DNA of 64,000 nucleotides. Source: an uncultured Actinomycetes bacterium. GTDB taxonomy: Bacteria > Actinomycetota > Thermoleophilia > Miltoncostaeales > Miltoncostaeaceae. This document shows, piece after piece, positions 1 through 64,000 of the stretch. The stretch lies in the NCBI GenBank assembly GCA_903896045.1, contig CAITWD010000001.1:1-64000 (forward strand), read 5' to 3'. The first letter of the stretch is position 1. Each line of letters starts with the position of its first letter. The notes under the pieces were generated by a model. The model was not told where the DNA came from and ran no database searches. It saw only the letters and a program-made list of their open reading frames with translations. Made by a program: the position numbers and the translations under genes.

Positions 1-257
1 ATAAAGGGCACGACGCTGTCGAGAAAGGTGATGGGGGCGTAACCATCGAGCACGGTGGTGGTGACGTGGATCGCAATGAAGACCACGGTCAACAGCGACA
101 CGTTGCGATGCAGACCCGCGACGACAAAGCGGGGTGTGCGTTTTCCGCCTGCACGCAGCGAGGAGATGATTCCAATCAAGACCGACAGGGTGACAAGCAC
201 GAGCGTCACGATTCCCGTGCTTCGGGTCAGATACCACATTGCATGAGCGGAGTTCAC
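1..257 (-). CDS. Ferric-reductase-like transmembrane protein, N-terminal part (cut by the left edge)
   Basis: The reverse strand is open from a GTG at 257-255 to the window edge, about 85 codons. It has a hydrophobic helix near residues 12-34, a basic loop, and a second helix near 56-76 preceded by the pair LHRN and containing IAIHV. These spaced histidines look like the heme ligands of the ferric reductase/MsrQ/YedZ transmembrane family, which passes electrons through a cytochrome b-type core. The GTG overlaps the apbE stop in a GTGA junction, so the two are probably translated together. The family call rests on the fold pattern of a fragment, and the C-terminal half is not visible. Confidence 0.7.
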   Translation of the reverse strand, partial: MNSAHAMWYLTRSTGIVTLVLVTLSVLIGIISSLRAGGKRTPRFVVAGLHRNVSLLTVVFIAIHVTTTVLDGYAPITFLDSVVPF

Positions 258-1171
258 GAGCGATCCTCGGGCCAGCCGCAGGTATAGGTGATCTGTTCAT
301 CGGCACTGACCAGCCGAGCAGGAATTCCCCGCTCTTCAAGCCATTTGGGGGCATCGTAACCCAGGATGATCGCGGTCGACGTTGCGGTGTTGGCCGCCAC
401 GCAGGTTGCGCCGACAGCGCTGACCGTCTTCCATGGGCTATTCGCCGATGTTCCGGTGCGGGGATCGATGAGGTGATGCATTTCGTTTCCACCCATTGCC
501 CAGCGACGCACACTGGTGCTCGACGTTGTGAGGCCGCCGCGATGAATGCTGATCACGGGACCAGGGCTATCGAGCGGCGCACGGTGATCGTCGGCGATCA
601 AGATTGGCCATCCTTCGGCTGGGGCGCCAAACACACGGATGTCGCCGCCAAGCGAGATGAGCACATCAATTCCGAGGGCATCGTGGATGCGTGTTGCGGC
701 GCGATCCGCGGTGAATGCTTTCGCGGTCGCTCCAAGGTCGAGCTGCATGTCCTCAGAGGTCGTGACCGTGCGATTGGTGGGATCGAGACGCACCTGCTGC
801 CAGCCCGGTACCTCGCTTGGCTCGGGCGCGCCCGGACGTGGGCCTGCGGCGGCGATGGTTGCAAATGACTGGTCGTAGCCGGCTGTGCGCAGCGCGCTGC
901 CAACTGTTGGATCGAGAATGCCGTCGGTGATGCGTGCGGCATCGAGTGCCACCTCGAGCGCTTGGTAGAGCGCATCGCTGATGGGGGTGGTTTCGCCGGG
1001 GCGCGCATTGACCCGACTGAGATCTGAATCATCGCGAAAGCGGCTGCAGGACCGATCGATGTCATCGATGACCGAATGCAGCAGCTGCGTTGCCTCGTTC
1101 AGGAGCGCCGTGTCGCTGACGCAGACGATCGCGGTCGTCCCCAGTGCGGGAAATGATTCCTGTGCGACCAC
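254..1171 (-). CDS. apbE: FAD:protein FMN transferase (ApbE family)
   Basis: ApbE enzymes split FAD and attach FMN covalently to a threonine of extracytoplasmic flavoproteins. The 305-residue product has the family pattern in order: an N-terminal GTTAIV strand, SRFRDDSDLSRVNA, DLGATAKAFTADRA, SLGGDIRVFG, and HHLIDPRTG with a following TSANSP segment. The GTG start shares one base with the TAG stop of the upstream small membrane gene. No lipobox or clear signal peptide is seen, so export is uncertain. With the ferric-reductase-like gene it forms a membrane redox unit. No FMN-binding substrate domain is encoded inside the window; it may lie beyond the left edge. Confidence 0.88.
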   Translation of the reverse strand: MVAQESFPALGTTAIVCVSDTALLNEATQLLHSVIDDIDRSCSRFRDDSDLSRVNARPGETTPISDALYQALEVALDAARITDGILDPTVGSALRTAGYDQSFATIAAAGPRPGAPEPSEVPGWQQVRLDPTNRTVTTSEDMQLDLGATAKAFTADRAATRIHDALGIDVLISLGGDIRVFGAPAEGWPILIADDHRAPLDSPGPVISIHRGGLTTSSTSVRRWAMGGNEMHHLIDPRTGTSANSPWKTVSAVGATCVAANTATSTAIILGYDAPKWLEERGIPARLVSADEQITYTCGWPEDRS

Positions 1172-1671
1172 TAATCGCCTGTGCCGCCGGAAAAGCTGTC
1201 TCCGCCGCCGTCACCAGGTGGTTGGGTGGCAGGGGATCGCGGCGGCGGCGTGCTGGCTCGTAGTGTTGTCTGGGTGCGCTGAATTGGTTGCGCGATCGAT
1301 GCGGTCACGATTGACGCCGCCTGCTGTTGCACCTCGCGTGCGGCGCGCGCCCGGGCATTCGCTGTGGCAGCCGCGGTACGCAAGGCTGCTTCTTCCTTGT
1401 GCAGCGTCTGCAGATCCGCCGCTTGGACCGCCAAGCGCGCCTGGGACTCCGACAAGAATTGGGCCCTCGTGTGCGCCTGTGAGGCCTCCTGAGATGACGT
1501 CACCACGTAGGCAAGGGCGCAGTACGCACCCGTGAGCGCAATCACCCCGATAATTCCCAAGGTGGTGAGGGCGCGCAGTGAGCGCACTGAGCGTGCCCGG
1601 GCCGCAGGTGTGTGCAAACGGCGATTGAGCCCGGAGCGGGGATTAGGAGGTGATGCAGGAGGTGGCGTCAT
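1171..1671 (-). CDS. Small single-pass membrane protein with coiled coil, function unknown
   Basis: The product is 166 residues from the ATG at 1671-1669. A basic, proline-rich N-terminus is followed by one transmembrane helix around residues 37-58 (TLGIIGVIALTGAYCALAY). Next comes an alanine-, glutamine- and arginine-rich helical stretch likely to form a coiled coil outside the membrane, then a Pro/Gly/Ser-rich tail. It has no FMN-binding domain, although such a domain is common next to apbE. The frame stays open upstream to 1761, but that extension reads like non-coding sequence. Its place at the head of the apbE operon suggests a structural or scaffolding part of the redox unit; this is inference only. 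Confidence 0.6.
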   Translation of the reverse strand: MTPPPASPPNPRSGLNRRLHTPAARARSVRSLRALTTLGIIGVIALTGAYCALAYVVTSSQEASQAHTRAQFLSESQARLAVQAADLQTLHKEEAALRTAAATANARARAAREVQQQAASIVTASIAQPIQRTQTTLRASTPPPRSPATQPPGDGGGDSFSGGTGD

Positions 1672-1793
1672 GGCAATGGTCTCAACGATGGGTCGTAGGG
1701 AGTCGTGATGCGTGTCACCTATGTATCGGCACAAGTATTGCCGTCTTGACTGAGAGCGCACTGGGAAATGTGTTACGCACTGTTAAATGTTTG

Positions 1794-3209
1794 TCAGGTT
1801 CGCGAGTGCATTCTCTGTGTGATGGGAATGCGAATGGTGATCACTGTGCCCTTGCGGTTTGAGTTGGTGACGGCGGCCGAACCGTGGTGCGCGTCTGCGA
1901 TTGCCGCAACGATGGCGAGCCCGAGCCCCGCGCCCCCCGCCTCACGAGAGCGGGATGTGTCACCGCGCGTAAACCGAGCGAAGGCATGGACACGAAGTTC
2001 CTCGCTCATCCCAGGACCATTATCGGAGACGGAAATCAGAGCGTCCCCAGCGTCCCGAGTGATGGAGACATGTGCCGCGGTTCGCGCAGGCGTGTGCATG
2101 CGGACATTGGTGAGAAGGTTGTCGATGGCACGCCGCAATGCCTCCGGATTGCCCTGGACAATGACCGCATTTTCGCCCGTGAAGGTCACTGTGCGGTGGG
2201 GTTCGATAATCCGCGCTGAATCAATGGCATTACGCGCAATCTCGGTCAGATCAATTTCTTGCCAGACCGTTTCTGGATGCTGGTCAAGGCGTGCCAGAAG
2301 AAGAAGGTCGTCGACAAGCACACTCATCCGGCCCGATTCGCGTTGGATACCCCGCATCGCTCGTGCAAGATCGTCGGGATGATCTTTTGCGCCACGTTCG
2401 AAGAGTTCGGCGTATGCCCGAACTGCGGTGAGTGGTGTCCGCAACTCATGGGAGGCGTCTGCGACAAATTGGCGCAGGACCGATGCCGAACTTGATTGCT
2501 CGGCGAATAAGTACTCGATCCGTTCGATCATGACATTGAAGGCGATTGCCAGACGTCCGACCTCATCGCGTTCACGGGCGCCATCGACGCGTCGCGACAG
2601 GTCGCCTGCCGCGATTTCGGTTGCAGCCTGTTCGATTTGGGTCAGGGGGCGAAGCGTCAGGGAAATCAGCCAGGCCCCGATCCCCAACACCGCTGCCACG
2701 GCAGCAAGCGAGACGATGATCTCGATTGTGAGCAGTCGGTCGAGCGTTTGGTCGACGCCGGTGAGAGGCTCTGCGAGAAACACCGAACGCGTCGCAGATG
2801 CCGACTCCATGACGACCCGATACCGCACCTCGCCGGATTGGGCACTCAGCGTGACCGGGTATGCGTTTGGGGTGGCGGGAAGGTGCGCGACGGTGGTGGC
2901 CGACGGGGGAGGGGTTGCGACCAGAGTCGTGCGCCCTCCGAGCTGTTGCCAGGACACCGAGTCGCCAGCATTCGCAATACCCACATAGAGGCCCGGAGTC
3001 GTGGCAACGACGGTGGTCAGGTCGTGCTCCTCAACCGGTCGGGCGCTGGGGAGATTCTCACCCAGTGCCGCCGCACTGGCGTGCAGTGACCGGTCGATTT
3101 GGGTGTAAAGCGACGAGCGCAGTGCGACATATGTCGCGACGTCGACGACGCCGAGCGCGATAATCGCCAGCCCGGTCGCAAGAGCCAAAAGGCGGACGCG
3201 CAATGACAT
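1794..3209 (-). CDS. Two-component sensor histidine kinase (HAMP, HisKA, HATPase)
   Basis: This 471-residue membrane kinase has transmembrane helices at about 7-29 and 162-184 that flank an extracytoplasmic sensor domain of about 130 residues. A HAMP linker follows (about 186-238), then the phosphoacceptor box DASHELRTPL with His254. The ATP-binding domain shows an N box (NLLTNV), SDNGPGM and GGAGLGLAIV. The layout matches the MprB/TrcS/TcrY type of actinobacterial sensors. Its ATG follows directly on the TAA of the response regulator, so the two are one transcription unit. The signal sensed is unknown. The neighbouring apbE and ferric-reductase genes on the same strand make a redox or envelope signal a reasonable guess. 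Confidence 0.9.
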   Translation of the reverse strand: MSLRVRLLALATGLAIIALGVVDVATYVALRSSLYTQIDRSLHASAAALGENLPSARPVEEHDLTTVVATTPGLYVGIANAGDSVSWQQLGGRTTLVATPPPSATTVAHLPATPNAYPVTLSAQSGEVRYRVVMESASATRSVFLAEPLTGVDQTLDRLLTIEIIVSLAAVAAVLGIGAWLISLTLRPLTQIEQAATEIAAGDLSRRVDGARERDEVGRLAIAFNVMIERIEYLFAEQSSSASVLRQFVADASHELRTPLTAVRAYAELFERGAKDHPDDLARAMRGIQRESGRMSVLVDDLLLLARLDQHPETVWQEIDLTEIARNAIDSARIIEPHRTVTFTGENAVIVQGNPEALRRAIDNLLTNVRMHTPARTAAHVSITRDAGDALISVSDNGPGMSEELRVHAFARFTRGDTSRSREAGGAGLGLAIVAAIADAHHGSAAVTNSNRKGTVITIRIPITQRMHSRT

Positions 3210-3917
3210 TTAGTCGTTCGGCCCTCGGAGCGCGTATCCCACCAGGCGGATCGTCTGGATAATTGACCGCTCTCCTGTGCCGAGTTTTTTGCGGAGATAA
3301 CTCACATAGGTCTCCACCACATTGGGATCGAGTGTGGTGTCGTCTTTCCAGATTGCGTCCAGAATCTGTGCCTTTGAGAGGACGCGTCGCGGATTGCGCA
3401 TGAAATACGACAACAGCGCAAACTCAGTGCGCGTCAGCGTGATCGGCACTCCCGCTCGCGTGACCTGATGGGTGTCCTCGTTGAGGACGAGATCTTCGAA
3501 CCGCAAGACTGCGTGGTCGGTTGCCGGGAGCGTGCGTCGCAGGACATTTCCCACGCGGGCGACGATCTCCTCAAGACGAAACGGCTTGGTGATGTAGTCA
3601 TCGCCCAGGTCGAGTCCGGTCAGCTTTTCCTCGGTCGTTGTTTTCGCAGTCAAGAAAATGATCGGGATATCCGATCCGGTGCTGCGGAGATCGCGGGCAA
3701 AGGTAAACCCGTTTGTTCCGGGCATCATCACGTCGAGGAGGATCAAGTCGGGTGGGGTGTCGGCGACCAGGCGCCGCGCCTCATAGGCAGAGCCTGCCTG
3801 ATGAGTCACGTAGCCCTCATATTTGAGCGCCGTACTGACCGCATCGGTAATTGAAGGCTCATCGTCGACGACGAGTATCGTCGCCGGCGCGACGGGTGTC
3901 TCTGCGATCCGATCCAT
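3210..3917 (-). CDS. OmpR/PhoB-family response regulator
   Basis: The 235-residue product has a receiver domain (about 13-125) with the acidic pair D18-D19, phosphoacceptor Asp62 in LLDVMMPG, Thr90 and Lys111 in TKPF. A winged-helix DNA-binding domain follows, with LTRTEFALLSYFMRNPRRVLS and the recognition region DPNVVETYVSYLRKKLG. It is the partner of the downstream kinase, which it abuts. One oddity is the segment before the conserved lysine, which reads GLDLGDDYITKPF. Most relatives have an extra residue there (G-A-D-D-Y or G-G-D-D-Y), so the alpha4-beta5 loop is one residue shorter. Its target promoters are not known. Confidence 0.92.
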   Translation of the reverse strand: MDRIAETPVAPATILVVDDEPSITDAVSTALKYEGYVTHQAGSAYEARRLVADTPPDLILLDVMMPGTNGFTFARDLRSTGSDIPIIFLTAKTTTEEKLTGLDLGDDYITKPFRLEEIVARVGNVLRRTLPATDHAVLRFEDLVLNEDTHQVTRAGVPITLTRTEFALLSYFMRNPRRVLSKAQILDAIWKDDTTLDPNVVETYVSYLRKKLGTGERSIIQTIRLVGYALRGPND

Positions 3918-3993
3918 AGAGCGATCCTACGGTCTGCCTTGGCCGTCATCGGATTCGTCGGGTGTGGCACACGGCGTCCGAACTCCGAGGCTG

Positions 3994-4275
3994 TTATTGG
4001 CTGGCGCGCCCGGGTTGGTCGTCGCCGGAGCGCACAATCGCTTCGAGGGGGGTCTGTGGAGCGGTCGGCTCGATCACCGTTTGCGCAGCAACAACCGTTG
4101 TTGCGGGTGGAGTGGCGTGCGATTGCGCGGTCGGTTCATCAAGTGACACCGCAGATTTGAACTCGCGAACGCCTCGTCCGACGCTGCGCGCCATCTCGGG
4201 CAGTCGCTTGGGGCCGAACACCAGAAGGGCGATCGCCAAAAACAAAATAATGTGAACAGGTGAAATGTCGAACAT
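3994..4275 (-). CDS. tatA: Sec-independent translocase subunit TatA/TatE-like
   Basis: The 93-residue product starts at the ATG 4275-4273, behind a GGGGGCT stretch. It has one N-terminal membrane helix (IILFLAIALLVF), the hinge FGPKRLPE, an amphipathic helix (MARSVGRGVREFKSAV) and a polar Thr/Pro-rich tail. This is the standard TatA architecture; TatA oligomers form the pore for folded, twin-arginine-tagged proteins. No tatB or tatC lies nearby. An upstream extension of the frame to 4461 has no TatA-like sequence and was discarded. Whether it acts as TatA or TatB cannot be decided, since small actinobacterial-type members are alike. Confidence 0.85.
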   Translation of the reverse strand: MFDISPVHIILFLAIALLVFGPKRLPEMARSVGRGVREFKSAVSLDEPTAQSHATPPATTVVAAQTVIEPTAPQTPLEAIVRSGDDQPGRASQ

Positions 4276-4646
4276 CGGTAGCCCCCAGTGCGCCGATCCA
4301 AGTAGGTACAGGCTAGCGCGTCGTACGACGCGCGTGGCCTGGCACGTCGTACCCACTCGTTGCCTGCCCAGAAATGATGAACTGGCGCTGCGGCAATGAG
4401 GTGGCCATTCGGGAAGATGGCACTCGGGCCAAGACACTGGCGGTGCGTGAAATATCGGCACATCCTGCCGCGCAGATCCGTGTGCGCATCGTCTGGCCTG
4501 TGGTCATCGGCGACGCGTGGGCATCGTCGTGCTGTGATGTCGCGGTGGGACTGGCTACACCGAATGACTAGCGACAAAGTGTTCATGTCGGTAATTTTCT
4601 GGCTTCTCAGAAGAAGCAACCCGGGCCCGGAAGGCGAGGAGGACAC
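4276..4646. other. Divergent intergenic region between tatA and the OsmC-like gene
   Basis: These 371 bases separate tatA (minus) from the OsmC-like gene (plus). The frames crossing it look like shadows, with no plausible protein. It should hold the promoters of both genes. On the minus strand TAGCCT lies about 37 bases upstream of tatA. On the plus strand TAATTT lies about 55 bases upstream of the next gene, followed by a strong GGAGG ribosome site. Neither has a convincing -35 box. Confidence 0.4.
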
Positions 4647-5123
4647 ATGAGTACCGAAACTGTCCATCATGTACATGCTCAGCTCTTTCGAGAGGCGCCA
4701 CCCGTGCGCAGGGCGCGTCTTGCGATCACCGGTGAAGAGGTTGTCTTCGGTGTTCCCAAGTGGCAGGGAGAGCATTACGGATTCGCCCCGGGGACCGCCG
4801 ACGAGAACCCGGGAACACTTGATTATCTGGTTGCCTCTGTCGCCGGATGTCTCATCGGGACGTTTGGTGGTGCACTCAAGGCACGGGGGATTACCGCGAG
4901 CGGGGACGCGTTGACTGCGGATGCCGATGGCGAGGTGGTCGTTGACCCCGACGGTGTACTTCGCTTGCGCACGATCACAGTGACCTATCACCTGCGTGCC
5001 CAGGAAGAGCAGCGCGCCGCGGCAGAGCGAGTCAACACCCATCATGCTGCGCATTGTCCCAACGCGCGATCGGTGGCGGCCGCAATTGACATCGTGACGC
5101 TACTGGATTTCATCCCTGTCTAA
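4647..5123 (+). CDS. OsmC-family (peroxiredoxin-like) protein
   Basis: The 158-residue product has the two-cysteine pattern of the OsmC/Ohr fold. One cysteine sits at the start of the long central helix (SVAGCLIGTFGGALKARGI) and one in HAAHCPNARSVAAAI. OsmC/Ohr proteins reduce organic hydroperoxides through these cysteines; many relatives annotated only as OsmC-like have other or unknown substrates. The start is well supported by GAGGAGG about 6 bases before the ATG. It appears to be a single-gene unit, since the next plus-strand gene is 249 bases away. Confidence 0.85.
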   Translation: MSTETVHHVHAQLFREAPPVRRARLAITGEEVVFGVPKWQGEHYGFAPGTADENPGTLDYLVASVAGCLIGTFGGALKARGITASGDALTADADGEVVVDPDGVLRLRTITVTYHLRAQEEQRAAAERVNTHHAAHCPNARSVAAAIDIVTLLDFIPV

Positions 5124-5372
5124 GACGGCGTGATACGTGAGTTGTTGGAGGCATGTGCAGGCTGAGCAAATCGGTAATTGATCGAGCGCCGAGGGGCGTA
5201 TCTGTCATCTGGAATGCACTGCCGGTATGAGTGCGCCTCGTGATGTGCCGTTGGCGGGGTGTCAGCAAGTAGCGCAATTTGTGTGCCTGGGGCACCGACA
5301 CGAGGTGTCGTTGGCAGGAGAACTTGCCTGGATGGTTGAAATTCGCGCAGCAGGAAGCGACAGGGGATAGAA

Positions 5373-5525
5373 ATGGCGAAAGAAGTCAAGCAACTTTTCA
5401 ACGGAAGTCCACGCGACATCACCAAGGATATTGAGACGCACCTCAACGAGGGATGGGAGCTGCTTGGATCGGTGGTGTGCGATGACAAGCGGTATTTCTA
5501 TGCATGGATGGTGCGTGAGAAATAG
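5373..5525 (+). CDS. 50-residue protein of the DUF1737/DUF4177 type
   Basis: A short frame runs from the ATG at 5373 to the TAG at 5525, with AGGGGA 6 bases upstream. The product reads as one small alpha/beta domain: a polar N-terminus, a helix IETHLNEGWELLG, then strands ending in YFYAWMVREK. The EGWELLGSV core followed by a terminal strand resembles the small DUF1737/DUF4177 proteins, whose function is unknown. It lies alone between the OsmC-like gene and a decayed antitoxin. Confidence 0.6.
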   Translation: MAKEVKQLFNGSPRDITKDIETHLNEGWELLGSVVCDDKRYFYAWMVREK

Positions 5526-5625
5526 CGGCGCAGGCTGCGTGTTGGTTGCATCAGAACCTCGGGATCGATAGCGGTGACCACCGTGGCAACCGCCAGGTCA
5601 TCACGGAGCTCCGAATCCCTCGAAC

Positions 5626-5839
5626 TCACTGCGTCAGGCCTTCGAGTAACTCCCGGTCTTCTTCAATGATTTTCATGAGTCATGCGTTGAACTGCGGGTC
5701 ATTGCGCGTACGCTCGGCCTCATTCAGCAGCGACTGGTTCACCGCCTCATTGAGGCTCGTCCGGCTGACCCGCGCCAATGTCTGGGGCGTCCGCAGCAAG
5801 TTCGTCGGGGAGTCGCACCGGGATGTTTCTTGTCGTGAC
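5626..5839 (-). pseudogene. Decayed ribbon-helix-helix antitoxin
   Basis: Read on the minus strand from 5839, the first frame gives TTRNIPVRLPDELAADA, typical of the N-terminal strand and helix of ribbon-helix-helix antitoxins. The match then continues in another frame as LARVSRTSLNEAVNQSLL and NEAERTRNDPQFNA. A TGA stop follows, then LMKIIEEDRELLEGLTQ and the normal stop at 5626. So there is at least one frameshift, one internal stop, and no usable start codon where one is expected (a GTC). No toxin gene is seen beside it. It is a relic next to a tRNA gene, which is consistent with a lost mobile or addiction module. Confidence 0.7.
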
Positions 5840-5887
5840 ACCAGGACACCAAAATGTTTTCAGGCAAGCAATCGTTTCGTAGGGCAC

Positions 5888-5934
5888 AAAAAAACCCCAC
5901 ACACATCACGAAACGTGATGCCTATGGGGTTTTC
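5888..5934 (-). terminator. Rho-independent terminator after the tRNA genes
   Basis: On the minus strand this is a two-part hairpin. The outer stem AAAACCCC pairs with GGGGTTTT, the inner stem ATCACG pairs with CGTGAT around a 3-base loop, and a run of T residues follows the GGGG arm. It starts 3 bases after the tRNA-Glu gene, so it should end the tRNA-Gln/tRNA-Glu transcript. Confidence 0.85.
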
Positions 5935-5936
5935 AA

Positions 5937-6009
5937 TAGCGCATACGGGATTCGAACCCGTGTTACCGCCGTGAGAGGGCGGCGTCCTAGGCCCCTAGAC
6001 GAATGCGCC
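5937..6009 (-). tRNA. tRNA-Glu (anticodon CTC)
   Basis: The reverse complement folds as a full tRNA. The acceptor GGCGCAT pairs with ATGCGCT (one G-T pair at the end) plus discriminator A. The D arm contains TCTAGGGGCCTAGGA, the anticodon stem CCGCC/GGCGG encloses CTCTCAC with anticodon CTC, and the T arm is CGGGTTCGAATCCCG. CCA is not encoded. It lies 33 bases downstream of tRNA-Gln and directly before a terminator. Confidence 0.96.
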
Positions 6010-6042
6010 CTGTGACCACAAACCACTACATTCTGACCGAAG

Positions 6043-6113
6043 TTGGGGGAGGAGGATTCGAACCCCCGCTACCGGGGCCAGAACCCGGCGTCCTACCGCT
6101 AGACGATCCCCCA
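6043..6113 (-). tRNA. tRNA-Gln (anticodon CTG)
   Basis: The reverse complement folds with acceptor TGGGGGA against TCCCCCA, discriminator A, anticodon stem CCGGG/CCCGG around TTCTGGC (anticodon CTG), and a T arm with GGTTCGAATCC. CCA is not encoded. It is probably co-transcribed with tRNA-Glu. If this organism lacks glutaminyl-tRNA synthetase, this tRNA would be charged indirectly through Glu-tRNA and GatCAB; that cannot be told from the window. Confidence 0.95.
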
Positions 6114-6156
6114 GCGCCCAGTCGAACGGGGGCACGTTAGCACACGGTCTGGGGCC

Positions 6157-8016
6157 TCATACCGGATCTGCAACGTCTGTCGCCGTTGCGCGTTCCCAGT
6201 CGTCATACAACTGGGCATACCGTCCCTGAAGGCCAATGAGCTGATCGTGCGAGCCTTGTTCGACAATTCGCCCATGATCAAGCACCACGATGCGGTCTGC
6301 GTTCTTGATTGTGGAGAGCCGATGGGCGATCAAAATCGATGTTCGGCCGTGGAGCAAAATGTCCATCGCGTGCTCGATGTGGCGCTCGGACTGGATGTCC
6401 ACCGACGACGTTGCCTCATCGAGAATTAAGAGACGTGGGTTCGCAATCAATGCTCGCGCGAATGCCATGAGTTGCCGCTGTCCCGCCGAAAGACCACCAC
6501 CGCGCTCATTTATTTCGGAGTCGAGCCCGTTGGGAAGTGTGTCGAGTACTTCGCGTGCGCCAATCGCAGAGAGCGCATTCACAATGTCCGCATCGCGCGC
6601 ATCCGGCCGACCAAAGGTGAGGTTGTCGCGAAGCGTTCCTGCAAACAAATGACCCTCTTGGGGAACGATTCCTAGTTGGGCGCGCAGGGAATCAAGTGTG
6701 ACGTGACGGACATCGTGCCCGTCAATTGAGATGAGGCCATCTTGGGGGTCGTAAAACCGAGCAATGAGTTTCGCGAGGGTCGATTTTCCGGCACCGGTGG
6801 CGCCCACCAATGCAACGGTTTCTCCCGCGTTGATGGTGAGCGAGATGTCATGGATCACGGCGGTCCCCGGGCGATAGCCGAAGGTGACGTGATCGAGCAC
6901 GATCGCCCCAGAGAGCGGAGGCAAGGTAATGGCATCATCGGCGTCGTGGAGCTTGGGCAGGGTGGCGAACACCGATTGGATTTTCTCGAGCGCGGCCATT
7001 GCCGATTGGAAATCGTCATAGAGCTGTGAAAGCTGCTGAATGGGGTCAAAAAAGCTCGCGAGATAGCCGATAAACGCGACCATGACGCCGATCTGGATCT
7101 GGCCGGAAAGCACTTGGTTCGCCCCGAACCACAAAATGATTGCCAGACCAATTCCTGAGAGCAGTTCGATCCCAGGGAAATAGAACGCGGAGAGTCGAAT
7201 GGTGCGCATATTTGCTTCGCGGTAGTCGGCATTCGCCCGGCGAAATGCCTCACGCGCAGGTTCTTGCCGACCGAAGCCCTGAACCACACGCACACCCGCG
7301 AGATTTTCCTGGAGTACCGACAGCACCTCGGCAACCGTCTCTCGCGTGCGTCGGTAGGCCCGTGAGGACAAGACGCGGAAGACTGCTGTCCCCGTAATCA
7401 AGAACGGAAACACGGCAAATGACAACAGGGCGAGCTGCCAGTTGTAGGCAAACAGAATGCAGACCACGCCAATGAAGGTCAGGCCGTTGACAATGACGGA
7501 GGTAAATCCATCGGTGACCAGATCATTGAGGGCTTCGATGTCGCTGGTCAGGCGACTGACGCTTCGTCCGGTTGGCACGCGTTCGTGGTAGCCAAGATCG
7601 AGATGCATGAAATGGCGAAAGAGCGCGACACGAAGATCGAGGAGCATGCGCTCGCCGATCCAACTCGACAGATAATTCTGTCCGTACCCGATCGCCCATC
7701 CGAGCAGACCAATGACCACAAACGCAATCACCGAGAGGAATAAGACCCTCTCGTTGCCAACGGTGATCCCGTTATCGATCGCGATTTGTGCAAGCGCTGG
7801 GGTCGACAGCCCGGTGGCGGCGACGAGAATGGTCAGAAAAAGGGCACCGAGGATGTGCCAGCGGTACGGCCGAGCGAATGGCAGAAGCTCGCGCAGACGC
7901 CGGGCTTCCGGAGCGGAGAGTCCCTCCATATCGTCTTCAGGGTGTGGTCCAGACAGATGGCGTCCGCCACCTCCCCGCATCCGTCCACCGATTGCCGGTC
8001 CGGCGCGTGAGCTCAT
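6157..8016 (-). CDS. ABC exporter half-transporter (membrane plus ATPase domain), second of pair
   Basis: This 619-residue type I exporter subunit has a hydrophilic glycine-rich N-terminus (about 1-45), a six-helix membrane domain (about 50-340) and an ATPase domain (about 375-600). The ATPase domain has Walker A GATGAGKST, the Q loop in VPQE, signature LSAGQRQ, Walker B LLILDEAT with the catalytic Glu, and the switch His in IAHRLS. All motifs are canonical, so both ATP sites of a dimer with its neighbour should work. The ATG overlaps the upstream gene's TAA as TAATG. The pair resembles bacterial heterodimeric multidrug or lipid exporters; the substrate is unknown. Confidence 0.92.
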   Translation of the reverse strand: MSSRAGPAIGGRMRGGGGRHLSGPHPEDDMEGLSAPEARRLRELLPFARPYRWHILGALFLTILVAATGLSTPALAQIAIDNGITVGNERVLFLSVIAFVVIGLLGWAIGYGQNYLSSWIGERMLLDLRVALFRHFMHLDLGYHERVPTGRSVSRLTSDIEALNDLVTDGFTSVIVNGLTFIGVVCILFAYNWQLALLSFAVFPFLITGTAVFRVLSSRAYRRTRETVAEVLSVLQENLAGVRVVQGFGRQEPAREAFRRANADYREANMRTIRLSAFYFPGIELLSGIGLAIILWFGANQVLSGQIQIGVMVAFIGYLASFFDPIQQLSQLYDDFQSAMAALEKIQSVFATLPKLHDADDAITLPPLSGAIVLDHVTFGYRPGTAVIHDISLTINAGETVALVGATGAGKSTLAKLIARFYDPQDGLISIDGHDVRHVTLDSLRAQLGIVPQEGHLFAGTLRDNLTFGRPDARDADIVNALSAIGAREVLDTLPNGLDSEINERGGGLSAGQRQLMAFARALIANPRLLILDEATSSVDIQSERHIEHAMDILLHGRTSILIAHRLSTIKNADRIVVLDHGRIVEQGSHDQLIGLQGRYAQLYDDWERATATDVADPV

Positions 8017-9761
8017 TAGACGTCTCCGAGCACGAGATCGGGGCGCGCGAGGCCGCTGTCGTGAATTGTGCGGTAGAGATCGCTTTGTGCGTAGAGCTCC
8101 TGGTGTTGCCCGCGTGCAGCAATCGCACCGTGATCGATCAGAATGAGCTCATCGGCGAGGCGGATCGTCGAAAGTCGGTGGGCAATGATGATCGTGGTGC
8201 GACCCGCCATGACCGCCCGTAATGCCGCTTGGATATCGCGTTCCGTGCTCGCGTCGACCGACGCTGTTGCCTCGTCAAGAATCAGGATGCGCGGATCGGT
8301 AAGCACTGCACGGGCGATCGCGAGCCGTTGTCGCTGTCCGCCGGAGAGGGTGTAGCCGCGCTCGCCCACAACGGTGTCATAGCCGTTGGGAAGTTCATCG
8401 ATGAATGCCGTCGCGCGCGCGAGTTCTGCGGCGTTGCGTACTTGATCATCACTTGCATCGGGTCGTCCATAGGCGATGTTCTCGCGCACGGTGCTCGAGA
8501 ACAAAAATGGTTCTTGAGACACCACGCCGATCTCGCGTCGCAGATCATTGAGTGCAAGACGACGTACGTCGATGCCATCGATTGAGACGGTTCCCCGAGA
8601 CACCTCGTAATAGCGGGGAATCAGTTCGGTGAGTGTGCTTTTCCCGGCACCGGTCATCCCAATGAGCGCAACTGTCGTGCCTGCAGCAATGGTTACGTCG
8701 ATGCCGTTGAGCACATCGTGTAATCCGTCGTAGCTGAAATGAACTCCCTCGAATGTAATCTCGCCAGGCCCCGGTGTGAATGGTTGCGGGTCATCGGGCT
8801 CTTGGACATCGGGAACCGCATCGAGAATCTCGAAAATGCGTCGCCCGCCCGCCACCGCGCGTTGCCCATTGCCCAGCAGTGCGGCGATCACCTGAAATGG
8901 CCCCATAAGGAGAGCCAGATACAGATAAAACTGGACGAACTGACCCAGAGTGAGGGTGTGGTGGATCACCATCGTGCCGCCGTAGGCGAGGATGACGGCG
9001 AGGCCGAACACCGGAAGCAGCGAGAGCAACGGGGAATAAAACGATTCCAATCGCGCCGCATCCATGTTGCGACGAAATGCGCGTGTGGAGACATCAGAAA
9101 ATTGACTCGTGCGGTACTGCTCGCGACCAAATGCCTTGATCACACGGATGCCGACGACGCTCTCCTCGGCAGCCTGCGCGACCTCACCCGCTTTTTGCTG
9201 CACGTCGATGCGCACGGGGCTGCTCGTGCGTGAATACTTGATGGCCACTGCGAGCAGCGCGGGCCCGACCAAGAGCGACACCGCGGCGAGGGTGGTGTTG
9301 ATCCAGAACAGCACGACGCAGATCACCACCAATTGGAAGGTGTTCATGAACACAAACACCACTCCATATCCGAGGAAAAACCGCACGACCTGGAGATCGT
9401 TGGTTGCGCGCGACATCAGCTGACCGACCGGCATCCGATCGAAGAATGCGAATGAGAGTCGTTGGATATGCCCGAAGACCGCGTCGCGCAGGTCGTACTC
9501 GACACCGAGGCTGATGCGTCCCGCCCAGATGCGCCGACACTGATTCAAGACGAAACGGACGAGGATCAGTCCAAATGTAATCCACAGAAGCGGCGCGAGC
9601 TTGTCATGCTGATGGCCGCGAATGACCTGATCGATCACGAGGCGAGATATGTATGGCAGGCTCAGCGTGCATGCCATTAGCCCGGCGCCAAAAATGGCGG
9701 ACACCGCAACCGCCCCGCGGTATGGGCGCAAATAGGTGAGTAGGCGAAGGAGCGTAGACAA
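8016..9761 (-). CDS. ABC exporter half-transporter (membrane plus ATPase domain), first of pair
   Basis: The 581-residue partner of the downstream gene has the same architecture: six membrane helices (about 15-300), then an ATPase domain with Walker A GMTGAGKST, VSQEPFLFSSTVREN around the Q loop, signature LSGGQRQ, Walker B ILILDEAT and IAHRLST. The start used is a TTG at 9761-9759; no ATG or GTG lies near, and the N-terminus aligns with other exporters from there. It is transcribed away from ftcD, from which it is separated by only 12 bases. The likely role is a heterodimeric efflux pump. The two subunits are clearly distinct paralogues. Confidence 0.92.
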   Translation of the reverse strand: MSTLLRLLTYLRPYRGAVAVSAIFGAGLMACTLSLPYISRLVIDQVIRGHQHDKLAPLLWITFGLILVRFVLNQCRRIWAGRISLGVEYDLRDAVFGHIQRLSFAFFDRMPVGQLMSRATNDLQVVRFFLGYGVVFVFMNTFQLVVICVVLFWINTTLAAVSLLVGPALLAVAIKYSRTSSPVRIDVQQKAGEVAQAAEESVVGIRVIKAFGREQYRTSQFSDVSTRAFRRNMDAARLESFYSPLLSLLPVFGLAVILAYGGTMVIHHTLTLGQFVQFYLYLALLMGPFQVIAALLGNGQRAVAGGRRIFEILDAVPDVQEPDDPQPFTPGPGEITFEGVHFSYDGLHDVLNGIDVTIAAGTTVALIGMTGAGKSTLTELIPRYYEVSRGTVSIDGIDVRRLALNDLRREIGVVSQEPFLFSSTVRENIAYGRPDASDDQVRNAAELARATAFIDELPNGYDTVVGERGYTLSGGQRQRLAIARAVLTDPRILILDEATASVDASTERDIQAALRAVMAGRTTIIIAHRLSTIRLADELILIDHGAIAARGQHQELYAQSDLYRTIHDSGLARPDLVLGDV

Positions 9762-9773
9762 GGTGGTTTACCG

Positions 9774-10769
9774 GTGAACCATATCGAGGCGGACACATTC
9801 GCTCAAGCGCGTTCGGTCGACGCAGGGTCGGATGAGACGACGGGTCAGCGCATGTTGAGTGTGCCGAATGTCTCGGAGGGGCGCCGCGGCGATCTTGTGG
9901 GCATTCTGGCCGATTCGTGCCGGGGCGAGGACGTCGATGTGATCGATGTGCATACCGATCCCGATCATAATCGCAGCGTCCTGACCATTGTGGCGCGACC
10001 GGCGCCACTTGCCTCCGCATTGCGATCACTCGCGCGGCGTTGTGTCGAGACGATTGATGTACGCCGGCATGAGGGTGTGCATCCATGCACGGGTGCATTG
10101 GATGTGGTGCCGATCGTGGTGTTCGACGACGCGGACATGCCGATCGCAACACAGATTGCCGAGGATGTCGCGGGGTATATCGGCGAGTACCTCGAGGTGC
10201 CGGTGTTTTTGTACGGCCTTCTTGCGCGCAGTGAGCAGTTACGTCGACCACATGGGCTGCGATCGATTGGGTTCGATCAGATTGCCAGTGATATGCGAGA
10301 CGGGACCCTTGTTCCCACATATGGGCCGGCGCGTATGCATCCCACAGCGGGATGTGTCTTGGTGGGAGTACGGCCACCGCTTGTGGCGTGGAATGTCTGG
10401 CTCCCTGATGCGACGCGGATGGAGGCGCGCGCCCTCGCGGATCGCGTGCGGGAATCCGGTGGAGGATTGCCCGGGGTGCGTGCGATGGGGCTGTATCTTT
10501 CCGAGGCAGGAATGATGCAGTTATCAATGAACCTGGAAGACACGTGGGAGACCCCCGTCGGTGTTGTCATGCGCGTTGTGCGTCGAGAAGCTGAACGCCT
10601 CGGCATTGCGCTTGGTGACAGCGAGCTTGTCGGGATGATTCCGCGCCATGCGCTTGGTGCAGAATCACCCGAATCACTCGGCCTTGTGGGGTTTTCGCAC
10701 GACCGAATACTTGAACACCGCTGCCCCGACCTTCATCGGGATTACACACAAGGAGCCTTCGATCGCTAA
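9774..10769 (+). CDS. ftcD: Glutamate formimidoyltransferase-like protein
   Basis: The product is a 331-residue single-function version of FtcD, which moves a formimino (or formyl) group between glutamate and tetrahydrofolate. Family features are VPNVSEGRR at about 30-38, DPDHNRSVLTI, HEGVHPCTGALDVVPIV, PTYGPARMHPTAGCV and LSMNLEDTWETP. No histidine-degradation genes lie nearby, so a role in clearing 5-formyl-THF or in folate C1 balance is as likely as histidine use. Two starts are possible: the GTG at 9774, with AAGGTGG 8 bases upstream, and the ATG at 9852, where the conserved part begins. I chose the GTG for its ribosome site. The cyclodeaminase domain is absent. Confidence 0.82.
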   Translation: MNHIEADTFAQARSVDAGSDETTGQRMLSVPNVSEGRRGDLVGILADSCRGEDVDVIDVHTDPDHNRSVLTIVARPAPLASALRSLARRCVETIDVRRHEGVHPCTGALDVVPIVVFDDADMPIATQIAEDVAGYIGEYLEVPVFLYGLLARSEQLRRPHGLRSIGFDQIASDMRDGTLVPTYGPARMHPTAGCVLVGVRPPLVAWNVWLPDATRMEARALADRVRESGGGLPGVRAMGLYLSEAGMMQLSMNLEDTWETPVGVVMRVVRREAERLGIALGDSELVGMIPRHALGAESPESLGLVGFSHDRILEHRCPDLHRDYTQGAFDR

Positions 10770-11097
10770 GCGACGCAAGCCCCGGCCAACAGGCCCCCCG
10801 CCCGCAAAGAGCCCCAAGGCGACGCGTGCTGACACACCCGATACGCGTGCCAAGGCGGCGCGGAAATCCGGCGAGCCACTCGCTCCATCGCTGCGGTCAG
10901 TCGTCAAGCGGGCCGGATTTATCGTCGGCGCATACGTATTAGTGCTGGTGTTTTTGTTGCATGTCACCCCATTGCTCGCCATTTCCATGGGTGTCCTTGG
11001 CCTTGCCATCATGATCCCAATGGGCCTGTTGTTGGATCGGTGGAGGTATCGCTCGGCGATGCGCAAGTGGACCGAGGGGCGGGCTGGCGCACGGTGA
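10762..11097 (+). CDS. Small basic protein with two membrane helices; possible ATC start
   Basis: The product is about 111 residues. It has a lysine/proline-rich cytoplasmic tail beginning IAKRRKPRP, then helices GFIVGAYVLVLVFLLHV and AISMGVLGLAIMIPMGLLLD and a basic C-terminus. No ATG, GTG or TTG lies near the start. AAGGAG at 10750-10755 sits 6 bases before an ATC codon at 10762, which overlaps the end of ftcD. The only other in-frame start (ATG 10648) would overlap ftcD by 120 bases. An ATC start, rare but known in bacteria, is therefore the best fit. The stop forms a GTGA overlap with hisS. The function is unknown. Confidence 0.6.
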   Translation: MAKRRKPRPTGPPPAKSPKATRADTPDTRAKAARKSGEPLAPSLRSVVKRAGFIVGAYVLVLVFLLHVTPLLAISMGVLGLAIMIPMGLLLDRWRYRSAMRKWTEGRAGAR

Positions 11098-12347
11098 GCG
11101 AGGGTCGTATCGATGCCCCGCGCGGTACTCGCGATGTCTTGCCCGATGAACACCGGGTACGTCGCCATATCCTGAACGTGGCCGCTGGGCTATTCGACGC
11201 GTATGGTTTTGGGCAGATCAGCACGCCGACCTTTGAGCACACCGAGGTCTTTTCGCGAGGCGTCGGCGCGAGTACCGACATCGTGCGTAAAGAGATGTAC
11301 ACCTTCGAGGATCGCGGCCACCGGTCGATCACATTGCGTCCCGAAGGGACTGCGGGGGTCGTGCGCGCCTTTGTCGAGCACGGGATGCACAAACTGCCCC
11401 TGCCCGTAAAGCTCTGGTACACGGGCCCGATGTTTCGCTACGAGGCCCCCCAATCCGGCCGCTTTCGCGAGCACACACAAATTGGCGCCGAGGCAATCGG
11501 CACCAATGATCCGCTGCTTGATGCCGAAGTGATCGCGCTCGCCTCCTCCTTGTATTCGGCGCTCGGTGTCCCGTCGGTCCGGCTGCGTGTGGGGAGTCTC
11601 GGTGACGACGCAACGCGCCGTCCGTATCGTGAGGCGCTCGTGGACTATCTCTCACCGCATCGCAGTGATCTTCCCGAGGATGCGCGTGATCGCATGGTGG
11701 ACAATCCCATGCGACTCTTTGACTCCAAAGATCCACGGGTGATTGCCGTGATGCACGAGGCGCCCCGGCTCATTGATCATCTCTCGGATGCCGCAGCAGA
11801 ACATTTTGCAACCGTCTGCGCCGCGCTTGATGCCATCGGGATTGCCTATGAGCGCGATCCAGATCTTGTGCGCGGTCTCGATTACTACACCCATACGGTG
11901 TTCGAATTCACCTGCGATCGCCTTGGTGCCCAAAGCGGTATCGGTGGGGGCGGGCGCTATGACGGCCTCGTCGCCCAGCTCGGTGGTCCTGAATTGTCCG
12001 GTATTGGTTTTGGGTCCGGCATCGAGCGGATTGTGCTTGCGCTGGCATCGGGAGATGCGGCGCTGCCTGAGCAATCAATTGACATTTATTTTGCGGCAGT
12101 CGATGAGCAGTCGCGCAACGAAGTGTTTGCGATCATGACGCGCCTGCGCGCCAAAGGGGTCTCATGCGAGACCGATCGTGCGGGACGGAGCCTGAAAGGC
12201 ATGATGCGCCAAGCGGCAACGCTCGGTGCGCGCCGGACCGTGATCCTTGGACCGCGTGAACGCGAGCAAGGGATTGCAATCATCAGAAGTATGCTCACGG
12301 GCGACCAAATTGAGGTCGGTCTATCCGATTTGGAGGGGTCGTTGTGA
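11094..12347 (+). CDS. hisS: Histidyl-tRNA synthetase
   Basis: This is a class II aminoacyl-tRNA synthetase of 417 residues that charges tRNA-His. It begins VSEGRIDAPRGTRDVLPDE, the usual N-terminus. Motif 2 is FRYEAPQSGRFREHTQ, the histidine-binding segment is LVRGLDYYTHTVFEF, and motif 3 is GIGFGSGIERIVLAL. A C-terminal anticodon-binding domain follows, with SLKGMMRQAATLGARRTVILG. The GTG start forms a GTGA overlap with the gene before it and the stop forms another GTGA with aspS, so the three are coupled. The longer frame from 11040 was discarded because the conserved N-terminus starts at the GTG. Confidence 0.96.
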   Translation: MSEGRIDAPRGTRDVLPDEHRVRRHILNVAAGLFDAYGFGQISTPTFEHTEVFSRGVGASTDIVRKEMYTFEDRGHRSITLRPEGTAGVVRAFVEHGMHKLPLPVKLWYTGPMFRYEAPQSGRFREHTQIGAEAIGTNDPLLDAEVIALASSLYSALGVPSVRLRVGSLGDDATRRPYREALVDYLSPHRSDLPEDARDRMVDNPMRLFDSKDPRVIAVMHEAPRLIDHLSDAAAEHFATVCAALDAIGIAYERDPDLVRGLDYYTHTVFEFTCDRLGAQSGIGGGGRYDGLVAQLGGPELSGIGFGSGIERIVLALASGDAALPEQSIDIYFAAVDEQSRNEVFAIMTRLRAKGVSCETDRAGRSLKGMMRQAATLGARRTVILGPREREQGIAIIRSMLTGDQIEVGLSDLEGSL

Positions 12348-14134
12348 TTGGTGCACAGCAATATCGAACCCACAGTTGTGTGGGTGCGGCCGAGGCCGTG
12401 GGGCAGACCGTCCGGATTGCCGGTTGGGTCCATCGTCGCCGCGATCATGGTGGCGTCCTGTTTATTGACGTGCGTGATCGCAGTGGGGTGTTGCAGCTAG
12501 TCATTCACCCAGAATCGGCAGCGTTGCTCGCGGATGCACAACGCCTTTCTCCTGAGGATGTCATTACCGCTGAGGGCACATTGGTGCCGCGTGATCCTGC
12601 GACCGTGAATGAACGAATCCCCACCGGTGCGGTGGAGTTGCGGGTCGCCGAATTGACGGTCCTTGCCGAAGCAGCGCCGTTGCCGTTCTCTGTGGAGGAT
12701 GAGCACACCCAAGCCGGGGAAGAGTTGCGCCTGACCTATCGGTACCTCGATATTCGTCGTACCACACGACTGCGCGCACTCGAGTTGCGCGGCAGAGTCG
12801 TCAAGGCGATCCGTGGAATCCTCGAAGCAGAAGATTTTCTCGAGGTGGAAACCCCGATGCTCACGCGATCAACCCCAGAGGGTGCGCGTGACTTTCTGGT
12901 GCCGTCGCGTCTGCAGCAGGGGGCCTTCTACGCCCTTCCCCAAAGCCCGCAATTGTTTAAGCAACTGTTGATGGTGGGTGGCATCGAGCGCTACTACCAA
13001 GTCGTTCGCTGTTTCCGCGATGAGGATCTTCGCGCAGACCGCCAACCCGAATTCACCCAAGTCGATATTGAAGCCTCGTTTGTCACCCCTGAAGACATTC
13101 AGCAACTGATCGAGGACATCCTTGTGGCCGCATGGGCACAGGCCGATATCGCCTTGCCGACTCCGTTCCCGCGGATGACCTATGCCGAGGCAATGCGTCG
13201 GTACGGCAGCGACCGACCCGATGTGCGCTTTGACTGCGAGATCGTCGATTGGAGCGACGCGGCCGCTGCCTCCGGTCTTGGGGTCTTCGGCAACGTTGTT
13301 GCTGCCGGCGGCGTCGTGCGCGCCGTGGTGTTCCCGGGAGCTGGCGCAGCGCTGTCGCGCAAGGACCTCGATGGTTTGGTGCAGGAGGCCCAGGAGCTTG
13401 GTGCCAAAGGGTTGGTCTGGGCGGTTCCCGGATCAGACGATGCGCTGCGCGCCTCGGTGAAGTCTGAGTTTTTGGGCGGCCTCGTCGATCACCTTGGCGC
13501 CAATGAGGGTGATCTCATTGCCCTTGTCGCGGATACCGAGCACGCGACCCAACGTGTCCTTGGTGCGGTGCGTACGCGCTGGGCAGAGCGTTTTGGCCTG
13601 ATTCCGGAAGGGACCTGGGCGCCCTTGTGGGTCGTCGATTTCCCACTCGTCGAATTCAATGAGAATGAGAATCGCTGGGATGCGCTCCATCATCCGTTTA
13701 CTGCACCTCGACCCGAGGATCTCGGGATTCTCGACAGCGATCCCGGCGCGGTGATTGCCCAAGCCTATGACGTTGTAATGAATGGTCTTGAGTTGGGTGG
13801 GGGCAGCATCCGTATTCACCGGATGGATATTCAAAAGCGGGTTTTCGGGATCATCGGGCTCGACGCGGAGCAAGCACAGGAGCGGTTCGGGTTTCTGCTG
13901 CGCGCGCTGGAGCTGGGAGCACCGCCTCATGGCGGGGTCGCGCTCGGCTTAGATCGCCTCGTGATGCAACTGGCCGGAGAGCGGTCGATTCGCGATGTGA
14001 TCGCTTTTCCAAAAACCGCGACGGGAAGTGATCCGTTGACCGGAGCACCTGCCGCGGTCGATGCCCCACAGCTCGCCGAGCTCGGCATTCGTTCCCTCGT
14101 GCCAGCTTCAGATGCCGCTCGCGACGGGAACTAA
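12344..14134 (+). CDS. aspS: Aspartyl-tRNA synthetase (bacterial type, probably non-discriminating)
   Basis: The 596-residue product has an N-terminal OB-fold anticodon domain (GWVHRRRDHGGVLFIDVRDRSG), a class II core with FRDEDLRADRQPEFTQ (motif 2), the bacterial GAD insertion domain (about 290-415) and a motif 3 region GGVALGLDRLVMQLAG. The OB loop reads RRRDHGGV, with His where strict AspRS such as E. coli has Leu. In Pseudomonas that His goes with a relaxed enzyme that also makes Asp-tRNA-Asn for GatCAB. The second reported determinant region reads RDPATVN, which is not decisive. It is coupled to hisS by GTGA. Confidence 0.95.
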   Translation: MIGAQQYRTHSCVGAAEAVGQTVRIAGWVHRRRDHGGVLFIDVRDRSGVLQLVIHPESAALLADAQRLSPEDVITAEGTLVPRDPATVNERIPTGAVELRVAELTVLAEAAPLPFSVEDEHTQAGEELRLTYRYLDIRRTTRLRALELRGRVVKAIRGILEAEDFLEVETPMLTRSTPEGARDFLVPSRLQQGAFYALPQSPQLFKQLLMVGGIERYYQVVRCFRDEDLRADRQPEFTQVDIEASFVTPEDIQQLIEDILVAAWAQADIALPTPFPRMTYAEAMRRYGSDRPDVRFDCEIVDWSDAAAASGLGVFGNVVAAGGVVRAVVFPGAGAALSRKDLDGLVQEAQELGAKGLVWAVPGSDDALRASVKSEFLGGLVDHLGANEGDLIALVADTEHATQRVLGAVRTRWAERFGLIPEGTWAPLWVVDFPLVEFNENENRWDALHHPFTAPRPEDLGILDSDPGAVIAQAYDVVMNGLELGGGSIRIHRMDIQKRVFGIIGLDAEQAQERFGFLLRALELGAPPHGGVALGLDRLVMQLAGERSIRDVIAFPKTATGSDPLTGAPAAVDAPQLAELGIRSLVPASDAARDGN

Positions 14135-14471
14135 ACGATTGACAACCGCGCGCAGCCAGCAGGCCCTGTCGAGTGCGCGCGGTGCGATTTGTTCCTCGGA
14201 GAGAAAGTCACTACTCTCGGTATGCCCGACCGTGTACGCCACTGGCGCGAGGCCTGAGCCAACACGTATACAACGGGATGTGATGTCAGGTTGCCGCACT
14301 GTGTGCCGTAGCCGCACGCGTCCCACCTGCTTCGGCAGGTTCAGCACTCGTTCCGGAACGGCACGGTGGGGCACCTTTTTGATCCCGCGTGGGGTACAGC
14401 ACGAATTCGTGGAATGCGGGGCTCGAAGGGTGCCTTCGGGAACCGTCCCCCTGACCGGCTAACCTTTCGGC
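14135..14471. other. 337-base intergenic region with several hairpins, before mnmA
   Basis: No convincing protein frame crosses this stretch. It holds several self-complementary elements on the plus strand: GAGAG with CTCTC near 14199-14219, a perfect ACCTGC-TTCG-GCAGGT hairpin near 14329-14344, a palindrome CGTTCCGGAACG near 14351-14362, and CACGAATTCGTG near 14400-14411. It could carry a small structured RNA or the end of the hisS-aspS transcript. I compared it by eye with T-box, SRP, tmRNA and RNase P signatures and saw no match. Confidence 0.35.
14460..14471 (+). promoter_or_regulatory. Putative -10 box for a leaderless mnmA transcript
   Basis: TAACCT at 14460-14465 lies 6 bases before the GTG at 14472. 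No Shine-Dalgarno precedes the GTG. The spacing would place the transcript start at the start codon, as seen at several other genes here. No good -35 box is seen. Confidence 0.4.
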
Positions 14472-15956
14472 GTGAGCGCGTATACCGAAAACGTCATCCG
14501 CCATATGGCTGCACCCGTTGGGGCGGGCCCTCTTGAGGGCGCAAATGCCGTCGGGGAGTCTGGCGCTGTGGGGTGTGGGGATGTCGTGCGTATGCAAATG
14601 CGCATCGACGATGATCGGATCTGCGCGATCCGCTTTCTGGCGTACGGGTGTCCCGCCGCGCTTGCCGCAGCGAGTGCGGTCTGTGAACTGCTTGAGGGCG
14701 CGAGCCTTGCCGATGCAATGCGCCTGTCGATTGGCGATGTTGATGCAGCACTCGGCGGCGTCGGTGATGACCGGATTCATGGCCCCGAGATTGTGGTGGA
14801 CGCACTCGCTCGGGGGCTTGAGCAGTGGTGCACCGCGCAACTCGGGAATCCTGGGCCGGGGCGACAGCACAGACGTGTTGCCGTCGCCATGAGCGGTGGA
14901 GTGGACTCTGCCGTTGCCGCGATGATGTTGGTCCAAGAGGGCTGGGATGTTGTCGGGGTGACCATGCGCTTGTGGCACGACCCTGGCGCGGTGGCCGCAG
15001 AACGCTCATGTTGTTCACCCGAAACGGTGCGGCTCGCGCGCGCGAGTGCCCATGTGCTCGGCATACCCCACATCACCATTGATGCATCAGATCCCTTTCG
15101 CAATGGCGTGGTCGAGGAATTCATGGCGGGCTACAAGGCCGGACTCACCCCGAATCCCTGCGTGGTCTGTAACGGCAGCGTGCGCTTTCGCCTGTTGGCG
15201 GATGCGGCGGAGCTCCTTGGCGCCCAATGGCTAGCGACGGGCCACTATGCGCGTGTGGTGTCTGGCGCTGAGGGTCAACCAGTGTTGGCCGCCGCCGCCG
15301 ATACATCAAAGGATCAGAGCTACATGCTCAGCATGTTGCGCCGGGATATGCTTGACCGTTTGATTTTCCCCCTTGGAGAACTTGAGAAGTCCGAGGTGCG
15401 CACCCGTGCGCACACCGCCGAATTGCCGGCGGCAGACGCAATTGAGAGCCAGGAGATTTGTTTCGTTGGCGCCGATGGCTACGGACCGTTTCTTGAGCGT
15501 AATGCAGGGCTTTCTCCAACGGCAGGTCCGATCATGGATGTTGATGGGAACACTGTCGGTGAGCATTCGGGGTATTGGCGATTTACTGTCGGACAGCGCA
15601 AGGGTATTGGCGTCTCTGCAGCAGAGGCGCTGTATGTGATTGGCACAGATGCCCAGACAAATGCGGTCACTGTGGGGCCAAAAGATGCGCTCGCCGCATG
15701 GGGCTTGGAGTTGCGCCCGGCGGTCGCCCATGATGCGATTGATCTGACCGTTCCGTTTGAGGTACGAGTGCGATACCGGGGGACGCCACTCGCCGGACGC
15801 GCCGTGGTTCCGATCGATGACACCGGCGTGATTATCGACCTTGCGGAGCCTGCGATGGGGGTGGCCGCAGGGCAGACCGCGACCGTCTACCAGCAGGGAC
15901 GTCTGATCCTAGCCGGTACGATCGTCTCGTCACGTTCGTCAAGCCGGAGCGACTAG
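14472..15956 (+). CDS. mnmA: Fusion of an IscU/NifU-like scaffold domain with tRNA 2-thiouridylase MnmA
   Basis: Residues 1-125 match the IscU fold: CGD with Cys35 and Asp37, YGC with Cys60, and DRIHGPEIVVDALARGL, where IscU has the third ligand in an HCS motif. Here that position is Gly104, so one of the three cluster cysteines is missing. Residues 134-494 are MnmA, which makes 2-thiouridine at U34 of Lys, Glu and Gln tRNAs. It has PP-loop SGGVDS (141-146), TPNPCVVCN with Cys230 and Cys233, GHYAR, and the persulfide cysteine 330 in SQEICFV. The CxxC in place of E. coli DxxC fits an iron-sulfur-dependent enzyme. The fusion suggests that cluster or sulfur delivery happens in cis. No cysteine desulfurase lies nearby. 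Confidence 0.88.
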   Translation: MSAYTENVIRHMAAPVGAGPLEGANAVGESGAVGCGDVVRMQMRIDDDRICAIRFLAYGCPAALAAASAVCELLEGASLADAMRLSIGDVDAALGGVGDDRIHGPEIVVDALARGLEQWCTAQLGNPGPGRQHRRVAVAMSGGVDSAVAAMMLVQEGWDVVGVTMRLWHDPGAVAAERSCCSPETVRLARASAHVLGIPHITIDASDPFRNGVVEEFMAGYKAGLTPNPCVVCNGSVRFRLLADAAELLGAQWLATGHYARVVSGAEGQPVLAAAADTSKDQSYMLSMLRRDMLDRLIFPLGELEKSEVRTRAHTAELPAADAIESQEICFVGADGYGPFLERNAGLSPTAGPIMDVDGNTVGEHSGYWRFTVGQRKGIGVSAAEALYVIGTDAQTNAVTVGPKDALAAWGLELRPAVAHDAIDLTVPFEVRVRYRGTPLAGRAVVPIDDTGVIIDLAEPAMGVAAGQTATVYQQGRLILAGTIVSSRSSSRSD

Positions 15957-15959
15957 ACG

Positions 15960-16463
15960 GTGTTGTTCTCCCACATGCATTGGTCAGACGTCCTCAAAGC
16001 GGCGTTGTCATTGTTTTTGATCCTGACCGGATTTGGTTTGGCCTACCTGTTTTTGCGCATGGCGGGCGTTTTTACACGACTCGGGAGTTCAGTCACCCGC
16101 GTGACCGATGAAATTGTCCCGATTCTCACACGGGCGCAGACGACGATGGACGGCGTGAACCGAGAAATTGACCGGGTCGACGAGATCATGGTCACTGCGG
16201 TGAATGGCGCCAAGGGTGCTGAGCGCGCATTGCAGACGGTCTCGAGTGCGGCGACGGCGCCCGTGCGGATCCTGTCTGGGGTGGCCGCTGGTGTGAAAGA
16301 GGGCTTTGCGACATTTGTCGCCCGCCGTTCCGCAGAGGCCAAAAATGGTCCGGCCAGTGGTGGCAGCGGTTCCGACGAGGCCAAAAAGGCCGCAAATGAG
16401 GCTGCGGCAACCACAACCGAATCGGCGACACAAAGCAGCGCATCCACGGAGACTGCCTCGTGA
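15960..16463 (+). CDS. DUF948-like membrane protein with coiled coil
   Basis: The 167-residue product starts at GTG 15960, with GGAG 10 bases upstream; ATG 15975 is an alternative. One N-terminal membrane helix (about 11-35) is followed by a helical segment with heptad-like spacing (VTRVTDEIVPILTRAQTTMDGVNREIDRVDEI) and a low-complexity Ala/Ser/Thr/Glu tail. This is the pattern of DUF948 proteins, which sit just upstream of alaS in many actinobacteria. Their function is not established; a link with envelope or cell-shape functions has been suggested from context only. Confidence 0.75.
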   Translation: MLFSHMHWSDVLKAALSLFLILTGFGLAYLFLRMAGVFTRLGSSVTRVTDEIVPILTRAQTTMDGVNREIDRVDEIMVTAVNGAKGAERALQTVSSAATAPVRILSGVAAGVKEGFATFVARRSAEAKNGPASGGSGSDEAKKAANEAAATTTESATQSSASTETAS

Positions 16464-16687
16464 AGATGCGCACGCTTGCGCTTCTGGGCGGGCTTGGCTG
16501 GGCATATTCCAAGGGACCGCGTGATCCTCAGGAGTGGCCCGGTTTCCTTGCCGAGCAATATGCGGTCGTACGTGGTCAGATCGATGAATCAATTGCCGCC
16601 GGCAAGCGCGCGAGTGTGCGACGTGGGCACCAAATTGACCGGGAGATCGGCGAGGTCTTATCGCGGACAGTCAATCGCCAGCAGTGA
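16460..16687 (+). CDS. Conserved small protein between the DUF948-like gene and alaS
   Basis: The 75-residue product begins with a short hydrophobic stretch (TLALLGGLGWAYSKG) and then a charged helical region. Its GTG overlaps the stop of the DUF948-like gene as GTGA, so the two are made together. Actinobacterial genomes often carry a second small gene at this place, upstream of alaS. I do not recognise a domain with confidence. The hydrophobic part is too short for a firm membrane-helix call, and the protein may be a peripheral partner of its neighbour. Confidence 0.6.
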   Translation: MKMRTLALLGGLGWAYSKGPRDPQEWPGFLAEQYAVVRGQIDESIAAGKRASVRRGHQIDREIGEVLSRTVNRQQ

Positions 16688-16752
16688 GACCGCTGCGGTC
16701 GGCCCGCGGCGACGACGGAAGAGGTATCCGTGCTGGTACGATCGGCGGTCGT

Positions 16753-19311
16753 ATGACTACCCATGAGATCCGTCGCGCATTCCGCGAATACTTTGAACGC
16801 CAGGGCCACCTCGCGCTGCCCTCCGCGCCACTGGTCCCGTACGACGACGATCCGTCGGTCCTGCTGACAATTGCAGGAATGCAGCCGCTCAAAGCGTTTT
16901 TCATGGGAACCGAGACTCCGCCATCGCAGCGGTTGACGAGTTGTCAAAAGTGCTTTCGTACGGTTGACATCGACCAAATCGGCCATACCGCGCGCCACCT
17001 GACCTTCTTTGAAATGCTCGGCAATTTCTCGATTGGCGACTACTTCAAGGATGATGCGATCCGCTTCGGATTTGAGGTCTCGACCGAGGTACTTGGACTC
17101 GATCTCGATCGCATTTGGATCACCGTGTTCGAGGGCAACGACGCAGTTCCCGGTGATGACGAAGCCCGGCAGCGATGGATTGATCTGGGTGTGCCCGCGG
17201 AACGGATTCAGGCACTCGGCGAAGCAGACAATTTTTGGAAGGCGGGCCCCACCGGACCGTGTGGGCCAAATACCGAATTGTATTTCGACCGCGGCCCATC
17301 ATTTGGTCCCGACGGAGGCCCGAGAGTCGGTGGCGATCGCTATCTCGAATACTGGAACCTCGTGTTCATGCAATACGAGCGGGCCGTCGATGGGACGCTC
17401 AGTCCGCTGCCAGCCAAAAACATCGATACCGGCGCGGGTCTTGAGCGCATTGCAGCGCTGCTGCAAGACGCACCATCGGTTTTTGAAACCGATGCGTTTT
17501 GGCCGCTCATTGAATGGGCGCAAACGGCGACTCGGGTGAAGTATGGGGCCGACCTCCGTTCCGATCGCTCGCTGCGTGTGCTGGCCGATCACGGTCGCGC
17601 AATGACCTTTTTGGCGGCCGATGGCGTGCGCCCATCAAATGAGGGTCGCGGGTATGTCTTGCGCCGCATTGTGCGCCGTGCCGTAGCTGAGGGTACGCAA
17701 CTCGGGTTGCCATATGACGCTGTCGTGGCGCTTGCCTCCGAGGTCGCGGATGGTTGGGGTGACTCCTATCCGGAACTCATCGCTGAACGCGGCGCTGTGG
17801 CAGACACACTCGGTGCAGAAGCCGAACAATTTGCACGGACATTGCAGCAGGGAAGAAAGCTGCTGTCGGAAGTCATTGCGCGCGCAAGCGACGGCGGTAC
17901 GGTGTCGGGTGACGACGCATTCCGCTTGCATGACACCTACGGGTTCCCGCTCGATCTCACCGCTGAGGCGGCACATGATGCCGGACTTGTCGTCGATACC
18001 GATGCGTTCGAGACATTGATGACCGATCAGCGAGAGCGCTCACGTGCGGGTGGTACCGCAGCAACCGAGAGCGAGCGAGCGACTCGAGCGAGTGAACTTG
18101 TCGCACGAAGCCCACGGACCGAGTTTGTGGGCTACGACCAGCTGTCGGTCGCAACGACGGTGACCGGCGTCGAGGAGCTTGGGGATGGCCAGTCCCTCGT
18201 GACGCTCGCGCAGTCTCCGTTTTATGCCCAAGGTGGGGGCCAGATCTCCGATCGCGGGTGGGTTGTCGGAGCAGATCGCCGCTGGGATGTGGTTGAGGTG
18301 CTCCGGATAGGCAACAGCCAGGCGATCGTCGTAGCTGGGGAGGGGATTGTCCAGGGAGCAACGGTCGACGCCAATGTGGACGTGCCAAACCGACGCGCCA
18401 TACAGGCAAACCACACCGGCACGCATGTCCTGAACTGGGCGCTGCGTGAGCGTTTGGGTCCCGATGTCAAGCAGGCCGGATCCTACGTCGGCCCTGACAA
18501 ATTGCGCTTTGACTTCACGCATCGAGGGCGCATTCCGCGCGAAGAGCTTGATCAGATCGAGGGTCTCGTCAACGCGAAGGTGGCCGCCGACGGACCGGTC
18601 ACGTGGATCGAGATGCCCAAAGCGGACGCAGATGGGCTTGGTGCAATTGGGTTGTTCGGCGAGAAATACGGTGATGTCGTCCGGGTCGTCTCCGCCGGAG
18701 ACTTTTCGATGGAATTGTGCGGCGGTACGCATGTGTCGCGTATGAGTGAGATCGGACCCTTCAAGATTGTGACCGAAACCAGTGTGGGTTCCGGGGCGCG
18801 TCGTATTGAGGCAATCACTGGAGCCGAACTCGGACGATGGTATGCCCGTCGCGCCGAGGAGCTCGCACATGAACTCGAACAACGGGATGCGCGCATTGCG
18901 GAGCTCGAGCGTGATCTGAAACGCGCCAAACAGGGCCGCATCGACCCGAACGCGATTGCCAAGGACGCAGTTGACGTCGGACAAGCGCGGGTGCTGATCG
19001 CCCAAGTTGAGACCGATGATGGTGATGAGTTGTTGGCCATCTCCGATCAGATCAAGAAGACGCTCGGAGAATCTGCAGTCGTTGTTCTTGCCGCAGGCGT
19101 CGAAGATCGCGTGATGTTGGTTGCCAATTTGGGCACCGCTGCAGTCGAGGCGGGCTTCAGCGCTGCGAATCTGTTGCGCGAGATCGCCCCGATTGTCGGC
19201 GGCGGCGGCGGCGGTCGCGATGCAATGGCGCGCGCGGGCGGCAAAGACCCCGCGCGGATTCCCGACGCACTTGCCCGTGCCCGCGACATCCTGGTGGGTT
19301 CCACCGAGTGA
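16753..19311 (+). CDS. alaS: Alanyl-tRNA synthetase
   Basis: The enzyme is 852 residues, close to the usual length. The class II catalytic core begins MTTHEIRRAFREYF and contains FFEMLGNFSIGDYFK and the GAGLERI segment. The editing domain has HTGTHVLNWAL and the zinc-site motif CGGTHVSRMSEIG, which clear mischarged Ser and Gly. A coiled coil and the C-terminal DHHA1 domain with the glycine-rich GGGGGGRDAMARAGG end the protein. The ATG at 16753 was preferred over the in-frame start at 16684 because the conserved N-terminus begins there. TACGAT lies 10 bases upstream and may be its -10 box. Confidence 0.96.
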   Translation: MTTHEIRRAFREYFERQGHLALPSAPLVPYDDDPSVLLTIAGMQPLKAFFMGTETPPSQRLTSCQKCFRTVDIDQIGHTARHLTFFEMLGNFSIGDYFKDDAIRFGFEVSTEVLGLDLDRIWITVFEGNDAVPGDDEARQRWIDLGVPAERIQALGEADNFWKAGPTGPCGPNTELYFDRGPSFGPDGGPRVGGDRYLEYWNLVFMQYERAVDGTLSPLPAKNIDTGAGLERIAALLQDAPSVFETDAFWPLIEWAQTATRVKYGADLRSDRSLRVLADHGRAMTFLAADGVRPSNEGRGYVLRRIVRRAVAEGTQLGLPYDAVVALASEVADGWGDSYPELIAERGAVADTLGAEAEQFARTLQQGRKLLSEVIARASDGGTVSGDDAFRLHDTYGFPLDLTAEAAHDAGLVVDTDAFETLMTDQRERSRAGGTAATESERATRASELVARSPRTEFVGYDQLSVATTVTGVEELGDGQSLVTLAQSPFYAQGGGQISDRGWVVGADRRWDVVEVLRIGNSQAIVVAGEGIVQGATVDANVDVPNRRAIQANHTGTHVLNWALRERLGPDVKQAGSYVGPDKLRFDFTHRGRIPREELDQIEGLVNAKVAADGPVTWIEMPKADADGLGAIGLFGEKYGDVVRVVSAGDFSMELCGGTHVSRMSEIGPFKIVTETSVGSGARRIEAITGAELGRWYARRAEELAHELEQRDARIAELERDLKRAKQGRIDPNAIAKDAVDVGQARVLIAQVETDDGDELLAISDQIKKTLGESAVVVLAAGVEDRVMLVANLGTAAVEAGFSAANLLREIAPIVGGGGGGRDAMARAGGKDPARIPDALARARDILVGSTE

Positions 19312-19724
19312 AATTGTTGGCCCTCGATCATGGGCGCGCCCGAACAGGCGTTGCGGTGACCGACCCAAGCGGCACGCTTGCACGACCATTGCCTGCAATC
19401 GCGCGCGTCGATAGTCCGAAGGGGATGACCATCTTGGGCGAGTTGATTGCGGCAGAGGCGCCTGAGCTTGTCATCGTTGGTTTGCCGCGACTGATGTCAG
19501 GCGAGCTTGGCGCACAAGCGCGCGCAGCATCAGGGTTTGCAGATCGGCTGCGCGGTCGTTTCGGCGTCGCAGTGGAACTCGTTGATGAGCGGCTGACCAC
19601 AAAAGAAGCAGCACGACGACTTGAGGAGAGCGTGGGTGGTCGCGGAGCGCGTCCTGATCTCGACAGTGTTGCCGCCTGTGTATTGCTGGAATCGGTGTTG
19701 ATGCGGCGGGCGGCGAGAGCATGA
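19308..19724 (+). CDS. ruvX: Holliday junction resolvase-like protein RuvX (YqgF)
   Basis: The 138-residue product has the RNase H-like fold of the YqgF/RuvX family. It shows LALDHGRARTGVAVTD near the N-terminus with the catalytic Asp, VGLPRLMSGELG in the middle, DERLTTKEA, and a final DSVAAC helix. The family has been linked to 16S rRNA 5' maturation in E. coli and to junction cleavage. Its GTG overlaps the alaS stop and its TGA overlaps the mltG ATG, giving a coupled alaS-ruvX-mltG unit as in many actinobacteria. Confidence 0.93.
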   Translation: MKLLALDHGRARTGVAVTDPSGTLARPLPAIARVDSPKGMTILGELIAAEAPELVIVGLPRLMSGELGAQARAASGFADRLRGRFGVAVELVDERLTTKEAARRLEESVGGRGARPDLDSVAACVLLESVLMRRAARA

Positions 19725-20557
19725 GCCGGCGCGGCACGCGTCGAATTTCTCCACGGGGTCATATCGCGATTGTCGTTGCGCTGACCGCGTTGGTCGTGAT
19801 TATTGCGTGGGGCATTCATCGGGCTCGCGCGAAGCCCGCGACACCCGCTGCCCCGACCCCGGTACAGGTGGTGATTCCGGAGGGGTGGCGACGGGAGCAA
19901 ATCGCGGGGTTGCTCGGACAAAAAACCCACCTGTCTCCGAGTAAATATCTTGCACAAACCGCGATCGGAGGAGAAGGGGAAGTGCTCGCAGGCGTTGCGA
20001 CTCCGCGATCTCTTGAGGGCTTCTTATTCCCGGCGACCTATCCGGTGTATCCGGCGACGACAGTGGCGCAATTTATTGCCCAGCAGGTGACGGCATACCG
20101 CGAATACACCAGTGCAGTTAACTATTCCGCGGCGGCGAAAAAGAACTTGACTCGGTATGACGTACTGACGATCGCATCGATGATCGAGCGTGAGGTGCAA
20201 GTGCCTGCTGAACGCGCGATTGTTGCCGGGGTGATTTACAACCGATTGCATCTACATATGACGCTTGGCATCGATGCCACAGTGGAATATGCGCTGGGGT
20301 ATTGGAAGCCGAACCTCACCGAGAGCGATCTGCAGATCAATTCGCCCTATAACACTCGTCTTTATCCCGGATTGCCACCAGGGCCGATTTCTAATCCTGG
20401 ATTGGCCTCAATCCAGGCGGCCGCGCATCCTGCACATGTGCCGTATCTCTACTACGTGGCACGCAATGATGGATCCGGTCGCCATTATTTTGCAACGACC
20501 GCGGCACAATTTAATGCTGATGTCGCAAAATCCCAGGCACACCTCGCGGGAGGTTGA
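19721..20557 (+). CDS. mltG: Endolytic peptidoglycan transglycosylase MltG
   Basis: The 278-residue inner-membrane enzyme cleaves nascent glycan strands to end their growth. A short basic N-terminus is followed by one membrane helix (about 14-32), a small LysM-like segment (VVIPEGWRREQIAGLL) and the YceG core. The core has EGFLFPATY, ASMIEREVQ with the catalytic Glu, AGVIYNRL, LGIDATVEYALG and YNTRLYPGLPPGPISNPG. It is shorter than the E. coli enzyme (340 residues), mostly in the N-terminal part. ATGA overlap with ruvX and a 1-base gap to aroE place it in the middle of the operon. Confidence 0.94.
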   Translation: MSRRGTRRISPRGHIAIVVALTALVVIIAWGIHRARAKPATPAAPTPVQVVIPEGWRREQIAGLLGQKTHLSPSKYLAQTAIGGEGEVLAGVATPRSLEGFLFPATYPVYPATTVAQFIAQQVTAYREYTSAVNYSAAAKKNLTRYDVLTIASMIEREVQVPAERAIVAGVIYNRLHLHMTLGIDATVEYALGYWKPNLTESDLQINSPYNTRLYPGLPPGPISNPGLASIQAAAHPAHVPYLYYVARNDGSGRHYFATTAAQFNADVAKSQAHLAGG

Positions 20558-20558
20558 G

Positions 20559-21401
20559 ATGGCAATTTCAGGATCCACACGGATTGTGGGCATCATCGGA
20601 TGGCCTGTCGCGCATTCGCTGTCACCCGTGATGCACAATGCCGCATTTTCCGCGCTTGGCCTAGATTGGACCTACGTCGCATTCCCGGTCGATCCCGCCG
20701 AGGTGTCCACAGCACTATTGGGACTGCGGGCTGCCGGTATCGCTGGCTTGAATGTCACGATTCCGCACAAGCAAGCGGTGCTCGATAGTTGTGCATCCGT
20801 GTCGGACGCTGTGGCCGTGATTGGTGCAGCGAACACCCTGGTACCGCGCGCTGATGGCGGGTGGCATGCCGATAACACCGATGCGCCTGGATTTTTGCGG
20901 GCGCTTGACGAAGCGGCCCCGCTCTCGCTGGCTGGCACACGAGTGCTGATTTTGGGAGCGGGCGGCGCAGCCCGTGCGGTGGCGTTTGCTGTCCAGTCGC
21001 GAGGCGCGGAGATTCTCGTTGCCAACCGCACCGTTGAGCGGGCTGCAGGGCTTGGTGCACCGGTGCAATTCACTCGTGCGGCGGTCGAGGATGCGGCGGC
21101 GACCTGCGGGCTCATTGTGAATTGCACGAGTCTTGGCTTGCATGATCACACCATCCCTGAGGCACTCCCACTTGATTGCCTTGGACCCGGGCATGTTGTG
21201 GCGGATGTGGTCTATCGGCCGTCCGGTACGGCATGGTTGGCTGCGGCATCCTCACAAGGCGCTCGTTGTGTCGATGGCTTAGGAATGCTGCTCCACCAAG
21301 GCGCTGCTGCATTTGTGCAATGGACCGGCCAAGAGCCGCCGGTCGAAGTGATGCGCACCGCGCTTGCAGGAGCTCGCCATGGCAGTGCAGCCACGTCGTA
21401 G
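20559..21401 (+). CDS. aroE: Shikimate dehydrogenase
   Basis: The 280-residue NADPH-dependent enzyme reduces 3-dehydroshikimate to shikimate. It shows GWPVAHSLSPVMHNAAF for substrate binding, NVTIPHKQAV with the catalytic Lys, NTDAPGF with the catalytic Asp, the nucleotide loop GAGGAARA, and the terminal DGLGMLLHQGAAAF. The ATG follows GGGAGG by 5 bases. It lies one base after mltG. The other shikimate genes of the window (aroC, aroK, aroB, aroQ) are 17 kb downstream, separated by an accessory stretch that looks inserted in the common actinobacterial order. Confidence 0.95.
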   Translation: MAISGSTRIVGIIGWPVAHSLSPVMHNAAFSALGLDWTYVAFPVDPAEVSTALLGLRAAGIAGLNVTIPHKQAVLDSCASVSDAVAVIGAANTLVPRADGGWHADNTDAPGFLRALDEAAPLSLAGTRVLILGAGGAARAVAFAVQSRGAEILVANRTVERAAGLGAPVQFTRAAVEDAAATCGLIVNCTSLGLHDHTIPEALPLDCLGPGHVVADVVYRPSGTAWLAAASSQGARCVDGLGMLLHQGAAAFVQWTGQEPPVEVMRTALAGARHGSAATS

Positions 21402-21490
21402 CGGTCGGGGTGTCGTATTCTCAGCGTGCGCACAGGTGAGGTGTCGAGACTCAACGCATTCTGTAGGTCGTGGGTCGAGGAAGTGCTGTC

Positions 21491-21964
21491 GTGTCGGACG
21501 TCTATGAGCTTTCAGGAACGCAGCTTGTCCGGGCCCGTCGTGCCGTCGCGCTGGTGCTTGTTGCGACGACGTCACGCGATCTCCACGAGAGGCCTGATGA
21601 CCATTTGCCGGCGAGGGAACTCGTGGTGTCGCTTCTTGAGGTGATTGGCGCGCCCGGCGGAATCGACGACGTCGTCGTGATCGGCGTCATGCACCGTACG
21701 CACCTTGTGCAGGTCGCCCGATTTGCGCTGCTCCGGTCGATAGAGGAATATGAAGACATGGTGCATGAGACCCTCATCATGGATACCCCATGGGATGTCA
21801 TGCATCGAGAAATGTTGCATTCGGTCGTCGAGATGTCTGCGCTCGTGAAATACCTTTCGGTGCCGGGCGACATGACCCAGGCGACCCGTCCCCGGCCACG
21901 CGAGTCATTCGCCGACTGGAGCCTGTTGCGCGATGTTCCGCGCCCCGAGGAACCGACCAGGTAG
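21491..21964 (+). CDS. Hypothetical protein, 157 residues
   Basis: The start is a GTG at 21491 with GAGGAAG 10 bases upstream. The product is soluble: a beta-strand-rich N-terminal half (RARRAVALVLVATT, DDVVVIGVMH) followed by an acidic helical part with several Met residues (EEYEDMVHETLIMDTPWDVMHREMLHS) and a basic, proline-rich tail. No membrane segment, signal peptide or known motif was found. It stands alone between aroE and a small leaderless gene. Codon use looks like that of its neighbours, so it is probably a real native gene. Confidence 0.6.
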   Translation: MSDVYELSGTQLVRARRAVALVLVATTSRDLHERPDDHLPARELVVSLLEVIGAPGGIDDVVVIGVMHRTHLVQVARFALLRSIEEYEDMVHETLIMDTPWDVMHREMLHSVVEMSALVKYLSVPGDMTQATRPRPRESFADWSLLRDVPRPEEPTR

Positions 21965-22020
21965 ACATCTTCGGGCTTTCTTGTGCACCTGATCGCGGCG
22001 ATAGCTGTCTGTGGAAGTGA

Positions 22021-22049
22021 TCGACACAATCGACTGCGCGCCATAAGAT
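22021..22049 (+). promoter_or_regulatory. Promoter for a leaderless small gene
   Basis: TCGACA at 22021-22026 and TAAGAT at 22044-22049 are separated by exactly 17 bases, and the next start codon (ATG 22057) lies 7 bases after the -10 box. This is one of the best-formed promoters in the window, and it points to a transcript that begins at the start codon. Confidence 0.6.
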
Positions 22050-22056
22050 CGTGGGT

Positions 22057-22245
22057 ATGACCGATCCCTCGGTGCAGCACGACCCGTCTGCGACTCGCCT
22101 GCAGGCACGTCCGGAGAACACGCGGCATATCCGTCACGCCTTGCTGCTTGCGCGCTGGCCGGTACTCAGTGAGGATTGGGCGCGTCGGATAGATGAGAAT
22201 GACCCCTCTCGTCGGGGGCCCTCCGCAGCTACCGCCCGGCGATAG
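22057..22245 (+). CDS. Small arginine-rich protein, 62 residues, function unknown
   Basis: A short frame begins at the ATG that lies 7 bases after a good promoter, with no ribosome site, so a leaderless message is likely. The product is polar and basic, with one likely helix (RHIRHALLLARWPVLSEDWARRID) and no known motif. The promoter is the main argument that it is a gene. Sequence alone would be weak evidence for a frame this short. It could instead be the first part of a longer leader for the MFS gene 107 bases downstream. Confidence 0.45.
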   Translation: MTDPSVQHDPSATRLQARPENTRHIRHALLLARWPVLSEDWARRIDENDPSRRGPSAATARR

Positions 22246-22351
22246 GGCCTCTATGCCACTGTGTCGCGGCACGCGCGGGCCCGGCTCTTTGCCGCGATGA
22301 GACTCAATCCCGTACGATCACCTGCACCCGCGGCGCGGAAGAGGTGATGGC

Positions 22352-23647
22352 GTGGCTCTTCGCTGGCTGAGCAACTTGTCCACAGATACTCGTCCGCTTC
22401 GTGCCTCGAGGAATTTTCGCCTCCTCATGCTCGGTGGGCTGATTACGGGAATTGGGACCCAAGCGACCTTGGTGGCGCTGCCGTATCAGATCTACGTGGG
22501 AACCCATTCGGCCTTTCTTACGGGGCTTCTGGGTGCGGTTGAATTGATCCCGCTGATTTTTTCCTCCCTGTATGCAGGGGCGCTTGCGGACCGCATGGAT
22601 CGTCGCAAGCTGCTGCTGATCTGTCAGATTGCGCTTGCGTTCCTGTCGACGCTCATCGCGGTATTGACCTTGATGACGTCAATCCATGTCTGGGAAGTGT
22701 TTGTACTCGCTGCGGGCATCGCTGGTGCGTCAGCGGTTGAACGGGTCACACGATCGGCAATCGTTCCGAACACGGTGGTGGCAAATCATTTGGCAGCTGC
22801 CCTGTCGATGAGTTTCGGGGTCATGCAAATCGCGATGGTAATTGGCCCCGCGATGGGTGGGCTCCTGATTGAATATTTCGGCATCGCCACGCCATATTTT
22901 GTCGATGCCATCAGCGTCACCGGAATGGTGTTTGCCGCGCTGGCATTATCTCCTCAACCGCCTCCCGACCAGCCGCGCTCGTCAACTGTCTCGTCAATTG
23001 CGGGGGGATTGACCTTTGTCGCCCGGCTCCAGGCCCTGATGGCAAGTTTTGTGATCGATGCATTGGCAATGACATTCGGAATGCCGCGCGCGCTTTTTCC
23101 GATCCTGTCCATTGAGGTCTTTCACACGGGGGCTGCAGGCGCGGGATATTTGAATTCCGCTGTGGCAGTGGGTGCCACCGTTGCCGCCCTGACGACCGCG
23201 TGGTTGAGTAATGCGCGCCGCCTTGGGGTCATTGTGTTGTGGGCGGTGGTGGTATGGGGTGTCGCCATTGCGGCCGCTGGTGCGATGACAGCATTGTGGG
23301 CTGCGGCACTCCTGTTTGCCATCGCGGGTGCCGCAGACAGCGTGTCCGCGGTCTGTCGCACGACAATCACGCAGTCATTGACGCCTGATCGCATGCGCGG
23401 AAGGGTCTCGGCGGTATTTAGCTTGGTTGTCGCCAGCGGGCCACGTCTTGGTGATCTTGAATCCGGCACCGTCGCGGCGATGACCTCGCCTGAGTTCTCG
23501 GTGATCTCCGGCGGGTTGGCGTGCCTGGTATCGGTCGCTGCGACAGCACTTTGGATGCCTGATTTGGCCCAGTACAACGTGACAACCGCCCAGTCCGCGA
23601 TGCGCGCGGCACATGACGCACACATCGCCGACGAAAAACTAGTTTGA
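22352..23647 (+). CDS. MFS transporter (EntS/MFS_3-like exporter)
   Basis: The 431-residue product has about twelve membrane helices and no signal peptide. The segment GALADRMDRRKLLLI between helices 2 and 3 matches the MFS signature loop, and a second loop reads LTPDRMRGRVSAVF. The overall pattern fits the MFS_3 group, which includes the enterobactin exporter EntS and other drug or siderophore exporters; the substrate is unknown. The GTG start has GAGGTGA upstream. Its 3' end overlaps the convergent wall-hydrolase gene by 9 bases. Confidence 0.85.
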   Translation: MALRWLSNLSTDTRPLRASRNFRLLMLGGLITGIGTQATLVALPYQIYVGTHSAFLTGLLGAVELIPLIFSSLYAGALADRMDRRKLLLICQIALAFLSTLIAVLTLMTSIHVWEVFVLAAGIAGASAVERVTRSAIVPNTVVANHLAAALSMSFGVMQIAMVIGPAMGGLLIEYFGIATPYFVDAISVTGMVFAALALSPQPPPDQPRSSTVSSIAGGLTFVARLQALMASFVIDALAMTFGMPRALFPILSIEVFHTGAAGAGYLNSAVAVGATVAALTTAWLSNARRLGVIVLWAVVVWGVAIAAAGAMTALWAAALLFAIAGAADSVSAVCRTTITQSLTPDRMRGRVSAVFSLVVASGPRLGDLESGTVAAMTSPEFSVISGGLACLVSVAATALWMPDLAQYNVTTAQSAMRAAHDAHIADEKLV

Positions 23648-25240
23648 CGGGCGGACCATTGTCAACGCAAGCCACGGATTGATCAACGTCGTGCCGCGAA
23701 TCCATCTAATGGTCAGCGTTGGTGTTGACGTGCCGAGCAGTTGGCCCATGCGCACGGTACTGCCGTTCAGTATCCGGATACGGCCTCTGTGGAGCGCGCT
23801 ATAGCCGATCTGGGTCCCGGTCGGCGTCGTAATCCAGACCCATACTCCTCGGCGACGATCGGCACGTAATGCATAGGTGAGTGTGCCGTCGCACGCCGCG
23901 ACGACAGGGAGGTTCTTTGGACTCTGAATCGTCACGGCGCAATTCGTGGCGTTGCTGCACGGAGAGGGGAGGTAGCGCAATTGCGTTGTTGGCCGAACTT
24001 TCATCGGGAACGCAAACCCCGAGACTCCAAAGTTCATCCCGGTGTTTCTCGGGAATCCTACCGCGACGTTTGCGCTCGGGCGGTTTCCCCAGGTTTTCAG
24101 GGTCGCCAATCCAGAACCGGCATACAGTTGCAGACCGTTCGCAAGCGTGGGTTGGTCGGATTGCGTGCGCGTCGAGGTGTGGTTCAAAAACGCAATGGGG
24201 TTTCGTCCGGTGCGCAACGCATTCGTCGTGGCGCGTCGCCCCGTCGCAAAGTGGAGGTGATCAACGCCATTCGCTCGTCCTGACGCACCAATGAGCTGGC
24301 CCGCAACGACGACGTCCCCCGGCACGACGCTGCTCGCGCTCAGATGGGCGTAGTACGCAGCCCGCCCATGACCGGAATCAAGACTGATCGAAATGCCTGC
24401 GAATCGCCCCGCCCCCCCGGCTGAGATATTGGTAATCGTTCCTGAAAATGTTGCATACACGGGTGATGCGTAGGGAACGGCGAGATCGACCGCATAAATG
24501 CTTTGCCAGTTGTACGAGTGATGCAGACGATTGAACGTGGCGTTGTGGGTCCCTTGATTAGGACGTTCAATGATGGCCGTCGTGGCGTGCCCGAGTGGGT
24601 TGACATTGTTGAGCGCAAGCGGGGTTATCGACATCGTTCTGATGCAGTCGCCACTTTGTGCAGCCAAGGTCACGGGGAGCTCAGGATTGCCTCCGAGCTC
24701 GGTGTAGTAGTGGCTCACCGATGCCGCCCATGAGAAATTGAGTTTTTTCGGATCATTCGCACTGCCGTTTGGTGCCCACCGCGTCGCAATTTGGGGAATG
24801 AGCGTGAGGCCATCTCCGATATACCCATGGGCGAGCAACTGCGCAGCGGCGGTAATGGCTGTGGTGTAGCTCGAAAACCGAATATTTGGGCCAATGCCGA
24901 ATGGATTGTGGATGCGTGCAGCGGGACGATAGGTCGCGAGCACGGTCTCTTGTGTCGCGATCGCCACCAAAAAACGGGGATCAATTCCCGCTGCCGCACC
25001 GCGCTCCACAAAATCAACGCTACTTCCCATCAATGGGCTGCCGCTTGCCGCGAGCACGCGTGTGAGCGCGCCGACGTCAGTGGGGAGCATGCACGTCAAT
25101 TGAGGCGTACCGATTGGCAGTGGCGTGCTTGCGCGGGCTCGCGATACGGCAAATGAGCCCGATAGCGCGAGAAGCACGATTCCTGCCGCGATCGAGATCC
25201 GGCCTATCCGTGCGGTATCCACCCGGTCAGTTAAGCGCAT
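23639..25240 (-). CDS. Secreted cell-wall hydrolase: lysozyme-like domain plus variant M23 peptidase domain
   Basis: The 533-residue exported protein has an N-terminal hydrophobic signal (about 14-37). Residues 70-200 look like a glucosaminidase/lysozyme-type helical domain (AAAGIDPRFLVAIATQETVL, then NPFGIGP and a tyrosine-rich end). Residues 245-345 match an M23 endopeptidase: AVDLAVPYASPVYATFSG, YYAHLS and the HLHFATG zinc motif. The usual first zinc ligand, His four residues before the Asp, is absent (IYAVD); an HH pair lies 11-12 residues upstream instead. A C-terminal beta-rich region (about 400-533) follows. It probably remodels peptidoglycan, though the M23 site may be altered. Confidence 0.72.
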   Translation of the reverse strand: MRLTDRVDTARIGRISIAAGIVLLALSGSFAVSRARASTPLPIGTPQLTCMLPTDVGALTRVLAASGSPLMGSSVDFVERGAAAGIDPRFLVAIATQETVLATYRPAARIHNPFGIGPNIRFSSYTTAITAAAQLLAHGYIGDGLTLIPQIATRWAPNGSANDPKKLNFSWAASVSHYYTELGGNPELPVTLAAQSGDCIRTMSITPLALNNVNPLGHATTAIIERPNQGTHNATFNRLHHSYNWQSIYAVDLAVPYASPVYATFSGTITNISAGGAGRFAGISISLDSGHGRAAYYAHLSASSVVPGDVVVAGQLIGASGRANGVDHLHFATGRRATTNALRTGRNPIAFLNHTSTRTQSDQPTLANGLQLYAGSGLATLKTWGNRPSANVAVGFPRNTGMNFGVSGFAFPMKVRPTTQLRYLPSPCSNATNCAVTIQSPKNLPVVAACDGTLTYALRADRRRGVWVWITTPTGTQIGYSALHRGRIRILNGSTVRMGQLLGTSTPTLTIRWIRGTTLINPWLALTMVRPSN

Positions 25241-25373
25241 CGCGGCGCAACCAGCGTGACAAAACGGTGAAATAACGGACTGTCTATTCGGATAGCACGG
25301 CTGATCTTGACCTTTGGGTGGGAAAGATGGTGCGGGCGCACCCCTCCGACACCGGTCGTCCGCGAATCGATGC

Positions 25374-25386
25374 TACGGTCACATAC
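25374..25386 (+). promoter_or_regulatory. Putative -10 box for the leaderless GH25-like gene
   Basis: TACGGT at 25374-25379 is followed by 7 bases and then GTG 25387. No ribosome site is present. The same spacing recurs at other starts in the window. Confidence 0.45.
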
Positions 25387-27468
25387 GTGTTGCATCGATT
25401 GATTTCTGGCGCCGCTCACTTGCGACGCGCGCATCCGTGGCGTGCGATGTCCGCAGTCATCCTTGTGATTGTCGCGGCGTGTTTCGCACAGGTCGCGCTC
25501 GCGACCGCCCCGACGGGCGGGGGGTGGGATGTGTCGTGGCCGCAGTGCATCGGCACCAGCACTCAGTCTCTTCCGTCTCTTCCGGTGCTTGGGATTGTGG
25601 GCATCAACGACGGACGTCCGTTCACCAGTAATCCCTGCCTCGCTGCGCAATTTCAATGGGCGCAGTCGCAGTCGCCAGCGAATGCAGAGTTGTACGTAAA
25701 TGCCGACGATCCAGGCCCCAAGAGCGCGTATTGGCCTGCCCTCAAGGCGACCGCCGCCGGCAAGTCATGCCCGTCGAGTGGAAGCCGAAATACCGCATCC
25801 TGCGCGTTTGTCTATGGATGGAATGCTGCGAAAGATGCAGTCGTTCGTTTCACGAGCGTCTTCCCGCCAACAACTGCCCCGGCGCCTTCTACGCTGAGGT
25901 TTTGGTTGGATGTGGAGGCCGCAAACAGTTGGCAGACCTCGAGCTCCCTGAACACCGCTTCCATTGATGGCACGGTTGCCTATCTGCAATCGCAACATGC
26001 GCTGAGTGTGGGTATCTATGCCAACCGGAGCGATTCGCACGCAATCTTCACGGCGACGTCGGTATTCCCGAATGGAACACTCACGTGGCTCGCGACCGGA
26101 GCAACGACACTGACTGGCGGTCTGGCGTTTTGTGGATATCCAGGTTTTGGGGTGTGGAATAACCCAGCATCCCCGCCTGCCACGGTGTCGTCGGGGACGG
26201 CAACACTCGTGCAATGGTGGCCGCACAGCCCGCAGCTCGATGCGGATGCGACCTGTGTTGGCACTGTGACGGGTAACGCAAACATCACCGCGGGCAGGAC
26301 CGCCAGTGGATTGGCGTTGCACCTCACGCAGCCGGCGACCCAAGAATTGACCTTTACGATCAGTGGAATCACTGGGTCGCAATTCACAACTGCTGGGCAG
26401 CCCACACCGCGATCAACCGCGACCGTCGTTGTCCCCGCGGGCAGCTCGACGAGTTCGTCGTTTACCTTTACAAGCACCGTTGCGGGGTACCGCGACATTA
26501 TTGCCACATGCGCCGCCGCGTCGCCGCAGTGCGGCCCAAACGAAATCGCGACCTATGCCTATGTTGCCCCAGGGCCGGCATATTGTGCACCGCCACCAGC
26601 GGTTCCGAGCACCCCGCCTCCACCACCGTGTTTAGGAATCGGTCTATCGACAACAACAGTCCCGGTGTTTGGGCACCTTGCGGCGAACGTCTATGCATTT
26701 GACATATACCGAAATCCGACCGGGGCACCGAGCGTCAGATGGAGCGTGAATGCTCCACTGATCGCATCGGTACCGCCCGGCCCGGCTACGGCTGAGTCTG
26801 TGACCGGACAGGCGGTAGGCACGACCACGCTGATCGTCGCCGCGCCAGGCTATGGCGTCGCCACGTCAACGATCAATGTGGTGGCACCGGTTGGTCGGGG
26901 TGCTGGACTCATCCAAGGGGGAGGGGGTCGAGTGGCCGGGCTGCCGTCAACGGCGATGACCACTCGAGTATGGGCCCCAGTAGCGGTTCAGCCCCGTGCA
27001 TTCTCATTGCATTCGAGTAACCGCACTGGTCGCTTTTCTCTGTCGCCAAACGGGCCCTGGAGTTCCACCTTGCTCGTCAGCATTCCTGTGGGGCAAGTGG
27101 TCAGTACGCCGTGGTATTCCCGCGAGCGGGTTGCCGGAACGACAGTGCTGACCGCCGTGTCGGGATCAACCACGATCACGCGATCAGTGGGCGTCGTCCC
27201 TGCTGCGCCGGTGCGGTTAGTGATCCTTCCTCGTCCATTGCGTATGACGACTGCACATCCCGAGCGACTTCAGGCGTTTCTCCGGGATCCTTTTGGAAAT
27301 CTGACTCGCGCCGTCGCAGTGTGGACGAAACCGGTTGGCGGAAGAATCCGGCTTCAGAGGTTGCGTGCATGGAATCCATTGGTGATCGGGGCGCATCGAG
27401 GGGTGACCCGAATCACTGCCAGGTTGCATGCGTTCACCGCATCCGGAGTCGTTATCGTGACGTCATAA
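25387..27468 (+). CDS. Secreted GH25-like TIM-barrel protein with beta-sandwich C-terminal region
   Basis: The 693-residue exported protein has a signal segment (about 20-38, MSAVILVIVAACFAQVALA). Residues 45-270 look like the glycoside-hydrolase-25-like barrel found in actinobacterial surface proteins: GGGWDVSWPQC at the start, ELYVNADDPGP, RFWLDVEAANSW, VGIYANRSD and LVQWWP at the end. The acidic pair of classical GH25 lysozymes is only partly visible (DVEAA). The rest is Thr/Ser/Pro-rich and beta-strand-rich, including a proline cluster and Ig-like repeats. The GTG at 25387 was chosen for its -10 spacing and the following signal. Wall binding or muramidase activity is possible but not proven. 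Confidence 0.68.
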   Translation: MLHRLISGAAHLRRAHPWRAMSAVILVIVAACFAQVALATAPTGGGWDVSWPQCIGTSTQSLPSLPVLGIVGINDGRPFTSNPCLAAQFQWAQSQSPANAELYVNADDPGPKSAYWPALKATAAGKSCPSSGSRNTASCAFVYGWNAAKDAVVRFTSVFPPTTAPAPSTLRFWLDVEAANSWQTSSSLNTASIDGTVAYLQSQHALSVGIYANRSDSHAIFTATSVFPNGTLTWLATGATTLTGGLAFCGYPGFGVWNNPASPPATVSSGTATLVQWWPHSPQLDADATCVGTVTGNANITAGRTASGLALHLTQPATQELTFTISGITGSQFTTAGQPTPRSTATVVVPAGSSTSSSFTFTSTVAGYRDIIATCAAASPQCGPNEIATYAYVAPGPAYCAPPPAVPSTPPPPPCLGIGLSTTTVPVFGHLAANVYAFDIYRNPTGAPSVRWSVNAPLIASVPPGPATAESVTGQAVGTTTLIVAAPGYGVATSTINVVAPVGRGAGLIQGGGGRVAGLPSTAMTTRVWAPVAVQPRAFSLHSSNRTGRFSLSPNGPWSSTLLVSIPVGQVVSTPWYSRERVAGTTVLTAVSGSTTITRSVGVVPAAPVRLVILPRPLRMTTAHPERLQAFLRDPFGNLTRAVAVWTKPVGGRIRLQRLRAWNPLVIGAHRGVTRITARLHAFTASGVVIVTS

Positions 27469-27531
27469 TCTGACTGGGCTCCGTAGTGGTGCCCACTCGG
27501 AATCGAGAACGAGCCGCCGGAGGCGCTGCCT

Positions 27532-28239
27532 GTGACCCGAATCACCATTTCCACTCGTGACGGTCAGATGGAGGCCTACACCGCTGTACCTGCGACCTCT
27601 CCGATGGCGGCCATCATCGTGCTGCAAGAGGCGTTTGGCGTGACGCGGTATATCGAATCCGTCGCGGATCGTCTTGCTCGTGAAGGCTATTTTGCGATCG
27701 CGCCCGCATTGTTTCACCGCAGCGGATCACCCGTACTCGACTACACAGATATTGCTGCGGTGCGTCCACATATGCAGGCGATGACCGGCGAGGGGATTCG
27801 AATGGACCTCGATGCGGTGATGGCGGAACTTGCACACCGGGGTTTTGAGCGCTCACGCATCGGTGCTATCGGTTTTTGTATGGGCGGATCACTCGCGCTC
27901 TATGTGGCGACCTATTGTGCGATTGGTGCAAGCGTCGGATTTTACGGCGGCGGGGTCACCGAAGGGCGCCTTGGGCTCCCCTCATTGCGCGAGCTCGCGG
28001 AGGATCTCCAGGTGCCGTGGCTTGGTTTGTATGGCGATCTCGATCACGGGATACCTGTTGACGATGTTGAGCAATTGCGGGCCGTGCTCGATCGGGTTGA
28101 TGTCCCCACGAAGATTGTCCGGTATCCCGATGCGGGCCATGGATTTCATTGCCATGATCGTCCGAAGGCCTTTCACCAACAATCCGCATCCGCTGGCTGG
28201 GCGGTCGCACTCGAGTGGTTCACTCGCTACCTAGCGTGA
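27532..28239 (+). CDS. Dienelactone hydrolase family protein
   Basis: This alpha/beta hydrolase has 235 residues. The nucleophile elbow is GFCMGGS with the catalytic Cys, the acid is in LYGDLDHGIP, and the His is in AGHGFHC. These fit the Cys-Asp-His triad of dienelactone hydrolase. LQEAFGVTRYIESVADRLA near the N-terminus is also typical. Genuine dienelactone hydrolases open chlorocatechol-pathway lactones, but many family members have unknown ester substrates, and no aromatic-degradation genes lie nearby. The GTG start follows GGAGGC. The gene ends 4 bases from the convergent phosphatase gene. Confidence 0.88.
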   Translation: MTRITISTRDGQMEAYTAVPATSPMAAIIVLQEAFGVTRYIESVADRLAREGYFAIAPALFHRSGSPVLDYTDIAAVRPHMQAMTGEGIRMDLDAVMAELAHRGFERSRIGAIGFCMGGSLALYVATYCAIGASVGFYGGGVTEGRLGLPSLRELAEDLQVPWLGLYGDLDHGIPVDDVEQLRAVLDRVDVPTKIVRYPDAGHGFHCHDRPKAFHQQSASAGWAVALEWFTRYLA

Positions 28240-28243
28240 GTGC

Positions 28244-28924
28244 CTAGGGGCCAGGAGTGGAGGCGGTTTCGGGTTGATGGGATTCCGCATACCTCCGCAT
28301 GACATCAATTGCGTATGAGATGTCGCGATCGGTAAATGTGTAGGCCTGCATGTTGCCGATTTTTGTGATCGGCCCGTCGATGGGGTCATCTCCATTTGCC
28401 GCGTTCGCGAGAAATCGAATCGGTATGTCATGGAGTACGGCAACAACATTGCGTGCGTCGAGTTGCAACAGGACCTCAGCACCCTCGGTGTAGCGGATGA
28501 GCGCATCGACACGACTCTCGCCACCAGATGGTGGTCGTTCGGTCAATGGACGATGCGCCCGCCAGGCGCGGTAGTCGGCGAGTGGTCCACCTTCAAAGAT
28601 TCCAAGCTGCACATCGCCAAATTCAGGCATGACACGACGTGGGACATCGGTACCCGCCAGCAGAATGTCGAGAGATTCGGCCGTGCGGACAAATGGCGTA
28701 TGAATAGCCAGGTCAAAGTGTTCACCGTGAACTCGGGCGCGGCAATCAACGCACTGCTGGAGACCAAGATCGTCGAGGTGCACGGGGATTGAGGGGTCAC
28801 CATTGAGCCGGTGGTCGGCGTTATAGGTGGTCCGGCCATGGCGAATCAACGTGAAACGCGCGTTGTGCAGTGGAAGTCCCATCCTCGTGGTCGTCACATT
28901 ATGACCCTGTGCTCGGCGGATCAC
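28244..28924 (-). CDS. Histidine phosphatase superfamily protein
   Basis: The 226-residue product carries the RHG motif in TLIRHGRTTYNADHRLNGD at about 26-44 and a second His in VVAVLHDIPIRFLA, the two halves of the phosphoglycerate-mutase-like catalytic site. The usual Arg and Glu are present (TPFVRTAES; MPEFGDVQLGIFEG). The GTG at 28924 overlaps the upstream stop as GTGA. The ATG at 28882, just before the conserved core, is an alternative start and would remove a 14-residue leader. Its partners are an unknown acidic protein and a low-molecular-weight phosphatase, so the three-gene unit may serve dephosphorylation of a shared target; this is inference. Confidence 0.82.
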   Translation of the reverse strand: MIRRAQGHNVTTTRMGLPLHNARFTLIRHGRTTYNADHRLNGDPSIPVHLDDLGLQQCVDCRARVHGEHFDLAIHTPFVRTAESLDILLAGTDVPRRVMPEFGDVQLGIFEGGPLADYRAWRAHRPLTERPPSGGESRVDALIRYTEGAEVLLQLDARNVVAVLHDIPIRFLANAANGDDPIDGPITKIGNMQAYTFTDRDISYAIDVMRRYAESHQPETASTPGP

Positions 28925-29346
28925 CTCATCTCGGTTCCGTCGTCACCGCCACGCGCAATGTTGTCTGCGATGCGGGCATTTGCGAGTTGAATTGCGCCGC
29001 GGATGCGTGCGGCGACTGTTGCAATCTCATCGCGCGGGAGCCGGATCAGCGCCCGTTCAAGATCACCGAGCGCGTCCTGGGCGGAGGGTGCGGCATCTCC
29101 AAGCGCGGCGCGCGCCAACCCATCCTCGATGAGTACGGGAACGCCCATCATTCCCAGCGTCGGCGCGTCGGGGCCGTTGGCGTCGTTGAGGGAGTACATA
29201 ATCGCCTCGAGTGCATGGCGAGCGAGTGTGGCATCGTCAGGTGTCAATCGGACAAAAAAGAAGAATCCTGCGATGGCACGATCGATGTCCTCATCGAGGA
29301 GCGTGTCGTCCTCTTCGGGGTCGGGCGGAAATTGGTCGTCGATCAT
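28921..29346 (-). CDS. Acidic protein of unknown function in the phosphatase operon
   Basis: The product is about 141 residues from the ATG at 29346, which forms an ATGA overlap with the upstream phosphatase gene; a start at 29358 is also possible. The N-terminus is very acidic (DPEEDDTLLDEDID), followed by helices (ATLARHALEAIMYSLNDAN, SAQDALGDLERALIRLPRDEIATVAARIRG). There is no HExxH or other recognised motif, no signal and no membrane helix. The tight coupling on both sides suggests it works with the two phosphatases. Confidence 0.6.
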   Translation of the reverse strand: MIDDQFPPDPEEDDTLLDEDIDRAIAGFFFFVRLTPDDATLARHALEAIMYSLNDANGPDAPTLGMMGVPVLIEDGLARAALGDAAPSAQDALGDLERALIRLPRDEIATVAARIRGAIQLANARIADNIARGGDDGTEMR

Positions 29347-29861
29347 GTTGTCTGCCATGGGCTCAGACCGTCGCTGGTAATGCGCGCAAGCAGACCCTCG
29401 CTCGCCGCGGTCAACAAATCAAAGACCTCTCGAAAGTCGCCCTGGTCTCCGTAGTACGGGTCGGGTACTTCACTTCCCGGCACAGAGCGTGGATCGAAGT
29501 CGCGGATGAGGTGGATCTTTGCGAGGTCCGCTTGGGTCGTGGCACGCGCAATGAGATGCGATTGGTTGTCGGTATCCATCGCCAGCACGAGATCCGCGCG
29601 CACAAAGTCTGCGCTCGTGAATTGGCGGGCGCGATGACGCAACTCGATGTGATGGGCAAAGAGCTCAGCTTTGGTCCGCGGGTCCGCAGGGCGCCCGATA
29701 TGCCATCCGGCAGTACCAGCGCTTGTGACCTCCATCGGGATGCCCCGCGCATCGGCGAGATGCTGAAGGATGGCCTCAGCCATCGGTGACCGGCAGATAT
29801 TTCCCAGGCACACGCAGCACACCGCAAGTGGTCGAATCAATGGTGAAGAGTTGGCGGTCAT
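29343..29861 (-). CDS. Low-molecular-weight protein tyrosine phosphatase
   Basis: The 172-residue product has the P-loop VCLGNICRSPMAEA, which contains the CX5R-S signature near the N-terminus, and the general-acid loop VPDPYYGDQGDF, both diagnostic of LMW-PTP. Such enzymes remove phosphate from tyrosine kinases of capsule and envelope systems, or act on arginine phosphate in some Firmicutes. No BY-kinase or McsB is nearby, so the substrate is open. It is the first gene of a minus-strand trio with 4-base overlaps. Confidence 0.9.
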   Translation of the reverse strand: MTANSSPLIRPLAVCCVCLGNICRSPMAEAILQHLADARGIPMEVTSAGTAGWHIGRPADPRTKAELFAHHIELRHRARQFTSADFVRADLVLAMDTDNQSHLIARATTQADLAKIHLIRDFDPRSVPGSEVPDPYYGDQGDFREVFDLLTAASEGLLARITSDGLSPWQTT

Positions 29862-29982
29862 CGTTCCCTTCTGCGCTCACGGGGCCAACCTCTGTATCCC
29901 ACGACCGCTACAGCGTAACCGCTTGGGGACATTCGCGATTGCCAGGTGCCGCCACGCGATGTTCTGGCAACAACCGAGTCGC

Positions 29983-29994
29983 TAATGTGCAGGT
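29983..29994 (+). promoter_or_regulatory. Putative -10 box for the leaderless LOG-family gene
   Basis: TAATGT at 29983-29988 lies 6 bases before the ATG at 29995, with no ribosome site between them. Confidence 0.4.
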
Positions 29995-30555
29995 ATGTCG
30001 CCTCCTCGCACCATTGCCGTGTATTGCGGGGCCAACGACGGCCGCAATCCGGCGTATCGCACCGCTGCCCACGAGCTCGGGCGGCACCTCGCTGCCCGGG
30101 GAATTCGCCTGGTGTACGGGGGCGGGGCAACGGGTTTGATGGGAGTCGTTGCCGACGCGGTGTTGGGGGCCGGGGGCGAGGTGACCGGGGTGATCCCTGC
30201 GTTTATGCAGGACAAGGAATACATCCACACGGGGCTTGATGAGTTGCACGTGCGCGCGTCGATGCACGAGCGCAAGGCGACAATGTTGGATCTTGCCGAC
30301 GCGGTGATTGCGCTCCCCGGTGGAATCGGCACCTTGGATGAACTCATCGAGGCGATGGCATGGACGCAGTTAGGGATTCACGGTATTTCATGTGGGCTTC
30401 TTGATGCAGATGGGTTTTGGGACCCCTTTGTGCAGATGCTCGACCATTGCGTCAATGAGGGATTTGTCACCGCCGCGACCCGCGACTCCGTGATTCGGTC
30501 GTCGGATCCTGCATGGCTGGTTGATGCGGTTATCGGGACACATCTGCCTTCATAG
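29995..30555 (+). CDS. LOG family protein (cytokinin riboside monophosphate phosphoribohydrolase-like)
   Basis: The 186-residue Rossmann-fold product has IAVYCGAN at the N-terminus, YGGGATGLMG, MHERKATM and the family signature PGGIGTLDELIEA. LOG enzymes hydrolyse N6-modified adenosine 5'-monophosphates, or plain nucleotides, to base and ribose 5-phosphate. Bacterial members near general metabolism may act on damaged or modified AMP. It is a single-gene unit with a likely leaderless message. Confidence 0.92.
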   Translation: MSPPRTIAVYCGANDGRNPAYRTAAHELGRHLAARGIRLVYGGGATGLMGVVADAVLGAGGEVTGVIPAFMQDKEYIHTGLDELHVRASMHERKATMLDLADAVIALPGGIGTLDELIEAMAWTQLGIHGISCGLLDADGFWDPFVQMLDHCVNEGFVTAATRDSVIRSSDPAWLVDAVIGTHLPS

Positions 30556-30613
30556 GCCCCGCGGGTCCGCGTACAAACGTTTCCCGGGCAACAAGTACGA
30601 CGCGCAGACACAC

Positions 30614-30633
30614 GTAATCGGGCGCCCGATTAC
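30614..30633. repeat. Perfect 20-base palindrome upstream of the SpoIID-like gene
   Basis: GTAATCGGGCGCCCGATTAC is its own reverse complement, with no spacer. It lies in the 219-base gap between the LOG gene and the SpoIID-like gene. With no loop and no T run it is a poor terminator, and it looks more like a binding site for a dimeric regulator. No second copy was noticed. Confidence 0.5.
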
Positions 30634-30774
30634 TTAAGTCCCCGGACGTTGGCGCCGAAAGAGAGTGTGGCGGCAACCTCTTGGTGGCCGCTGGCGGAAC
30701 CAGCACGAGTGATCGGATTCTCGGTCCCGGTGAGGTGTTTTGCCACGATCAATTCTCATTCGGACGTACTGCAG

Positions 30775-32436
30775 ATGCCTTTCGGACACCACCTTTCAGC
30801 TCGCCCCACAACCACATCGCCTGTCGGTACACAGCAGCGGCGTCGACATGCCGTTGTGCGTCGCGCGGTCGTGAGTGCGGTCGCAGCCACCGCGTTGGTC
30901 TGTGGTGTCGCCGCTCAAGCCGGTGCGCAGACAAGCGCGACTCCGGTGACCTTCACATTTTATGGGCGCGGGAATGGTCATGGAATCGGGATGTCGCAAT
31001 GGGGCGCCGAGGGTGCCGCGCTCCAGGGGCTGAGCGCTGCGCAAATCATGGCGTTCTATTTCCCCGGCACGACGCTGTCGGTCGTCCCGACGACAACGAT
31101 TCGTGTGCAGTTGGCCGGCTATGCCGCACAATTTGGTATCGGAGTTTCCGGTACGGGCCATTTGCTTGATGTCGCAACGGGTGCACAGTTTGCGCTGAGT
31201 TCAGGTGTGAATTACACCGTGCGTCCGAGTGGCACTGGAGCTGTTGTGACGAATCCCGCCGGAACAGTGATCGACCGTTCAACGGGCCCTGTGGAGGTTG
31301 TCCCAACTGGAACAGGGCTTGCCGAATTCAACGGTGCCCCGTATCGGGGGCTGCTGACTGTCTCTGAGAGCGGCGGAACCATCAGTGCAATCAACAGCGT
31401 CGCGCTTGAGTCGTACCTGCGCGGTGTCGTTCCGTCGGAGATGCCATCGAGCTGGGTACCCGCGGCGCTCCAGGCGCAAGCAATTGCCGCCCGTAGCTAC
31501 GCGCTCCGAAGCGTGCACCCGTCGGCGTCATTCGATGTGTATTCAGATACTCGGAGCCAGGAATATTTGGGTGTCAACGCCGAGGCAGCAAGCACCGACG
31601 CCGCAGTGAGCGCGACCAATTCAGAAGCAGTGACCTACAACGGGGCTGTGGTTGAGACCTTCTTTGCTGCCAGTGACGGCGGCCAGACCGAAAACATTGC
31701 CAACGTCTGGGGCGGAACACCGCAGCCCTACTATGTCTCTGTGGTTGATCCGTATGACGCGATTGCACCGTCACACCTGTGGAGGTCCCCACCGCAATTT
31801 ACGGGCGCCCAGTTGGGCAGCCTGCTCGGCACCGGTGGAGTCGTGACCAGCGTGAACGTGGTCAAGCGAGGAGTGTCACCGCGTGTCATGTTGGCCGATG
31901 TGACCTTGCAATCAGGAGCGGTTATCCCGATGACGGGATCGGACATTGAGGCCTGCCTCGGCCTGTCGAGCACATGGTTCTGGGTCGGTCAAAGCAATCT
32001 TCCTCTGCCCACCGAGCCGGCGGGCGGGGCTCCAGCGACACCAACCGCGAAGGTTGTTGTGCACCCCATCCTTGGTAGCTACATGCTCCTCGTCGCGAAG
32101 TCGTCGAATCGGGCATGGGCAAATCGCCTTGCACAACGAGTGCGTCGAATCGCCCCCGGAACTCAAGTGATTTCGCGCCGTGTCAACTGGCGTCGGGTGT
32201 ATCTGGTGGTTGCATTGCGCACCAACAGCCGTGGCTCAGCGACGAATGGGCAGACGACATTGCGTAAGTGGGGCTGGCGGACCACCGTAATCCGCGCCTT
32301 GCGTTCGGATCCTGCACCGCGCCCTTCATCGATCGAGACGGTTGCAGTGTTCGTGGCGCCTCCCGCGGTTGTTCCCGCATCGCTTTTGCCAGGAACTCCG
32401 TCTGTGGCAAGTGGTGCGGCACCGCCACCCAAGTGA
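30775..32436 (+). CDS. Secreted SpoIID/LytB-domain protein
   Basis: The product is about 553 residues from the ATG at 30775. A basic stretch (QQRRRHAVVRRAVV) and hydrophobic segment (VSAVAATALVCGVAAQAGAQ) form a signal peptide. Next comes GRGNGHGIGMSQWGAEG, a motif usual in this family, and then the SpoIID core VALESYLRGVVPSEMPSSW and AQAIAARSYAL with an NIANVWGG segment. SpoIID is a lytic transglycosylase acting on stripped glycan strands in endospore formers. Non-sporulating actinobacteria also carry such domains in wall turnover. The C-terminus (about 450-553) resembles a SPOR-like beta-alpha-beta unit and ends Pro-rich. The exact start is uncertain. Confidence 0.82.
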   Translation: MPFGHHLSARPTTTSPVGTQQRRRHAVVRRAVVSAVAATALVCGVAAQAGAQTSATPVTFTFYGRGNGHGIGMSQWGAEGAALQGLSAAQIMAFYFPGTTLSVVPTTTIRVQLAGYAAQFGIGVSGTGHLLDVATGAQFALSSGVNYTVRPSGTGAVVTNPAGTVIDRSTGPVEVVPTGTGLAEFNGAPYRGLLTVSESGGTISAINSVALESYLRGVVPSEMPSSWVPAALQAQAIAARSYALRSVHPSASFDVYSDTRSQEYLGVNAEAASTDAAVSATNSEAVTYNGAVVETFFAASDGGQTENIANVWGGTPQPYYVSVVDPYDAIAPSHLWRSPPQFTGAQLGSLLGTGGVVTSVNVVKRGVSPRVMLADVTLQSGAVIPMTGSDIEACLGLSSTWFWVGQSNLPLPTEPAGGAPATPTAKVVVHPILGSYMLLVAKSSNRAWANRLAQRVRRIAPGTQVISRRVNWRRVYLVVALRTNSRGSATNGQTTLRKWGWRTTVIRALRSDPAPRPSSIETVAVFVAPPAVVPASLLPGTPSVASGAAPPPK

Positions 32437-32462
32437 GTGGCGGGATTGCGCAGGGGTGGTGA

Positions 32463-32894
32463 CTACGCCCGCAGTTGGTCTGCGGGCAACGCCTCTGGCG
32501 CGGGAATGTCCTGCGGGGCATAGACGGTGGTGTCGGTCCAATCGACAAATGCCTGACCATCACGACCGTCGTGTTCGACAGCGCCACCGAGGGCAAGAAG
32601 CACCAATCGGCCCGGACCGAGGTTGACGAGTTGTCGTCGTACCTCTGGGGCGACTCGGGCGAGGCGCCCCTGGGGAAGATCGACGGGATCTCCGTCAACG
32701 ATGAGTGTCAAGATGCCTTCGAGTACAAGGAAGACTTCTTCTTGGCGTTCATGTGCATGGATGCGTCCCCGCTCACCGGGGTGCAACACCATCTGATTCA
32801 TTCCAAATGTCGAGACTCCGAGTTCGCGACGCAGTGGCACGAAGCGCTCTGTGGGGTTCTCGACAAGGTCCGTGTAACTCACTCCTGTTTCCAT
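32463..32894 (-). CDS. Cupin-domain protein
   Basis: The 143-residue product starts at the ATG 32894-32892. It is a single beta-barrel with the cupin metal motifs HAHERQEEVFLVLEG (two His and a Glu) and a second half GPGRLVLLALGG that lacks the usual final His, so metal binding may be partial. A longer frame to 33059 was rejected because it reads through a promoter-like region and has no conserved sequence. The ATG lies 7 bases after a TAGACT box with no ribosome site. The ligand is unknown. It is divergent from the methionine operon. Confidence 0.82.
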   Translation of the reverse strand: METGVSYTDLVENPTERFVPLRRELGVSTFGMNQMVLHPGERGRIHAHERQEEVFLVLEGILTLIVDGDPVDLPQGRLARVAPEVRRQLVNLGPGRLVLLALGGAVEHDGRDGQAFVDWTDTTVYAPQDIPAPEALPADQLRA

Positions 32895-32907
32895 GCAGAT
32901 GAGTCTA
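32895..32907 (-). promoter_or_regulatory. Putative -10 box for the leaderless cupin gene
   Basis: On the minus strand TAGACT (32907-32902) is followed by 7 bases and the ATG at 32894. No ribosome site intervenes. The -35 region is poor. Confidence 0.45.
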
Positions 32908-33022
32908 TCGAACCTCTGTGATGCTGCCGGTGTGACGACCGCCGCGCGGGTCGGACCGCGTGCCTTGCATACTGCCGCGGTTGGGCAAATACGTTTCGTA
33001 TGTCCCGATTTCGCGGCGCATA

Positions 33023-33051
33023 TTGACATCACCGATTGCGCGCAATAGTCT
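33023..33051 (+). promoter_or_regulatory. Strong promoter of the met operon
   Basis: TTGACA at 33023-33028 and TAGTCT at 33046-33051 are separated by exactly 17 bases. The -35 is a perfect consensus. Transcription should start near 33058, about 175 bases before metY. Confidence 0.7.
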
Positions 33052-33057
33052 TTACCC

Positions 33058-33233
33058 AAATTCCCGGTAGGTTTTTGGGAAAAGAGGGTAACTCCTGTAT
33101 ACGGCGTGTCGCCACGCAGTTTAAAGGGGCGTCAGAATCCGGAATGTTCCGGATTGTGAGTAGGTCAGAGATTGTCGGTGCGCGAGGTTTCGCGGGTCGG
33201 TTGATCGCTGGCTATAACCAATAAGGATTGATT
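33058..33233 (+). promoter_or_regulatory. Structured 5' leader of metY, candidate cis-regulatory RNA
   Basis: The region between the predicted transcript start and the metY GTG holds several possible helices: CCCAAA (33055-33060) with TTTGGG, GGCG-TGT-CGCC near 33103-33113, a strong stem AATCCGGA/TCCGGATT (33136-33155), and CGCGA-GGTT-TCGCG near 33181-33194. A ribosome site AAGGA precedes the GTG. No match to the SAM-I, SAM-II, SAM-IV or SAH riboswitch cores was found by eye. No obvious terminator is present, so any control would act on translation or through protein binding. Confidence 0.4.
33136..33155. repeat. Inverted repeat in the metY leader
   Basis: Two 9-base arms, AATCCGGAA and TTCCGGATT, are separated by TG. 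As DNA it looks like an operator for a dimeric regulator; as RNA it gives an 8-bp hairpin with a 4-base loop. It lies about 80 bases downstream of the promoter, where a bound protein could block elongation. Confidence 0.5.
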
Positions 33234-34520
33234 GTGAGCGCTCACCACGCAGAAACCATTGCGTTGCATGGCGGCCAGGTCCCGGATCCTGCCACGAACG
33301 CACGCGCAGTGCCGATCTACCAAACAACGTCATACACGTTCAATGACGCCGATCACGCGGCGGATCTGTTCGGACTTCGGGCATCGGGGAACATCTACAC
33401 CCGGATCATGAACCCGACCTGGGACGTGCTAGAGCAGCGGGTTGCGCAGCTCGAGGGCGGTATTGCCGCCAATGTGAGCGCCTCAGGTCAAGCATCTGTC
33501 ACTTACGCAATTTTGAACCTCACCAAGCCTGGCGACAACATCATCGCCCTGTCGACCTTGTATGGCGGCACGTACGACCTGTTCGCGCACTCCTTGCCGC
33601 ACTACGGCATTGAGGTTCGCTTTGCGAACCCGAATGACCCAAGTGAAGTCGAGCGTTTGACAGACGCCAACACCAGGGCAGTGTTTGCAGAGACGATTCC
33701 GAATCCTCGTGTGAACGTGATCGACTTGGACGCTTGGTCAGAGGCTGCACATGCCAAGGGCCTGCCCCTGATCGTGGACAACACCGTCGCGACACCAGTC
33801 TTGTGTCGCGTCTTCGACCATGGTGCAGACATTGCGGTGCACTCGTTGACCAAGTTCATTGGTGGTCACGGCACCTCGATTGGTGGAATCATCGTTGATT
33901 CGGGCAAGTTTGATTGGGCAGCCAACTCCGAGCGCTTTCCGGGATTGACCACGCCTGACCCGTCGTACCACGGCGTTGTGTGGACCGAGGCCCTCGGGCC
34001 AGCGGCCTACATCGGTCGCGTGCGTACCGTGATGTTGCGCAACTTCGGTGCCGCACTGTCGCCATTTAACGCATTCTTGATCCTTCAGGGCATCGAGACG
34101 CTTCCGTTGCGCATCGAGCGTCACTCAACGAACGCCTTGGCGCTGGCCGAGTATCTGTCGAAGCACCCGAAGGTCAATTGGGTTGCGTACCCGGGCCTCA
34201 CGAGCTCCCCGAGCCACGAGATCGCCAAGCGGATCCTCGACGGCGGTTTTGGTGCAATTTTGAGCTTTGGTGTGCAGGGTGGAGAAGACGCGGGACGCAA
34301 GTTCATCAGCAGCCTGAAGTTGATCTCGCATCTGGCCAACATTGGCGACGCAAAGAGTCTTGCAATTCACCCCGCCACGACGACCCACTCGCAGTTGGAA
34401 GGCGAGGAACTTGAGAAGGCTGGCGTGTCTGCAGACTTGGTCCGCTTGTCTGTGGGTATCGAACACATCGATGACATCATCGCCGATGTCGAACAAGCAT
34501 TGGCAACTGCGACGGCCTAA
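33234..34520 (+). CDS. metY: O-acetylhomoserine sulfhydrylase (PLP-dependent)
   Basis: The 428-residue Cys/Met-metabolism PLP enzyme turns O-acyl-homoserine and sulfide into homocysteine. Typical segments are IYQTTSYTFND, YTRIMNPTWDVLEQRVAQLEGG, SGQASVTYAIL, and the PLP lysine in HSLTKFIGGHGTSIGG. LANIGDAKSLAIHPATTTHSQL near the C-terminus marks the sulfhydrylase rather than the cystathionine synthase branch. The GTG at 33234 was preferred to the TTG at 33228 because AAGGA then has a 6-base spacing. It is the first gene of metY-metX-metW. Confidence 0.94.
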   Translation: MSAHHAETIALHGGQVPDPATNARAVPIYQTTSYTFNDADHAADLFGLRASGNIYTRIMNPTWDVLEQRVAQLEGGIAANVSASGQASVTYAILNLTKPGDNIIALSTLYGGTYDLFAHSLPHYGIEVRFANPNDPSEVERLTDANTRAVFAETIPNPRVNVIDLDAWSEAAHAKGLPLIVDNTVATPVLCRVFDHGADIAVHSLTKFIGGHGTSIGGIIVDSGKFDWAANSERFPGLTTPDPSYHGVVWTEALGPAAYIGRVRTVMLRNFGAALSPFNAFLILQGIETLPLRIERHSTNALALAEYLSKHPKVNWVAYPGLTSSPSHEIAKRILDGGFGAILSFGVQGGEDAGRKFISSLKLISHLANIGDAKSLAIHPATTTHSQLEGEELEKAGVSADLVRLSVGIEHIDDIIADVEQALATATA

Positions 34521-34549
34521 GTCGCTGGAGTCATCAGGAGTCACGCTCT

Positions 34550-34598
34550 ACACGACGACCGCGCATCGACGAAACAATGTCATGCGCGGTCGTTGTGT
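34550..34598 (+). repeat. Long hairpin between metY and metX
   Basis: Two 17-base arms (34550-34566 and 34582-34598) pair at 16 of 17 positions around a 15-base loop. No T run follows, so it is not a classic terminator. It ends 16 bases before the AAGGA ribosome site of metX. It may be an RNA processing or stabilising element that sets the metY to metX ratio, or an attenuator. Confidence 0.7.
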
Positions 34599-34625
34599 GA
34601 AACGGGCATCATGTAAGGAATCGTG

Positions 34626-35798
34626 ATGGCGAACCCAGATATCGAACATGGCTCCATTGGCGAGGTCGTCACGCAACGCGCGACCTTGTTCGAGCGTAAT
34701 GCCCCCCTCGTTCTCGAGGGTGGTGCAACGTTGGGACCGGTTGATGTCGCATTTGAGACCTATGGTGAGCTCAATGCCCAGCGGAATAACGCCGTTTTCA
34801 TCTGTCACGGGCTGACGGGTGATGCCCATGCCGCCGGGCACCACGGGAATCCTGAGCGCCCCGGTTGGTGGGACAACTTCATCGGTCCTGGGAAGCCTGT
34901 CGATACCCGTGAATTCTTTGTTGTGTGCGCCAACATTCTCGGTGGGTGCATGGGGACGACTGGCCCGTCGTCAATTGACCCCGCGACGGGGAAGGCCTAC
35001 GGGTTACGGTTTCCACTCGTCACCGTTTCCGATGTGGTGCGTGTCCACCGAGCGTTGATTGCCGATCTCGGCATTACGAAATTGCGCGCGGCGATTGGTG
35101 GATCTCTCGGGGGAATGCAGGTCCTGCAATGGGCGATGGACCACCCGGAGGATCTGGGTGCCGCGATCGTTGTCTGCGCCACGAGTCGACTTTCCGCACA
35201 AAACATCGCGTTTTCGGCGGTTGCCAGAGAGGCGATCATGAGGGATCCGAACTTTCATGGCGGCGACTATGTCGATGCCGACACGCGACCAGATGCTGGG
35301 CTCGCGATTGCCCGAATGATGGCCCACATTACGTATCTCTCAGAAGAGGGTATGCGCAATAAATTCGGGCGGCGCCTACAGAACGGTACAACGCCACGTT
35401 TCGGATTCGATGTCGATTTTCAGGTGGAGAGCTATCTTCATCATCAGGGTGAGGCGTTTCTCGGGCGTTTTGATGCCAATAGTTATCTTTATCTGACGCG
35501 GGCGATGGATTACTTCGATCCGTTCGGCGACATGGAGCACGCAGCCGCTCGACTTGCGGATCTCGATCTGCCATTTCTTGTGATGAGTTTTGATTCGGAT
35601 TGGCGATTCGATACCAGCCATTCGCGCGAGATTGTGCGCGTGCTCTCTGCACACCGCGTGCCGGTAAGTTTCCGCGAGATCTCATCACCGCACGGCCATG
35701 ACTCCTTTCTTTTGGTGATCCCCGAATACCACGTCACGGTTGCAAACTTTCTGCGCCGCGCAGAGCTCCCACCGCAAAGGCGTCCACATGCGTCTTGA
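34626..35798 (+). CDS. metX: Homoserine O-acyltransferase MetX
   Basis: The 390-residue alpha/beta hydrolase activates homoserine for sulfhydrylation. Features are NPERPGWWDNFIGPGKPVDT, CANILGGCMGTTGPSS, the nucleophile elbow GGSLGGMQ, the acid in SFDSDWRFDT and the His in HGHDSFLL. Most MetX use acetyl-CoA, but several MetX enzymes encoded beside metW use succinyl-CoA, so the acyl donor should not be assumed. GTG 34623 and ATG 34626 are adjacent starts; the ATG has the better distance (6 bases) from AAGGA. It overlaps metW by 11 bases. Confidence 0.93.
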   Translation: MANPDIEHGSIGEVVTQRATLFERNAPLVLEGGATLGPVDVAFETYGELNAQRNNAVFICHGLTGDAHAAGHHGNPERPGWWDNFIGPGKPVDTREFFVVCANILGGCMGTTGPSSIDPATGKAYGLRFPLVTVSDVVRVHRALIADLGITKLRAAIGGSLGGMQVLQWAMDHPEDLGAAIVVCATSRLSAQNIAFSAVAREAIMRDPNFHGGDYVDADTRPDAGLAIARMMAHITYLSEEGMRNKFGRRLQNGTTPRFGFDVDFQVESYLHHQGEAFLGRFDANSYLYLTRAMDYFDPFGDMEHAAARLADLDLPFLVMSFDSDWRFDTSHSREIVRVLSAHRVPVSFREISSPHGHDSFLLVIPEYHVTVANFLRRAELPPQRRPHAS

Positions 35799-36408
35799 CC
35801 TTGGTCTGATTGCAGAAATGGTGCCCACGGGCGCCCGTGTGCTCGACCTCGGGTGTGGCGATGGGGATCTCTTGAGCGCCCTGATCCGTGAGCGCGGTTG
35901 CCAGGGCCAAGGGGTGGAAGTGTCATCAGACGCATTTCATGCATGCGTCGCCAAAGGTATTCCGGTGATTGCAGCTGACATTGACGATGGGTTGACCGAT
36001 TTCACCGATAACTCTTTCGATGTCGTGGTGCTGTCACAAACCCTGCAGGCAACCCGCCGCCCCGCGCGTGTGCTGCACGAGATGATGCGCGTTGCCGATA
36101 CGGCGATTGTCTCCTTCATCAACTATGGCCACATTGGATTGCGCACCAGATTGGCGCTGCGGGGTCGCATGCCGGTGTCGCCGCTTGCTCCTGAGCAATG
36201 GTTCGCCACGCCAAACATCCACCCATGCAGCATTCTCGATTTTGAACAGCTGGTACACAGCGAAGGGTTGGTGTGCGCGGAACGCCACGTGCTTGGCGCC
36301 GACGGAGGCCCGGGTGGCCGGTGGGCGCAGCGGCGACCGAACGCATTTGCTGCGGCTGCCGCGTATGTCGTGCATCACTCTGATCGAGTCCGCACTGGTC
36401 CGCGATAA
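35788..36408 (+). CDS. metW: MetW, methionine biosynthesis methyltransferase-like protein
   Basis: The 206-residue class I methyltransferase-fold protein begins MRLDLGLIAEMVPTGARVLD, with SAM motif LDLGCGDGDLL and the MetW-specific stretch VLSQTLQATRRPARVLHEMMRV, then INYGHIGLRTRLALRGRMPV and TPNIHPCSILDFE. MetW accompanies MetX in Proteobacteria and scattered other phyla and is needed with it for homoserine acylation in some of them; its exact chemistry is unsettled. The ATG at 35788 lies inside the end of metX with AAGG about 8 bases upstream. Confidence 0.9.
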   Translation: MRLDLGLIAEMVPTGARVLDLGCGDGDLLSALIRERGCQGQGVEVSSDAFHACVAKGIPVIAADIDDGLTDFTDNSFDVVVLSQTLQATRRPARVLHEMMRVADTAIVSFINYGHIGLRTRLALRGRMPVSPLAPEQWFATPNIHPCSILDFEQLVHSEGLVCAERHVLGADGGPGGRWAQRRPNAFAAAAAYVVHHSDRVRTGPR

Positions 36409-36411
36409 GTA

Positions 36412-37512
36412 CTAGGTCGGGTTCGCGGTACTCTGGTTGATTTCACGTGGGCCAACGATGCCCAAGAGGACGTCGTTGTCGACAACGAGTCCATATCCCC
36501 ATGGGCTCGTGGCCAGGAGCGGTCGAGCCGCAGCTATGTCGGTCGTGGGGGAGAGCCGGATGAGGTCTCCGCGAGGAATCATGAGTGCGCGCGCTGTCGT
36601 GCGGGAACGAAATTCTGGAGCCAGTGCCTCGACCGCTGCGACAGGGAGGATTCCAATGACTTGTTCATCGTCGCTCACCGGAATTGCGGTGAGTGGGGAC
36701 GAAGAACCGATGAGGGTTTCAATCTGAGTGACGGCGACGTCGGCCGAAAGGCTCACGCCGGTCGGACGCAGAATATCTGCGATCGTCACCGGCGCTGGCG
36801 CTGGCGGTGCAGGCGCGGCTTCATGTCTGCCTGCCTGCAATACGAAGAGCCCGATCAGCGCCAACCAGATTCCCGACACAGGGTTTCCAAACGACATCGC
36901 AATCACCAGACCGGTCGTCATCATTCCGATTGCGACGATCTTTGATACCTGCACGCCGATTCGTGTCGCGCGAGCGAGATCGTGTGTGGTCGCCCACATC
37001 GCGCCACGCAAGGCGCGTCCCCCATCAAGCGGGAGCGCAGGGAGCAAATTGAATACTCCGAGAATGAGATTCATTGTCCCGAGCCACCATAGGGTTGTGG
37101 CGATGGGGGCGGGGAGCATGGGCAGCGATGCACTTGCAAGCGCCGCGCCGCCAAGGACGATCGAGATCGCTGGCCCCGCAAGTGCGATGCGTATTTCCGC
37201 CCCACCCGACGGGAAGAATCGATCAAATCGTGCGACACCACCGAAGAGCCAGAGGGTGATGCTGTGAATGCGCATGCCCTCACGCAGAGCCTGGATCGCA
37301 TGCGCCAATTCGTGCAGCAAAATACAGGCGATCAACCCGATCGCTGCAGCGATTCCCATTGCGGTGTAGGCGATGGAGGATTGGCCAGGGTCGCTTGATG
37401 GGAATACGTGTGTTGCCAATTCCCATGACAACAGCACGATCAGGCCGACCAGGCTCCAATTCGCGCTGATCGGTATTCCCTTGATGCGTCCGAGTGACAG
37501 TGACGACGGCAT
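36412..37512 (-). CDS. Site-2 protease family zinc metalloprotease with CBS-like domain
   Basis: The 366-residue intramembrane protease has about six hydrophobic segments, the zinc motif HELAHA (His67, Glu68, His71) within the second or third helix, and the third-ligand motif LPALPLDGGRALRG. The C-terminal part (about 245-366) resembles a CBS pair (TIADILRPTGVSLSADVAVTQIE; ALMIPRGDLIRLSPTTDI), the layout of the Rv2625c/SpoIVFB-like group. CBS domains usually sense adenine nucleotides. It may cleave an anti-sigma or transcription factor; no candidate partner is adjacent. It ends 3 bases from metW, convergent. Confidence 0.88.
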   Translation of the reverse strand: MPSSLSLGRIKGIPISANWSLVGLIVLLSWELATHVFPSSDPGQSSIAYTAMGIAAAIGLIACILLHELAHAIQALREGMRIHSITLWLFGGVARFDRFFPSGGAEIRIALAGPAISIVLGGAALASASLPMLPAPIATTLWWLGTMNLILGVFNLLPALPLDGGRALRGAMWATTHDLARATRIGVQVSKIVAIGMMTTGLVIAMSFGNPVSGIWLALIGLFVLQAGRHEAAPAPPAPAPVTIADILRPTGVSLSADVAVTQIETLIGSSSPLTAIPVSDDEQVIGILPVAAVEALAPEFRSRTTARALMIPRGDLIRLSPTTDIAAARPLLATSPWGYGLVVDNDVLLGIVGPREINQSTANPT

Positions 37513-37533
37513 ACCACTCAGTGTTGCACGGTC

Positions 37534-38118
37534 TTAGGTCGTGGTGTTGGGTCCCCTGTCGGCACCAAAGGAAAAGCCAAGTTGCTGGTCGATGGGATCT
37601 GATCCGGTGCCCGAGGGGTGCATCCCGCGCGCCGCGGGACCGTAATCGTCGAGTGCCGCATGTTGGGCAAGCTGATCCGCCCGCTCATTTGCATCGTGGC
37701 CTGCGTGCCCTTTCACCAGTGTGGTGCGTACGCGTTGGTGACGGCCGATTTCGCGAAGCATGCGCTCCCAGAGTTCTCGGTTGGCAACTGGCTGCTTGGC
37801 CGCGGTACGCCATCCCCGCCGCTGCCATCCATCGAGCCAGCCTTGTGAGATGGCATTTGCGACATATGTCGAGTCGGTGACGAGCTCAATGTCGGCTCCC
37901 GCTGGTGCTGCGGCGAGCCCTTCGAGCGCCGCGGTGAGTTCCATGCGGTTGTTTGTCGATGGGGTCTCTCCGCCGGTCAGCACAATCTCGTGACCATGTG
38001 TATCCGAGAGGATTGCTGCCCATCCACCCCGCGCATCAGCAGTGCCGTTCCCTGGGCACGCGCCATCTGTCACGAGAACGATTGGTGAGATGAGGAGTGG
38101 GGCGGACACCTGGGTCAC
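37534..38118 (-). CDS. rnhA: Ribonuclease HI
   Basis: The product is 194 residues with an RNase H fold that cuts RNA in RNA-DNA hybrids. The catalytic acids sit in VTDGACPGNG, NRMELTAALEGL, VTDSTYV and NERADQLA, and the basic WQRRGWRTA handle is present. A 40-residue C-terminal tail follows the core. The GTG at 38118 gives this length. Another GTG three codons later (38109) lies 7 bases after a TAGTGT box and may be the true leaderless start. Confidence 0.93.
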   Translation of the reverse strand: MTQVSAPLLISPIVLVTDGACPGNGTADARGGWAAILSDTHGHEIVLTGGETPSTNNRMELTAALEGLAAAPAGADIELVTDSTYVANAISQGWLDGWQRRGWRTAAKQPVANRELWERMLREIGRHQRVRTTLVKGHAGHDANERADQLAQHAALDDYGPAARGMHPSGTGSDPIDQQLGFSFGADRGPNTTT

Positions 38119-38280
38119 ACTAGCGCGTGCATGAGGGCGGCGAAGTCACGACACCCGCCATGACGTACCAGGTGCCCGATCTTCCCGTAGAGCCGATGTG
38201 CGGTACCCGCAGATCATCTGTCCTAGAGGCACGCTCGGACACCCACCTATGTGACGCACCGCAACCCACCGCAAATGCGG

Positions 38281-38478
38281 TTAGGCAGAGGCTCCGGAGG
38301 TCTCGGCTACCTGTTGTGACGAGGCAAGAGCCATCTCGAGGCGTTCCCACGCACGACGTTCCGCTTCTTCGTGGTCAGCCGGGGAGGCATACAGATGCGC
38401 TCCGCGTGAGACGGCAAGATAGTCGTTGCGTGCCCGCTCGAGTTCTGCGGACAAAGCTTCATGTGAGATTTCGGTCAT
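38281..38478 (-). CDS. Small helical protein, 65 residues, function unknown
   Basis: The frame starts at ATG 38478 (GTG 38487 is possible) with GAGGGG about 10 bases upstream. The product is mostly one charged helix pair (EALSAELERARNDYLAVSRG; DHEEAERRAWERLEMALASS) with no membrane segment. The helical amphipathic pattern and ribosome site support a real gene, but no family was recognised. It lies in the gap between rnhA and the divergent aroC. Confidence 0.55.
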   Translation of the reverse strand: MTEISHEALSAELERARNDYLAVSRGAHLYASPADHEEAERRAWERLEMALASSQQVAETSGASA

Positions 38479-38667
38479 CTGGGCCACACCCCTCGTCGCA
38501 GCAATGAAGTCAGTATGACGGGAGAATCGGCCGTTGTGGTGACCAACGGTTATGCGTTCCGGGGCTGGGGGTGATTATTGCTGCAATATGCGGGTAAAAA
38601 GCCGAATATCTTTCCCCGCAAACTGTGCTGGTTTTCCGCACAGATGACGCACGACCGCCCGGGCAGA

Positions 38668-38681
38668 TAGACTTGCTCGTA
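38668..38681 (+). promoter_or_regulatory. Putative -10 box for the aroC operon
   Basis: TAGACT at 38668-38673 is 8 bases before the aroC ATG, with TGACGC 17 bases further upstream as a weak -35. No ribosome site lies between the box and the ATG, so the message may be leaderless. It should drive the long aroC-to-nusB unit. Confidence 0.5.
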
Positions 38682-39842
38682 ATGGCCCTGATCTATCGCA
38701 CAGCCGGAGAATCACATGGCCCGGCGCTCTTCGCGATTATGGAGGGCCTGCCGGCCGGTTTGGAGCTGGTCCCCGACGACATCGACAACGATCTCGCGCG
38801 CCGGCAACTCGGCTACGGTCGTGGTGGCCGGATGAAGATTGAACGCGATCGCGTGCATGTCAAAAGCGGACTCCGTCATGGACGCACCATCGGCAGTCCA
38901 CTCATGTTGGAGATTCCGAATCTGGACTTCCCAAACTGGTCGGAAGACCGGATGGCCGTCTGGGAACCCGCCTCGGATGTGGATCCAATTACATTGCCGC
39001 GACCAGGTCACGCCGATCTTGCGGGCATGCAGAAATACGACGGGCAGGACCTGCGCCCCATTCTTGAGCGCGCCAGTGCTCGGGAAACCGCAGCACGTGT
39101 CGCCGCTGGCGGCGTCGCAAAGGCGCTGTTGCGCCGTTACGGGATCGAAATTCGCAGTCATGTCGTGCGTGTTGGCGCCGAGCACGTGCCTTATGGGCAG
39201 ACGTTGCTACTTGAAGATTTTGACGGGGTCGACGAGAGCCCCGTGCGCTGCCTCGACGCCGAGGCGTCGGTGCGGATGCGTGAAGCGATCAAAACTGCAG
39301 GACAGTCACATGACACCCTCGGCGGGGTCTTCGAGGTGGTCGCATTCGGGGTAATGCCCGGACTTGGGTCGCATGTGTCTGGAGATGCGCGTATGGATGG
39401 TCGTATCGGTCAGGCGTTCCTTGGAATCCAAGCGATCAAGGCGGTGGAAATCGGGGCGGGATTTGAGCTGGGTCAGATTCCTGGTTCACAGGCCCACGAT
39501 GAGATCTTTTGGGATGCCGAGCAGGGGTATCACCGGCACACGAATCGTTCCGGCGGCATCGAAGGCGGGATGACCCATGGGGCCCCCGTGGTGGTGCGTG
39601 CCGCAATGAAGCCAATCTCAACACTCTCGCGTCCTTTGGCGTCCGTTGACGTTGCGACAAAAGAGGCACGTGCCGCATTTAAGGAGCGCTCAGATATCTG
39701 CGCCGTACCTGCCGCAGCCGTGATTGGTGAGGCGATGTTGGCACTGGTGCTTGCGCAGGCCTTGCTGGAAAAGTTTGGTGGCGACGCGGTGAGCCAGCTT
39801 GATGAGAGTGTGGCTCGGTACCTCGCCACCATTCGCGGGTAG
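38682..39842 (+). CDS. aroC: Chorismate synthase
   Basis: The 386-residue FMN-dependent enzyme makes chorismate from EPSP. The N-terminus IYRTAGESHGPALFAIMEGLP, the RQLGYGRGGRMKIERD signature, RASARETAARVAAGGVAK, and HTNRSGGIEGGMTHG with PISTLSRPLASVD are all typical. The ATG at 38682 was chosen because the conserved N-terminus begins there and a -10 box stands 8 bases upstream; an in-frame start at 38625 adds unconserved residues. It heads aroC-aroK-aroB-aroQ. Confidence 0.96.
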   Translation: MALIYRTAGESHGPALFAIMEGLPAGLELVPDDIDNDLARRQLGYGRGGRMKIERDRVHVKSGLRHGRTIGSPLMLEIPNLDFPNWSEDRMAVWEPASDVDPITLPRPGHADLAGMQKYDGQDLRPILERASARETAARVAAGGVAKALLRRYGIEIRSHVVRVGAEHVPYGQTLLLEDFDGVDESPVRCLDAEASVRMREAIKTAGQSHDTLGGVFEVVAFGVMPGLGSHVSGDARMDGRIGQAFLGIQAIKAVEIGAGFELGQIPGSQAHDEIFWDAEQGYHRHTNRSGGIEGGMTHGAPVVVRAAMKPISTLSRPLASVDVATKEARAAFKERSDICAVPAAAVIGEAMLALVLAQALLEKFGGDAVSQLDESVARYLATIRG

Positions 39843-39852
39843 GTTTCACACC

Positions 39853-40371
39853 GTGTCGTGGGTGGTGCTGACCGGCTATATGGGTGCGGGAAAATCGACA
39901 GTCGGGCGCGCCGTCGCAGAGCACTTGGATCGGCCCTTCCTTGATTCGGATGCGGTCATTGAGCACGCCGCCGCGCTCGATATCCCCCGGATTTTCGCCA
40001 CGAAGGGCGAAGTGTGGTTCCGGCGCACCGAGGAGCGGACAATCCGCGGGATTGTCGAGTCATCTCCCGGAGGCGTTCTCGCGATTGGCGGTGGCGCCAT
40101 CGAAAACCCCAAAACTCGAGATCTGTTGCATCGGGTCGCATCAGTGATTTGGTTGCATGCTGAGCCCGAGCAGCTCTGGGAGCGCGTCAACGGGTCCTCG
40201 CGTCCGCTCGCGACCGACGAGGCGCAATTTTTGCGACGGTATGCGCGACGCGAGAGATTCTATCGCGAGACCGCGCACGTCGAGATTGACGCACTGTTGC
40301 CGTTCGAGAATGTCGTCACCGCGGCGGTCAACTTTGCATCGGGCGGATCTGATCCGGGTCGCGTGGAATGA
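39853..40371 (+). CDS. aroK: Shikimate kinase
   Basis: The 172-residue P-loop kinase phosphorylates shikimate at O3. It has LTGYMGAGKSTVGR (Walker A), LDSDAVIE with the shikimate-binding Asp, GEVWFRRTEE, LAIGGGAIENP, and the lid region NGSSRPLAT. The GTG at 39853 begins VSWVVLTGYMG; the longer frame from 39799 overlaps aroC and was rejected. Its stop overlaps the aroB ATG as ATGA. Confidence 0.94.
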   Translation: MSWVVLTGYMGAGKSTVGRAVAEHLDRPFLDSDAVIEHAAALDIPRIFATKGEVWFRRTEERTIRGIVESSPGGVLAIGGGAIENPKTRDLLHRVASVIWLHAEPEQLWERVNGSSRPLATDEAQFLRRYARRERFYRETAHVEIDALLPFENVVTAAVNFASGGSDPGRVE

Positions 40372-41474
40372 CTTCGCCGGACGAACATGGCGCGCATCAT
40401 CTTGTGTGGGGGGAAATCGGGGATGCCCATTTCCCTGTATTGATCGGCCCGTCGCAAATAGATCGCCTTGGCCAATTGTGGGATGAGCGGCTCGAAGGTG
40501 CTGCGGCGTTGCTGATCAGCGATGCCGCCGTGGCGGCATACGCCGGACGGGCCCGTGATGTGCTGGTGAGTCGGGGCATCCGCGTGGTTGATGTCGTTGT
40601 GCCATCAGGTGAAGGCTCCAAAACGCTCGCCGAGCTAGAGCGTATTTGTCGTATCGCTGCCCAGAATGGGATTCGACGTGCTGATGCCGTTGTCGCTGTC
40701 GGCGGCGGCGTGGTCGGCGACCTCGCGGGGTTTGTCGCTGCGTCCTATCAGCGTGGAATTCGCCTCGTGCACCTGCCCACCACGCTCTTGGCGATGGTGG
40801 ATTCGGCGGTCGGTGGCAAAACCGGGGTGGACCTTCCCGAGGCAAAGAACTACGTCGGCGCTATCTGGCAACCCGAATTCGTCGTGATGGACACCGATTC
40901 CCTTGCGACCTTGCCGGCACGGGAGTTGTCGTGCGGGTTTGCAGAGGTCATCAAATACGGATTGCTGAATTCATATGAGATGTTTGCACACGTTGAGGCG
41001 TGGCCGGCGCCGCTAGATCCCGCGGCAGATGGGTTTGTCGCACTCATTCGCGATTGTGTGGTGCATAAGCTCAACGTCGTCGGCCAGGACGAGCGCGAAA
41101 CGGGGTTGCGGGCGAGTTTGAATCTCGGACACACGGTTGGTCACGGGATTGAAGCTGCTGCAGGGTATGGCCGGTATCACCACGGTGAGGCGATCAGTTT
41201 GGGACTGCTTGCAGCATTGCGGGTCGCGCACGAAACCATTGGGGCGGCGTTGGAATGGCGGGATCGCACGCTGCAAATCCTCGCTCGCCACGGTTTGCCG
41301 ACCCAATTGGCAAGCGATGTGTCGACCGCTGCCATTCTCGAGGCGATGCAGCGCGACAAGAAGGCGAGTGCGAGCTCATTTAACATGGTGTTCGTGCAGG
41401 AGCCTGGCGCAGTGCTGTTGCGCCAAGATCCACCACGCGATGTGGTGATAGCTGCGATCGAGGAGTTGCGATAA
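40368..41474 (+). CDS. aroB: 3-Dehydroquinate synthase
   Basis: The 368-residue NAD- and metal-dependent enzyme cyclises DAHP to dehydroquinate. Diagnostic segments are PSGEGSKTLAELERI, AVGGGVVGDLAGFVAASYQRGI, LPTTLLAMVDSAVGGKTGVDL and KNYVGAIWQP. The metal ligands are in FAEVIKYG (Glu), NLGHTVGHGIEA (His) and YHHGEAISLG (His). It is coupled to aroK by ATGA and lies 2 bases before aroQ. Confidence 0.96.
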   Translation: MTSPDEHGAHHLVWGEIGDAHFPVLIGPSQIDRLGQLWDERLEGAAALLISDAAVAAYAGRARDVLVSRGIRVVDVVVPSGEGSKTLAELERICRIAAQNGIRRADAVVAVGGGVVGDLAGFVAASYQRGIRLVHLPTTLLAMVDSAVGGKTGVDLPEAKNYVGAIWQPEFVVMDTDSLATLPARELSCGFAEVIKYGLLNSYEMFAHVEAWPAPLDPAADGFVALIRDCVVHKLNVVGQDERETGLRASLNLGHTVGHGIEAAAGYGRYHHGEAISLGLLAALRVAHETIGAALEWRDRTLQILARHGLPTQLASDVSTAAILEAMQRDKKASASSFNMVFVQEPGAVLLRQDPPRDVVIAAIEELR

Positions 41475-41476
41475 CG

Positions 41477-41929
41477 ATGGCACGGGATCTGCGAATCGCA
41501 TTACTGCACGGCCCGAATCTCGGGATGCTTGGTCGACGGCCAACCCAGCACTACGGGCAGTTTTCGCTCTTCGATTTGGAGCAACAGGTGCGTGCCTGGG
41601 GTCAAGAGCGCGGAATGCGCGTTGGATGCTTTCAGAGCGATCACGAAGGCGCGTTTCTCGAACATGTGCATGGTCTTTCAGGAATTGTCGATGGGGCAAT
41701 CGTCAATCCTGGTGCGTGGACGCACTATCAGTGGTCGATCCGCGATGCACTCGAGGCCCTTGGCGCCCCATTCGTAGAAGTTCATATCTCCGATGTCGAG
41801 GCACGCGGAGCGCAGGAGCCTCATCGGCGCATTTCCGTGGTCCGTGATCTTGCACTCACCGCGATTTGGGGCCGTGGACTCGATGGATATCGGGACGCGC
41901 TTGATGCGCTCGTTACGGAGCTGGGATGA
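41477..41929 (+). CDS. aroQ: Type II 3-dehydroquinate dehydratase
   Basis: The 150-residue dodecameric-type enzyme removes water from dehydroquinate. It has LLHGPNLGMLGRRPTQHYG with the catalytic Tyr and Arg, CFQSDHEGAFLEHVHG, IVNPGAWTHYQWSIRDAL, and EVHISDVEARGAQEPHR with the catalytic His. The QSDHEG form differs from the usual QSNHEG, and WTHYQW from the usual YTHTS; the main catalytic residues are kept. GAGGAG precedes the ATG. Its stop overlaps pepQ as ATGA. Confidence 0.93.
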   Translation: MARDLRIALLHGPNLGMLGRRPTQHYGQFSLFDLEQQVRAWGQERGMRVGCFQSDHEGAFLEHVHGLSGIVDGAIVNPGAWTHYQWSIRDALEALGAPFVEVHISDVEARGAQEPHRRISVVRDLALTAIWGRGLDGYRDALDALVTELG

Positions 41930-43029
41930 GCATCTACTCTCACCGGCGTGCAGCGTTTCAGCAGGTGCTCCGGAGTTTCGATCTCGATGTGTTTGTTGTC
42001 AGTCACCCTCCAAACGTTCGGTATCTGACCGGATATGTCGGATCAAATGGAGTGTGTGTGATCGGTACTCATGGTGCGTTGGTATTGACCGATTCGCGGT
42101 ATTCGGTGAGTGCCCGAGAGCAAGTTGACACCGAGGTTGATGTCGTCATCGGGCCGGGTGATCTGACGGCGCATATTGCCAAGGCGGTCATCGAGTTGGC
42201 GGCATCTGGGCGCGTCGGGCTGGAGGCCGCGCATGTCTCAATGGCGCGCGGTGCACAGCTATCGACAAGCATTCGAGCACGTGATGACGCAATTGAGATC
42301 TCGTCCGAGGTTGGCCGGGTTGAGGAACTGCGTCTTGTCAAAGACGAGGGCGAGATCGCCGCGATCCAGCGAGCCGCCGATGTCGCTGACACAGCGCTTG
42401 CGACGGTGCTCGCGGAGGGCATCATTGGGCGCACAGAACGTGATGTTGCCTTTGCCCTGCAAACGGAGTTTTTTCGCTGCGGCGCAGAGGGCCCGAGCTT
42501 CGACACGATCGTGGCGACCGGTGCGAATGGCGCGAAGCCACATGCTGTGCCGGGCGACCGGGTTATCGGCACAGGGGAGCTGGTGGTGATCGACCTTGGC
42601 GCTATCGTCGATGGATATTGCTCGGATATGACCAGAACGATTGCCACGGGACCGCTGCAGGACGACCTGGCCAATGCGTACGCTGTGTGTGCACAGGCGC
42701 AATCTGCTGCGCTTGCTGCGGTTCGTCCAGGACTCACCTGCGCTGCACTCGACGCCGTCGCTCGCGACATCATCGTCAGTGCCGGTTTGGGAGAAGCATT
42801 TGGTCACGGCTTAGGGCACGGGGTCGGGCTCGAGATTCATGAGGCACCCCGCGTGTCGCGGGAAGGAACAGAGACATTGCGTCCGGGCATGGTTGTCACC
42901 ATAGAGCCGGGTATTTATTTAGAAGGGCGTGGCGGGGTTCGAATTGAAGATCTCGTCGTCGTGACAGACGATGGTTCGCGCACGCTGTCGCAGTCCCCCA
43001 AATTGGCAGTGAATTCCGTCACCGTCTGA
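41926..43029 (+). CDS. pepQ: M24-family aminopeptidase (Xaa-Pro peptidase, PepQ-like)
   Basis: The 367-residue product has a creatinase-type N-terminal domain (about 1-125, with HPPNVRYLTGYVGSNG) and a pita-bread catalytic domain. The five metal ligands are visible in VIDLGAIVDGYCSDMTRT (two Asp), GHGLGHGVGLEIHE (His), TIEPGIY (Glu) and GVRIEDLVV (Glu). It should release the residue before proline from small peptides. In many actinobacteria and firmicutes this gene precedes efp, the factor that helps ribosomes through polyproline. Confidence 0.92.
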   Translation: MSIYSHRRAAFQQVLRSFDLDVFVVSHPPNVRYLTGYVGSNGVCVIGTHGALVLTDSRYSVSAREQVDTEVDVVIGPGDLTAHIAKAVIELAASGRVGLEAAHVSMARGAQLSTSIRARDDAIEISSEVGRVEELRLVKDEGEIAAIQRAADVADTALATVLAEGIIGRTERDVAFALQTEFFRCGAEGPSFDTIVATGANGAKPHAVPGDRVIGTGELVVIDLGAIVDGYCSDMTRTIATGPLQDDLANAYAVCAQAQSAALAAVRPGLTCAALDAVARDIIVSAGLGEAFGHGLGHGVGLEIHEAPRVSREGTETLRPGMVVTIEPGIYLEGRGGVRIEDLVVVTDDGSRTLSQSPKLAVNSVTV

Positions 43030-43048
43030 GCGATACGCAGGGAGAACA

Positions 43049-43606
43049 ATGGCGATCACCACAAATGACCTAAAAAACGGCTACGTCCTTGACCTCGATG
43101 GCGAGCTTTGGAGTGTTGTGCAGTTCCAACACGTCAAGCCGGGCAAGGGTGGGGCGTTTGTTCGCACGAAGCTGAAGAACCTCGCAAAGGGCAACACGAC
43201 TGAGCGAACCTTCCGTGCCGGCGAAAAGGTCGAGCGGGTGACGACAAACACCGTCGACATGCAATTCCTGTACGAGGATGGCGCTCAGCTGGTGCTCATG
43301 AATAATGAGACCTATGAGCAAGTGAATGTCGACGCCGATGGTGTAGAAAACGGCGATTTGCTGGCGCCGAACGCGCAAGTCCAGGTACTCTTTATCCGCG
43401 ATGCGCCATTTCGCGTTGAGCTGCCAACGTTTGTTGAATTAACCGTCACGCGCTGCGATCCAGGCGCGAAGGGGGACACGGTGTCGAATGTGATGAAGCC
43501 AGCTCAGGTAGAGACCGGGGCCACGGTGAACGTGCCCCTGTTTGTCAATGAGGGGGACAAGATCCGGATCGATACTCGTTCCCGCGAATACGCGGCGCGC
43601 GCGTGA
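43049..43606 (+). CDS. efp: Elongation factor P
   Basis: The 185-residue three-beta-barrel protein binds the ribosome between the P and E sites and relieves stalling at prolines. The loop at the tip of domain I reads [14 protein letters not shown], with Lys33 at the position that is modified in E. coli (Lys34). Domain III has [20 protein letters not shown] and [18 protein letters not shown] precedes the ATG. No EpmA/EpmB- or YmfI-type modification gene is near. The stop overlaps the next gene as GTGA. Confidence 0.96.
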
Positions 43607-45351
43607 ACCGGGTCGCCTATATCGACACGACGCTTCGCGATCTTGCGACCTATCCGTGGGGATCGTCGATCGATGCAAATGATCTTGCGGTCGCGGCGGG
43701 AGTTCTCGCCGAGGCGGGTGCGCAAGCAATTGAGGTGATGGATCCCCGGGGGGCACGCGCTGCACTGGAGCTGCGCACAGAGTCGCCGTGGGATCGTATT
43801 CGTGCGGTCGTCCGCCATGCGGGACGTACCCCTGTGGGAATCGTCGTCCACGGCACGATGCTCTGGCATGACCGACCAGTTGGATCGGACGTCGTTCGTC
43901 AGTTCGCGTTGTCGGCGTCAGAGGCGGGCGTCGGGCGGTTGCGCGCACTGGATCCGTTGAACAACGCCACCGCACTCGAAGCGGTTGCATCCGCGTGTCG
44001 TGATGCCGCCATCAGATTCGTCCCCACGCTGATTGCCGGACCAGTTCCTGCCATTGAAGATCCCCGTTGGGCGCGCGAAGCCGAGGCGCTCGCCAGTCTT
44101 CCTGGTGCCTCCGCGCTGTGCGTTTCGGATGGTGGTGGTCACCTTTCCCCGTCGCAGTTGGCAACGCTCGTCGCAACTGCGACTCAGCGGACCCAGTTGC
44201 CCGTGGAAGTGATTGTGCAGGCTCCCGGCGGTCTGGCTCCGATTCTCGCGCAAGCTGCGATCGCAGCTGGTGCGCGTGCGGTCTATTGCGCTGCCGGTCC
44301 GGTTGCGATGACCGCAGCTCGCCCGAGTGCAGAAACACTTCGTGTGGCCCTTGCCGGGACCGAGAACGCGCTGAGCGTCAATCGCGATGGTTTGTACGCC
44401 GCAACGCGGATTATTGGGGGGATGCTGACCCCCGACCGGTTGAGTTTGGCTGCTGCAGATCTCTTCGGTCCCGCAGTCGCACTGCCGCCGGATCTTGAGG
44501 CTGCGCTGGTAAGCCGTTTGGGCCGACTTGGAATGTCGCGCAATCTTGTCGACGTTGCCGAAGAGGTGCGACTGGTTGCCGCGGAGATTGGCAACACCAC
44601 GCTTGCCTACCCACTTGGCGACGCGGTTGTCTCTCAAGCAGCGGATCACGTCATCGACGGGGAGCGTTGGCGTGAGATTGAACCCGTCATCGCATCGGCG
44701 GCACTTGGTCGTTACGGTCAATTGCGAGGCCCTGTCGCCGGTGAGGTGCTCGCGCGTGCCGAGGCAGCAGCACCCAATGAGATCGCACTCGTGTCTCTTG
44801 CGTCCGTTGCCGCGGATGCTCCTCGCGGGGTCTCGCAGGAGGATCTGGTGTTGTTGGCCCAATTCCCGGAGAGTGCTGAACGTTTGATCGCCAGGCGTCA
44901 GTCACTTCGGACCGAGGTCGCCGACGAGGAGGGTGCAGCAATTGATCGCGCCCTTCTTGAAACGCTGATTCAAGCAGTCGAAGGCTCGACTGAGGCAGAG
45001 GTCAGTGTGGAGCTTGGTGGCGCCCGTGTCACCGTGCGCCGCGCTGCTCCTGTAGCCGCTGTGGCGGGTGGGGCAGCCGGCCCGGGTGCAGAGGCTTCCA
45101 TCGACGACGGCCTACATCGCATCACAAGTCCCATGGTCGGAACGCTGTACCGGGCGCCATCACCTGATGCCGATCCTTTTGTGGCGGAAGGGCAGCGGGT
45201 CGAGGCCGGCCAAACCCTGTGTCTGATTGAAGCAATGAAGCTGTTTAACGAAATCACTGCTGACGTCGCGGGGGTTGTCCGTCGCATCTGTGTGGAGAAC
45301 GCTCATGGCGTTGAATATGGCGATCTTCTCGTCTTGATCGATCCTTCGTAG
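43603..45351 (+). CDS. accB: Biotin carboxyl carrier protein (AccB) fused to an inactive carboxyltransferase-like domain
   Basis: Residues 446-582 are a complete AccB. They hold the N-terminal helix and strand ([27 protein letters not shown]), then the biotinyl domain [20 protein letters not shown] with its thumb and EAMKLFNE, where Lys546 takes biotin. Residues 1-435 align with the OadA/pyruvate-carboxylase B barrel (YIDTTLRD at 6-13) and its PYC_OADA helical part ([20 protein letters not shown]). The catalytic residues are gone. The carbamylated-lysine motif KDMAGLL reads SDGGGHL (Ser175), and the metal pair HxH reads Ile204 and Gln206. The barrel should therefore not transfer carboxyl groups. 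With accC 9 bases downstream, the protein is probably the carrier of acetyl-CoA carboxylase. Confidence 0.85.
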
Positions 45352-45360
45352 CGAGGCGCG

Positions 45361-46722
45361 ATGAAACTTCTAATCGCAAATCGAGGCGAAATTGCAGTTC
45401 GTGTCATTCGTACCGCCCGGGAGCTCGGGATCCCGACGGTCGCGGTGTACTCGACCGTTGATGCCAATACCCTCGCGGTACAACTCGCTGACGAGGCGGT
45501 GTGCATCGGTCCGCCGCCTCCAAATGAGAGTTATTTGCAAATCGGCAATGTGATTGGCGCAGGCGAGATCACCGGGTGCACACACGTACATCCCGGCTAT
45601 GGCTTTCTGGCCGAGAATGCGACCTTTGCTCGAGCCTGTGCCGATGCCGGATTGGTGTTCGTCGGACCGTCGCCCGATGTCATGGAGCGGATGGGCGACA
45701 AGGTCCAAGCCAAGCAGGCCGCGCGCGAAGCAGGCCTTCCGGTATTGGATGGTTCGAATGGGGCTGTCGACGGACTTGAAGAAGCGATTGCCGCTGCCGA
45801 GCGCGCCGGATTCCCGGTACTTCTCAAGGCCGCCGCCGGTGGTGGTGGTCGAGGGATGCGGCGTGTCGAATCATCCGACGAACTGCCCGCTGCCTTTGAT
45901 ATTGCACAACGGGAAGCGGTCGCCGCATTTGGTGACGGTGGGCTCTATGTCGAGCGCATGCTTGAAGGAGCACGCCACGTCGAGGTGCAGGTGCTTGCGG
46001 ACGGTCTCGGAGGCGTTCTTGTCGCCGGTGATCGGGAATGTTCGATCCAGCGCCGCCATCAGAAGCTGCTCGAGGAAGCGCCAGCGCCGCATTTGCCAGA
46101 CGCGACCCGGACTGCGATGCACGATGCCTGTATCCGTGCCTCACGCGCCTGGGGCTATAAGAGCGCGGGGACTTTTGAGTTCTTGGTGGATGCGCGTGGA
46201 GACTTTTTCTTTCTTGAATTGAATGCGCGTTTGCAGGTCGAGCATCCCGTCACCGAGTTGGTGTCGGGATTGGATCTGGTGGCGGAGCAGCTCCGCGTTG
46301 CCCAGGGTCAAGTGCTCTCCCGCACGGGGGTAGTTGCGCCCAACGGGCACGCAATTGAGGTCCGCGTGAACGCAGAGGATCCGTCGTTGGAGTTTCGGCC
46401 CAGCGCCGGTCGCCTCAAAGAGTTCCGGATGCCGGGTGGTCCGGGGATTCGTGTCGATACATTTTGTGCGCCAGGCGTCAATATTCCGCCAAATTACGAT
46501 TCACTGATCGCGAAGCTGTGCGTCTGGGGAATTGACCGCCCGCGGGCAGTGGCTCGTCTCAAAGGCGCCCTCATGGAGGCTGATGTGCAGGGTGTCCCGA
46601 CGACGCTTCCTCTCTTTCGTGACATTGTCCGCGAGGCAGCGTTTGTTGATGGTCGCTACACGACTGCGTATTTGGTTGAGCGAGGGCATGAGTTGCCATC
46701 GCTCGATACCGCAGCGGTATGA
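45361..46722 (+). CDS. accC: Biotin carboxylase subunit of acetyl-CoA carboxylase
   Basis: The 453-residue ATP-grasp enzyme carboxylates biotin on the carrier encoded just upstream. It has KLLIANRGEIAVRVIRTARELG, HPGYGFLAEN, the glycine-rich ATP lid KAAAGGGGRGMR, GDRECSIQRRHQKLLEEAPAP, and FLELNARLQVEHPVTE with the catalytic Arg. All key residues are kept. GAGGCGCG just before the ATG may be a weak ribosome site. It could also serve another biotin enzyme, but no carboxyltransferase subunit is encoded in the window. The stop overlaps nusB as ATGA. Confidence 0.95.
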   Translation: MKLLIANRGEIAVRVIRTARELGIPTVAVYSTVDANTLAVQLADEAVCIGPPPPNESYLQIGNVIGAGEITGCTHVHPGYGFLAENATFARACADAGLVFVGPSPDVMERMGDKVQAKQAAREAGLPVLDGSNGAVDGLEEAIAAAERAGFPVLLKAAAGGGGRGMRRVESSDELPAAFDIAQREAVAAFGDGGLYVERMLEGARHVEVQVLADGLGGVLVAGDRECSIQRRHQKLLEEAPAPHLPDATRTAMHDACIRASRAWGYKSAGTFEFLVDARGDFFFLELNARLQVEHPVTELVSGLDLVAEQLRVAQGQVLSRTGVVAPNGHAIEVRVNAEDPSLEFRPSAGRLKEFRMPGGPGIRVDTFCAPGVNIPPNYDSLIAKLCVWGIDRPRAVARLKGALMEADVQGVPTTLPLFRDIVREAAFVDGRYTTAYLVERGHELPSLDTAAV

Positions 46723-47162
46723 GTACCGCCGGTCGAACGCCGGGAACGGAAGGGCGTCGTGCGGGTCGTACGCAGGCGGTCGTCTTGCTGTATCAGCACG
46801 ATGTGACCGATTTGCCCATCGAAGAGCTGATTCAAAATCTCGAACGCGATCGCGGTCGTCCGATTGACGAATTTACGCGGGCACTTGTCGACGGAGTGTC
46901 GGTTGATACAACGGCGGTGGACGCCATGCTGACCGCGAGTGCGGATGGGTGGACCGCTGATCGTATTGCCCCACTTGAACGCAATATTTTGCGAGTCGCA
47001 GTCCACGAGCTGCTCGATTGGCCTGAGGTGCCTGCGGCTGTTGCGATCAATGAGGCCGTGGAGCTGTCCAAGATTTATTGCGGGGCCGAGGCTCCGGCAT
47101 TCGTAAATGGAATCCTTGGTCGCATTGCCCGTGAATACCGCTCGCAGGACCTTGCCTCGTGA
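46719..47162 (+). CDS. nusB: Transcription antitermination factor NusB
   Basis: The 147-residue all-helical protein binds boxA RNA with NusE (S10) in rRNA antitermination. A basic N-terminus (GRRAGRTQAVVLLYQHDVTD) is followed by FTRALVDGV, the conserved IAPLERNILRVAVHELL and PAAVAINEAVELSKIYCGAEAPAFVNGILGRIA. It is placed as usual after efp and acc genes, and coupled to accC by ATGA and to the next gene by GTGA. Confidence 0.95.
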   Translation: MSTAGRTPGTEGRRAGRTQAVVLLYQHDVTDLPIEELIQNLERDRGRPIDEFTRALVDGVSVDTTAVDAMLTASADGWTADRIAPLERNILRVAVHELLDWPEVPAAVAINEAVELSKIYCGAEAPAFVNGILGRIAREYRSQDLAS

Positions 47163-47386
47163 GTGACGCTGCGCAAGATCCCGCCGTGAGCTCGGCGATC
47201 GATCGCCTCACCGCGATTGCCCATGAGCTTGAAACAGATGGAATCGCGGTCGATCGGATACGGGAACTTGCTGACGAAGCCCTTGCGATCGCGCAAGCTG
47301 TGTCAAGTCAACTTGCATCTGCGATGGAGATGCGTGGACCGGAGTCCGACAGCGAGGAGCCTTCAGGCTCCGATACAGACGCCTAG
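47159..47386 (+). CDS. Small helical protein, possibly exonuclease VII small subunit-like
   Basis: The 75-residue product begins at a GTG that overlaps the nusB stop. One segment, AIDRLTAIAHELETDGIAVDRIRELADEALAIAQ, resembles the two-helix XseB unit (a helix, a short break, then a second helix with alternating Leu/Ala), and xseB often lies near nusB or dxs. The tail is acidic and Ser/Asp-rich. No xseA is present in the window and the match is weak, so the call is tentative. It overlaps the convergent pseudo-EAL gene by 4 bases. Confidence 0.5.
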   Translation: MSDAAQDPAVSSAIDRLTAIAHELETDGIAVDRIRELADEALAIAQAVSSQLASAMEMRGPESDSEEPSGSDTDA

Positions 47387-48285
47387 CGCGGGTTGAGCCA
47401 GGAAATGAGCTCGTCAAAGGGCGCGGGCGATCCCAAAAGGGCACCCTGCGCTCGATCTACTCCCAGAGCGCGAGCGGTGTCGAGCTGCTCTGAACTCTGA
47501 ATACCTGTTGCGACTGTGATGACGCCAAGGGCACGCGCAAGGCCGACGATGGCACTCAATGTTGCCCGAGATGATGGATCGGTCGGTGCGAGCTGGCAGA
47601 TATCGGGAGCTACGCGCATCTCTCCGATGCGCAGCGCCCGCAGTTGCGCGATCGCCTCTGGCCCCATTGATGATTCATCGACTGCGAGGGTCACCCCCAG
47701 GCTTCTGAGCAGTTGCAGGCTTCCTGCCACTTCGTTGGTTTCATCCGCAGGCGGGTGAGTGATCTCGAGGATTAATGAATCAGGTGTCACGCCAGCAGAC
47801 GTCAACGCTTGCGCCACCCGAGTGCCAAAACCTTCATCTGCGAGTTCGGGTGTGGAGACCTTGAGCGAAAGTCCGATTGAGCCTTGTGTCCGCGGCGCCT
47901 GAAGAATGTCGGATAGATCATGGACCGATTGGCGAATCAGCCAGGCGCCGATCGGAATAATCGCGCCGGTTGTCTCCGCGATGCGGACAACCTGTTTCGC
48001 GGGGACATCGATCATTCGTGGGTCGGTGAAACGGATCCGCGCTGCGATGCTTGCGACCACGCCGGTCGAGAGGTCGACGATGGGGCGATAATGCACTGCA
48101 AGCCGTGATGCGAGTCCGGCCTCACCGAGGAATTCGGCAATCTGCGCCTCATTAGGAAGGTCGTGACGTGAGGACGAAGTGGGGGTCGCGGACGAGCTTA
48201 TGATTGGCTCCAAGAGAGGGCACCAGGCAGTGTGCGAGATCGTAACGAGGGAGACGGACGTAGAGTCGCCGCCTCTGAGTGACAT
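47383..48285 (-). CDS. Degenerate EAL-domain protein (probably non-catalytic)
   Basis: The product is about 300 residues from ATG 48285, a start that is uncertain. The fold of a cyclic-di-GMP phosphodiesterase is recognisable: VHYRPIVDLSTGVV at the domain start, SLKVSTPEL, LILEITHPP, LRSLGVTLAVDESSMG, and LGVDRAQGALLGSPAP at the end. The catalytic signature is lost almost throughout: EAL reads AAR, the later ITE reads ITH, DDFG reads DESS, and EGVE reads TGIQ. It may bind c-di-GMP or a protein partner, or have a new role. The region before residue 45 is polar with no domain. No GGDEF domain is near. Confidence 0.72.
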   Translation of the reverse strand: MSLRGGDSTSVSLVTISHTAWCPLLEPIISSSATPTSSSRHDLPNEAQIAEFLGEAGLASRLAVHYRPIVDLSTGVVASIAARIRFTDPRMIDVPAKQVVRIAETTGAIIPIGAWLIRQSVHDLSDILQAPRTQGSIGLSLKVSTPELADEGFGTRVAQALTSAGVTPDSLILEITHPPADETNEVAGSLQLLRSLGVTLAVDESSMGPEAIAQLRALRIGEMRVAPDICQLAPTDPSSRATLSAIVGLARALGVITVATGIQSSEQLDTARALGVDRAQGALLGSPAPFDELISWLNPR

Positions 48286-48332
48286 TCGTTGCCGATTCCA
48301 CCGCACCTTCTTGGATTGACCAGTTCGATCTC

Positions 48333-48345
48333 TAGGATGTACTGA
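48333..48345 (+). promoter_or_regulatory. Putative -10 box for leaderless dxs
   Basis: TAGGAT at 48333-48338 lies 7 bases before the GTG at 48346, with TTGGAT 16 bases further upstream as a possible -35. No ribosome site is present. Confidence 0.5.
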
Positions 48346-50262
48346 GTGACTGATTCATCTGCCTTCCAATTTCCTTTGTTACGCGGCCTCGAGGGGCCGT
48401 CGTCATTGCGCGAGATGTCTGATGCCGATCTGGTCGTATTGGCGGGCGAAATGCGTGAGGCCATCATTACGACGGTGTCGCAGACCGGTGGGCATCTTGG
48501 CGCCAGCCTCGGCACCATCGAGTTGACGATCGCGCTCCATTGCGAGCTCGAGAGCCCTCGCGATAAGTTGATTTGGGACGTGGGGCACCAGGCGTATGGC
48601 CACAAGCTCTTGACGGGGCGCCTTGATGAATTTCACACCTTGCGACAGCAGGGTGGCCTTTCTGGGTTTCTCAAGCGCACCGAGAGTGAGCACGACGTCA
48701 TGGGCGCCGGACACGCCTCAACGTCGATTAGCTACGGGGTCGGTTTGTCGGAGGCGCAACGCCGCTTGCCGGGGACCCATGGCGCAGTCGTCTGTGTCAT
48801 TGGCGATGGTGCGATGACCGGCGGAATGGCCTACGAAGGGCTCAATCAAGCCGGTGAACTCGGCACACCAGTTGTGGTGGTGTTGAACGACAACGGCATG
48901 AGCATTTCGCAAAATGTTGGCGCGATGTCGCGGATGCTCCAGCGTGCTCGCGTGGACTCCACATTGACTCGCGTGCGTGAGGAGGTCGAAAAGGGGCTGT
49001 CACGGGTGCCTGGGGGCGGCGTGGTCGGCACCGGTTTACGCGATGCAACCAAAGCCTTATGGTTTGAATCCGGCGCACTTTTTGAGGCGCTTGGATTCGC
49101 CTATATGGGGCCGTTCGACGGCCATGACGTGGCGGCAATGCGACGTGCCATTCGCCTTGCAGTCCGACGTAATCGCCCAGTTCTTGTGCACGTCAAAACG
49201 ACGAAAGGCAAAGGGTACGAACCCGCCGAAGCGGACGTCGAAGCGATGCACGGGGCCTCGCCGTTTCATCCAAGTTCCGGTCGTTCGATGCCGTCCTCGG
49301 CACCGAGTGCCCCCTCCTACACCGAGGTGTTTGGTCGGGCATTAGTTGCCGAAGCCGAGAAGGACCCCCGTGTTGTCGGGATCACTGCAGCCATGCTCAA
49401 GGGCACAGGATTGCAGCATCTGGCGGCGCGGTTCCCCGAGCGTACCTTTGATGTTGGCATCGCCGAACAGCATGCGGTGGTATTCGCCTGCGGCTTGGCG
49501 ATTGCGGGCATGCGGCCCGTCGTGGCGGTGTACTCCACGTTCTTGCAGCGTGCATTTGATCCAATCATTCATGATGTTGCGCTGCAAAACCTCCCCGTTG
49601 TATTCGCAATTGACCGCGGGGGTTTGGTGGGCGATGACGGGGCAACCCATCACGGCACCCTCGACATTGCGTACCTACGCGGTATCCCCAATATGACGAT
49701 CATGGCGCCGATGGACGAGGCCGAACTTGTGGTCATGCTGCACACGGCGCTGCGCTGCGATGGGCCTGTTGCGATTCGCTATCCCCGGGGTGCCGGAGTC
49801 GGCGTTGAGATTCCCGCGTCACCGAAGGTTATTGACATCGGTGTCGCCCAAACGCTGGTCTCTGGCGAGCGCGTGGCGTTTGTCGGCTATGGCTACGGAA
49901 CCCAGATCGCCACCGCATGCGCACAGGAATTCCAGGCGGCGACGGGCGTGGTACCAACCGTCGTCAATGCGCGGTTTGTCAAGCCACTCGATAGTTCGTT
50001 GATGCGGCAGTTGGCGTCGACACACGATCTTGTCGTGACCATCGAGGATCACGCGGCCCACGGTGGTTTCGGGTCGGCGGTGCTAGAGGCACTTTCGGGG
50101 GCGGTCGGACGAGTGTTGGTCTTCGGTCTTCCTGATGAATTTATCGATCATGGGAAACGTGAATCCCTGTTGGCGCAGTCGGGCTTGAGCCCGCAGCTGA
50201 TTGTGGAGCGGGTCCGCGCGGAATTGGCGTCGCTTGGCGAAGGGGCCAAACGAGGCCACTAG
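48346..50262 (+). CDS. dxs: 1-Deoxy-D-xylulose-5-phosphate synthase
   Basis: The 638-residue thiamine-diphosphate enzyme condenses pyruvate and glyceraldehyde 3-phosphate, the first step of the MEP isoprenoid pathway. Features are HLGASLGTIELTIALH, WDVGHQAYGHKLLTGR, the ThDP/Mg motif GDGAMTGGMAYEGLNQ with LNDNGMSIS, TTKGKGYEPAE, and the transketolase part with GIAEQHAVVFACGLA, YSTFLQRAFDPIIHDVALQ and GLVGDDGATHHG. Its length is normal. It seems to begin a unit running on to tlyA, nadK and recN. Confidence 0.96.
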   Translation: MTDSSAFQFPLLRGLEGPSSLREMSDADLVVLAGEMREAIITTVSQTGGHLGASLGTIELTIALHCELESPRDKLIWDVGHQAYGHKLLTGRLDEFHTLRQQGGLSGFLKRTESEHDVMGAGHASTSISYGVGLSEAQRRLPGTHGAVVCVIGDGAMTGGMAYEGLNQAGELGTPVVVVLNDNGMSISQNVGAMSRMLQRARVDSTLTRVREEVEKGLSRVPGGGVVGTGLRDATKALWFESGALFEALGFAYMGPFDGHDVAAMRRAIRLAVRRNRPVLVHVKTTKGKGYEPAEADVEAMHGASPFHPSSGRSMPSSAPSAPSYTEVFGRALVAEAEKDPRVVGITAAMLKGTGLQHLAARFPERTFDVGIAEQHAVVFACGLAIAGMRPVVAVYSTFLQRAFDPIIHDVALQNLPVVFAIDRGGLVGDDGATHHGTLDIAYLRGIPNMTIMAPMDEAELVVMLHTALRCDGPVAIRYPRGAGVGVEIPASPKVIDIGVAQTLVSGERVAFVGYGYGTQIATACAQEFQAATGVVPTVVNARFVKPLDSSLMRQLASTHDLVVTIEDHAAHGGFGSAVLEALSGAVGRVLVFGLPDEFIDHGKRESLLAQSGLSPQLIVERVRAELASLGEGAKRGH

Positions 50263-50305
50263 TTGAGTCGGCGCTGGCGGGTGCTCGGGCTATCATCGCA
50301 ACCGA

Positions 50306-51115
50306 ATGACGCGATCCCGCCTTGATGTTGCACTTGTCTCCGCAGGTCTTGCACCGACTCGTTCGCGTGCGCAGGCCGCGATCATCGCTGGCCGCGTGCG
50401 AGTTGATGGCCAGATTGTCGATAAGCCCGGTGCCTCAGTTGACGACACCCGGGCGTTGCATGTTGACGCTGCACCCGAATTTGTCTCTCGTGGAGGATTG
50501 AAGCTTGCCAACGCACTCGACGCAGTGGGGGTTGCGGTGCAGGGCGTGCGCGCCCTTGATCTGGGCGCGTCGACGGGTGGCTTTACCGATTGCCTGCTCG
50601 CCCGCGGGGCGGCAGAGGTGATTGCCGTCGATGTGGGATACGGCCAGCTTGACTGGAAGCTGCGAAATGATCCTCGTGTGCATGTGATGGAGCGCACCAA
50701 TGCGCGCCATCTGACCGCTGAGGCGTTGCCCTATACCCCTGATTTTATTGTCAGCGATCTCGCCTTTATCTCCACGTCGTTGGTGTGGGCGTCGATCGTG
50801 CCATGTCTCGGGGAGAAATGGCGCGCCGTGTTAATGGTCAAACCTCAATTTGAGGCGGGCCGGGCCCACGTGGGGTCATCGGGCGTGGTGCGGGATCCAG
50901 AAGTCCGCCGCGCTGCGGTCGCCTCGGTGGCCCGGACGGTCACCGAACTCGGGGGCACCGTATGTGGTGCGGCCGATAGCGGCGTTCCTGGGCCGAAGGG
51001 GAATCGGGAGATCTTTCTCTATGCATCGCGGGGGTTTGACGAGGCTCCTGATACCAATATCGATGTACAGATCGACGCAGCGGTCGCGGCCGGTCATACT
51101 GCAGGGACCGTATGA
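50306..51115 (+). CDS. tlyA: TlyA family 16S/23S rRNA 2'-O-methyltransferase
   Basis: The 269-residue product has an S4-like RNA-binding domain at the N-terminus (MTRSRLDVALVSAGLAPTRSRAQAAIIAGRVRVDG) and an FtsJ-type methyltransferase domain with FVSRGGLKLANALDA, LDLGASTGGFTDCLL, AVDVGYGQLDWKLRND, SDLAFIS and MVKPQFEAG. TlyA of mycobacteria methylates both ribosomal subunits and gives capreomycin sensitivity. TATCAT lies 9 bases before the ATG. The stop overlaps nadK as ATGA. The order tlyA-nadK-recN is typical of actinobacteria. Confidence 0.93.
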   Translation: MTRSRLDVALVSAGLAPTRSRAQAAIIAGRVRVDGQIVDKPGASVDDTRALHVDAAPEFVSRGGLKLANALDAVGVAVQGVRALDLGASTGGFTDCLLARGAAEVIAVDVGYGQLDWKLRNDPRVHVMERTNARHLTAEALPYTPDFIVSDLAFISTSLVWASIVPCLGEKWRAVLMVKPQFEAGRAHVGSSGVVRDPEVRRAAVASVARTVTELGGTVCGAADSGVPGPKGNREIFLYASRGFDEAPDTNIDVQIDAAVAAGHTAGTV

Positions 51116-52005
51116 CTGAACTCAATCGCCCCATACCTATTGCTCCCGCGGGCACATCGGCCACCCGCGTGTTGCTGTTGACCCATCGCGCACCCGATCA
51201 CACCAGCGGTTCGCTCGATACCGTCCTCGCGATTCTCGATGAGTGTGGTGTGGAGGTCCTGGTGCCTCCAGTCGAGGTTGCCAAGCATCCGCGGCTTGCC
51301 AAGTACGTGTCGAGCGATGGGGTGGCTCTTCGTGGTGGCGGAGAAGATTTGATCGTTGTACTCGGCGGCGATGGCTCCATGCTGCGCGCACTTGCCCGGG
51401 AAGCCGGGGCGGGTACGCCCGTCATCGGTGTGAATTTTGGTCGGGTGGGATTTTTGTGCTCGATCGAGCGTTCTGAGCTGGAGCACGGACTCAGGCGGGC
51501 ATTGCGTGGTGAGTACTCGGTGATCGCGCTTCCCTCCTTAACTGTGGATTGGAGTGACGGAGCCGTGCGGGCAGTCAATGACCTTGCACTTGTGCGGAGC
51601 GGCGAGACACGCATTGCGGATTTGTCATTTGCCATCGATGGAGAAAAGGTCGCAACGGTGCGATGTGATGGTGTGGTCTGCTCGACCCCTGTGGGTTCAA
51701 CCGCATACAATCTCGCCGCTGGCGGGCCTACGGTGAGCTGGCGTGTGCGGTGCTTCGTGCTGAGCTTCCTGGCCGGGCATCACTTGGACACGCGACCGCT
51801 CGTCATTGCTCCAGAGGAGCAGCTTGTCGTGACCAATTCGGCAATCTGGGGTGATTGCGATGTGCTGGCAGATGGTGCCAAGGTGGGAAGTCTCGCGCCG
51901 GGTCGCCAGATCACGATTGGGCTGGGTGGCGACAACGTCCATCTTGCAATTTTCCCTGAAGCCTCGTTTTTCCGGCGTTACCGGGAGAAATTCGGACGCG
52001 GGTAG
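51112..52005 (+). CDS. nadK: NAD kinase
   Basis: The 297-residue enzyme phosphorylates NAD to NADP. It carries VLGGDGSMLRA (the GGDG motif), GVNFGRVGFLCSIE, VNDLALVRSGETR, the NAD-binding STPVGSTAYNLAAGGP, and a C-terminal HLAIFPEASFFRRYREKF. The segment after AAGGP reads SWRVRCFVLSFLAGH, close to the thermoleophilian/actinobacterial form rather than the E. coli one. It is coupled to tlyA by ATGA, and recN begins 4 bases after the stop. Confidence 0.94.
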   Translation: MTELNRPIPIAPAGTSATRVLLLTHRAPDHTSGSLDTVLAILDECGVEVLVPPVEVAKHPRLAKYVSSDGVALRGGGEDLIVVLGGDGSMLRALAREAGAGTPVIGVNFGRVGFLCSIERSELEHGLRRALRGEYSVIALPSLTVDWSDGAVRAVNDLALVRSGETRIADLSFAIDGEKVATVRCDGVVCSTPVGSTAYNLAAGGPTVSWRVRCFVLSFLAGHHLDTRPLVIAPEEQLVVTNSAIWGDCDVLADGAKVGSLAPGRQITIGLGGDNVHLAIFPEASFFRRYREKFGRG

Positions 52006-52009
52006 TGAC

Positions 52010-53692
52010 GTGATTCGCCACCTCGAAATACGTGGCGTTGTGGTGATTGAGCACGCCGAGATGACGTTTGGCGCCGGGCTCACGGTGATCACTGGTGAGA
52101 CCGGCTCAGGCAAGTCGGTACTGATGATGGCCTTTGGACTCCTCGCGGGCGGTCCTGTCGACACGGCCATTATTCGTCCAGGTCAGCAACAGGCCGTTGT
52201 TGAAGGCGTGTTTGCGATCCCAGATGGAATTTGGGACAGCTTTGATGACGACGATCCAGCACTTTCCATTCGCGAGATTCTTGAGGATCCTGGTGAGTGC
52301 GTGATTACTCGACGGATTCCTCGGGACGGCCGCGCACGTTCAATGGTCGATGGTGTCACGGTGCCCCGTGCCGCGATGATGAATTTCTTCAACGCCTTGG
52401 TGCGGTTCTCGGGCCAGGGTGAACAGCGGACGCTTGTGAGCGGTCGTGCCCAACTGCAGGCGTTAGATGGCTATTGCGGCCCAAATGCGGTTGTGCTCGC
52501 ACAGCAGTTGGTGCGTCTGCGACGTGAGGTTCGCCGCGGCGACACCGCACGGGCGCGCCTCGAGGCCGACGCCGATCTCCGACGAGTACGGATCGACACG
52601 TTGGATGAATTTCTTCGTCAGATCGACATCGTGTTGCCCATTGAAGGTGAATATGCGCGCCTGCGTACAGATCAAACTCGACTCAGGCATTCCGATCGAC
52701 TTTCTCAGGCAGCTCACACCGCCGCCGAGGCCCTCGCGCCTCAGGACGGCGAATTCGGTGCCCGCGAGCAGATCGGGAGGGCTGAACGTGCGATTCGCGA
52801 TGTACTCGAGATCGATCCAGCACTTGGGGACGGGCACAACGCCCTCATTCAGGCACAGATTTTCATCGAGGACGCCGCCGTTTCCATCCGCGGGTATCTC
52901 GACCAGTTTGATGCGGTAGCGGGTGGGCTCGAGCGCACAGAAGCACGCATTGAAGAGTATGTCCGCCTCGCACAGCGGCTGGGCTGCATGCCCGAGGACG
53001 TGGTTGCCAGGGTCCAGGAGGTGTATGACGAGCGAGATGCACTCACCGCAGACACCGGATCTGACCTTGAGTGGAGTGTCGCCCGCCAGGCCATGTGTAC
53101 GGAGATCCGCACGATCTCAGATGCGTTATCCGAGTTGCGCAGTGACGGTGCGGTGCGGCTGGCCCGTGAACTCGAAGCGGCGCTGATTGATCTGGCATTG
53201 CCGGATGCGAAGGTGCAGATCCAGATGACAACGTCAGATGATCCATTGGGTACTGACGCTGCCAAAATGATCGTGCAATTGAACCCGGGACTCCCTGAGG
53301 CGCCACTCGCCGAAATCGCTTCTGGAGGAGAGCTGTCGCGGGTACTGCTCGCGCTTCACGGGCTTGCTGCGGCAAAGGATGACGCAACCTGGGTGTTCGA
53401 TGAGATTGATGCGGGAATCGGCGGAATTACCGCCAGCGCCGTCGCCCAACGACTTTCACTGCTCGGCGTCGGTCGTCAGGTGATCGCCATCACTCATCTT
53501 CCGCAGGTTGCCGCACGTGCTGATGCGCAGGTCGTATTACGTAAATCGGTCGACCATGAGGATACGACGACCCTGATTGGCAGCGTTGATGGGGAAGCGC
53601 GGATGGTTGAGTTGTGTCGGATGCTCGGGGCGACGGCAGATGACCGCGCGGCGCGCGAACACATTGGTCAGCTGATGGGTGCGCGCCCGTAA
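52010..53692 (+). CDS. recN: DNA repair protein RecN
   Basis: The 560-residue SMC-like ATPase works in double-strand-break repair. The N-terminal part reads IRHLEIRGVVVIEHAEMTFG with Walker A TGETGSGKS. Two long helical arms (about 160-390) form the coiled coil, and the C-terminal head has the signature SGGELSRVLLALHGLA and Walker B VFDEIDAGIGG with AITHLPQVAARA. The GTG at 52010 was chosen because the conserved N-terminus starts there; the frame is open further upstream but overlaps nadK in another frame. Confidence 0.94.
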   Translation: MIRHLEIRGVVVIEHAEMTFGAGLTVITGETGSGKSVLMMAFGLLAGGPVDTAIIRPGQQQAVVEGVFAIPDGIWDSFDDDDPALSIREILEDPGECVITRRIPRDGRARSMVDGVTVPRAAMMNFFNALVRFSGQGEQRTLVSGRAQLQALDGYCGPNAVVLAQQLVRLRREVRRGDTARARLEADADLRRVRIDTLDEFLRQIDIVLPIEGEYARLRTDQTRLRHSDRLSQAAHTAAEALAPQDGEFGAREQIGRAERAIRDVLEIDPALGDGHNALIQAQIFIEDAAVSIRGYLDQFDAVAGGLERTEARIEEYVRLAQRLGCMPEDVVARVQEVYDERDALTADTGSDLEWSVARQAMCTEIRTISDALSELRSDGAVRLARELEAALIDLALPDAKVQIQMTTSDDPLGTDAAKMIVQLNPGLPEAPLAEIASGGELSRVLLALHGLAAAKDDATWVFDEIDAGIGGITASAVAQRLSLLGVGRQVIAITHLPQVAARADAQVVLRKSVDHEDTTTLIGSVDGEARMVELCRMLGATADDRAAREHIGQLMGARP

Positions 53693-53713
53693 CGGGATTG
53701 CGCGGGCCCCCAG

Positions 53714-55105
53714 CTACGGCCCCCACGTGGCAAAGACAAGCTGCGAACGGGTGGCCCCACCGAGCGCGAACGCTGTCGAGAGAGTCGATCCATTTGGGCT
53801 GAGTTGAGAAAGCTCACCGAGTTCATGAAAACCGGGCCCGCGAATCGGTGCACGAATCTGCGTCGGGGCGCTGGCGGTAATGCCGGTTCCATCGGCGGTC
53901 GCACCGATGACACGTGACTCATAGCCCACTGCGTCATTTGACGCGACATGCACGGCGTAGGTCAGGAGCACCGTGCTGTTCGGGAGGATGCCGATTGCCG
54001 GCAAGAGATCATCATTGCCTGGGGACGGGGCGATGGTCGTGGTGTTCCATCCGGTTCGGGCAGCGTTTGGGAGTGCGACGGTGATGCGACTCACGCCGCC
54101 AGAATATGTCGGCCACGCGACCCCTGGCCGACGGTTCACAATAAGAATGCTCGGGGCCGTGAAGAGCGGGAAACTCGCGCCATTGAGGGACGCGGGAAGG
54201 GGTATTCCGGTGCCAATCACCTGGGGTGCGGCAACCAGTTTCCCATTGCGAATTTCGGCGACGAGCACATTCAAGGTATTGCCTGGAATGATTTGCGCCC
54301 ACGTGATGTAGGCATCTGCCGAGCCGATGGGCGCGATTTGCACACCGAAATTCGCTCCGCGAGATGGCACCGTGACGGGTGCACCGAACGTTTGCCCATT
54401 GTCATGCGAAAAGGCGATTTGGATTTGGTCGGTGCCCCCCACTGTCTCGCACGCATGCGCGGCGATACCTCGCGACCATCCCGCCCACACGTCATTTCCA
54501 ATCCCGGCGGCAACCGTGGGTCGATCGTCGAATGTCCCTGTGCCACGTCGATCGTCGATGACGCGTGTTTTCGAGGATTCGGGAGAGGTGAACCGGGTAA
54601 TTGCGACCGAGCCACCATCAATGCAATAGAGCCGTTTGTTCAGATCAATACCGGCACCCACCACGACAGTGCCGTTGGATGTCGTGGCAATGGTGGGGTC
54701 GTAACTGCGATGGAAACCTGCAGGGAGCACTGGTTGTACGAACTGCCAATTTTGTCCCTTGTGCTGCGACCACACGCGCACCACCGCTTGCTGAACACCT
54801 GGGTTCCATGTTGTCGCCGCAGCGAAACGGTCCCCCTGCGATGTGCCTCCGACCGATTCCCCGAACTCAAATTGGGGTTTGGTCGCGACGATGCTGATTG
54901 TCGGGGAGGCGTGTGCGGCAGATGCGCTGGCGAGTGTGAGCACAGCCAGTGGGCGTGCGCTGACTGGTTGCGATGAGCTTCCGCCGCGCATCGCCAGGAC
55001 CGCAATCAATACGATAAGGATGACCGCCAGAGCGATGAGCGGCGCGCGAGATCCGCTTTGGCGTCGCTGCGATGTGCGATACATCCGTGGCGGTGTGTCA
55101 GGCAT
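53714..55105 (-). CDS. Membrane-anchored beta-propeller (sialidase/BNR-like) surface protein
   Basis: The 463-residue product has a short basic cytoplasmic end, one membrane helix (about 22-40), a linker, and a repeated beta-rich ectodomain. Propeller-like units are suggested by AFSHDNGQTFGAPVTV, which fits the Asp-box pattern S-x-D-x-G-x-T-W/F, by YDPTIATTSNGTVVVG and by DDRPTVAAGIGNDVWAGWSRG. Sialidase catalytic residues (an Arg triad, Tyr and Glu) were not identified, so binding rather than cleavage is likely. It is a stand-alone gene, convergent with recN across a 21-base gap. Confidence 0.65.
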   Translation of the reverse strand: MPDTPPRMYRTSQRRQSGSRAPLIALAVILIVLIAVLAMRGGSSSQPVSARPLAVLTLASASAAHASPTISIVATKPQFEFGESVGGTSQGDRFAAATTWNPGVQQAVVRVWSQHKGQNWQFVQPVLPAGFHRSYDPTIATTSNGTVVVGAGIDLNKRLYCIDGGSVAITRFTSPESSKTRVIDDRRGTGTFDDRPTVAAGIGNDVWAGWSRGIAAHACETVGGTDQIQIAFSHDNGQTFGAPVTVPSRGANFGVQIAPIGSADAYITWAQIIPGNTLNVLVAEIRNGKLVAAPQVIGTGIPLPASLNGASFPLFTAPSILIVNRRPGVAWPTYSGGVSRITVALPNAARTGWNTTTIAPSPGNDDLLPAIGILPNSTVLLTYAVHVASNDAVGYESRVIGATADGTGITASAPTQIRAPIRGPGFHELGELSQLSPNGSTLSTAFALGGATRSQLVFATWGP

Positions 55106-55120
55106 GTGTGCGCCGAATAC

Positions 55121-55813
55121 CTACGGTCGCCGAGCGGTCACGAGTCCGCTCTCATTGGTGAGCTCATACGATGCGACCTCCACAAAACCGATCTCGGTGA
55201 GCAGTTGCTCCCATGCCTCCGGGCGCTCTGGGTGCTCCCATGTGCCGGTTGCAATCTTTCCCGCGTTTTTCAGGACCCGGAGAACGCCAGCTGGTCCACG
55301 CTTACTGATCAATTTCACTTTGTCCCAGATAATCCTCCGGTCTCGGGGACGCAACGAGACGGCAAACATCATGTCGCAGATCACCACCCGTCCACCGGGA
55401 GCCAAGACGCGATAGAGATCTTGAAGTGCGACGCGTTTGTCCTCGTGGTCGACATGGTGGTAGGCGTAATTCGATATTGCCAAGGTGCGCGAGCCATCGG
55501 GGAGTCCGAGCTCACGCAAGTCGGCGACGGCGCCGGAAATATTCTCAAGGCCTTCTCGTTTACCGATCGCGATGACCCGTTCTACCATTGCCGGCGCCGC
55601 ATCGATTGCGAGGACATCCCTGACGAGTGGGGCGACCCGTAACGTGAGTAAGCCGGTGCCAGCTCCAATGTCCACAACACGATCGGCCAGTGTGGGCGAT
55701 GCGTGTTCAAGGATGTTGTCGGCAAGTCGCTGGAATGCGGGACTCGCGGCAACTTCCTCCCACTCGTTGACGCGTTCATTCCACGACACGTTTGCGTGCT
55801 GATCATGTGTCAT
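55121..55813 (-). CDS. Class I SAM-dependent methyltransferase (UbiE-like)
   Basis: The 230-residue product has motif [18 protein letters not shown], the acidic residue after strand 2 in [12 protein letters not shown], motif II-like [17 protein letters not shown], and [15 protein letters not shown]. These fit the Methyltransf_11/UbiE group, which methylates quinones or other small molecules. The C-terminal part ([16 protein letters not shown], then [13 protein letters not shown]) is unlike UbiE itself, so the substrate is unknown. It is on the minus strand upstream of the divergent pyrG. Confidence 0.82.
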
Positions 55814-56091
55814 CTACCGAGGACTCCGGATCGCAGTTGCTCGTCGTACAGCGCGGGTGCGTGCGACGGAAGAAAATAGGCGATTACGCAGGTCCATTTT
55901 GGCAGATGGAGAGGACACCCCCGCCAGAGAGCGGTCGTCATGGCACAACGGTGATGGTCAAGATCGAGACGATGGATAGAGGAATTCCGCTATATGCCCG
56001 TATTGCAGGGGAAACAAATGTGGCGCGCGCGACAGTTGCGCCGCGGGCTTGTGTATTGTTTTTCCCAGCGTTGACTGATCGAGGAGAGCTT

Positions 56092-57765
56092 GTGAGCGAC
56101 CACCCCGTCAAGTACGTGTTCGTCACTGGGGGTGTGGTGTCGGGCCTTGGCAAGGGCATCACTGCAGCCTCGCTTGGGACCCTTCTCAAGGCGCGCGGTT
56201 GGAAGATCTTCTTCCAAAAATGCGATCCCTACATCAACGTCGATCCGGGAACCATGAGTCCGTATCAGCACGGCGAAGTCTTCGTCACCGAAGACGGTGC
56301 TGAGACCGACCTGGATCTGGGGCACTACGAGCGATTTACGGACGAGAGCCTGACCCGTGTGTCGAACACGACCACCGGTGCGGTGTATGACGCGGTGATC
56401 AAGCGCGAACGCCGTGGGGATTTTGATGGCGCGACAGTACAGGTCGTCCCGCATGTCACCAACGAGATCAAGCGTCGTATTCGGCTTGCCGGAGAGAGCT
56501 CTGCGGCAGAGGTTGTCATCGTCGAGGTCGGCGGCACGGTGGGAGATATCGAGTCACTGCCATTCCTCGAAGCGATTCGACAGTTGCGCAACGACGTCGG
56601 CCGCGAAAATGTTGCGTTCGTTCACGTCACCCTCGTTCCATTCCTGGAGGCAAGCGGTGAACTCAAGACGAAGGCGACCCAGCATTCGGTGAATGAATTG
56701 CGCCGCATTGGTATCGAGCCAGATGTATTGGTGTTGCGTTCAAATCACACCATCACTCAAGACCTCAAGGGAAAAATCGCGCTGCACGCAGGCATCCCTG
56801 AGCATTTCGTGATTTCTGCAGCGGATGCGAGAGATATCTACGTCGTTCCGCTGGGGATGGAGGCCGAGGGCTTCGATGCGGCGGTGTGCGAGCGACTTGG
56901 CCTTCCTATTCGTCCGGCCGATCTGCGTGAATGGATCACCTTGGTCGACCACATTGATCACTGCGATGGGGTCGTCAATATCGCTTTGGTCGGGAAATAT
57001 GTCGCCTTGCGCGATGCATATTTGTCAGTGGCTGAAGCACTCAAGCACGCCGCGATTTTCCATGGCGTTGAGGTCAATATCGATTGGGTGGATTCCGACG
57101 ATGATGATCTCGCCGAACGGTTGTCTCGGGCGGACGGAATTCTGGTTCCGGGTGGCTTTGGTCAACGCGGTATCGAAGGCAAGATAGCTGCGGCACGCTA
57201 TGCGCGGGAAAAGCTTGTGCCATATCTCGGTATTTGCCTGGGTATGCAGGTGGCAGTCATTGAATACGCGCGAAATGTGTGCGGAATGACCAATGCCAAT
57301 AGCTCCGAATTTGATGCCGCGACTCCGTATCCCGTCGTCGACCTCCTTCCCGAGCAGCGCGAGATTGATGGCCGCGGAGGCACGATGCGTCTTGGGGCCG
57401 ATCCGGTTGCGCTTGTCGCCGGCACGCGTGTCGCCGGGGCGTACGAGGAGTCGGTGATCTATGAGCGCCACCGACATCGGTATGAGGTGAATCCTGTGCT
57501 GCGGCCAGGGATTGAAGAGGCAGGGTTGGTGGTTGCCGCCACATCTCCCGACGGGCGACTGGTCGAAGCTGTGGAGATTCGCGAGCACCCATGGTTTTGC
57601 GCGTCCCAATTCCACCCTGAATTCAAAAGCCGACCGACTCGCCCGGAACCGCTGTTCCGCGATTTCGTGGGAGCTGCGTTGGCGGCGGCGATCGCCAAAG
57701 GTCGCCTCGCCGACAGTTCATCAACCGCGCACGATCTGACGAACGCTCCCGTGTCCTCGGCGTGA
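56092..57765 (+). CDS. pyrG: CTP synthase
   Basis: The 557-residue enzyme aminates UTP to CTP using glutamine. The synthetase domain has [49 protein letters not shown] and [21 protein letters not shown]. The class I amidotransferase domain (about 295-540) has VPGGFGQRG, the nucleophile in YLGICLGMQ, and [10 protein letters not shown] with the His-Glu pair. The GTG at 56092 follows GAGGAGAG and begins the conserved sequence. An open frame reaches back to 55792 but shows no conserved residues. No GCTCCC-type attenuator as in Bacillus was seen in the 278-base leader region. Confidence 0.96.
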
Positions 57766-58895
57766 GCACTCAGGCTGCGGGGTTGTCGGAGGTCGTTCAG
57801 CTCTTCATTGACTTGTGTGAGATCCCCTCTCCTTCGTATCGTGAGGATGAGATCGCTCGACGCATCCGTGCCGAGCTCGAGTCGTTGGGTTGCGAGGTGA
57901 CCGAGGATGGCGCCGCTGAGCTTCTCGAGGCTGGTTGCGGCAACATCTTGGGTCGGCTTCCTGCCACGACGTCGGGTATTGCGATCGTGTTGTGCGCCCA
58001 CCTGGACACTGTTCCCGTGGCCGATCAGATCGAGGTGGTGGTCGAGGACGGCGTCGCGAGAAATCGCCACGACGCAATCCTTGGTGGTGACGACAAGGCA
58101 GCCGTTGCCGCAATGCTTGTGGCAGTACGCAATATCGTTTCTCAAAAGGTCCCCCATGCGGGGATTGAGTTGCTTTTCACGCCGTGTGAAGAGGTTGGGT
58201 TGCGCGGCGCCGCATGTTTTGACGTGAGTACGCTTATCGGCCAAATGGGCTTTGTGTACGACCACACCGGCCCAATTGGCCAGATCGTGACCTCTGCGCC
58301 GTGGCATTCTCGGATAGATGCAACCTTCCTCGGAACCGCTGCGCATGCGGGAATGCAGCCAGAGGATGGTCGAAGTGCAATTCATGCCGCCGCCGCGGCG
58401 ATCGCCCGCATGCCGCTTGGTCGGATTGATCATGAGACGACCGCAAATGTCGGTGTCATCTCAGGAGGGCATGCCACCAATGTAGTTGCTGCTCGGTGCC
58501 AGGTGATTGCAGAAGCTCGCAGCCGCTCACAGGAGCGCCTCGGCGAGCAATTGACTGCCATGATTGATGCGCTCACGGCTGCGGCAATTGATGCCGGTTG
58601 CGACCTTGAATGTCGCGTGACGCCTGAATATCACGGGTATTCGCTCGCACCCGATGCGGCGCAGGTTCGTATTGCTGAACGCGCGCTCACCCGGGAAGGG
58701 TTTGCTGTGTCGCATATCGCCGCTGGCGGTGGATCCGACGTGAATGCACTGCTCAAAAATGGTTTTCCGAGCGTGAACCTGTGTAACGCGATGACCGACG
58801 TGCACACCAGTAACGAATCTATTGCGATTGCCGACATCGAGGCGATGGAACGCGTGACGCGGGCACTCATTGATGAGGCGGTTGCAGCGCAATGA
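57762..58895 (+). CDS. M20-family peptidase (PepT-like)
   Basis: The 377-residue zinc peptidase has the metal-binding pattern of the family: [10 protein letters not shown] (His, Asp), [12 protein letters not shown] (bridging Asp), [11 protein letters not shown] (catalytic and metal Glu), VYDHTGPIG, and DVHTSNESI (His) near the C-terminus. The dimerisation insert lies at about 175-290. It fits the PepT tripeptidase-like group that follows pyrG in several actinobacteria and chloroflexi. The GTG overlaps the pyrG stop and the stop overlaps the Nudix ATG. Confidence 0.9.
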
Positions 58896-59464
58896 GTGAT
58901 CGCACGCCTCCCGGATCGTTATCGCAGCCCCCAGAAGGCGTGCTTCCTGGTCCTGTGGCATCGACACATATTTTCGATGGTCAGATTGTGCGGCTCCGGG
59001 TCTCTGAATATGAGCGCCCGAGCGGGATTCGCGTGCGACGGGAGGTGCTCGACCATCATGGTGCAGTGGTGATGGTGCCGATTGAAGATGACCACATCCT
59101 GATGGTCCGCCAACCCAGGGACGCAATCCAAGAGCTCATGCTGGAACTCCCCGCAGGCAAACTCGATTTCGCTGGGGAAGATCCCCGTGCGGCGGCTGAG
59201 CGCGAGTTAGCCGAGGAAGTTGGTCGCGAAGCGGACAACTGGACGTACATGGGCGGTTTCTATACCGCCCCAGCAATGATCACCGAGTTCCTCCACCTGT
59301 TCATCGTGTCCGAATTACGGCCAAGCCCTGTACTTCCGATTCCCGAAGAGGAAATCGAAATCGTGCCTGTTGCGCTCTCGCAATTGCCGTCATTGATCAC
59401 TCGGGTCAGAGACGCGAAAACGTTAATCGGGCTCTTGCATACTGCGCGCGCACTCGGGATCTGA
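58892..59464 (+). CDS. Nudix hydrolase (ADP-ribose pyrophosphatase-like)
   Basis: The 190-residue product carries the full Nudix box GKLDFAGEDPRAAAERELAEEVGR. The upstream strands (REVLDHHGAVVMVPIEDDHILMVRQPRDAI) and ELPAGK are typical of ADP-ribose diphosphatase (NudF type), as is the downstream YTAPAMITEFLHLF. It probably cleaves ADP-ribose or a related sugar nucleotide. It is coupled to the M20 peptidase by ATGA. pyrG-peptidase-nudix followed by xerD is a common order elsewhere, but xerD is not seen here. Confidence 0.9.
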   Translation: MSDRTPPGSLSQPPEGVLPGPVASTHIFDGQIVRLRVSEYERPSGIRVRREVLDHHGAVVMVPIEDDHILMVRQPRDAIQELMLELPAGKLDFAGEDPRAAAERELAEEVGREADNWTYMGGFYTAPAMITEFLHLFIVSELRPSPVLPIPEEEIEIVPVALSQLPSLITRVRDAKTLIGLLHTARALGI

Positions 59465-59494
59465 CGATCAGCACGTGGTGAGACGGCATCCGCG

Positions 59495-60310
59495 ATGATT
59501 GTGACCCGCGATGGGGATCGTTTTCGTCTTATCCGCCAAGTCGATCATCAAGACCAGTGCGGGCAGCTTGCGACCGCGTGGGGCAACGAGTCATTCGCGC
59601 GCTGCGCGCCTTTTTCCCCCTTGATTGACGCTGCGCGTTGCCATGACGACGGGTGGCGCGCCTGGGATAAGGCTCCGGGTGTCGACGATCACGGGGCACC
59701 GATCAATTTTCCCGATGTTGATCGCGCAGTCCATGCTGCGTTCTATGGCCACGCGATCGACGATGCAGCGCATGACGATGCGCAGGTGGGACTCATTGTC
59801 AGCATGCATGGGCAAGGGTTGTATGAAAAGCGACTCGGGCTCGATGGACGCCCTGTCGATCGACACACACGCCCTGAATTTGAGCGGCAGTTCATCGAAG
59901 CCGAGATGGCCCGTCAGCATGAGTTGTCCTCGCGGATCGGTGATCTCGCTGCGACCCAACGCTGGGCATGGGCGGGGTTTCGCCTTCTTCAGGCCTGGGA
60001 TGTGCTGTCGCTGTACGTGTGTTGGCACGGACTCGATCGAGGCGAGGTGTGGAGCCTTCCGGCGGTGCCGACCAATCTCGACGATAACGAGGGCGTGTCG
60101 GTTCAGGTGTTGCCCCTGCGCGCAGGCGTCGCGTGCGTGAGACCGTGGCCCTTTGCGGAACCGTTCCTCAAGATCCCAATCGCTGCGCGGTGGATTCCGT
60201 TCGATTGCTATCCGGACGCAGCCGCCCTTTCTGCATCGCTCAGTCGGGCGGAGGAACATCCGCACGAGGTCCTGCTGTGTGCGGATCCTGGAAATCTTCT
60301 CGTACGCTGA
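59495..60310 (+). CDS. DUF3891 family protein
   Basis: The 271-residue product begins IVTRDGDRFRLIRQVDHQDQCGQLATAWG and has DAARCHDDGWRAWDKAP, followed by LIVSMHGQGLYEKR, the three hallmarks of DUF3891. The conserved His/Asp residues resemble those of HD-type metal enzymes, so a hydrolase activity is plausible but untested. The gene ends inside the convergent DUF429 gene, with 71 bases shared tail to tail. Confidence 0.82.
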   Translation: MIVTRDGDRFRLIRQVDHQDQCGQLATAWGNESFARCAPFSPLIDAARCHDDGWRAWDKAPGVDDHGAPINFPDVDRAVHAAFYGHAIDDAAHDDAQVGLIVSMHGQGLYEKRLGLDGRPVDRHTRPEFERQFIEAEMARQHELSSRIGDLAATQRWAWAGFRLLQAWDVLSLYVCWHGLDRGEVWSLPAVPTNLDDNEGVSVQVLPLRAGVACVRPWPFAEPFLKIPIAARWIPFDCYPDAAALSASLSRAEEHPHEVLLCADPGNLLVR

Positions 60311-61070
60311 CACCGGTGCGTTCTGCGTGCAGGGAAATGCGATGACCGAGAAATGCATCGCTGGCGAAGATAAACGGCGTGTGTCCGCTCGATACCTGCA
60401 AGGTCGCTCCCGGGCGATACGCCCAACGCCACGCGACTATTGCGCAGATGAGGGCGTCAAGTGCGGCGGCGTCTTCGATTGCCTGCCAATCGTCTGGACT
60501 TTCCGTCGGTGCCCAACCATCAAGATCGACCTCGCGCTCAAGAATGGCAACTATTGATGCAAAACCGTTCGTGGCCGCCCGGCCGCCAGCTTTGGGTCGA
60601 TATCGCGGGGGGCGAAGGGGGTGCCAGTAGGAGCGATAGTCGGCGAATTCGACAATTGAATGTGCGTGTTCTGGCCGATGTTCCCAGAGCAGTTGCTTGA
60701 GTACCGCATCCGGGTGGGTCTCTGCGACGTGGGCGATACGGGTCGTGAGCGGCGCGCGGAGGGCGTCGCCGCGCGTGCCGCCAAAGATTTGGCGGTCGCG
60801 CTCACGAGAGTGTGGGAACGCCGCGACGTCGAGCCACCCAAGCAATCGTTCGATGGGGCGAGCGCCGGTCTCGTTGTGGACCTCGAGTGGCGCGTCAACG
60901 ACAATGTGCGAGACAGGCGCTGGTATGGCGTCCATGATCTCGTTGTCGGCCTGCACGAACGAGAGCGACCGGAGGCGCCCGTGCGCTGTGAACTGCGCAA
61001 TGCATGACCGCCTGGGGGAGTCGATTTCCTCGAGAAGTGGCATGAGATGGAGACCGCACACAGTGTTCAT
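60240..61070 (-). CDS. DUF429 family protein (predicted RNase H-like nuclease)
   Basis: The 276-residue product contains VDAPLEVHNETGARPIERLL, the central signature of DUF429, and FIFASDAFLGHRIS near the C-terminus. The family is thought to share the RNase H-like fold, but its activity is not known. The start used is ATG 61070; the methionine at residue 10 is an alternative. Its 3' end overlaps the DUF3891 gene, so the two transcripts would be antisense to each other there. Confidence 0.72.
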   Translation of the reverse strand: MNTVCGLHLMPLLEEIDSPRRSCIAQFTAHGRLRSLSFVQADNEIMDAIPAPVSHIVVDAPLEVHNETGARPIERLLGWLDVAAFPHSRERDRQIFGGTRGDALRAPLTTRIAHVAETHPDAVLKQLLWEHRPEHAHSIVEFADYRSYWHPLRPPRYRPKAGGRAATNGFASIVAILEREVDLDGWAPTESPDDWQAIEDAAALDALICAIVAWRWAYRPGATLQVSSGHTPFIFASDAFLGHRISLHAERTGVSVREDFQDPHTAGPRADVPPPD

Positions 61071-61169
61071 AGGAAGGGACTTCGCGATTCGTGGCTAACT
61101 ACGTCAGTCGTACGTCGATAACGGACGCTGTAGCGTTCTGATTGATTCCGAACCCCAAGGGGCGCGCGC

Positions 61170-61529
61170 GTGATTACGGTCTTGCTGTTCATTGTTGCTT
61201 TCGGAGTGCCGTGGGCGATTCATCTGTCGCAACCACGTCAGCGCCCACTCATTTTGGTCATCGGCATCGGCATTTTGTTGATTCTCGGTATTTTCTTTGC
61301 CAATCCACTCGGCTCTCTTATCTTTTGGATCGGTCTTGTGCTCGGGCTGGCGTCAATCGTGCTCATGCGGCGTCGCGGTGGGGTCGGCGGATTGTTGTCG
61401 ATCGCAAGGTTGCCGCGCCGCGCGCCGAAGCGTTCTTCGCGGCACGATGATGCTGAGTATGACCCAGAACCCTCCGGCTATTCGGACCTTGGGTCTTACG
61501 ACGACGACGAGACCATTCACCAAGGGTAA
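61170..61529 (+). CDS. Small membrane protein with acidic tail
   Basis: The 119-residue product has three hydrophobic stretches (about 2-17, 28-42 and 47-66), a basic segment (RRRGGVGG; PRRAPKRSSR) and an acidic, tyrosine-containing tail (DDAEYDPEPSGYSDLGSYDDDE). No family was recognised. AAGGGG about 8 bases upstream supports the GTG at 61170, and a TAGCGT box near 61134 may be its -10. It is a single-gene unit. Confidence 0.65.
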   Translation: MITVLLFIVAFGVPWAIHLSQPRQRPLILVIGIGILLILGIFFANPLGSLIFWIGLVLGLASIVLMRRRGGVGGLLSIARLPRRAPKRSSRHDDAEYDPEPSGYSDLGSYDDDETIHQG

Positions 61530-61555
61530 TTTCCTGGCGACCTGTGAACTGTCGC

Positions 61556-61771
61556 TCAGATGATGATGTGGCCGTCGCGCGCCGGTGGTTCGTGAGCGCA
61601 GCACTGTGCGCGCCGACGTTCTGGTCTCGGGGTGTTCGCTTGAGCGAGGATCTCTGCGGCGAGCCCCGATAATTCGCCGTCACGCCCGTGCATCACTCGC
61701 GATCCGTCGTCATTGATCGTGAGGGACGCGATGACACCATCAGCACTCGAGATTCGTATGACTGTGCTCAC
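61556..61771 (-). CDS. Small protein coupled to the PDZ protein, with a CC pair
   Basis: The 71-residue product begins at a GTG overlapping the stop of the PDZ gene as GTGA. The N-terminal half looks like a small beta-hairpin domain (TVIRISSADGVIASLTINDDGS), the C-terminal part has ERRRAQCCAHEPPARDGH, with Cys-Cys-x-His that might bind a metal. There is no signal peptide, so unlike its partner it should stay in the cytoplasm. The function is unknown. Confidence 0.55.
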   Translation of the reverse strand: MSTVIRISSADGVIASLTINDDGSRVMHGRDGELSGLAAEILAQANTPRPERRRAQCCAHEPPARDGHIII

Positions 61772-63102
61772 GGATTTGCCTGTTCCAGATAGGTAGTGAT
61801 CAGCATCTGGGCACGCGATCGATCATCCGTTGTGACGATGGCCGACTTCAGAAGAATGACTCCTGATCGCGGGTTTCCTGTCCGAATGAGGGCCAATCCG
61901 TACGCCGCAAGGGAGTCGGGGTTCAGTGCGTCGAGAGCACGAGCGATGCGTGCCGCTGCGAGTGCGGGCTGGGGTGCCCCGTATTGAATCCATGCGAGCG
62001 CTTCGTAGGAGAACGCGGTCGCATCACTTGGATCAAACGCTTCTGCGGCGACAAACGCCAAAGGGTTTTGATGCCCAAGAGCAGTGTTGGCTATCCCAAT
62101 CCCAAACGGGATCGCAGAATAACCGCGCATATTCGTGGGGGTGAGCGCGTTCGCCCAGTTGCTTGCTGCGGCCGCCCATTGCTTGAGCCGAGCTGCCACC
62201 TGGGCGTTGAGGATGTCGGTCGTTCCGGGGTACTGCGACGCCCATGCCCCCGAGATACGGCTCGCCGTTTGAGTGTCTCCTGATTGGATGGCGTACTCAG
62301 CTTGGGCGTAGGCGTAGGTGAATTTCGTCTTGTTGCTGTTCACGTTTGCAGCCAGCGCGCTCCCAAAGGGACCGGACGGATTCCAGTCCGGCAGGGGCGT
62401 GATGGTGGTGGAGATGGGTGCTGACACGCCACTACGGATTGCCACGACAGCGATCGGCGCGTTTGCCGGGAGCGTGCGAATCACTCTGTTGAAGGTGTTC
62501 TGATTCCCGACAGGCACGCCGTTTAGCGTGGTGATGACATCCCCAACATGAAGCGCACCGTGTGTTGCGACCGGTTGAGTCCCGAGGGCACCTACGAATT
62601 GTCCAGCAGGGAGCCCGAGCTCGGGAGTTACCGGAACGGTATATGCGTCGAAGACCCCACGCGGGGCGGTATAGGACAGCGTCATCGCCCGCGTGACCGG
62701 CACAGCATTTTTGCCTGCAGCGGTCCGGGCACCAATCCACACCGTGTAGGCGCCCGGAAGCAGTTGATAGCCCCGGGAATCGGTCGCTTGTACGAGTACG
62801 AAGGCGCGCCCTTTGCGGTGCGGTTGTGGAGTCGCGATCGTTGAAAGAATCTTGTGGGTATGAGGATTCAGGATCCGAACGATCACTTTTGCGGGGATCG
62901 AGAGACGGACTCCGACGAGAAATTGAGCGTGTCCCTGTTGACCGGACACATGCGATCCGACGATGATCGAGGAGAGCACGGGGGTTGTTGAGACCGCTCC
63001 TGCGCCGAGTGATGCAGCGCTGAAACATGTGAGCGCGGATATCCCGAGGGCGGCGCCGAATGCCCCAAGGGAACGGGATCGTGAACCTGTCAATAGCCTC
63101 AT
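61768..63102 (-). CDS. Secreted PDZ-domain protein with helical repeat region
   Basis: The product is about 444 residues from the ATG at 63102. A signal peptide (GAALGISALTCFSAASLGAGA) is followed by a beta-sandwich-like region (about 45-145) and a PDZ domain (about 165-225, LGLPAGQFVGALGT, GDVITTLNGVPVGNQ). The C-terminal half consists of alanine-rich helical repeats resembling tetratricopeptides (AYAQAEYAIQSGDTQTASRI, AALAAARIARALDALNPDSLAAYGLALIRTGN). No protease domain is present, so the PDZ probably recognises protein tails at the surface. A GTG at 63120 in frame is an alternative start, but TATCGT 8 bases upstream supports 63102. Confidence 0.7.
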   Translation of the reverse strand: MRLLTGSRSRSLGAFGAALGISALTCFSAASLGAGAVSTTPVLSSIIVGSHVSGQQGHAQFLVGVRLSIPAKVIVRILNPHTHKILSTIATPQPHRKGRAFVLVQATDSRGYQLLPGAYTVWIGARTAAGKNAVPVTRAMTLSYTAPRGVFDAYTVPVTPELGLPAGQFVGALGTQPVATHGALHVGDVITTLNGVPVGNQNTFNRVIRTLPANAPIAVVAIRSGVSAPISTTITPLPDWNPSGPFGSALAANVNSNKTKFTYAYAQAEYAIQSGDTQTASRISGAWASQYPGTTDILNAQVAARLKQWAAAASNWANALTPTNMRGYSAIPFGIGIANTALGHQNPLAFVAAEAFDPSDATAFSYEALAWIQYGAPQPALAAARIARALDALNPDSLAAYGLALIRTGNPRSGVILLKSAIVTTDDRSRAQMLITTYLEQANP

Positions 63103-63141
63103 GACAGGCGACGATAGCACTCACCTGTAGCATCGAACGCA
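63103..63141. promoter_or_regulatory. Divergent, overlapping promoter region of the PDZ and phosphorylase-like genes
   Basis: Only 39 bases separate the two divergent ATGs. TATCGT on the minus strand (63116-63111) is 8 bases from the PDZ start, and TAGCAT on the plus strand (63128-63133) is 8 bases from the plus-strand start. Neither has a ribosome site. The -35 regions must each lie beyond the other gene's -10, so polymerases would compete. Confidence 0.5.
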
Positions 63142-64000
63142 ATGGGCGTTCCATCTCCACCTATTGAAGTTCTCGAAGCCCTTGCGCGAGGTGTGCTTCC
63201 ATCAGACGCTGACACGCGCAGTTTCGTCGCGAGATGGTGCGCTGGCAACGTGAATGACGCGCAAATAATCGCTTTTGCTGGGGAAATGAGGAGGCTTGAT
63301 CAGCATCTCCCGTTATCCCACGCGTGGGCATCCGGACTCATCGCGTCAGGCCAACGGTTGGAATTGGCAAGTTTTGGACAGACCGGTGACATTCATTGCA
63401 TCGGTATTGGACGCAGCGTTCTTGCTGTCAGCTCGATACTTGTCGCAGCTGCAGCGGGCGTGAAGGTGTGCGCAGTCGCGACGCGCGGGCTCGGTTTCTG
63501 GGGTGGCCTCGTTGATGTCGTTGGGGCGCTCCCGGGGTATACGGCCCAGCCTTCGATTCCCGACATTGTGGCCCTCCTTGAGGGGTGTGGCGTCGTGATC
63601 ACCGAGGCCACTGACCAACTTGTCCCCGCAGAGCGGCAATTCAGTGCCCTTTACGGTCAAACTGGACGGTATGACCTCATTGATGTGGTTGCGGCGTCGG
63701 TGATGGCCAGGAGTCTGGCTGCCGGATCTGCGCATGTCGTGATCGAGATCACCTACGGATCTCACGGGGTCTGCCGTGATCTGCAGCATGCCGAGGAACT
63801 TGAGGGATGTATGCATTCGATCGCCGATGGATGGGCGCGCGATGTGCACATCATCTTGCGCCGCTATGACATCCCGATCACCCGGATGTTTGGGCACGCA
63901 CTTGAAATTCGAGAGATCGGTGAACTGATCCGCGGGGGAGGCCTTGCGGGCGCTCGGGAGTGCGTGGCCGATCTGAGCGGATGTTTGATCGAACGTTCCG
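63142..64000 (+). CDS. Thymidine/pyrimidine nucleoside phosphorylase family protein, degenerate, cut by the right edge
   Basis: The plus strand is open from ATG 63142 to the window end (286 codons). It keeps the family layout: an N-terminal helical domain, TGDIHCIGIGRSVLAVSS in place of the phosphate-binding STGGVGDK loop, ATRGLGFWGGLVDVV in place of the signature SGRGLGHTGGTLDKLE, GVVITEATDQLVPAERQFSAL and ASVMARSLAAGSAHVVIE. Key residues are changed: the KHSTGG lysine and serine, the Ser and TGGT of the signature, and the lysine of the usual DVKVGSGAF (here EITYGSHGV). It may have lost phosphorolysis. A leaderless start with TAGCAT upstream is likely. Confidence 0.75.
   Translation, partial: MGVPSPPIEVLEALARGVLPSDADTRSFVARWCAGNVNDAQIIAFAGEMRRLDQHLPLSHAWASGLIASGQRLELASFGQTGDIHCIGIGRSVLAVSSILVAAAAGVKVCAVATRGLGFWGGLVDVVGALPGYTAQPSIPDIVALLEGCGVVITEATDQLVPAERQFSALYGQTGRYDLIDVVAASVMARSLAAGSAHVVIEITYGSHGVCRDLQHAEELEGCMHSIADGWARDVHIILRRYDIPITRMFGHALEIREIGELIRGGGLAGARECVADLSGCLIERS

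Follow-up and report, generated by a model that had tools for sequence, protein, structure and literature searches.

Gene Structure and Domains

The window, by which we mean the whole 64,000-nucleotide stretch of DNA that was analyzed, belongs to a genome of 1.67 Mb that is 99.85% complete. The window features for which individual coordinates are given lie on its forward strand. A gene with a GTG start (14472..15956) encodes, in a single open reading frame with zero internal stops, a 494-amino-acid protein in which an IscU-like domain is fused to the tRNA thiolase MnmA. Residues 3–119 (14478..14828) match the IscU/NifU N-terminal family (Pfam PF01592; E 2.4e-24, 86.3 bits against a cut-off of 22), and residues 135–484 (14874..15923), comprising the HUP/PP-loop, central, and C-terminal barrel domains, match the three tRNA_Me_trans domains of MnmA in Pfam. 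The short linker, residues 120–134 (14829..14873), is the gap between the Pfam domains, into which a helix (residues 103–123) of the AlphaFold model extends. This model, for which the alignment input was 68 homologues, is confident in both domains (pLDDT 95.8, pTM 0.93). Foldseek searches with it returned MnmA structures (2hma, 2deu) and then IscU structures, of which that of A. fulgidus is the best (4eb5_C; TM 0.81, rmsd 1.3 Å); 7c8m and 2z7e were also found. The match behind the domain assignment is well past chance level.

The MnmA equivalog models of NCBIfam are passed (NF001138, 353.7 bits against a cut-off of 284; TIGR00420, 306.5 against 236.95), and those for IscU/NifU (TIGR01999, 53.2 against 192.4; TIGR03419, 78 against 187.9; TIGR02000, 69.2 against 273.3) and SufU (TIGR01994, 41.9 against 92.5) are missed. 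Judged by such profile scores and by its motifs, the protein is a member of MnmA and by defining features neither IscU nor SufU.

The cysteines and other residues that the preliminary description had placed in the two halves are all where it put them. The IscU-like domain holds Cys35-Gly36-Asp37 (CGD; 14574..14582), which supplies the first two putative metal ligands; Cys60 of a YGC motif (14649..14651), the third; and His103 (14778..14783, with Gly104), the fourth. Gly104 stands in place of the canonical cysteine of HCS, so that the third cluster cysteine is indeed gone. The domain thus shares with the IscU/NifU N-terminal scaffold its fold, CGD, YGC, and the His of HCS, but differs in Gly104, in its sub-cut-off scores, in its fusion to a possible client enzyme, and in the absence of the LPPxK motif that precedes HCS (the window has GVGDDRIHG, whereas P98 and K101 are found in 22/22 unfused proteins).

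In the MnmA part, the PP-loop motif SGGVDS (residues 141–146; 14892..14909) is invariant in the 68-sequence alignment. The CxxC pair Cys230 and Cys233 (15159..15170) and Cys330 (15459..15461), the equivalent of the catalytic Cys199 of E. coli, had been taken as signs of an iron-sulfur-dependent enzyme, and Cys180-Cys181 (15009..15014) completes the CC-CxxC-C motif of the C-type, or Fe-S class; all five cysteines are invariant in 98/98 fused proteins. The whole C-terminal part is alike in this respect to C-type MnmA such as that of Thermus thermophilus, and Thermus MnmA has been reported to carry a [4Fe-4S] cluster (PMC8584467, PMC11784392).

The fusion is flanked by aspS (12344..14134) upstream and alaS (16753..19311; likely start at MTTHEIRR) downstream, both conserved neighbors. 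Between the fusion and alaS lies a gene for a DUF948-like membrane protein (15960..16463; E 2.2e-4, below the cut-off), which by synteny is a frequent downstream neighbor. The order aspS-fusion-alaS, often with the DUF948-like gene, recurs in many relatives, and the longer order hisS-aspS-fusion-DUF948-alaS (window 11040–19311) is conserved across much of the class.

Distribution and Origin of the Fusion

Our sample of fused genes comprises 98 loci from the Thermoleophilia and from f23, another family of Actinobacteria, in all of which the fusion is open. The fusion is therefore genuine, as the single reading frame, the Pfam domains, and the model with its Foldseek matches also indicate; that two genes had been joined by a sequencing error or frameshift is rejected by the 98 loci, which include single-contig genomes. 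Among named relatives with the fusion, a Miltoncostaeaceae metagenome-assembled genome is one of the nearest, and more distant ones belong to Patulibacter, Thermoleophilaceae, and Solirubrobacterales. A class-wide search found the fusion at full length in most Thermoleophilia families, and these matches, together with f23, reject its confinement to the window's genome or family. In full-text searches of open-access papers, no description of an IscU-MnmA fusion came up.

In f23, which is perhaps Rubrobacter, the gene order is iscS, the IscU::MnmA fusion, the DUF948-like gene, and alaS. Separate, adjoining iscU and mnmA genes occur in Clostridia, Deltaproteobacteria, Acidobacteria, and others, and one Thermoleophilia family (f2) has an unfused iscS-iscU-mnmA operon with a canonical IscU. 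These unfused neighbors and the f23 order make such an operon the likely source of the fusion. In a first quick tree the unfused f2 clade was nested inside the fused rows. A tree that placed all actinobacterial fused rows, together with the domain losses of f4 described below, in one clade outscored the free tree (p-AU 0.567); many independent actinobacterial fusions are thus not required, as the AU test leaves a single origin unrejected. One further fusion (L141, family f73) branches apart from the actinobacterial ones and has Asp in place of the first Cys; it is apparently a separate, independent IscU-MnmA fusion.

One of His103 and Cys104 Is Kept in Site-Intact Fused Domains

Positions 35, 37, 60, 103, and 104 were tabulated across fused and unfused domains. 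C-D-C is intact in 82 of the 95 distinct ungapped fused domains. Every distinct unfused IscU with CxD..C intact keeps both His103 and Cys104 (22/22), whereas every distinct fused domain with CxD..C intact keeps exactly one of them (82/82; both 0, neither 0). His alone is kept in 69 of these 82 (families f1, which is the window's, f5, f7, f9, f10, and f23) and Cys alone in 13 (families f4, f8, and f11), so that the ligand set is C-D-C-H in the window and C-D-C-C in f8, f11, and part of f4. Fisher's exact test on the His/Cys pair, fused versus unfused, gives p 5e-23, but as the sequences are related by descent it is more cautious to say that several separate lineages each cut the pair to one.

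On this tabulation the loss of the third cysteine is not peculiar to the window's protein: each fused domain with CxD..C intact has dropped either the His or the Cys, a rule and not an oddity of one genome. Fused homologues that retain the third cysteine, which the preliminary description had named as a case against its proposal, do exist in f4, f8, and f11, but there the adjoining His has been lost instead.

In families f1, f5, f7, f9, f10, and f23 taken whole, together with seven complete named loci, the four ligand residues are present throughout, and all other columns of the domain show some variation (mean identity ~43%); the four-residue site therefore appears to be under selection in whole His-type families. 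The claim is drawn from whole families because the "H-type" set was chosen by its ligand residues, which makes the 100% values of that set partly circular. Four f4 proteins that have lost Asp37 have also lost both His and Cys, as would be expected if all of these residues form one site.

Site Decay and Domain Loss

Not all fused domains keep the site. In f6 and f12 the domain stays, but only Cys35 is kept of the five tabulated positions. In f3, which is Gaiella-like, the domain is shortened and has zero ligands; it is nevertheless matched to the full domain by hhalign (probability 94.7%), and its model is well folded (block pLDDT 92–97). This ligand-free, truncated mini-domain precedes MnmA and is strongly conserved (GLTLLEAAAVGGETLAVDALANALG) at loci L061, L067-L071, L179, L180, L216, L239, and L241. 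In four f4 genomes the domain is absent altogether from the MnmA gene. Families f3, f6, and f12 keep a CC-CxxC-C MnmA without a usable site. From these losses of site (f6, f12, part of f4, and f3) and of domain (four f4 genomes), it follows that the domain is not essential for MnmA, and that in the site-decayed families it must have another use or be vestigial.

Sulfur Supply

A search for separate sulfur genes in the window's genome, which the preliminary description had proposed, yielded a SufS, a three-Cys SufU, and a second desulfurase (IscS) homologue. SufS has the PLP lysine motif, the nucleophilic Cys, and an HPHD segment like that of SufS enzymes that depend on SufU; it is the only desulfurase found in the genome with both PLP lysine and nucleophilic Cys, and the SufU gene adjoins it. 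Profile searches of the genome gave zero matches to the DsrC/TusE family and zero to the DsrE/TusBCD family, and the fusion is its only full MnmA match.

In the IscS homologue (G000:C15:7096-8256; locus labels L074/L083 and L257:7108-8256) the HK that holds PLP is replaced by TP and the Cys loop is kept. IscS homologues of the window's genome and 19/19 sampled relatives in f1 have likewise lost the HK motif and kept a GS[AT]C loop, and in nearly all f1 genomes sampled a TusA gene lies directly downstream. Families f5, f7, and f9 give almost exclusively SufS-like matches, and most of their genomes yielded no IscS-like gene, so SufS is the likely donor in these His-type families. Several families with fused domains, e.g., f23, retain an intact IscS, and SufS is therefore not the universal donor for fused domains.

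A Proposed Sulfur-Acceptor Module

The sulfur route to MnmA, and whether the enzyme uses a cluster or a persulfide, are disputed (reviewed in PMC11784392). In the cited literature MnmA is described without a fused IscU-like domain and receives its sulfur either through Tus proteins or straight from a desulfurase. Our preferred reading, to which we assign a probability of roughly 0.45, is that the fusion protein is a C-type MnmA U34 2-thiolase carrying an IscU-derived, SufU-like sulfur-acceptor and desulfurase-docking module that is no longer a general scaffold. Cys35, Asp37, Cys60, and His103 would coordinate a single metal tetrahedrally (probably Zn(II)); a cysteine desulfurase (SufS in the window's genome) would dock on the IscU-like domain and hand persulfide sulfur to Cys35 or Cys60; and the tether would bring this sulfur to the MnmA center at Cys230/233/330, probably a [4Fe-4S] site. 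The fused module would thereby replace the TusA-TusBCD-TusE relay.

Several lines of evidence agree with this proposal. QM/MM calculations on E. coli IscU place Zn on Cys37, Asp39, Cys63, and His105 while Cys106 points elsewhere; alternatively, Cys106 joins the Zn when His105 is protonated and displaced (PMC4243993). Since each site-intact fused domain has exactly four possible ligands, it matches one or the other of these calculated geometries, and by this analogy the His-only and Cys-only types look like the two Zn states of IscU made permanent. The intact SufS with HPHD, the lack of DsrC/TusE and DsrE/TusBCD matches, and the single full MnmA count in favor of a module that replaces the Tus proteins, and the lack of TusE and TusBCD in the window's genome fits the earlier idea of a built-in donor or acceptor. 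The retention of CC-CxxC-C in 98/98 fused MnmA halves favors an Fe-S-class MnmA fed by the module.

The missing cysteine is the equivalent of human Cys138, which takes persulfide on iron-loaded ISCU2 during cluster synthesis (PMC8617193), and Cys35 is the equivalent of E. coli IscU Cys37, the proposed first persulfide acceptor (PMC9769115). Loss of the cysteine tied to cluster assembly, together with absence of the LPPxK chaperone motif, counts for a role other than that of scaffold; from the residues kept, a cluster-scaffold role seems less likely than a SufU-like acceptor role.

By analogy, the fused domain probably works like SufU. Both have a four-ligand site in which one of the His/Cys pair is replaced, and the window's genome encodes a SufS with HPHD as partner. 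SufU, however, keeps the Cys and has Lys in place of His (PMC10216065), whereas the window's domain keeps the His, lacks the Cys, and scores under the SufU cut-off; its genome also has a true SufU besides the fusion. The Cys-only set of f4, f8, and f11 resembles that of SufU. A fused sulfur acceptor on a tRNA thiolase is also known in E. coli ThiI, but there it is a C-terminal rhodanese-like domain and not an IscU-like one (PMC8584467).

The suggestion that the MnmA half might lend a ligand is needless and was rejected, since the domain has four possible ligands of its own and all of the MnmA cysteines are parts of the standard motif. If a ligand or persulfide is supplied from elsewhere, it would more plausibly come from a partner desulfurase, either SufS or the lysine-less IscS homologue, than from the MnmA half.

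Certain observations count against the preferred reading. Bacillus subtilis MnmA takes sulfur straight from its desulfurase without an IscU-like domain. The decay of the site in f6, f12, part of f4, and f3, with the f4 domain loss, is a second point, and the intact IscS of several families weighs against SufS as a universal donor.

Alternative Readings

The decayed families suit a somewhat improbable alternative, that the domain is mainly structural, packing on MnmA or binding tRNA or the desulfurase, with the metal site a stabilizing leftover of iscU. The well-folded, ligand-free remnant in f3 and the site-less domains of f6 and f12 fit this proposal, but across divergent His-type families full conservation is confined to the four ligands, and a leftover would not be expected to follow the His-or-Cys rule.

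Still less probable, in our estimate, is that Cys35, Asp37, Cys60, and His103 hold a [2Fe-2S] cluster, and that cluster or iron is passed on to build or repair the [4Fe-4S] of MnmA. This is the donor idea of the preliminary description with no ligand lent by MnmA. This Cys, Asp, Cys, His set could also hold such a cluster, which counts against the Zn acceptor model; the IscU fold and ligand positions are retained, the MnmA half is in the [4Fe-4S] class, and a cluster on IscU may be ligated by this His (PMC10216065). Against it, the persulfide/assembly Cys is gone from all His-type domains and the His from all Cys-type domains, the window lacks the chaperone motif, and f6, f12, and f3 keep a CC-CxxC-C MnmA without a usable site.

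A very unlikely reading, for the window's family, has the missing ligand or the sulfur supplied by the IscS homologue that lacks the PLP lysine, whose Cys loop would be presented to the IscU-like domain on docking. In its favor are the loss of HK with the loop kept in the window's genome and 19/19 sampled f1 relatives, the TusA gene next to it in nearly all, and the precedent of the lysine-less A. fulgidus IscS, which lends a Cys ligand to the [2Fe-2S] on IscU (PMC7585200). Against it, the same His-type domain recurs in f5, f7, and f9, where most genomes yielded no IscS-like gene, and in f23, whose IscS is intact.

A thiolase with a possible acceptor tethered to it and natural His-only, Cys-only, and site-less variants makes the dispute over MnmA sulfur directly testable. 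Through the ligands that are kept once the domain serves one enzyme, the fusion may also tell the part of IscU in accepting sulfur from its part in assembling clusters. A bolder version, which we regard as doubtful, would make the fused domain the first of a novel kind of sulfur-transfer module, a metal site built into a tRNA thiolase that arose from IscU when one of its two alternative tetrahedral states became fixed; in the window's family a catalytically dead, TusA-linked IscS homologue would act with it as a persulfide or ligand hub and not as a desulfurase.

The conservation of a lysine-less IscS homologue beside TusA in the window's family was an unexpected finding. IscS proteins that lack the lysine also occur in A. 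fulgidus and Methanosarcina (PMC7585200); the A. fulgidus homologue likewise has a Cys loop, but its IscU is a free three-Cys scaffold, whereas the window's domain is part of an MnmA fusion and has lost the third Cys. In another actinobacterial family (f26), two IscS homologues beside an intact IscU have SDLL and SDMI in place of HK (L142 and L143), and an f4 genome (G092) has an IscS homologue that has lost the lysine (HA; L127) and a fused domain without Asp37, His, and Cys (L034).
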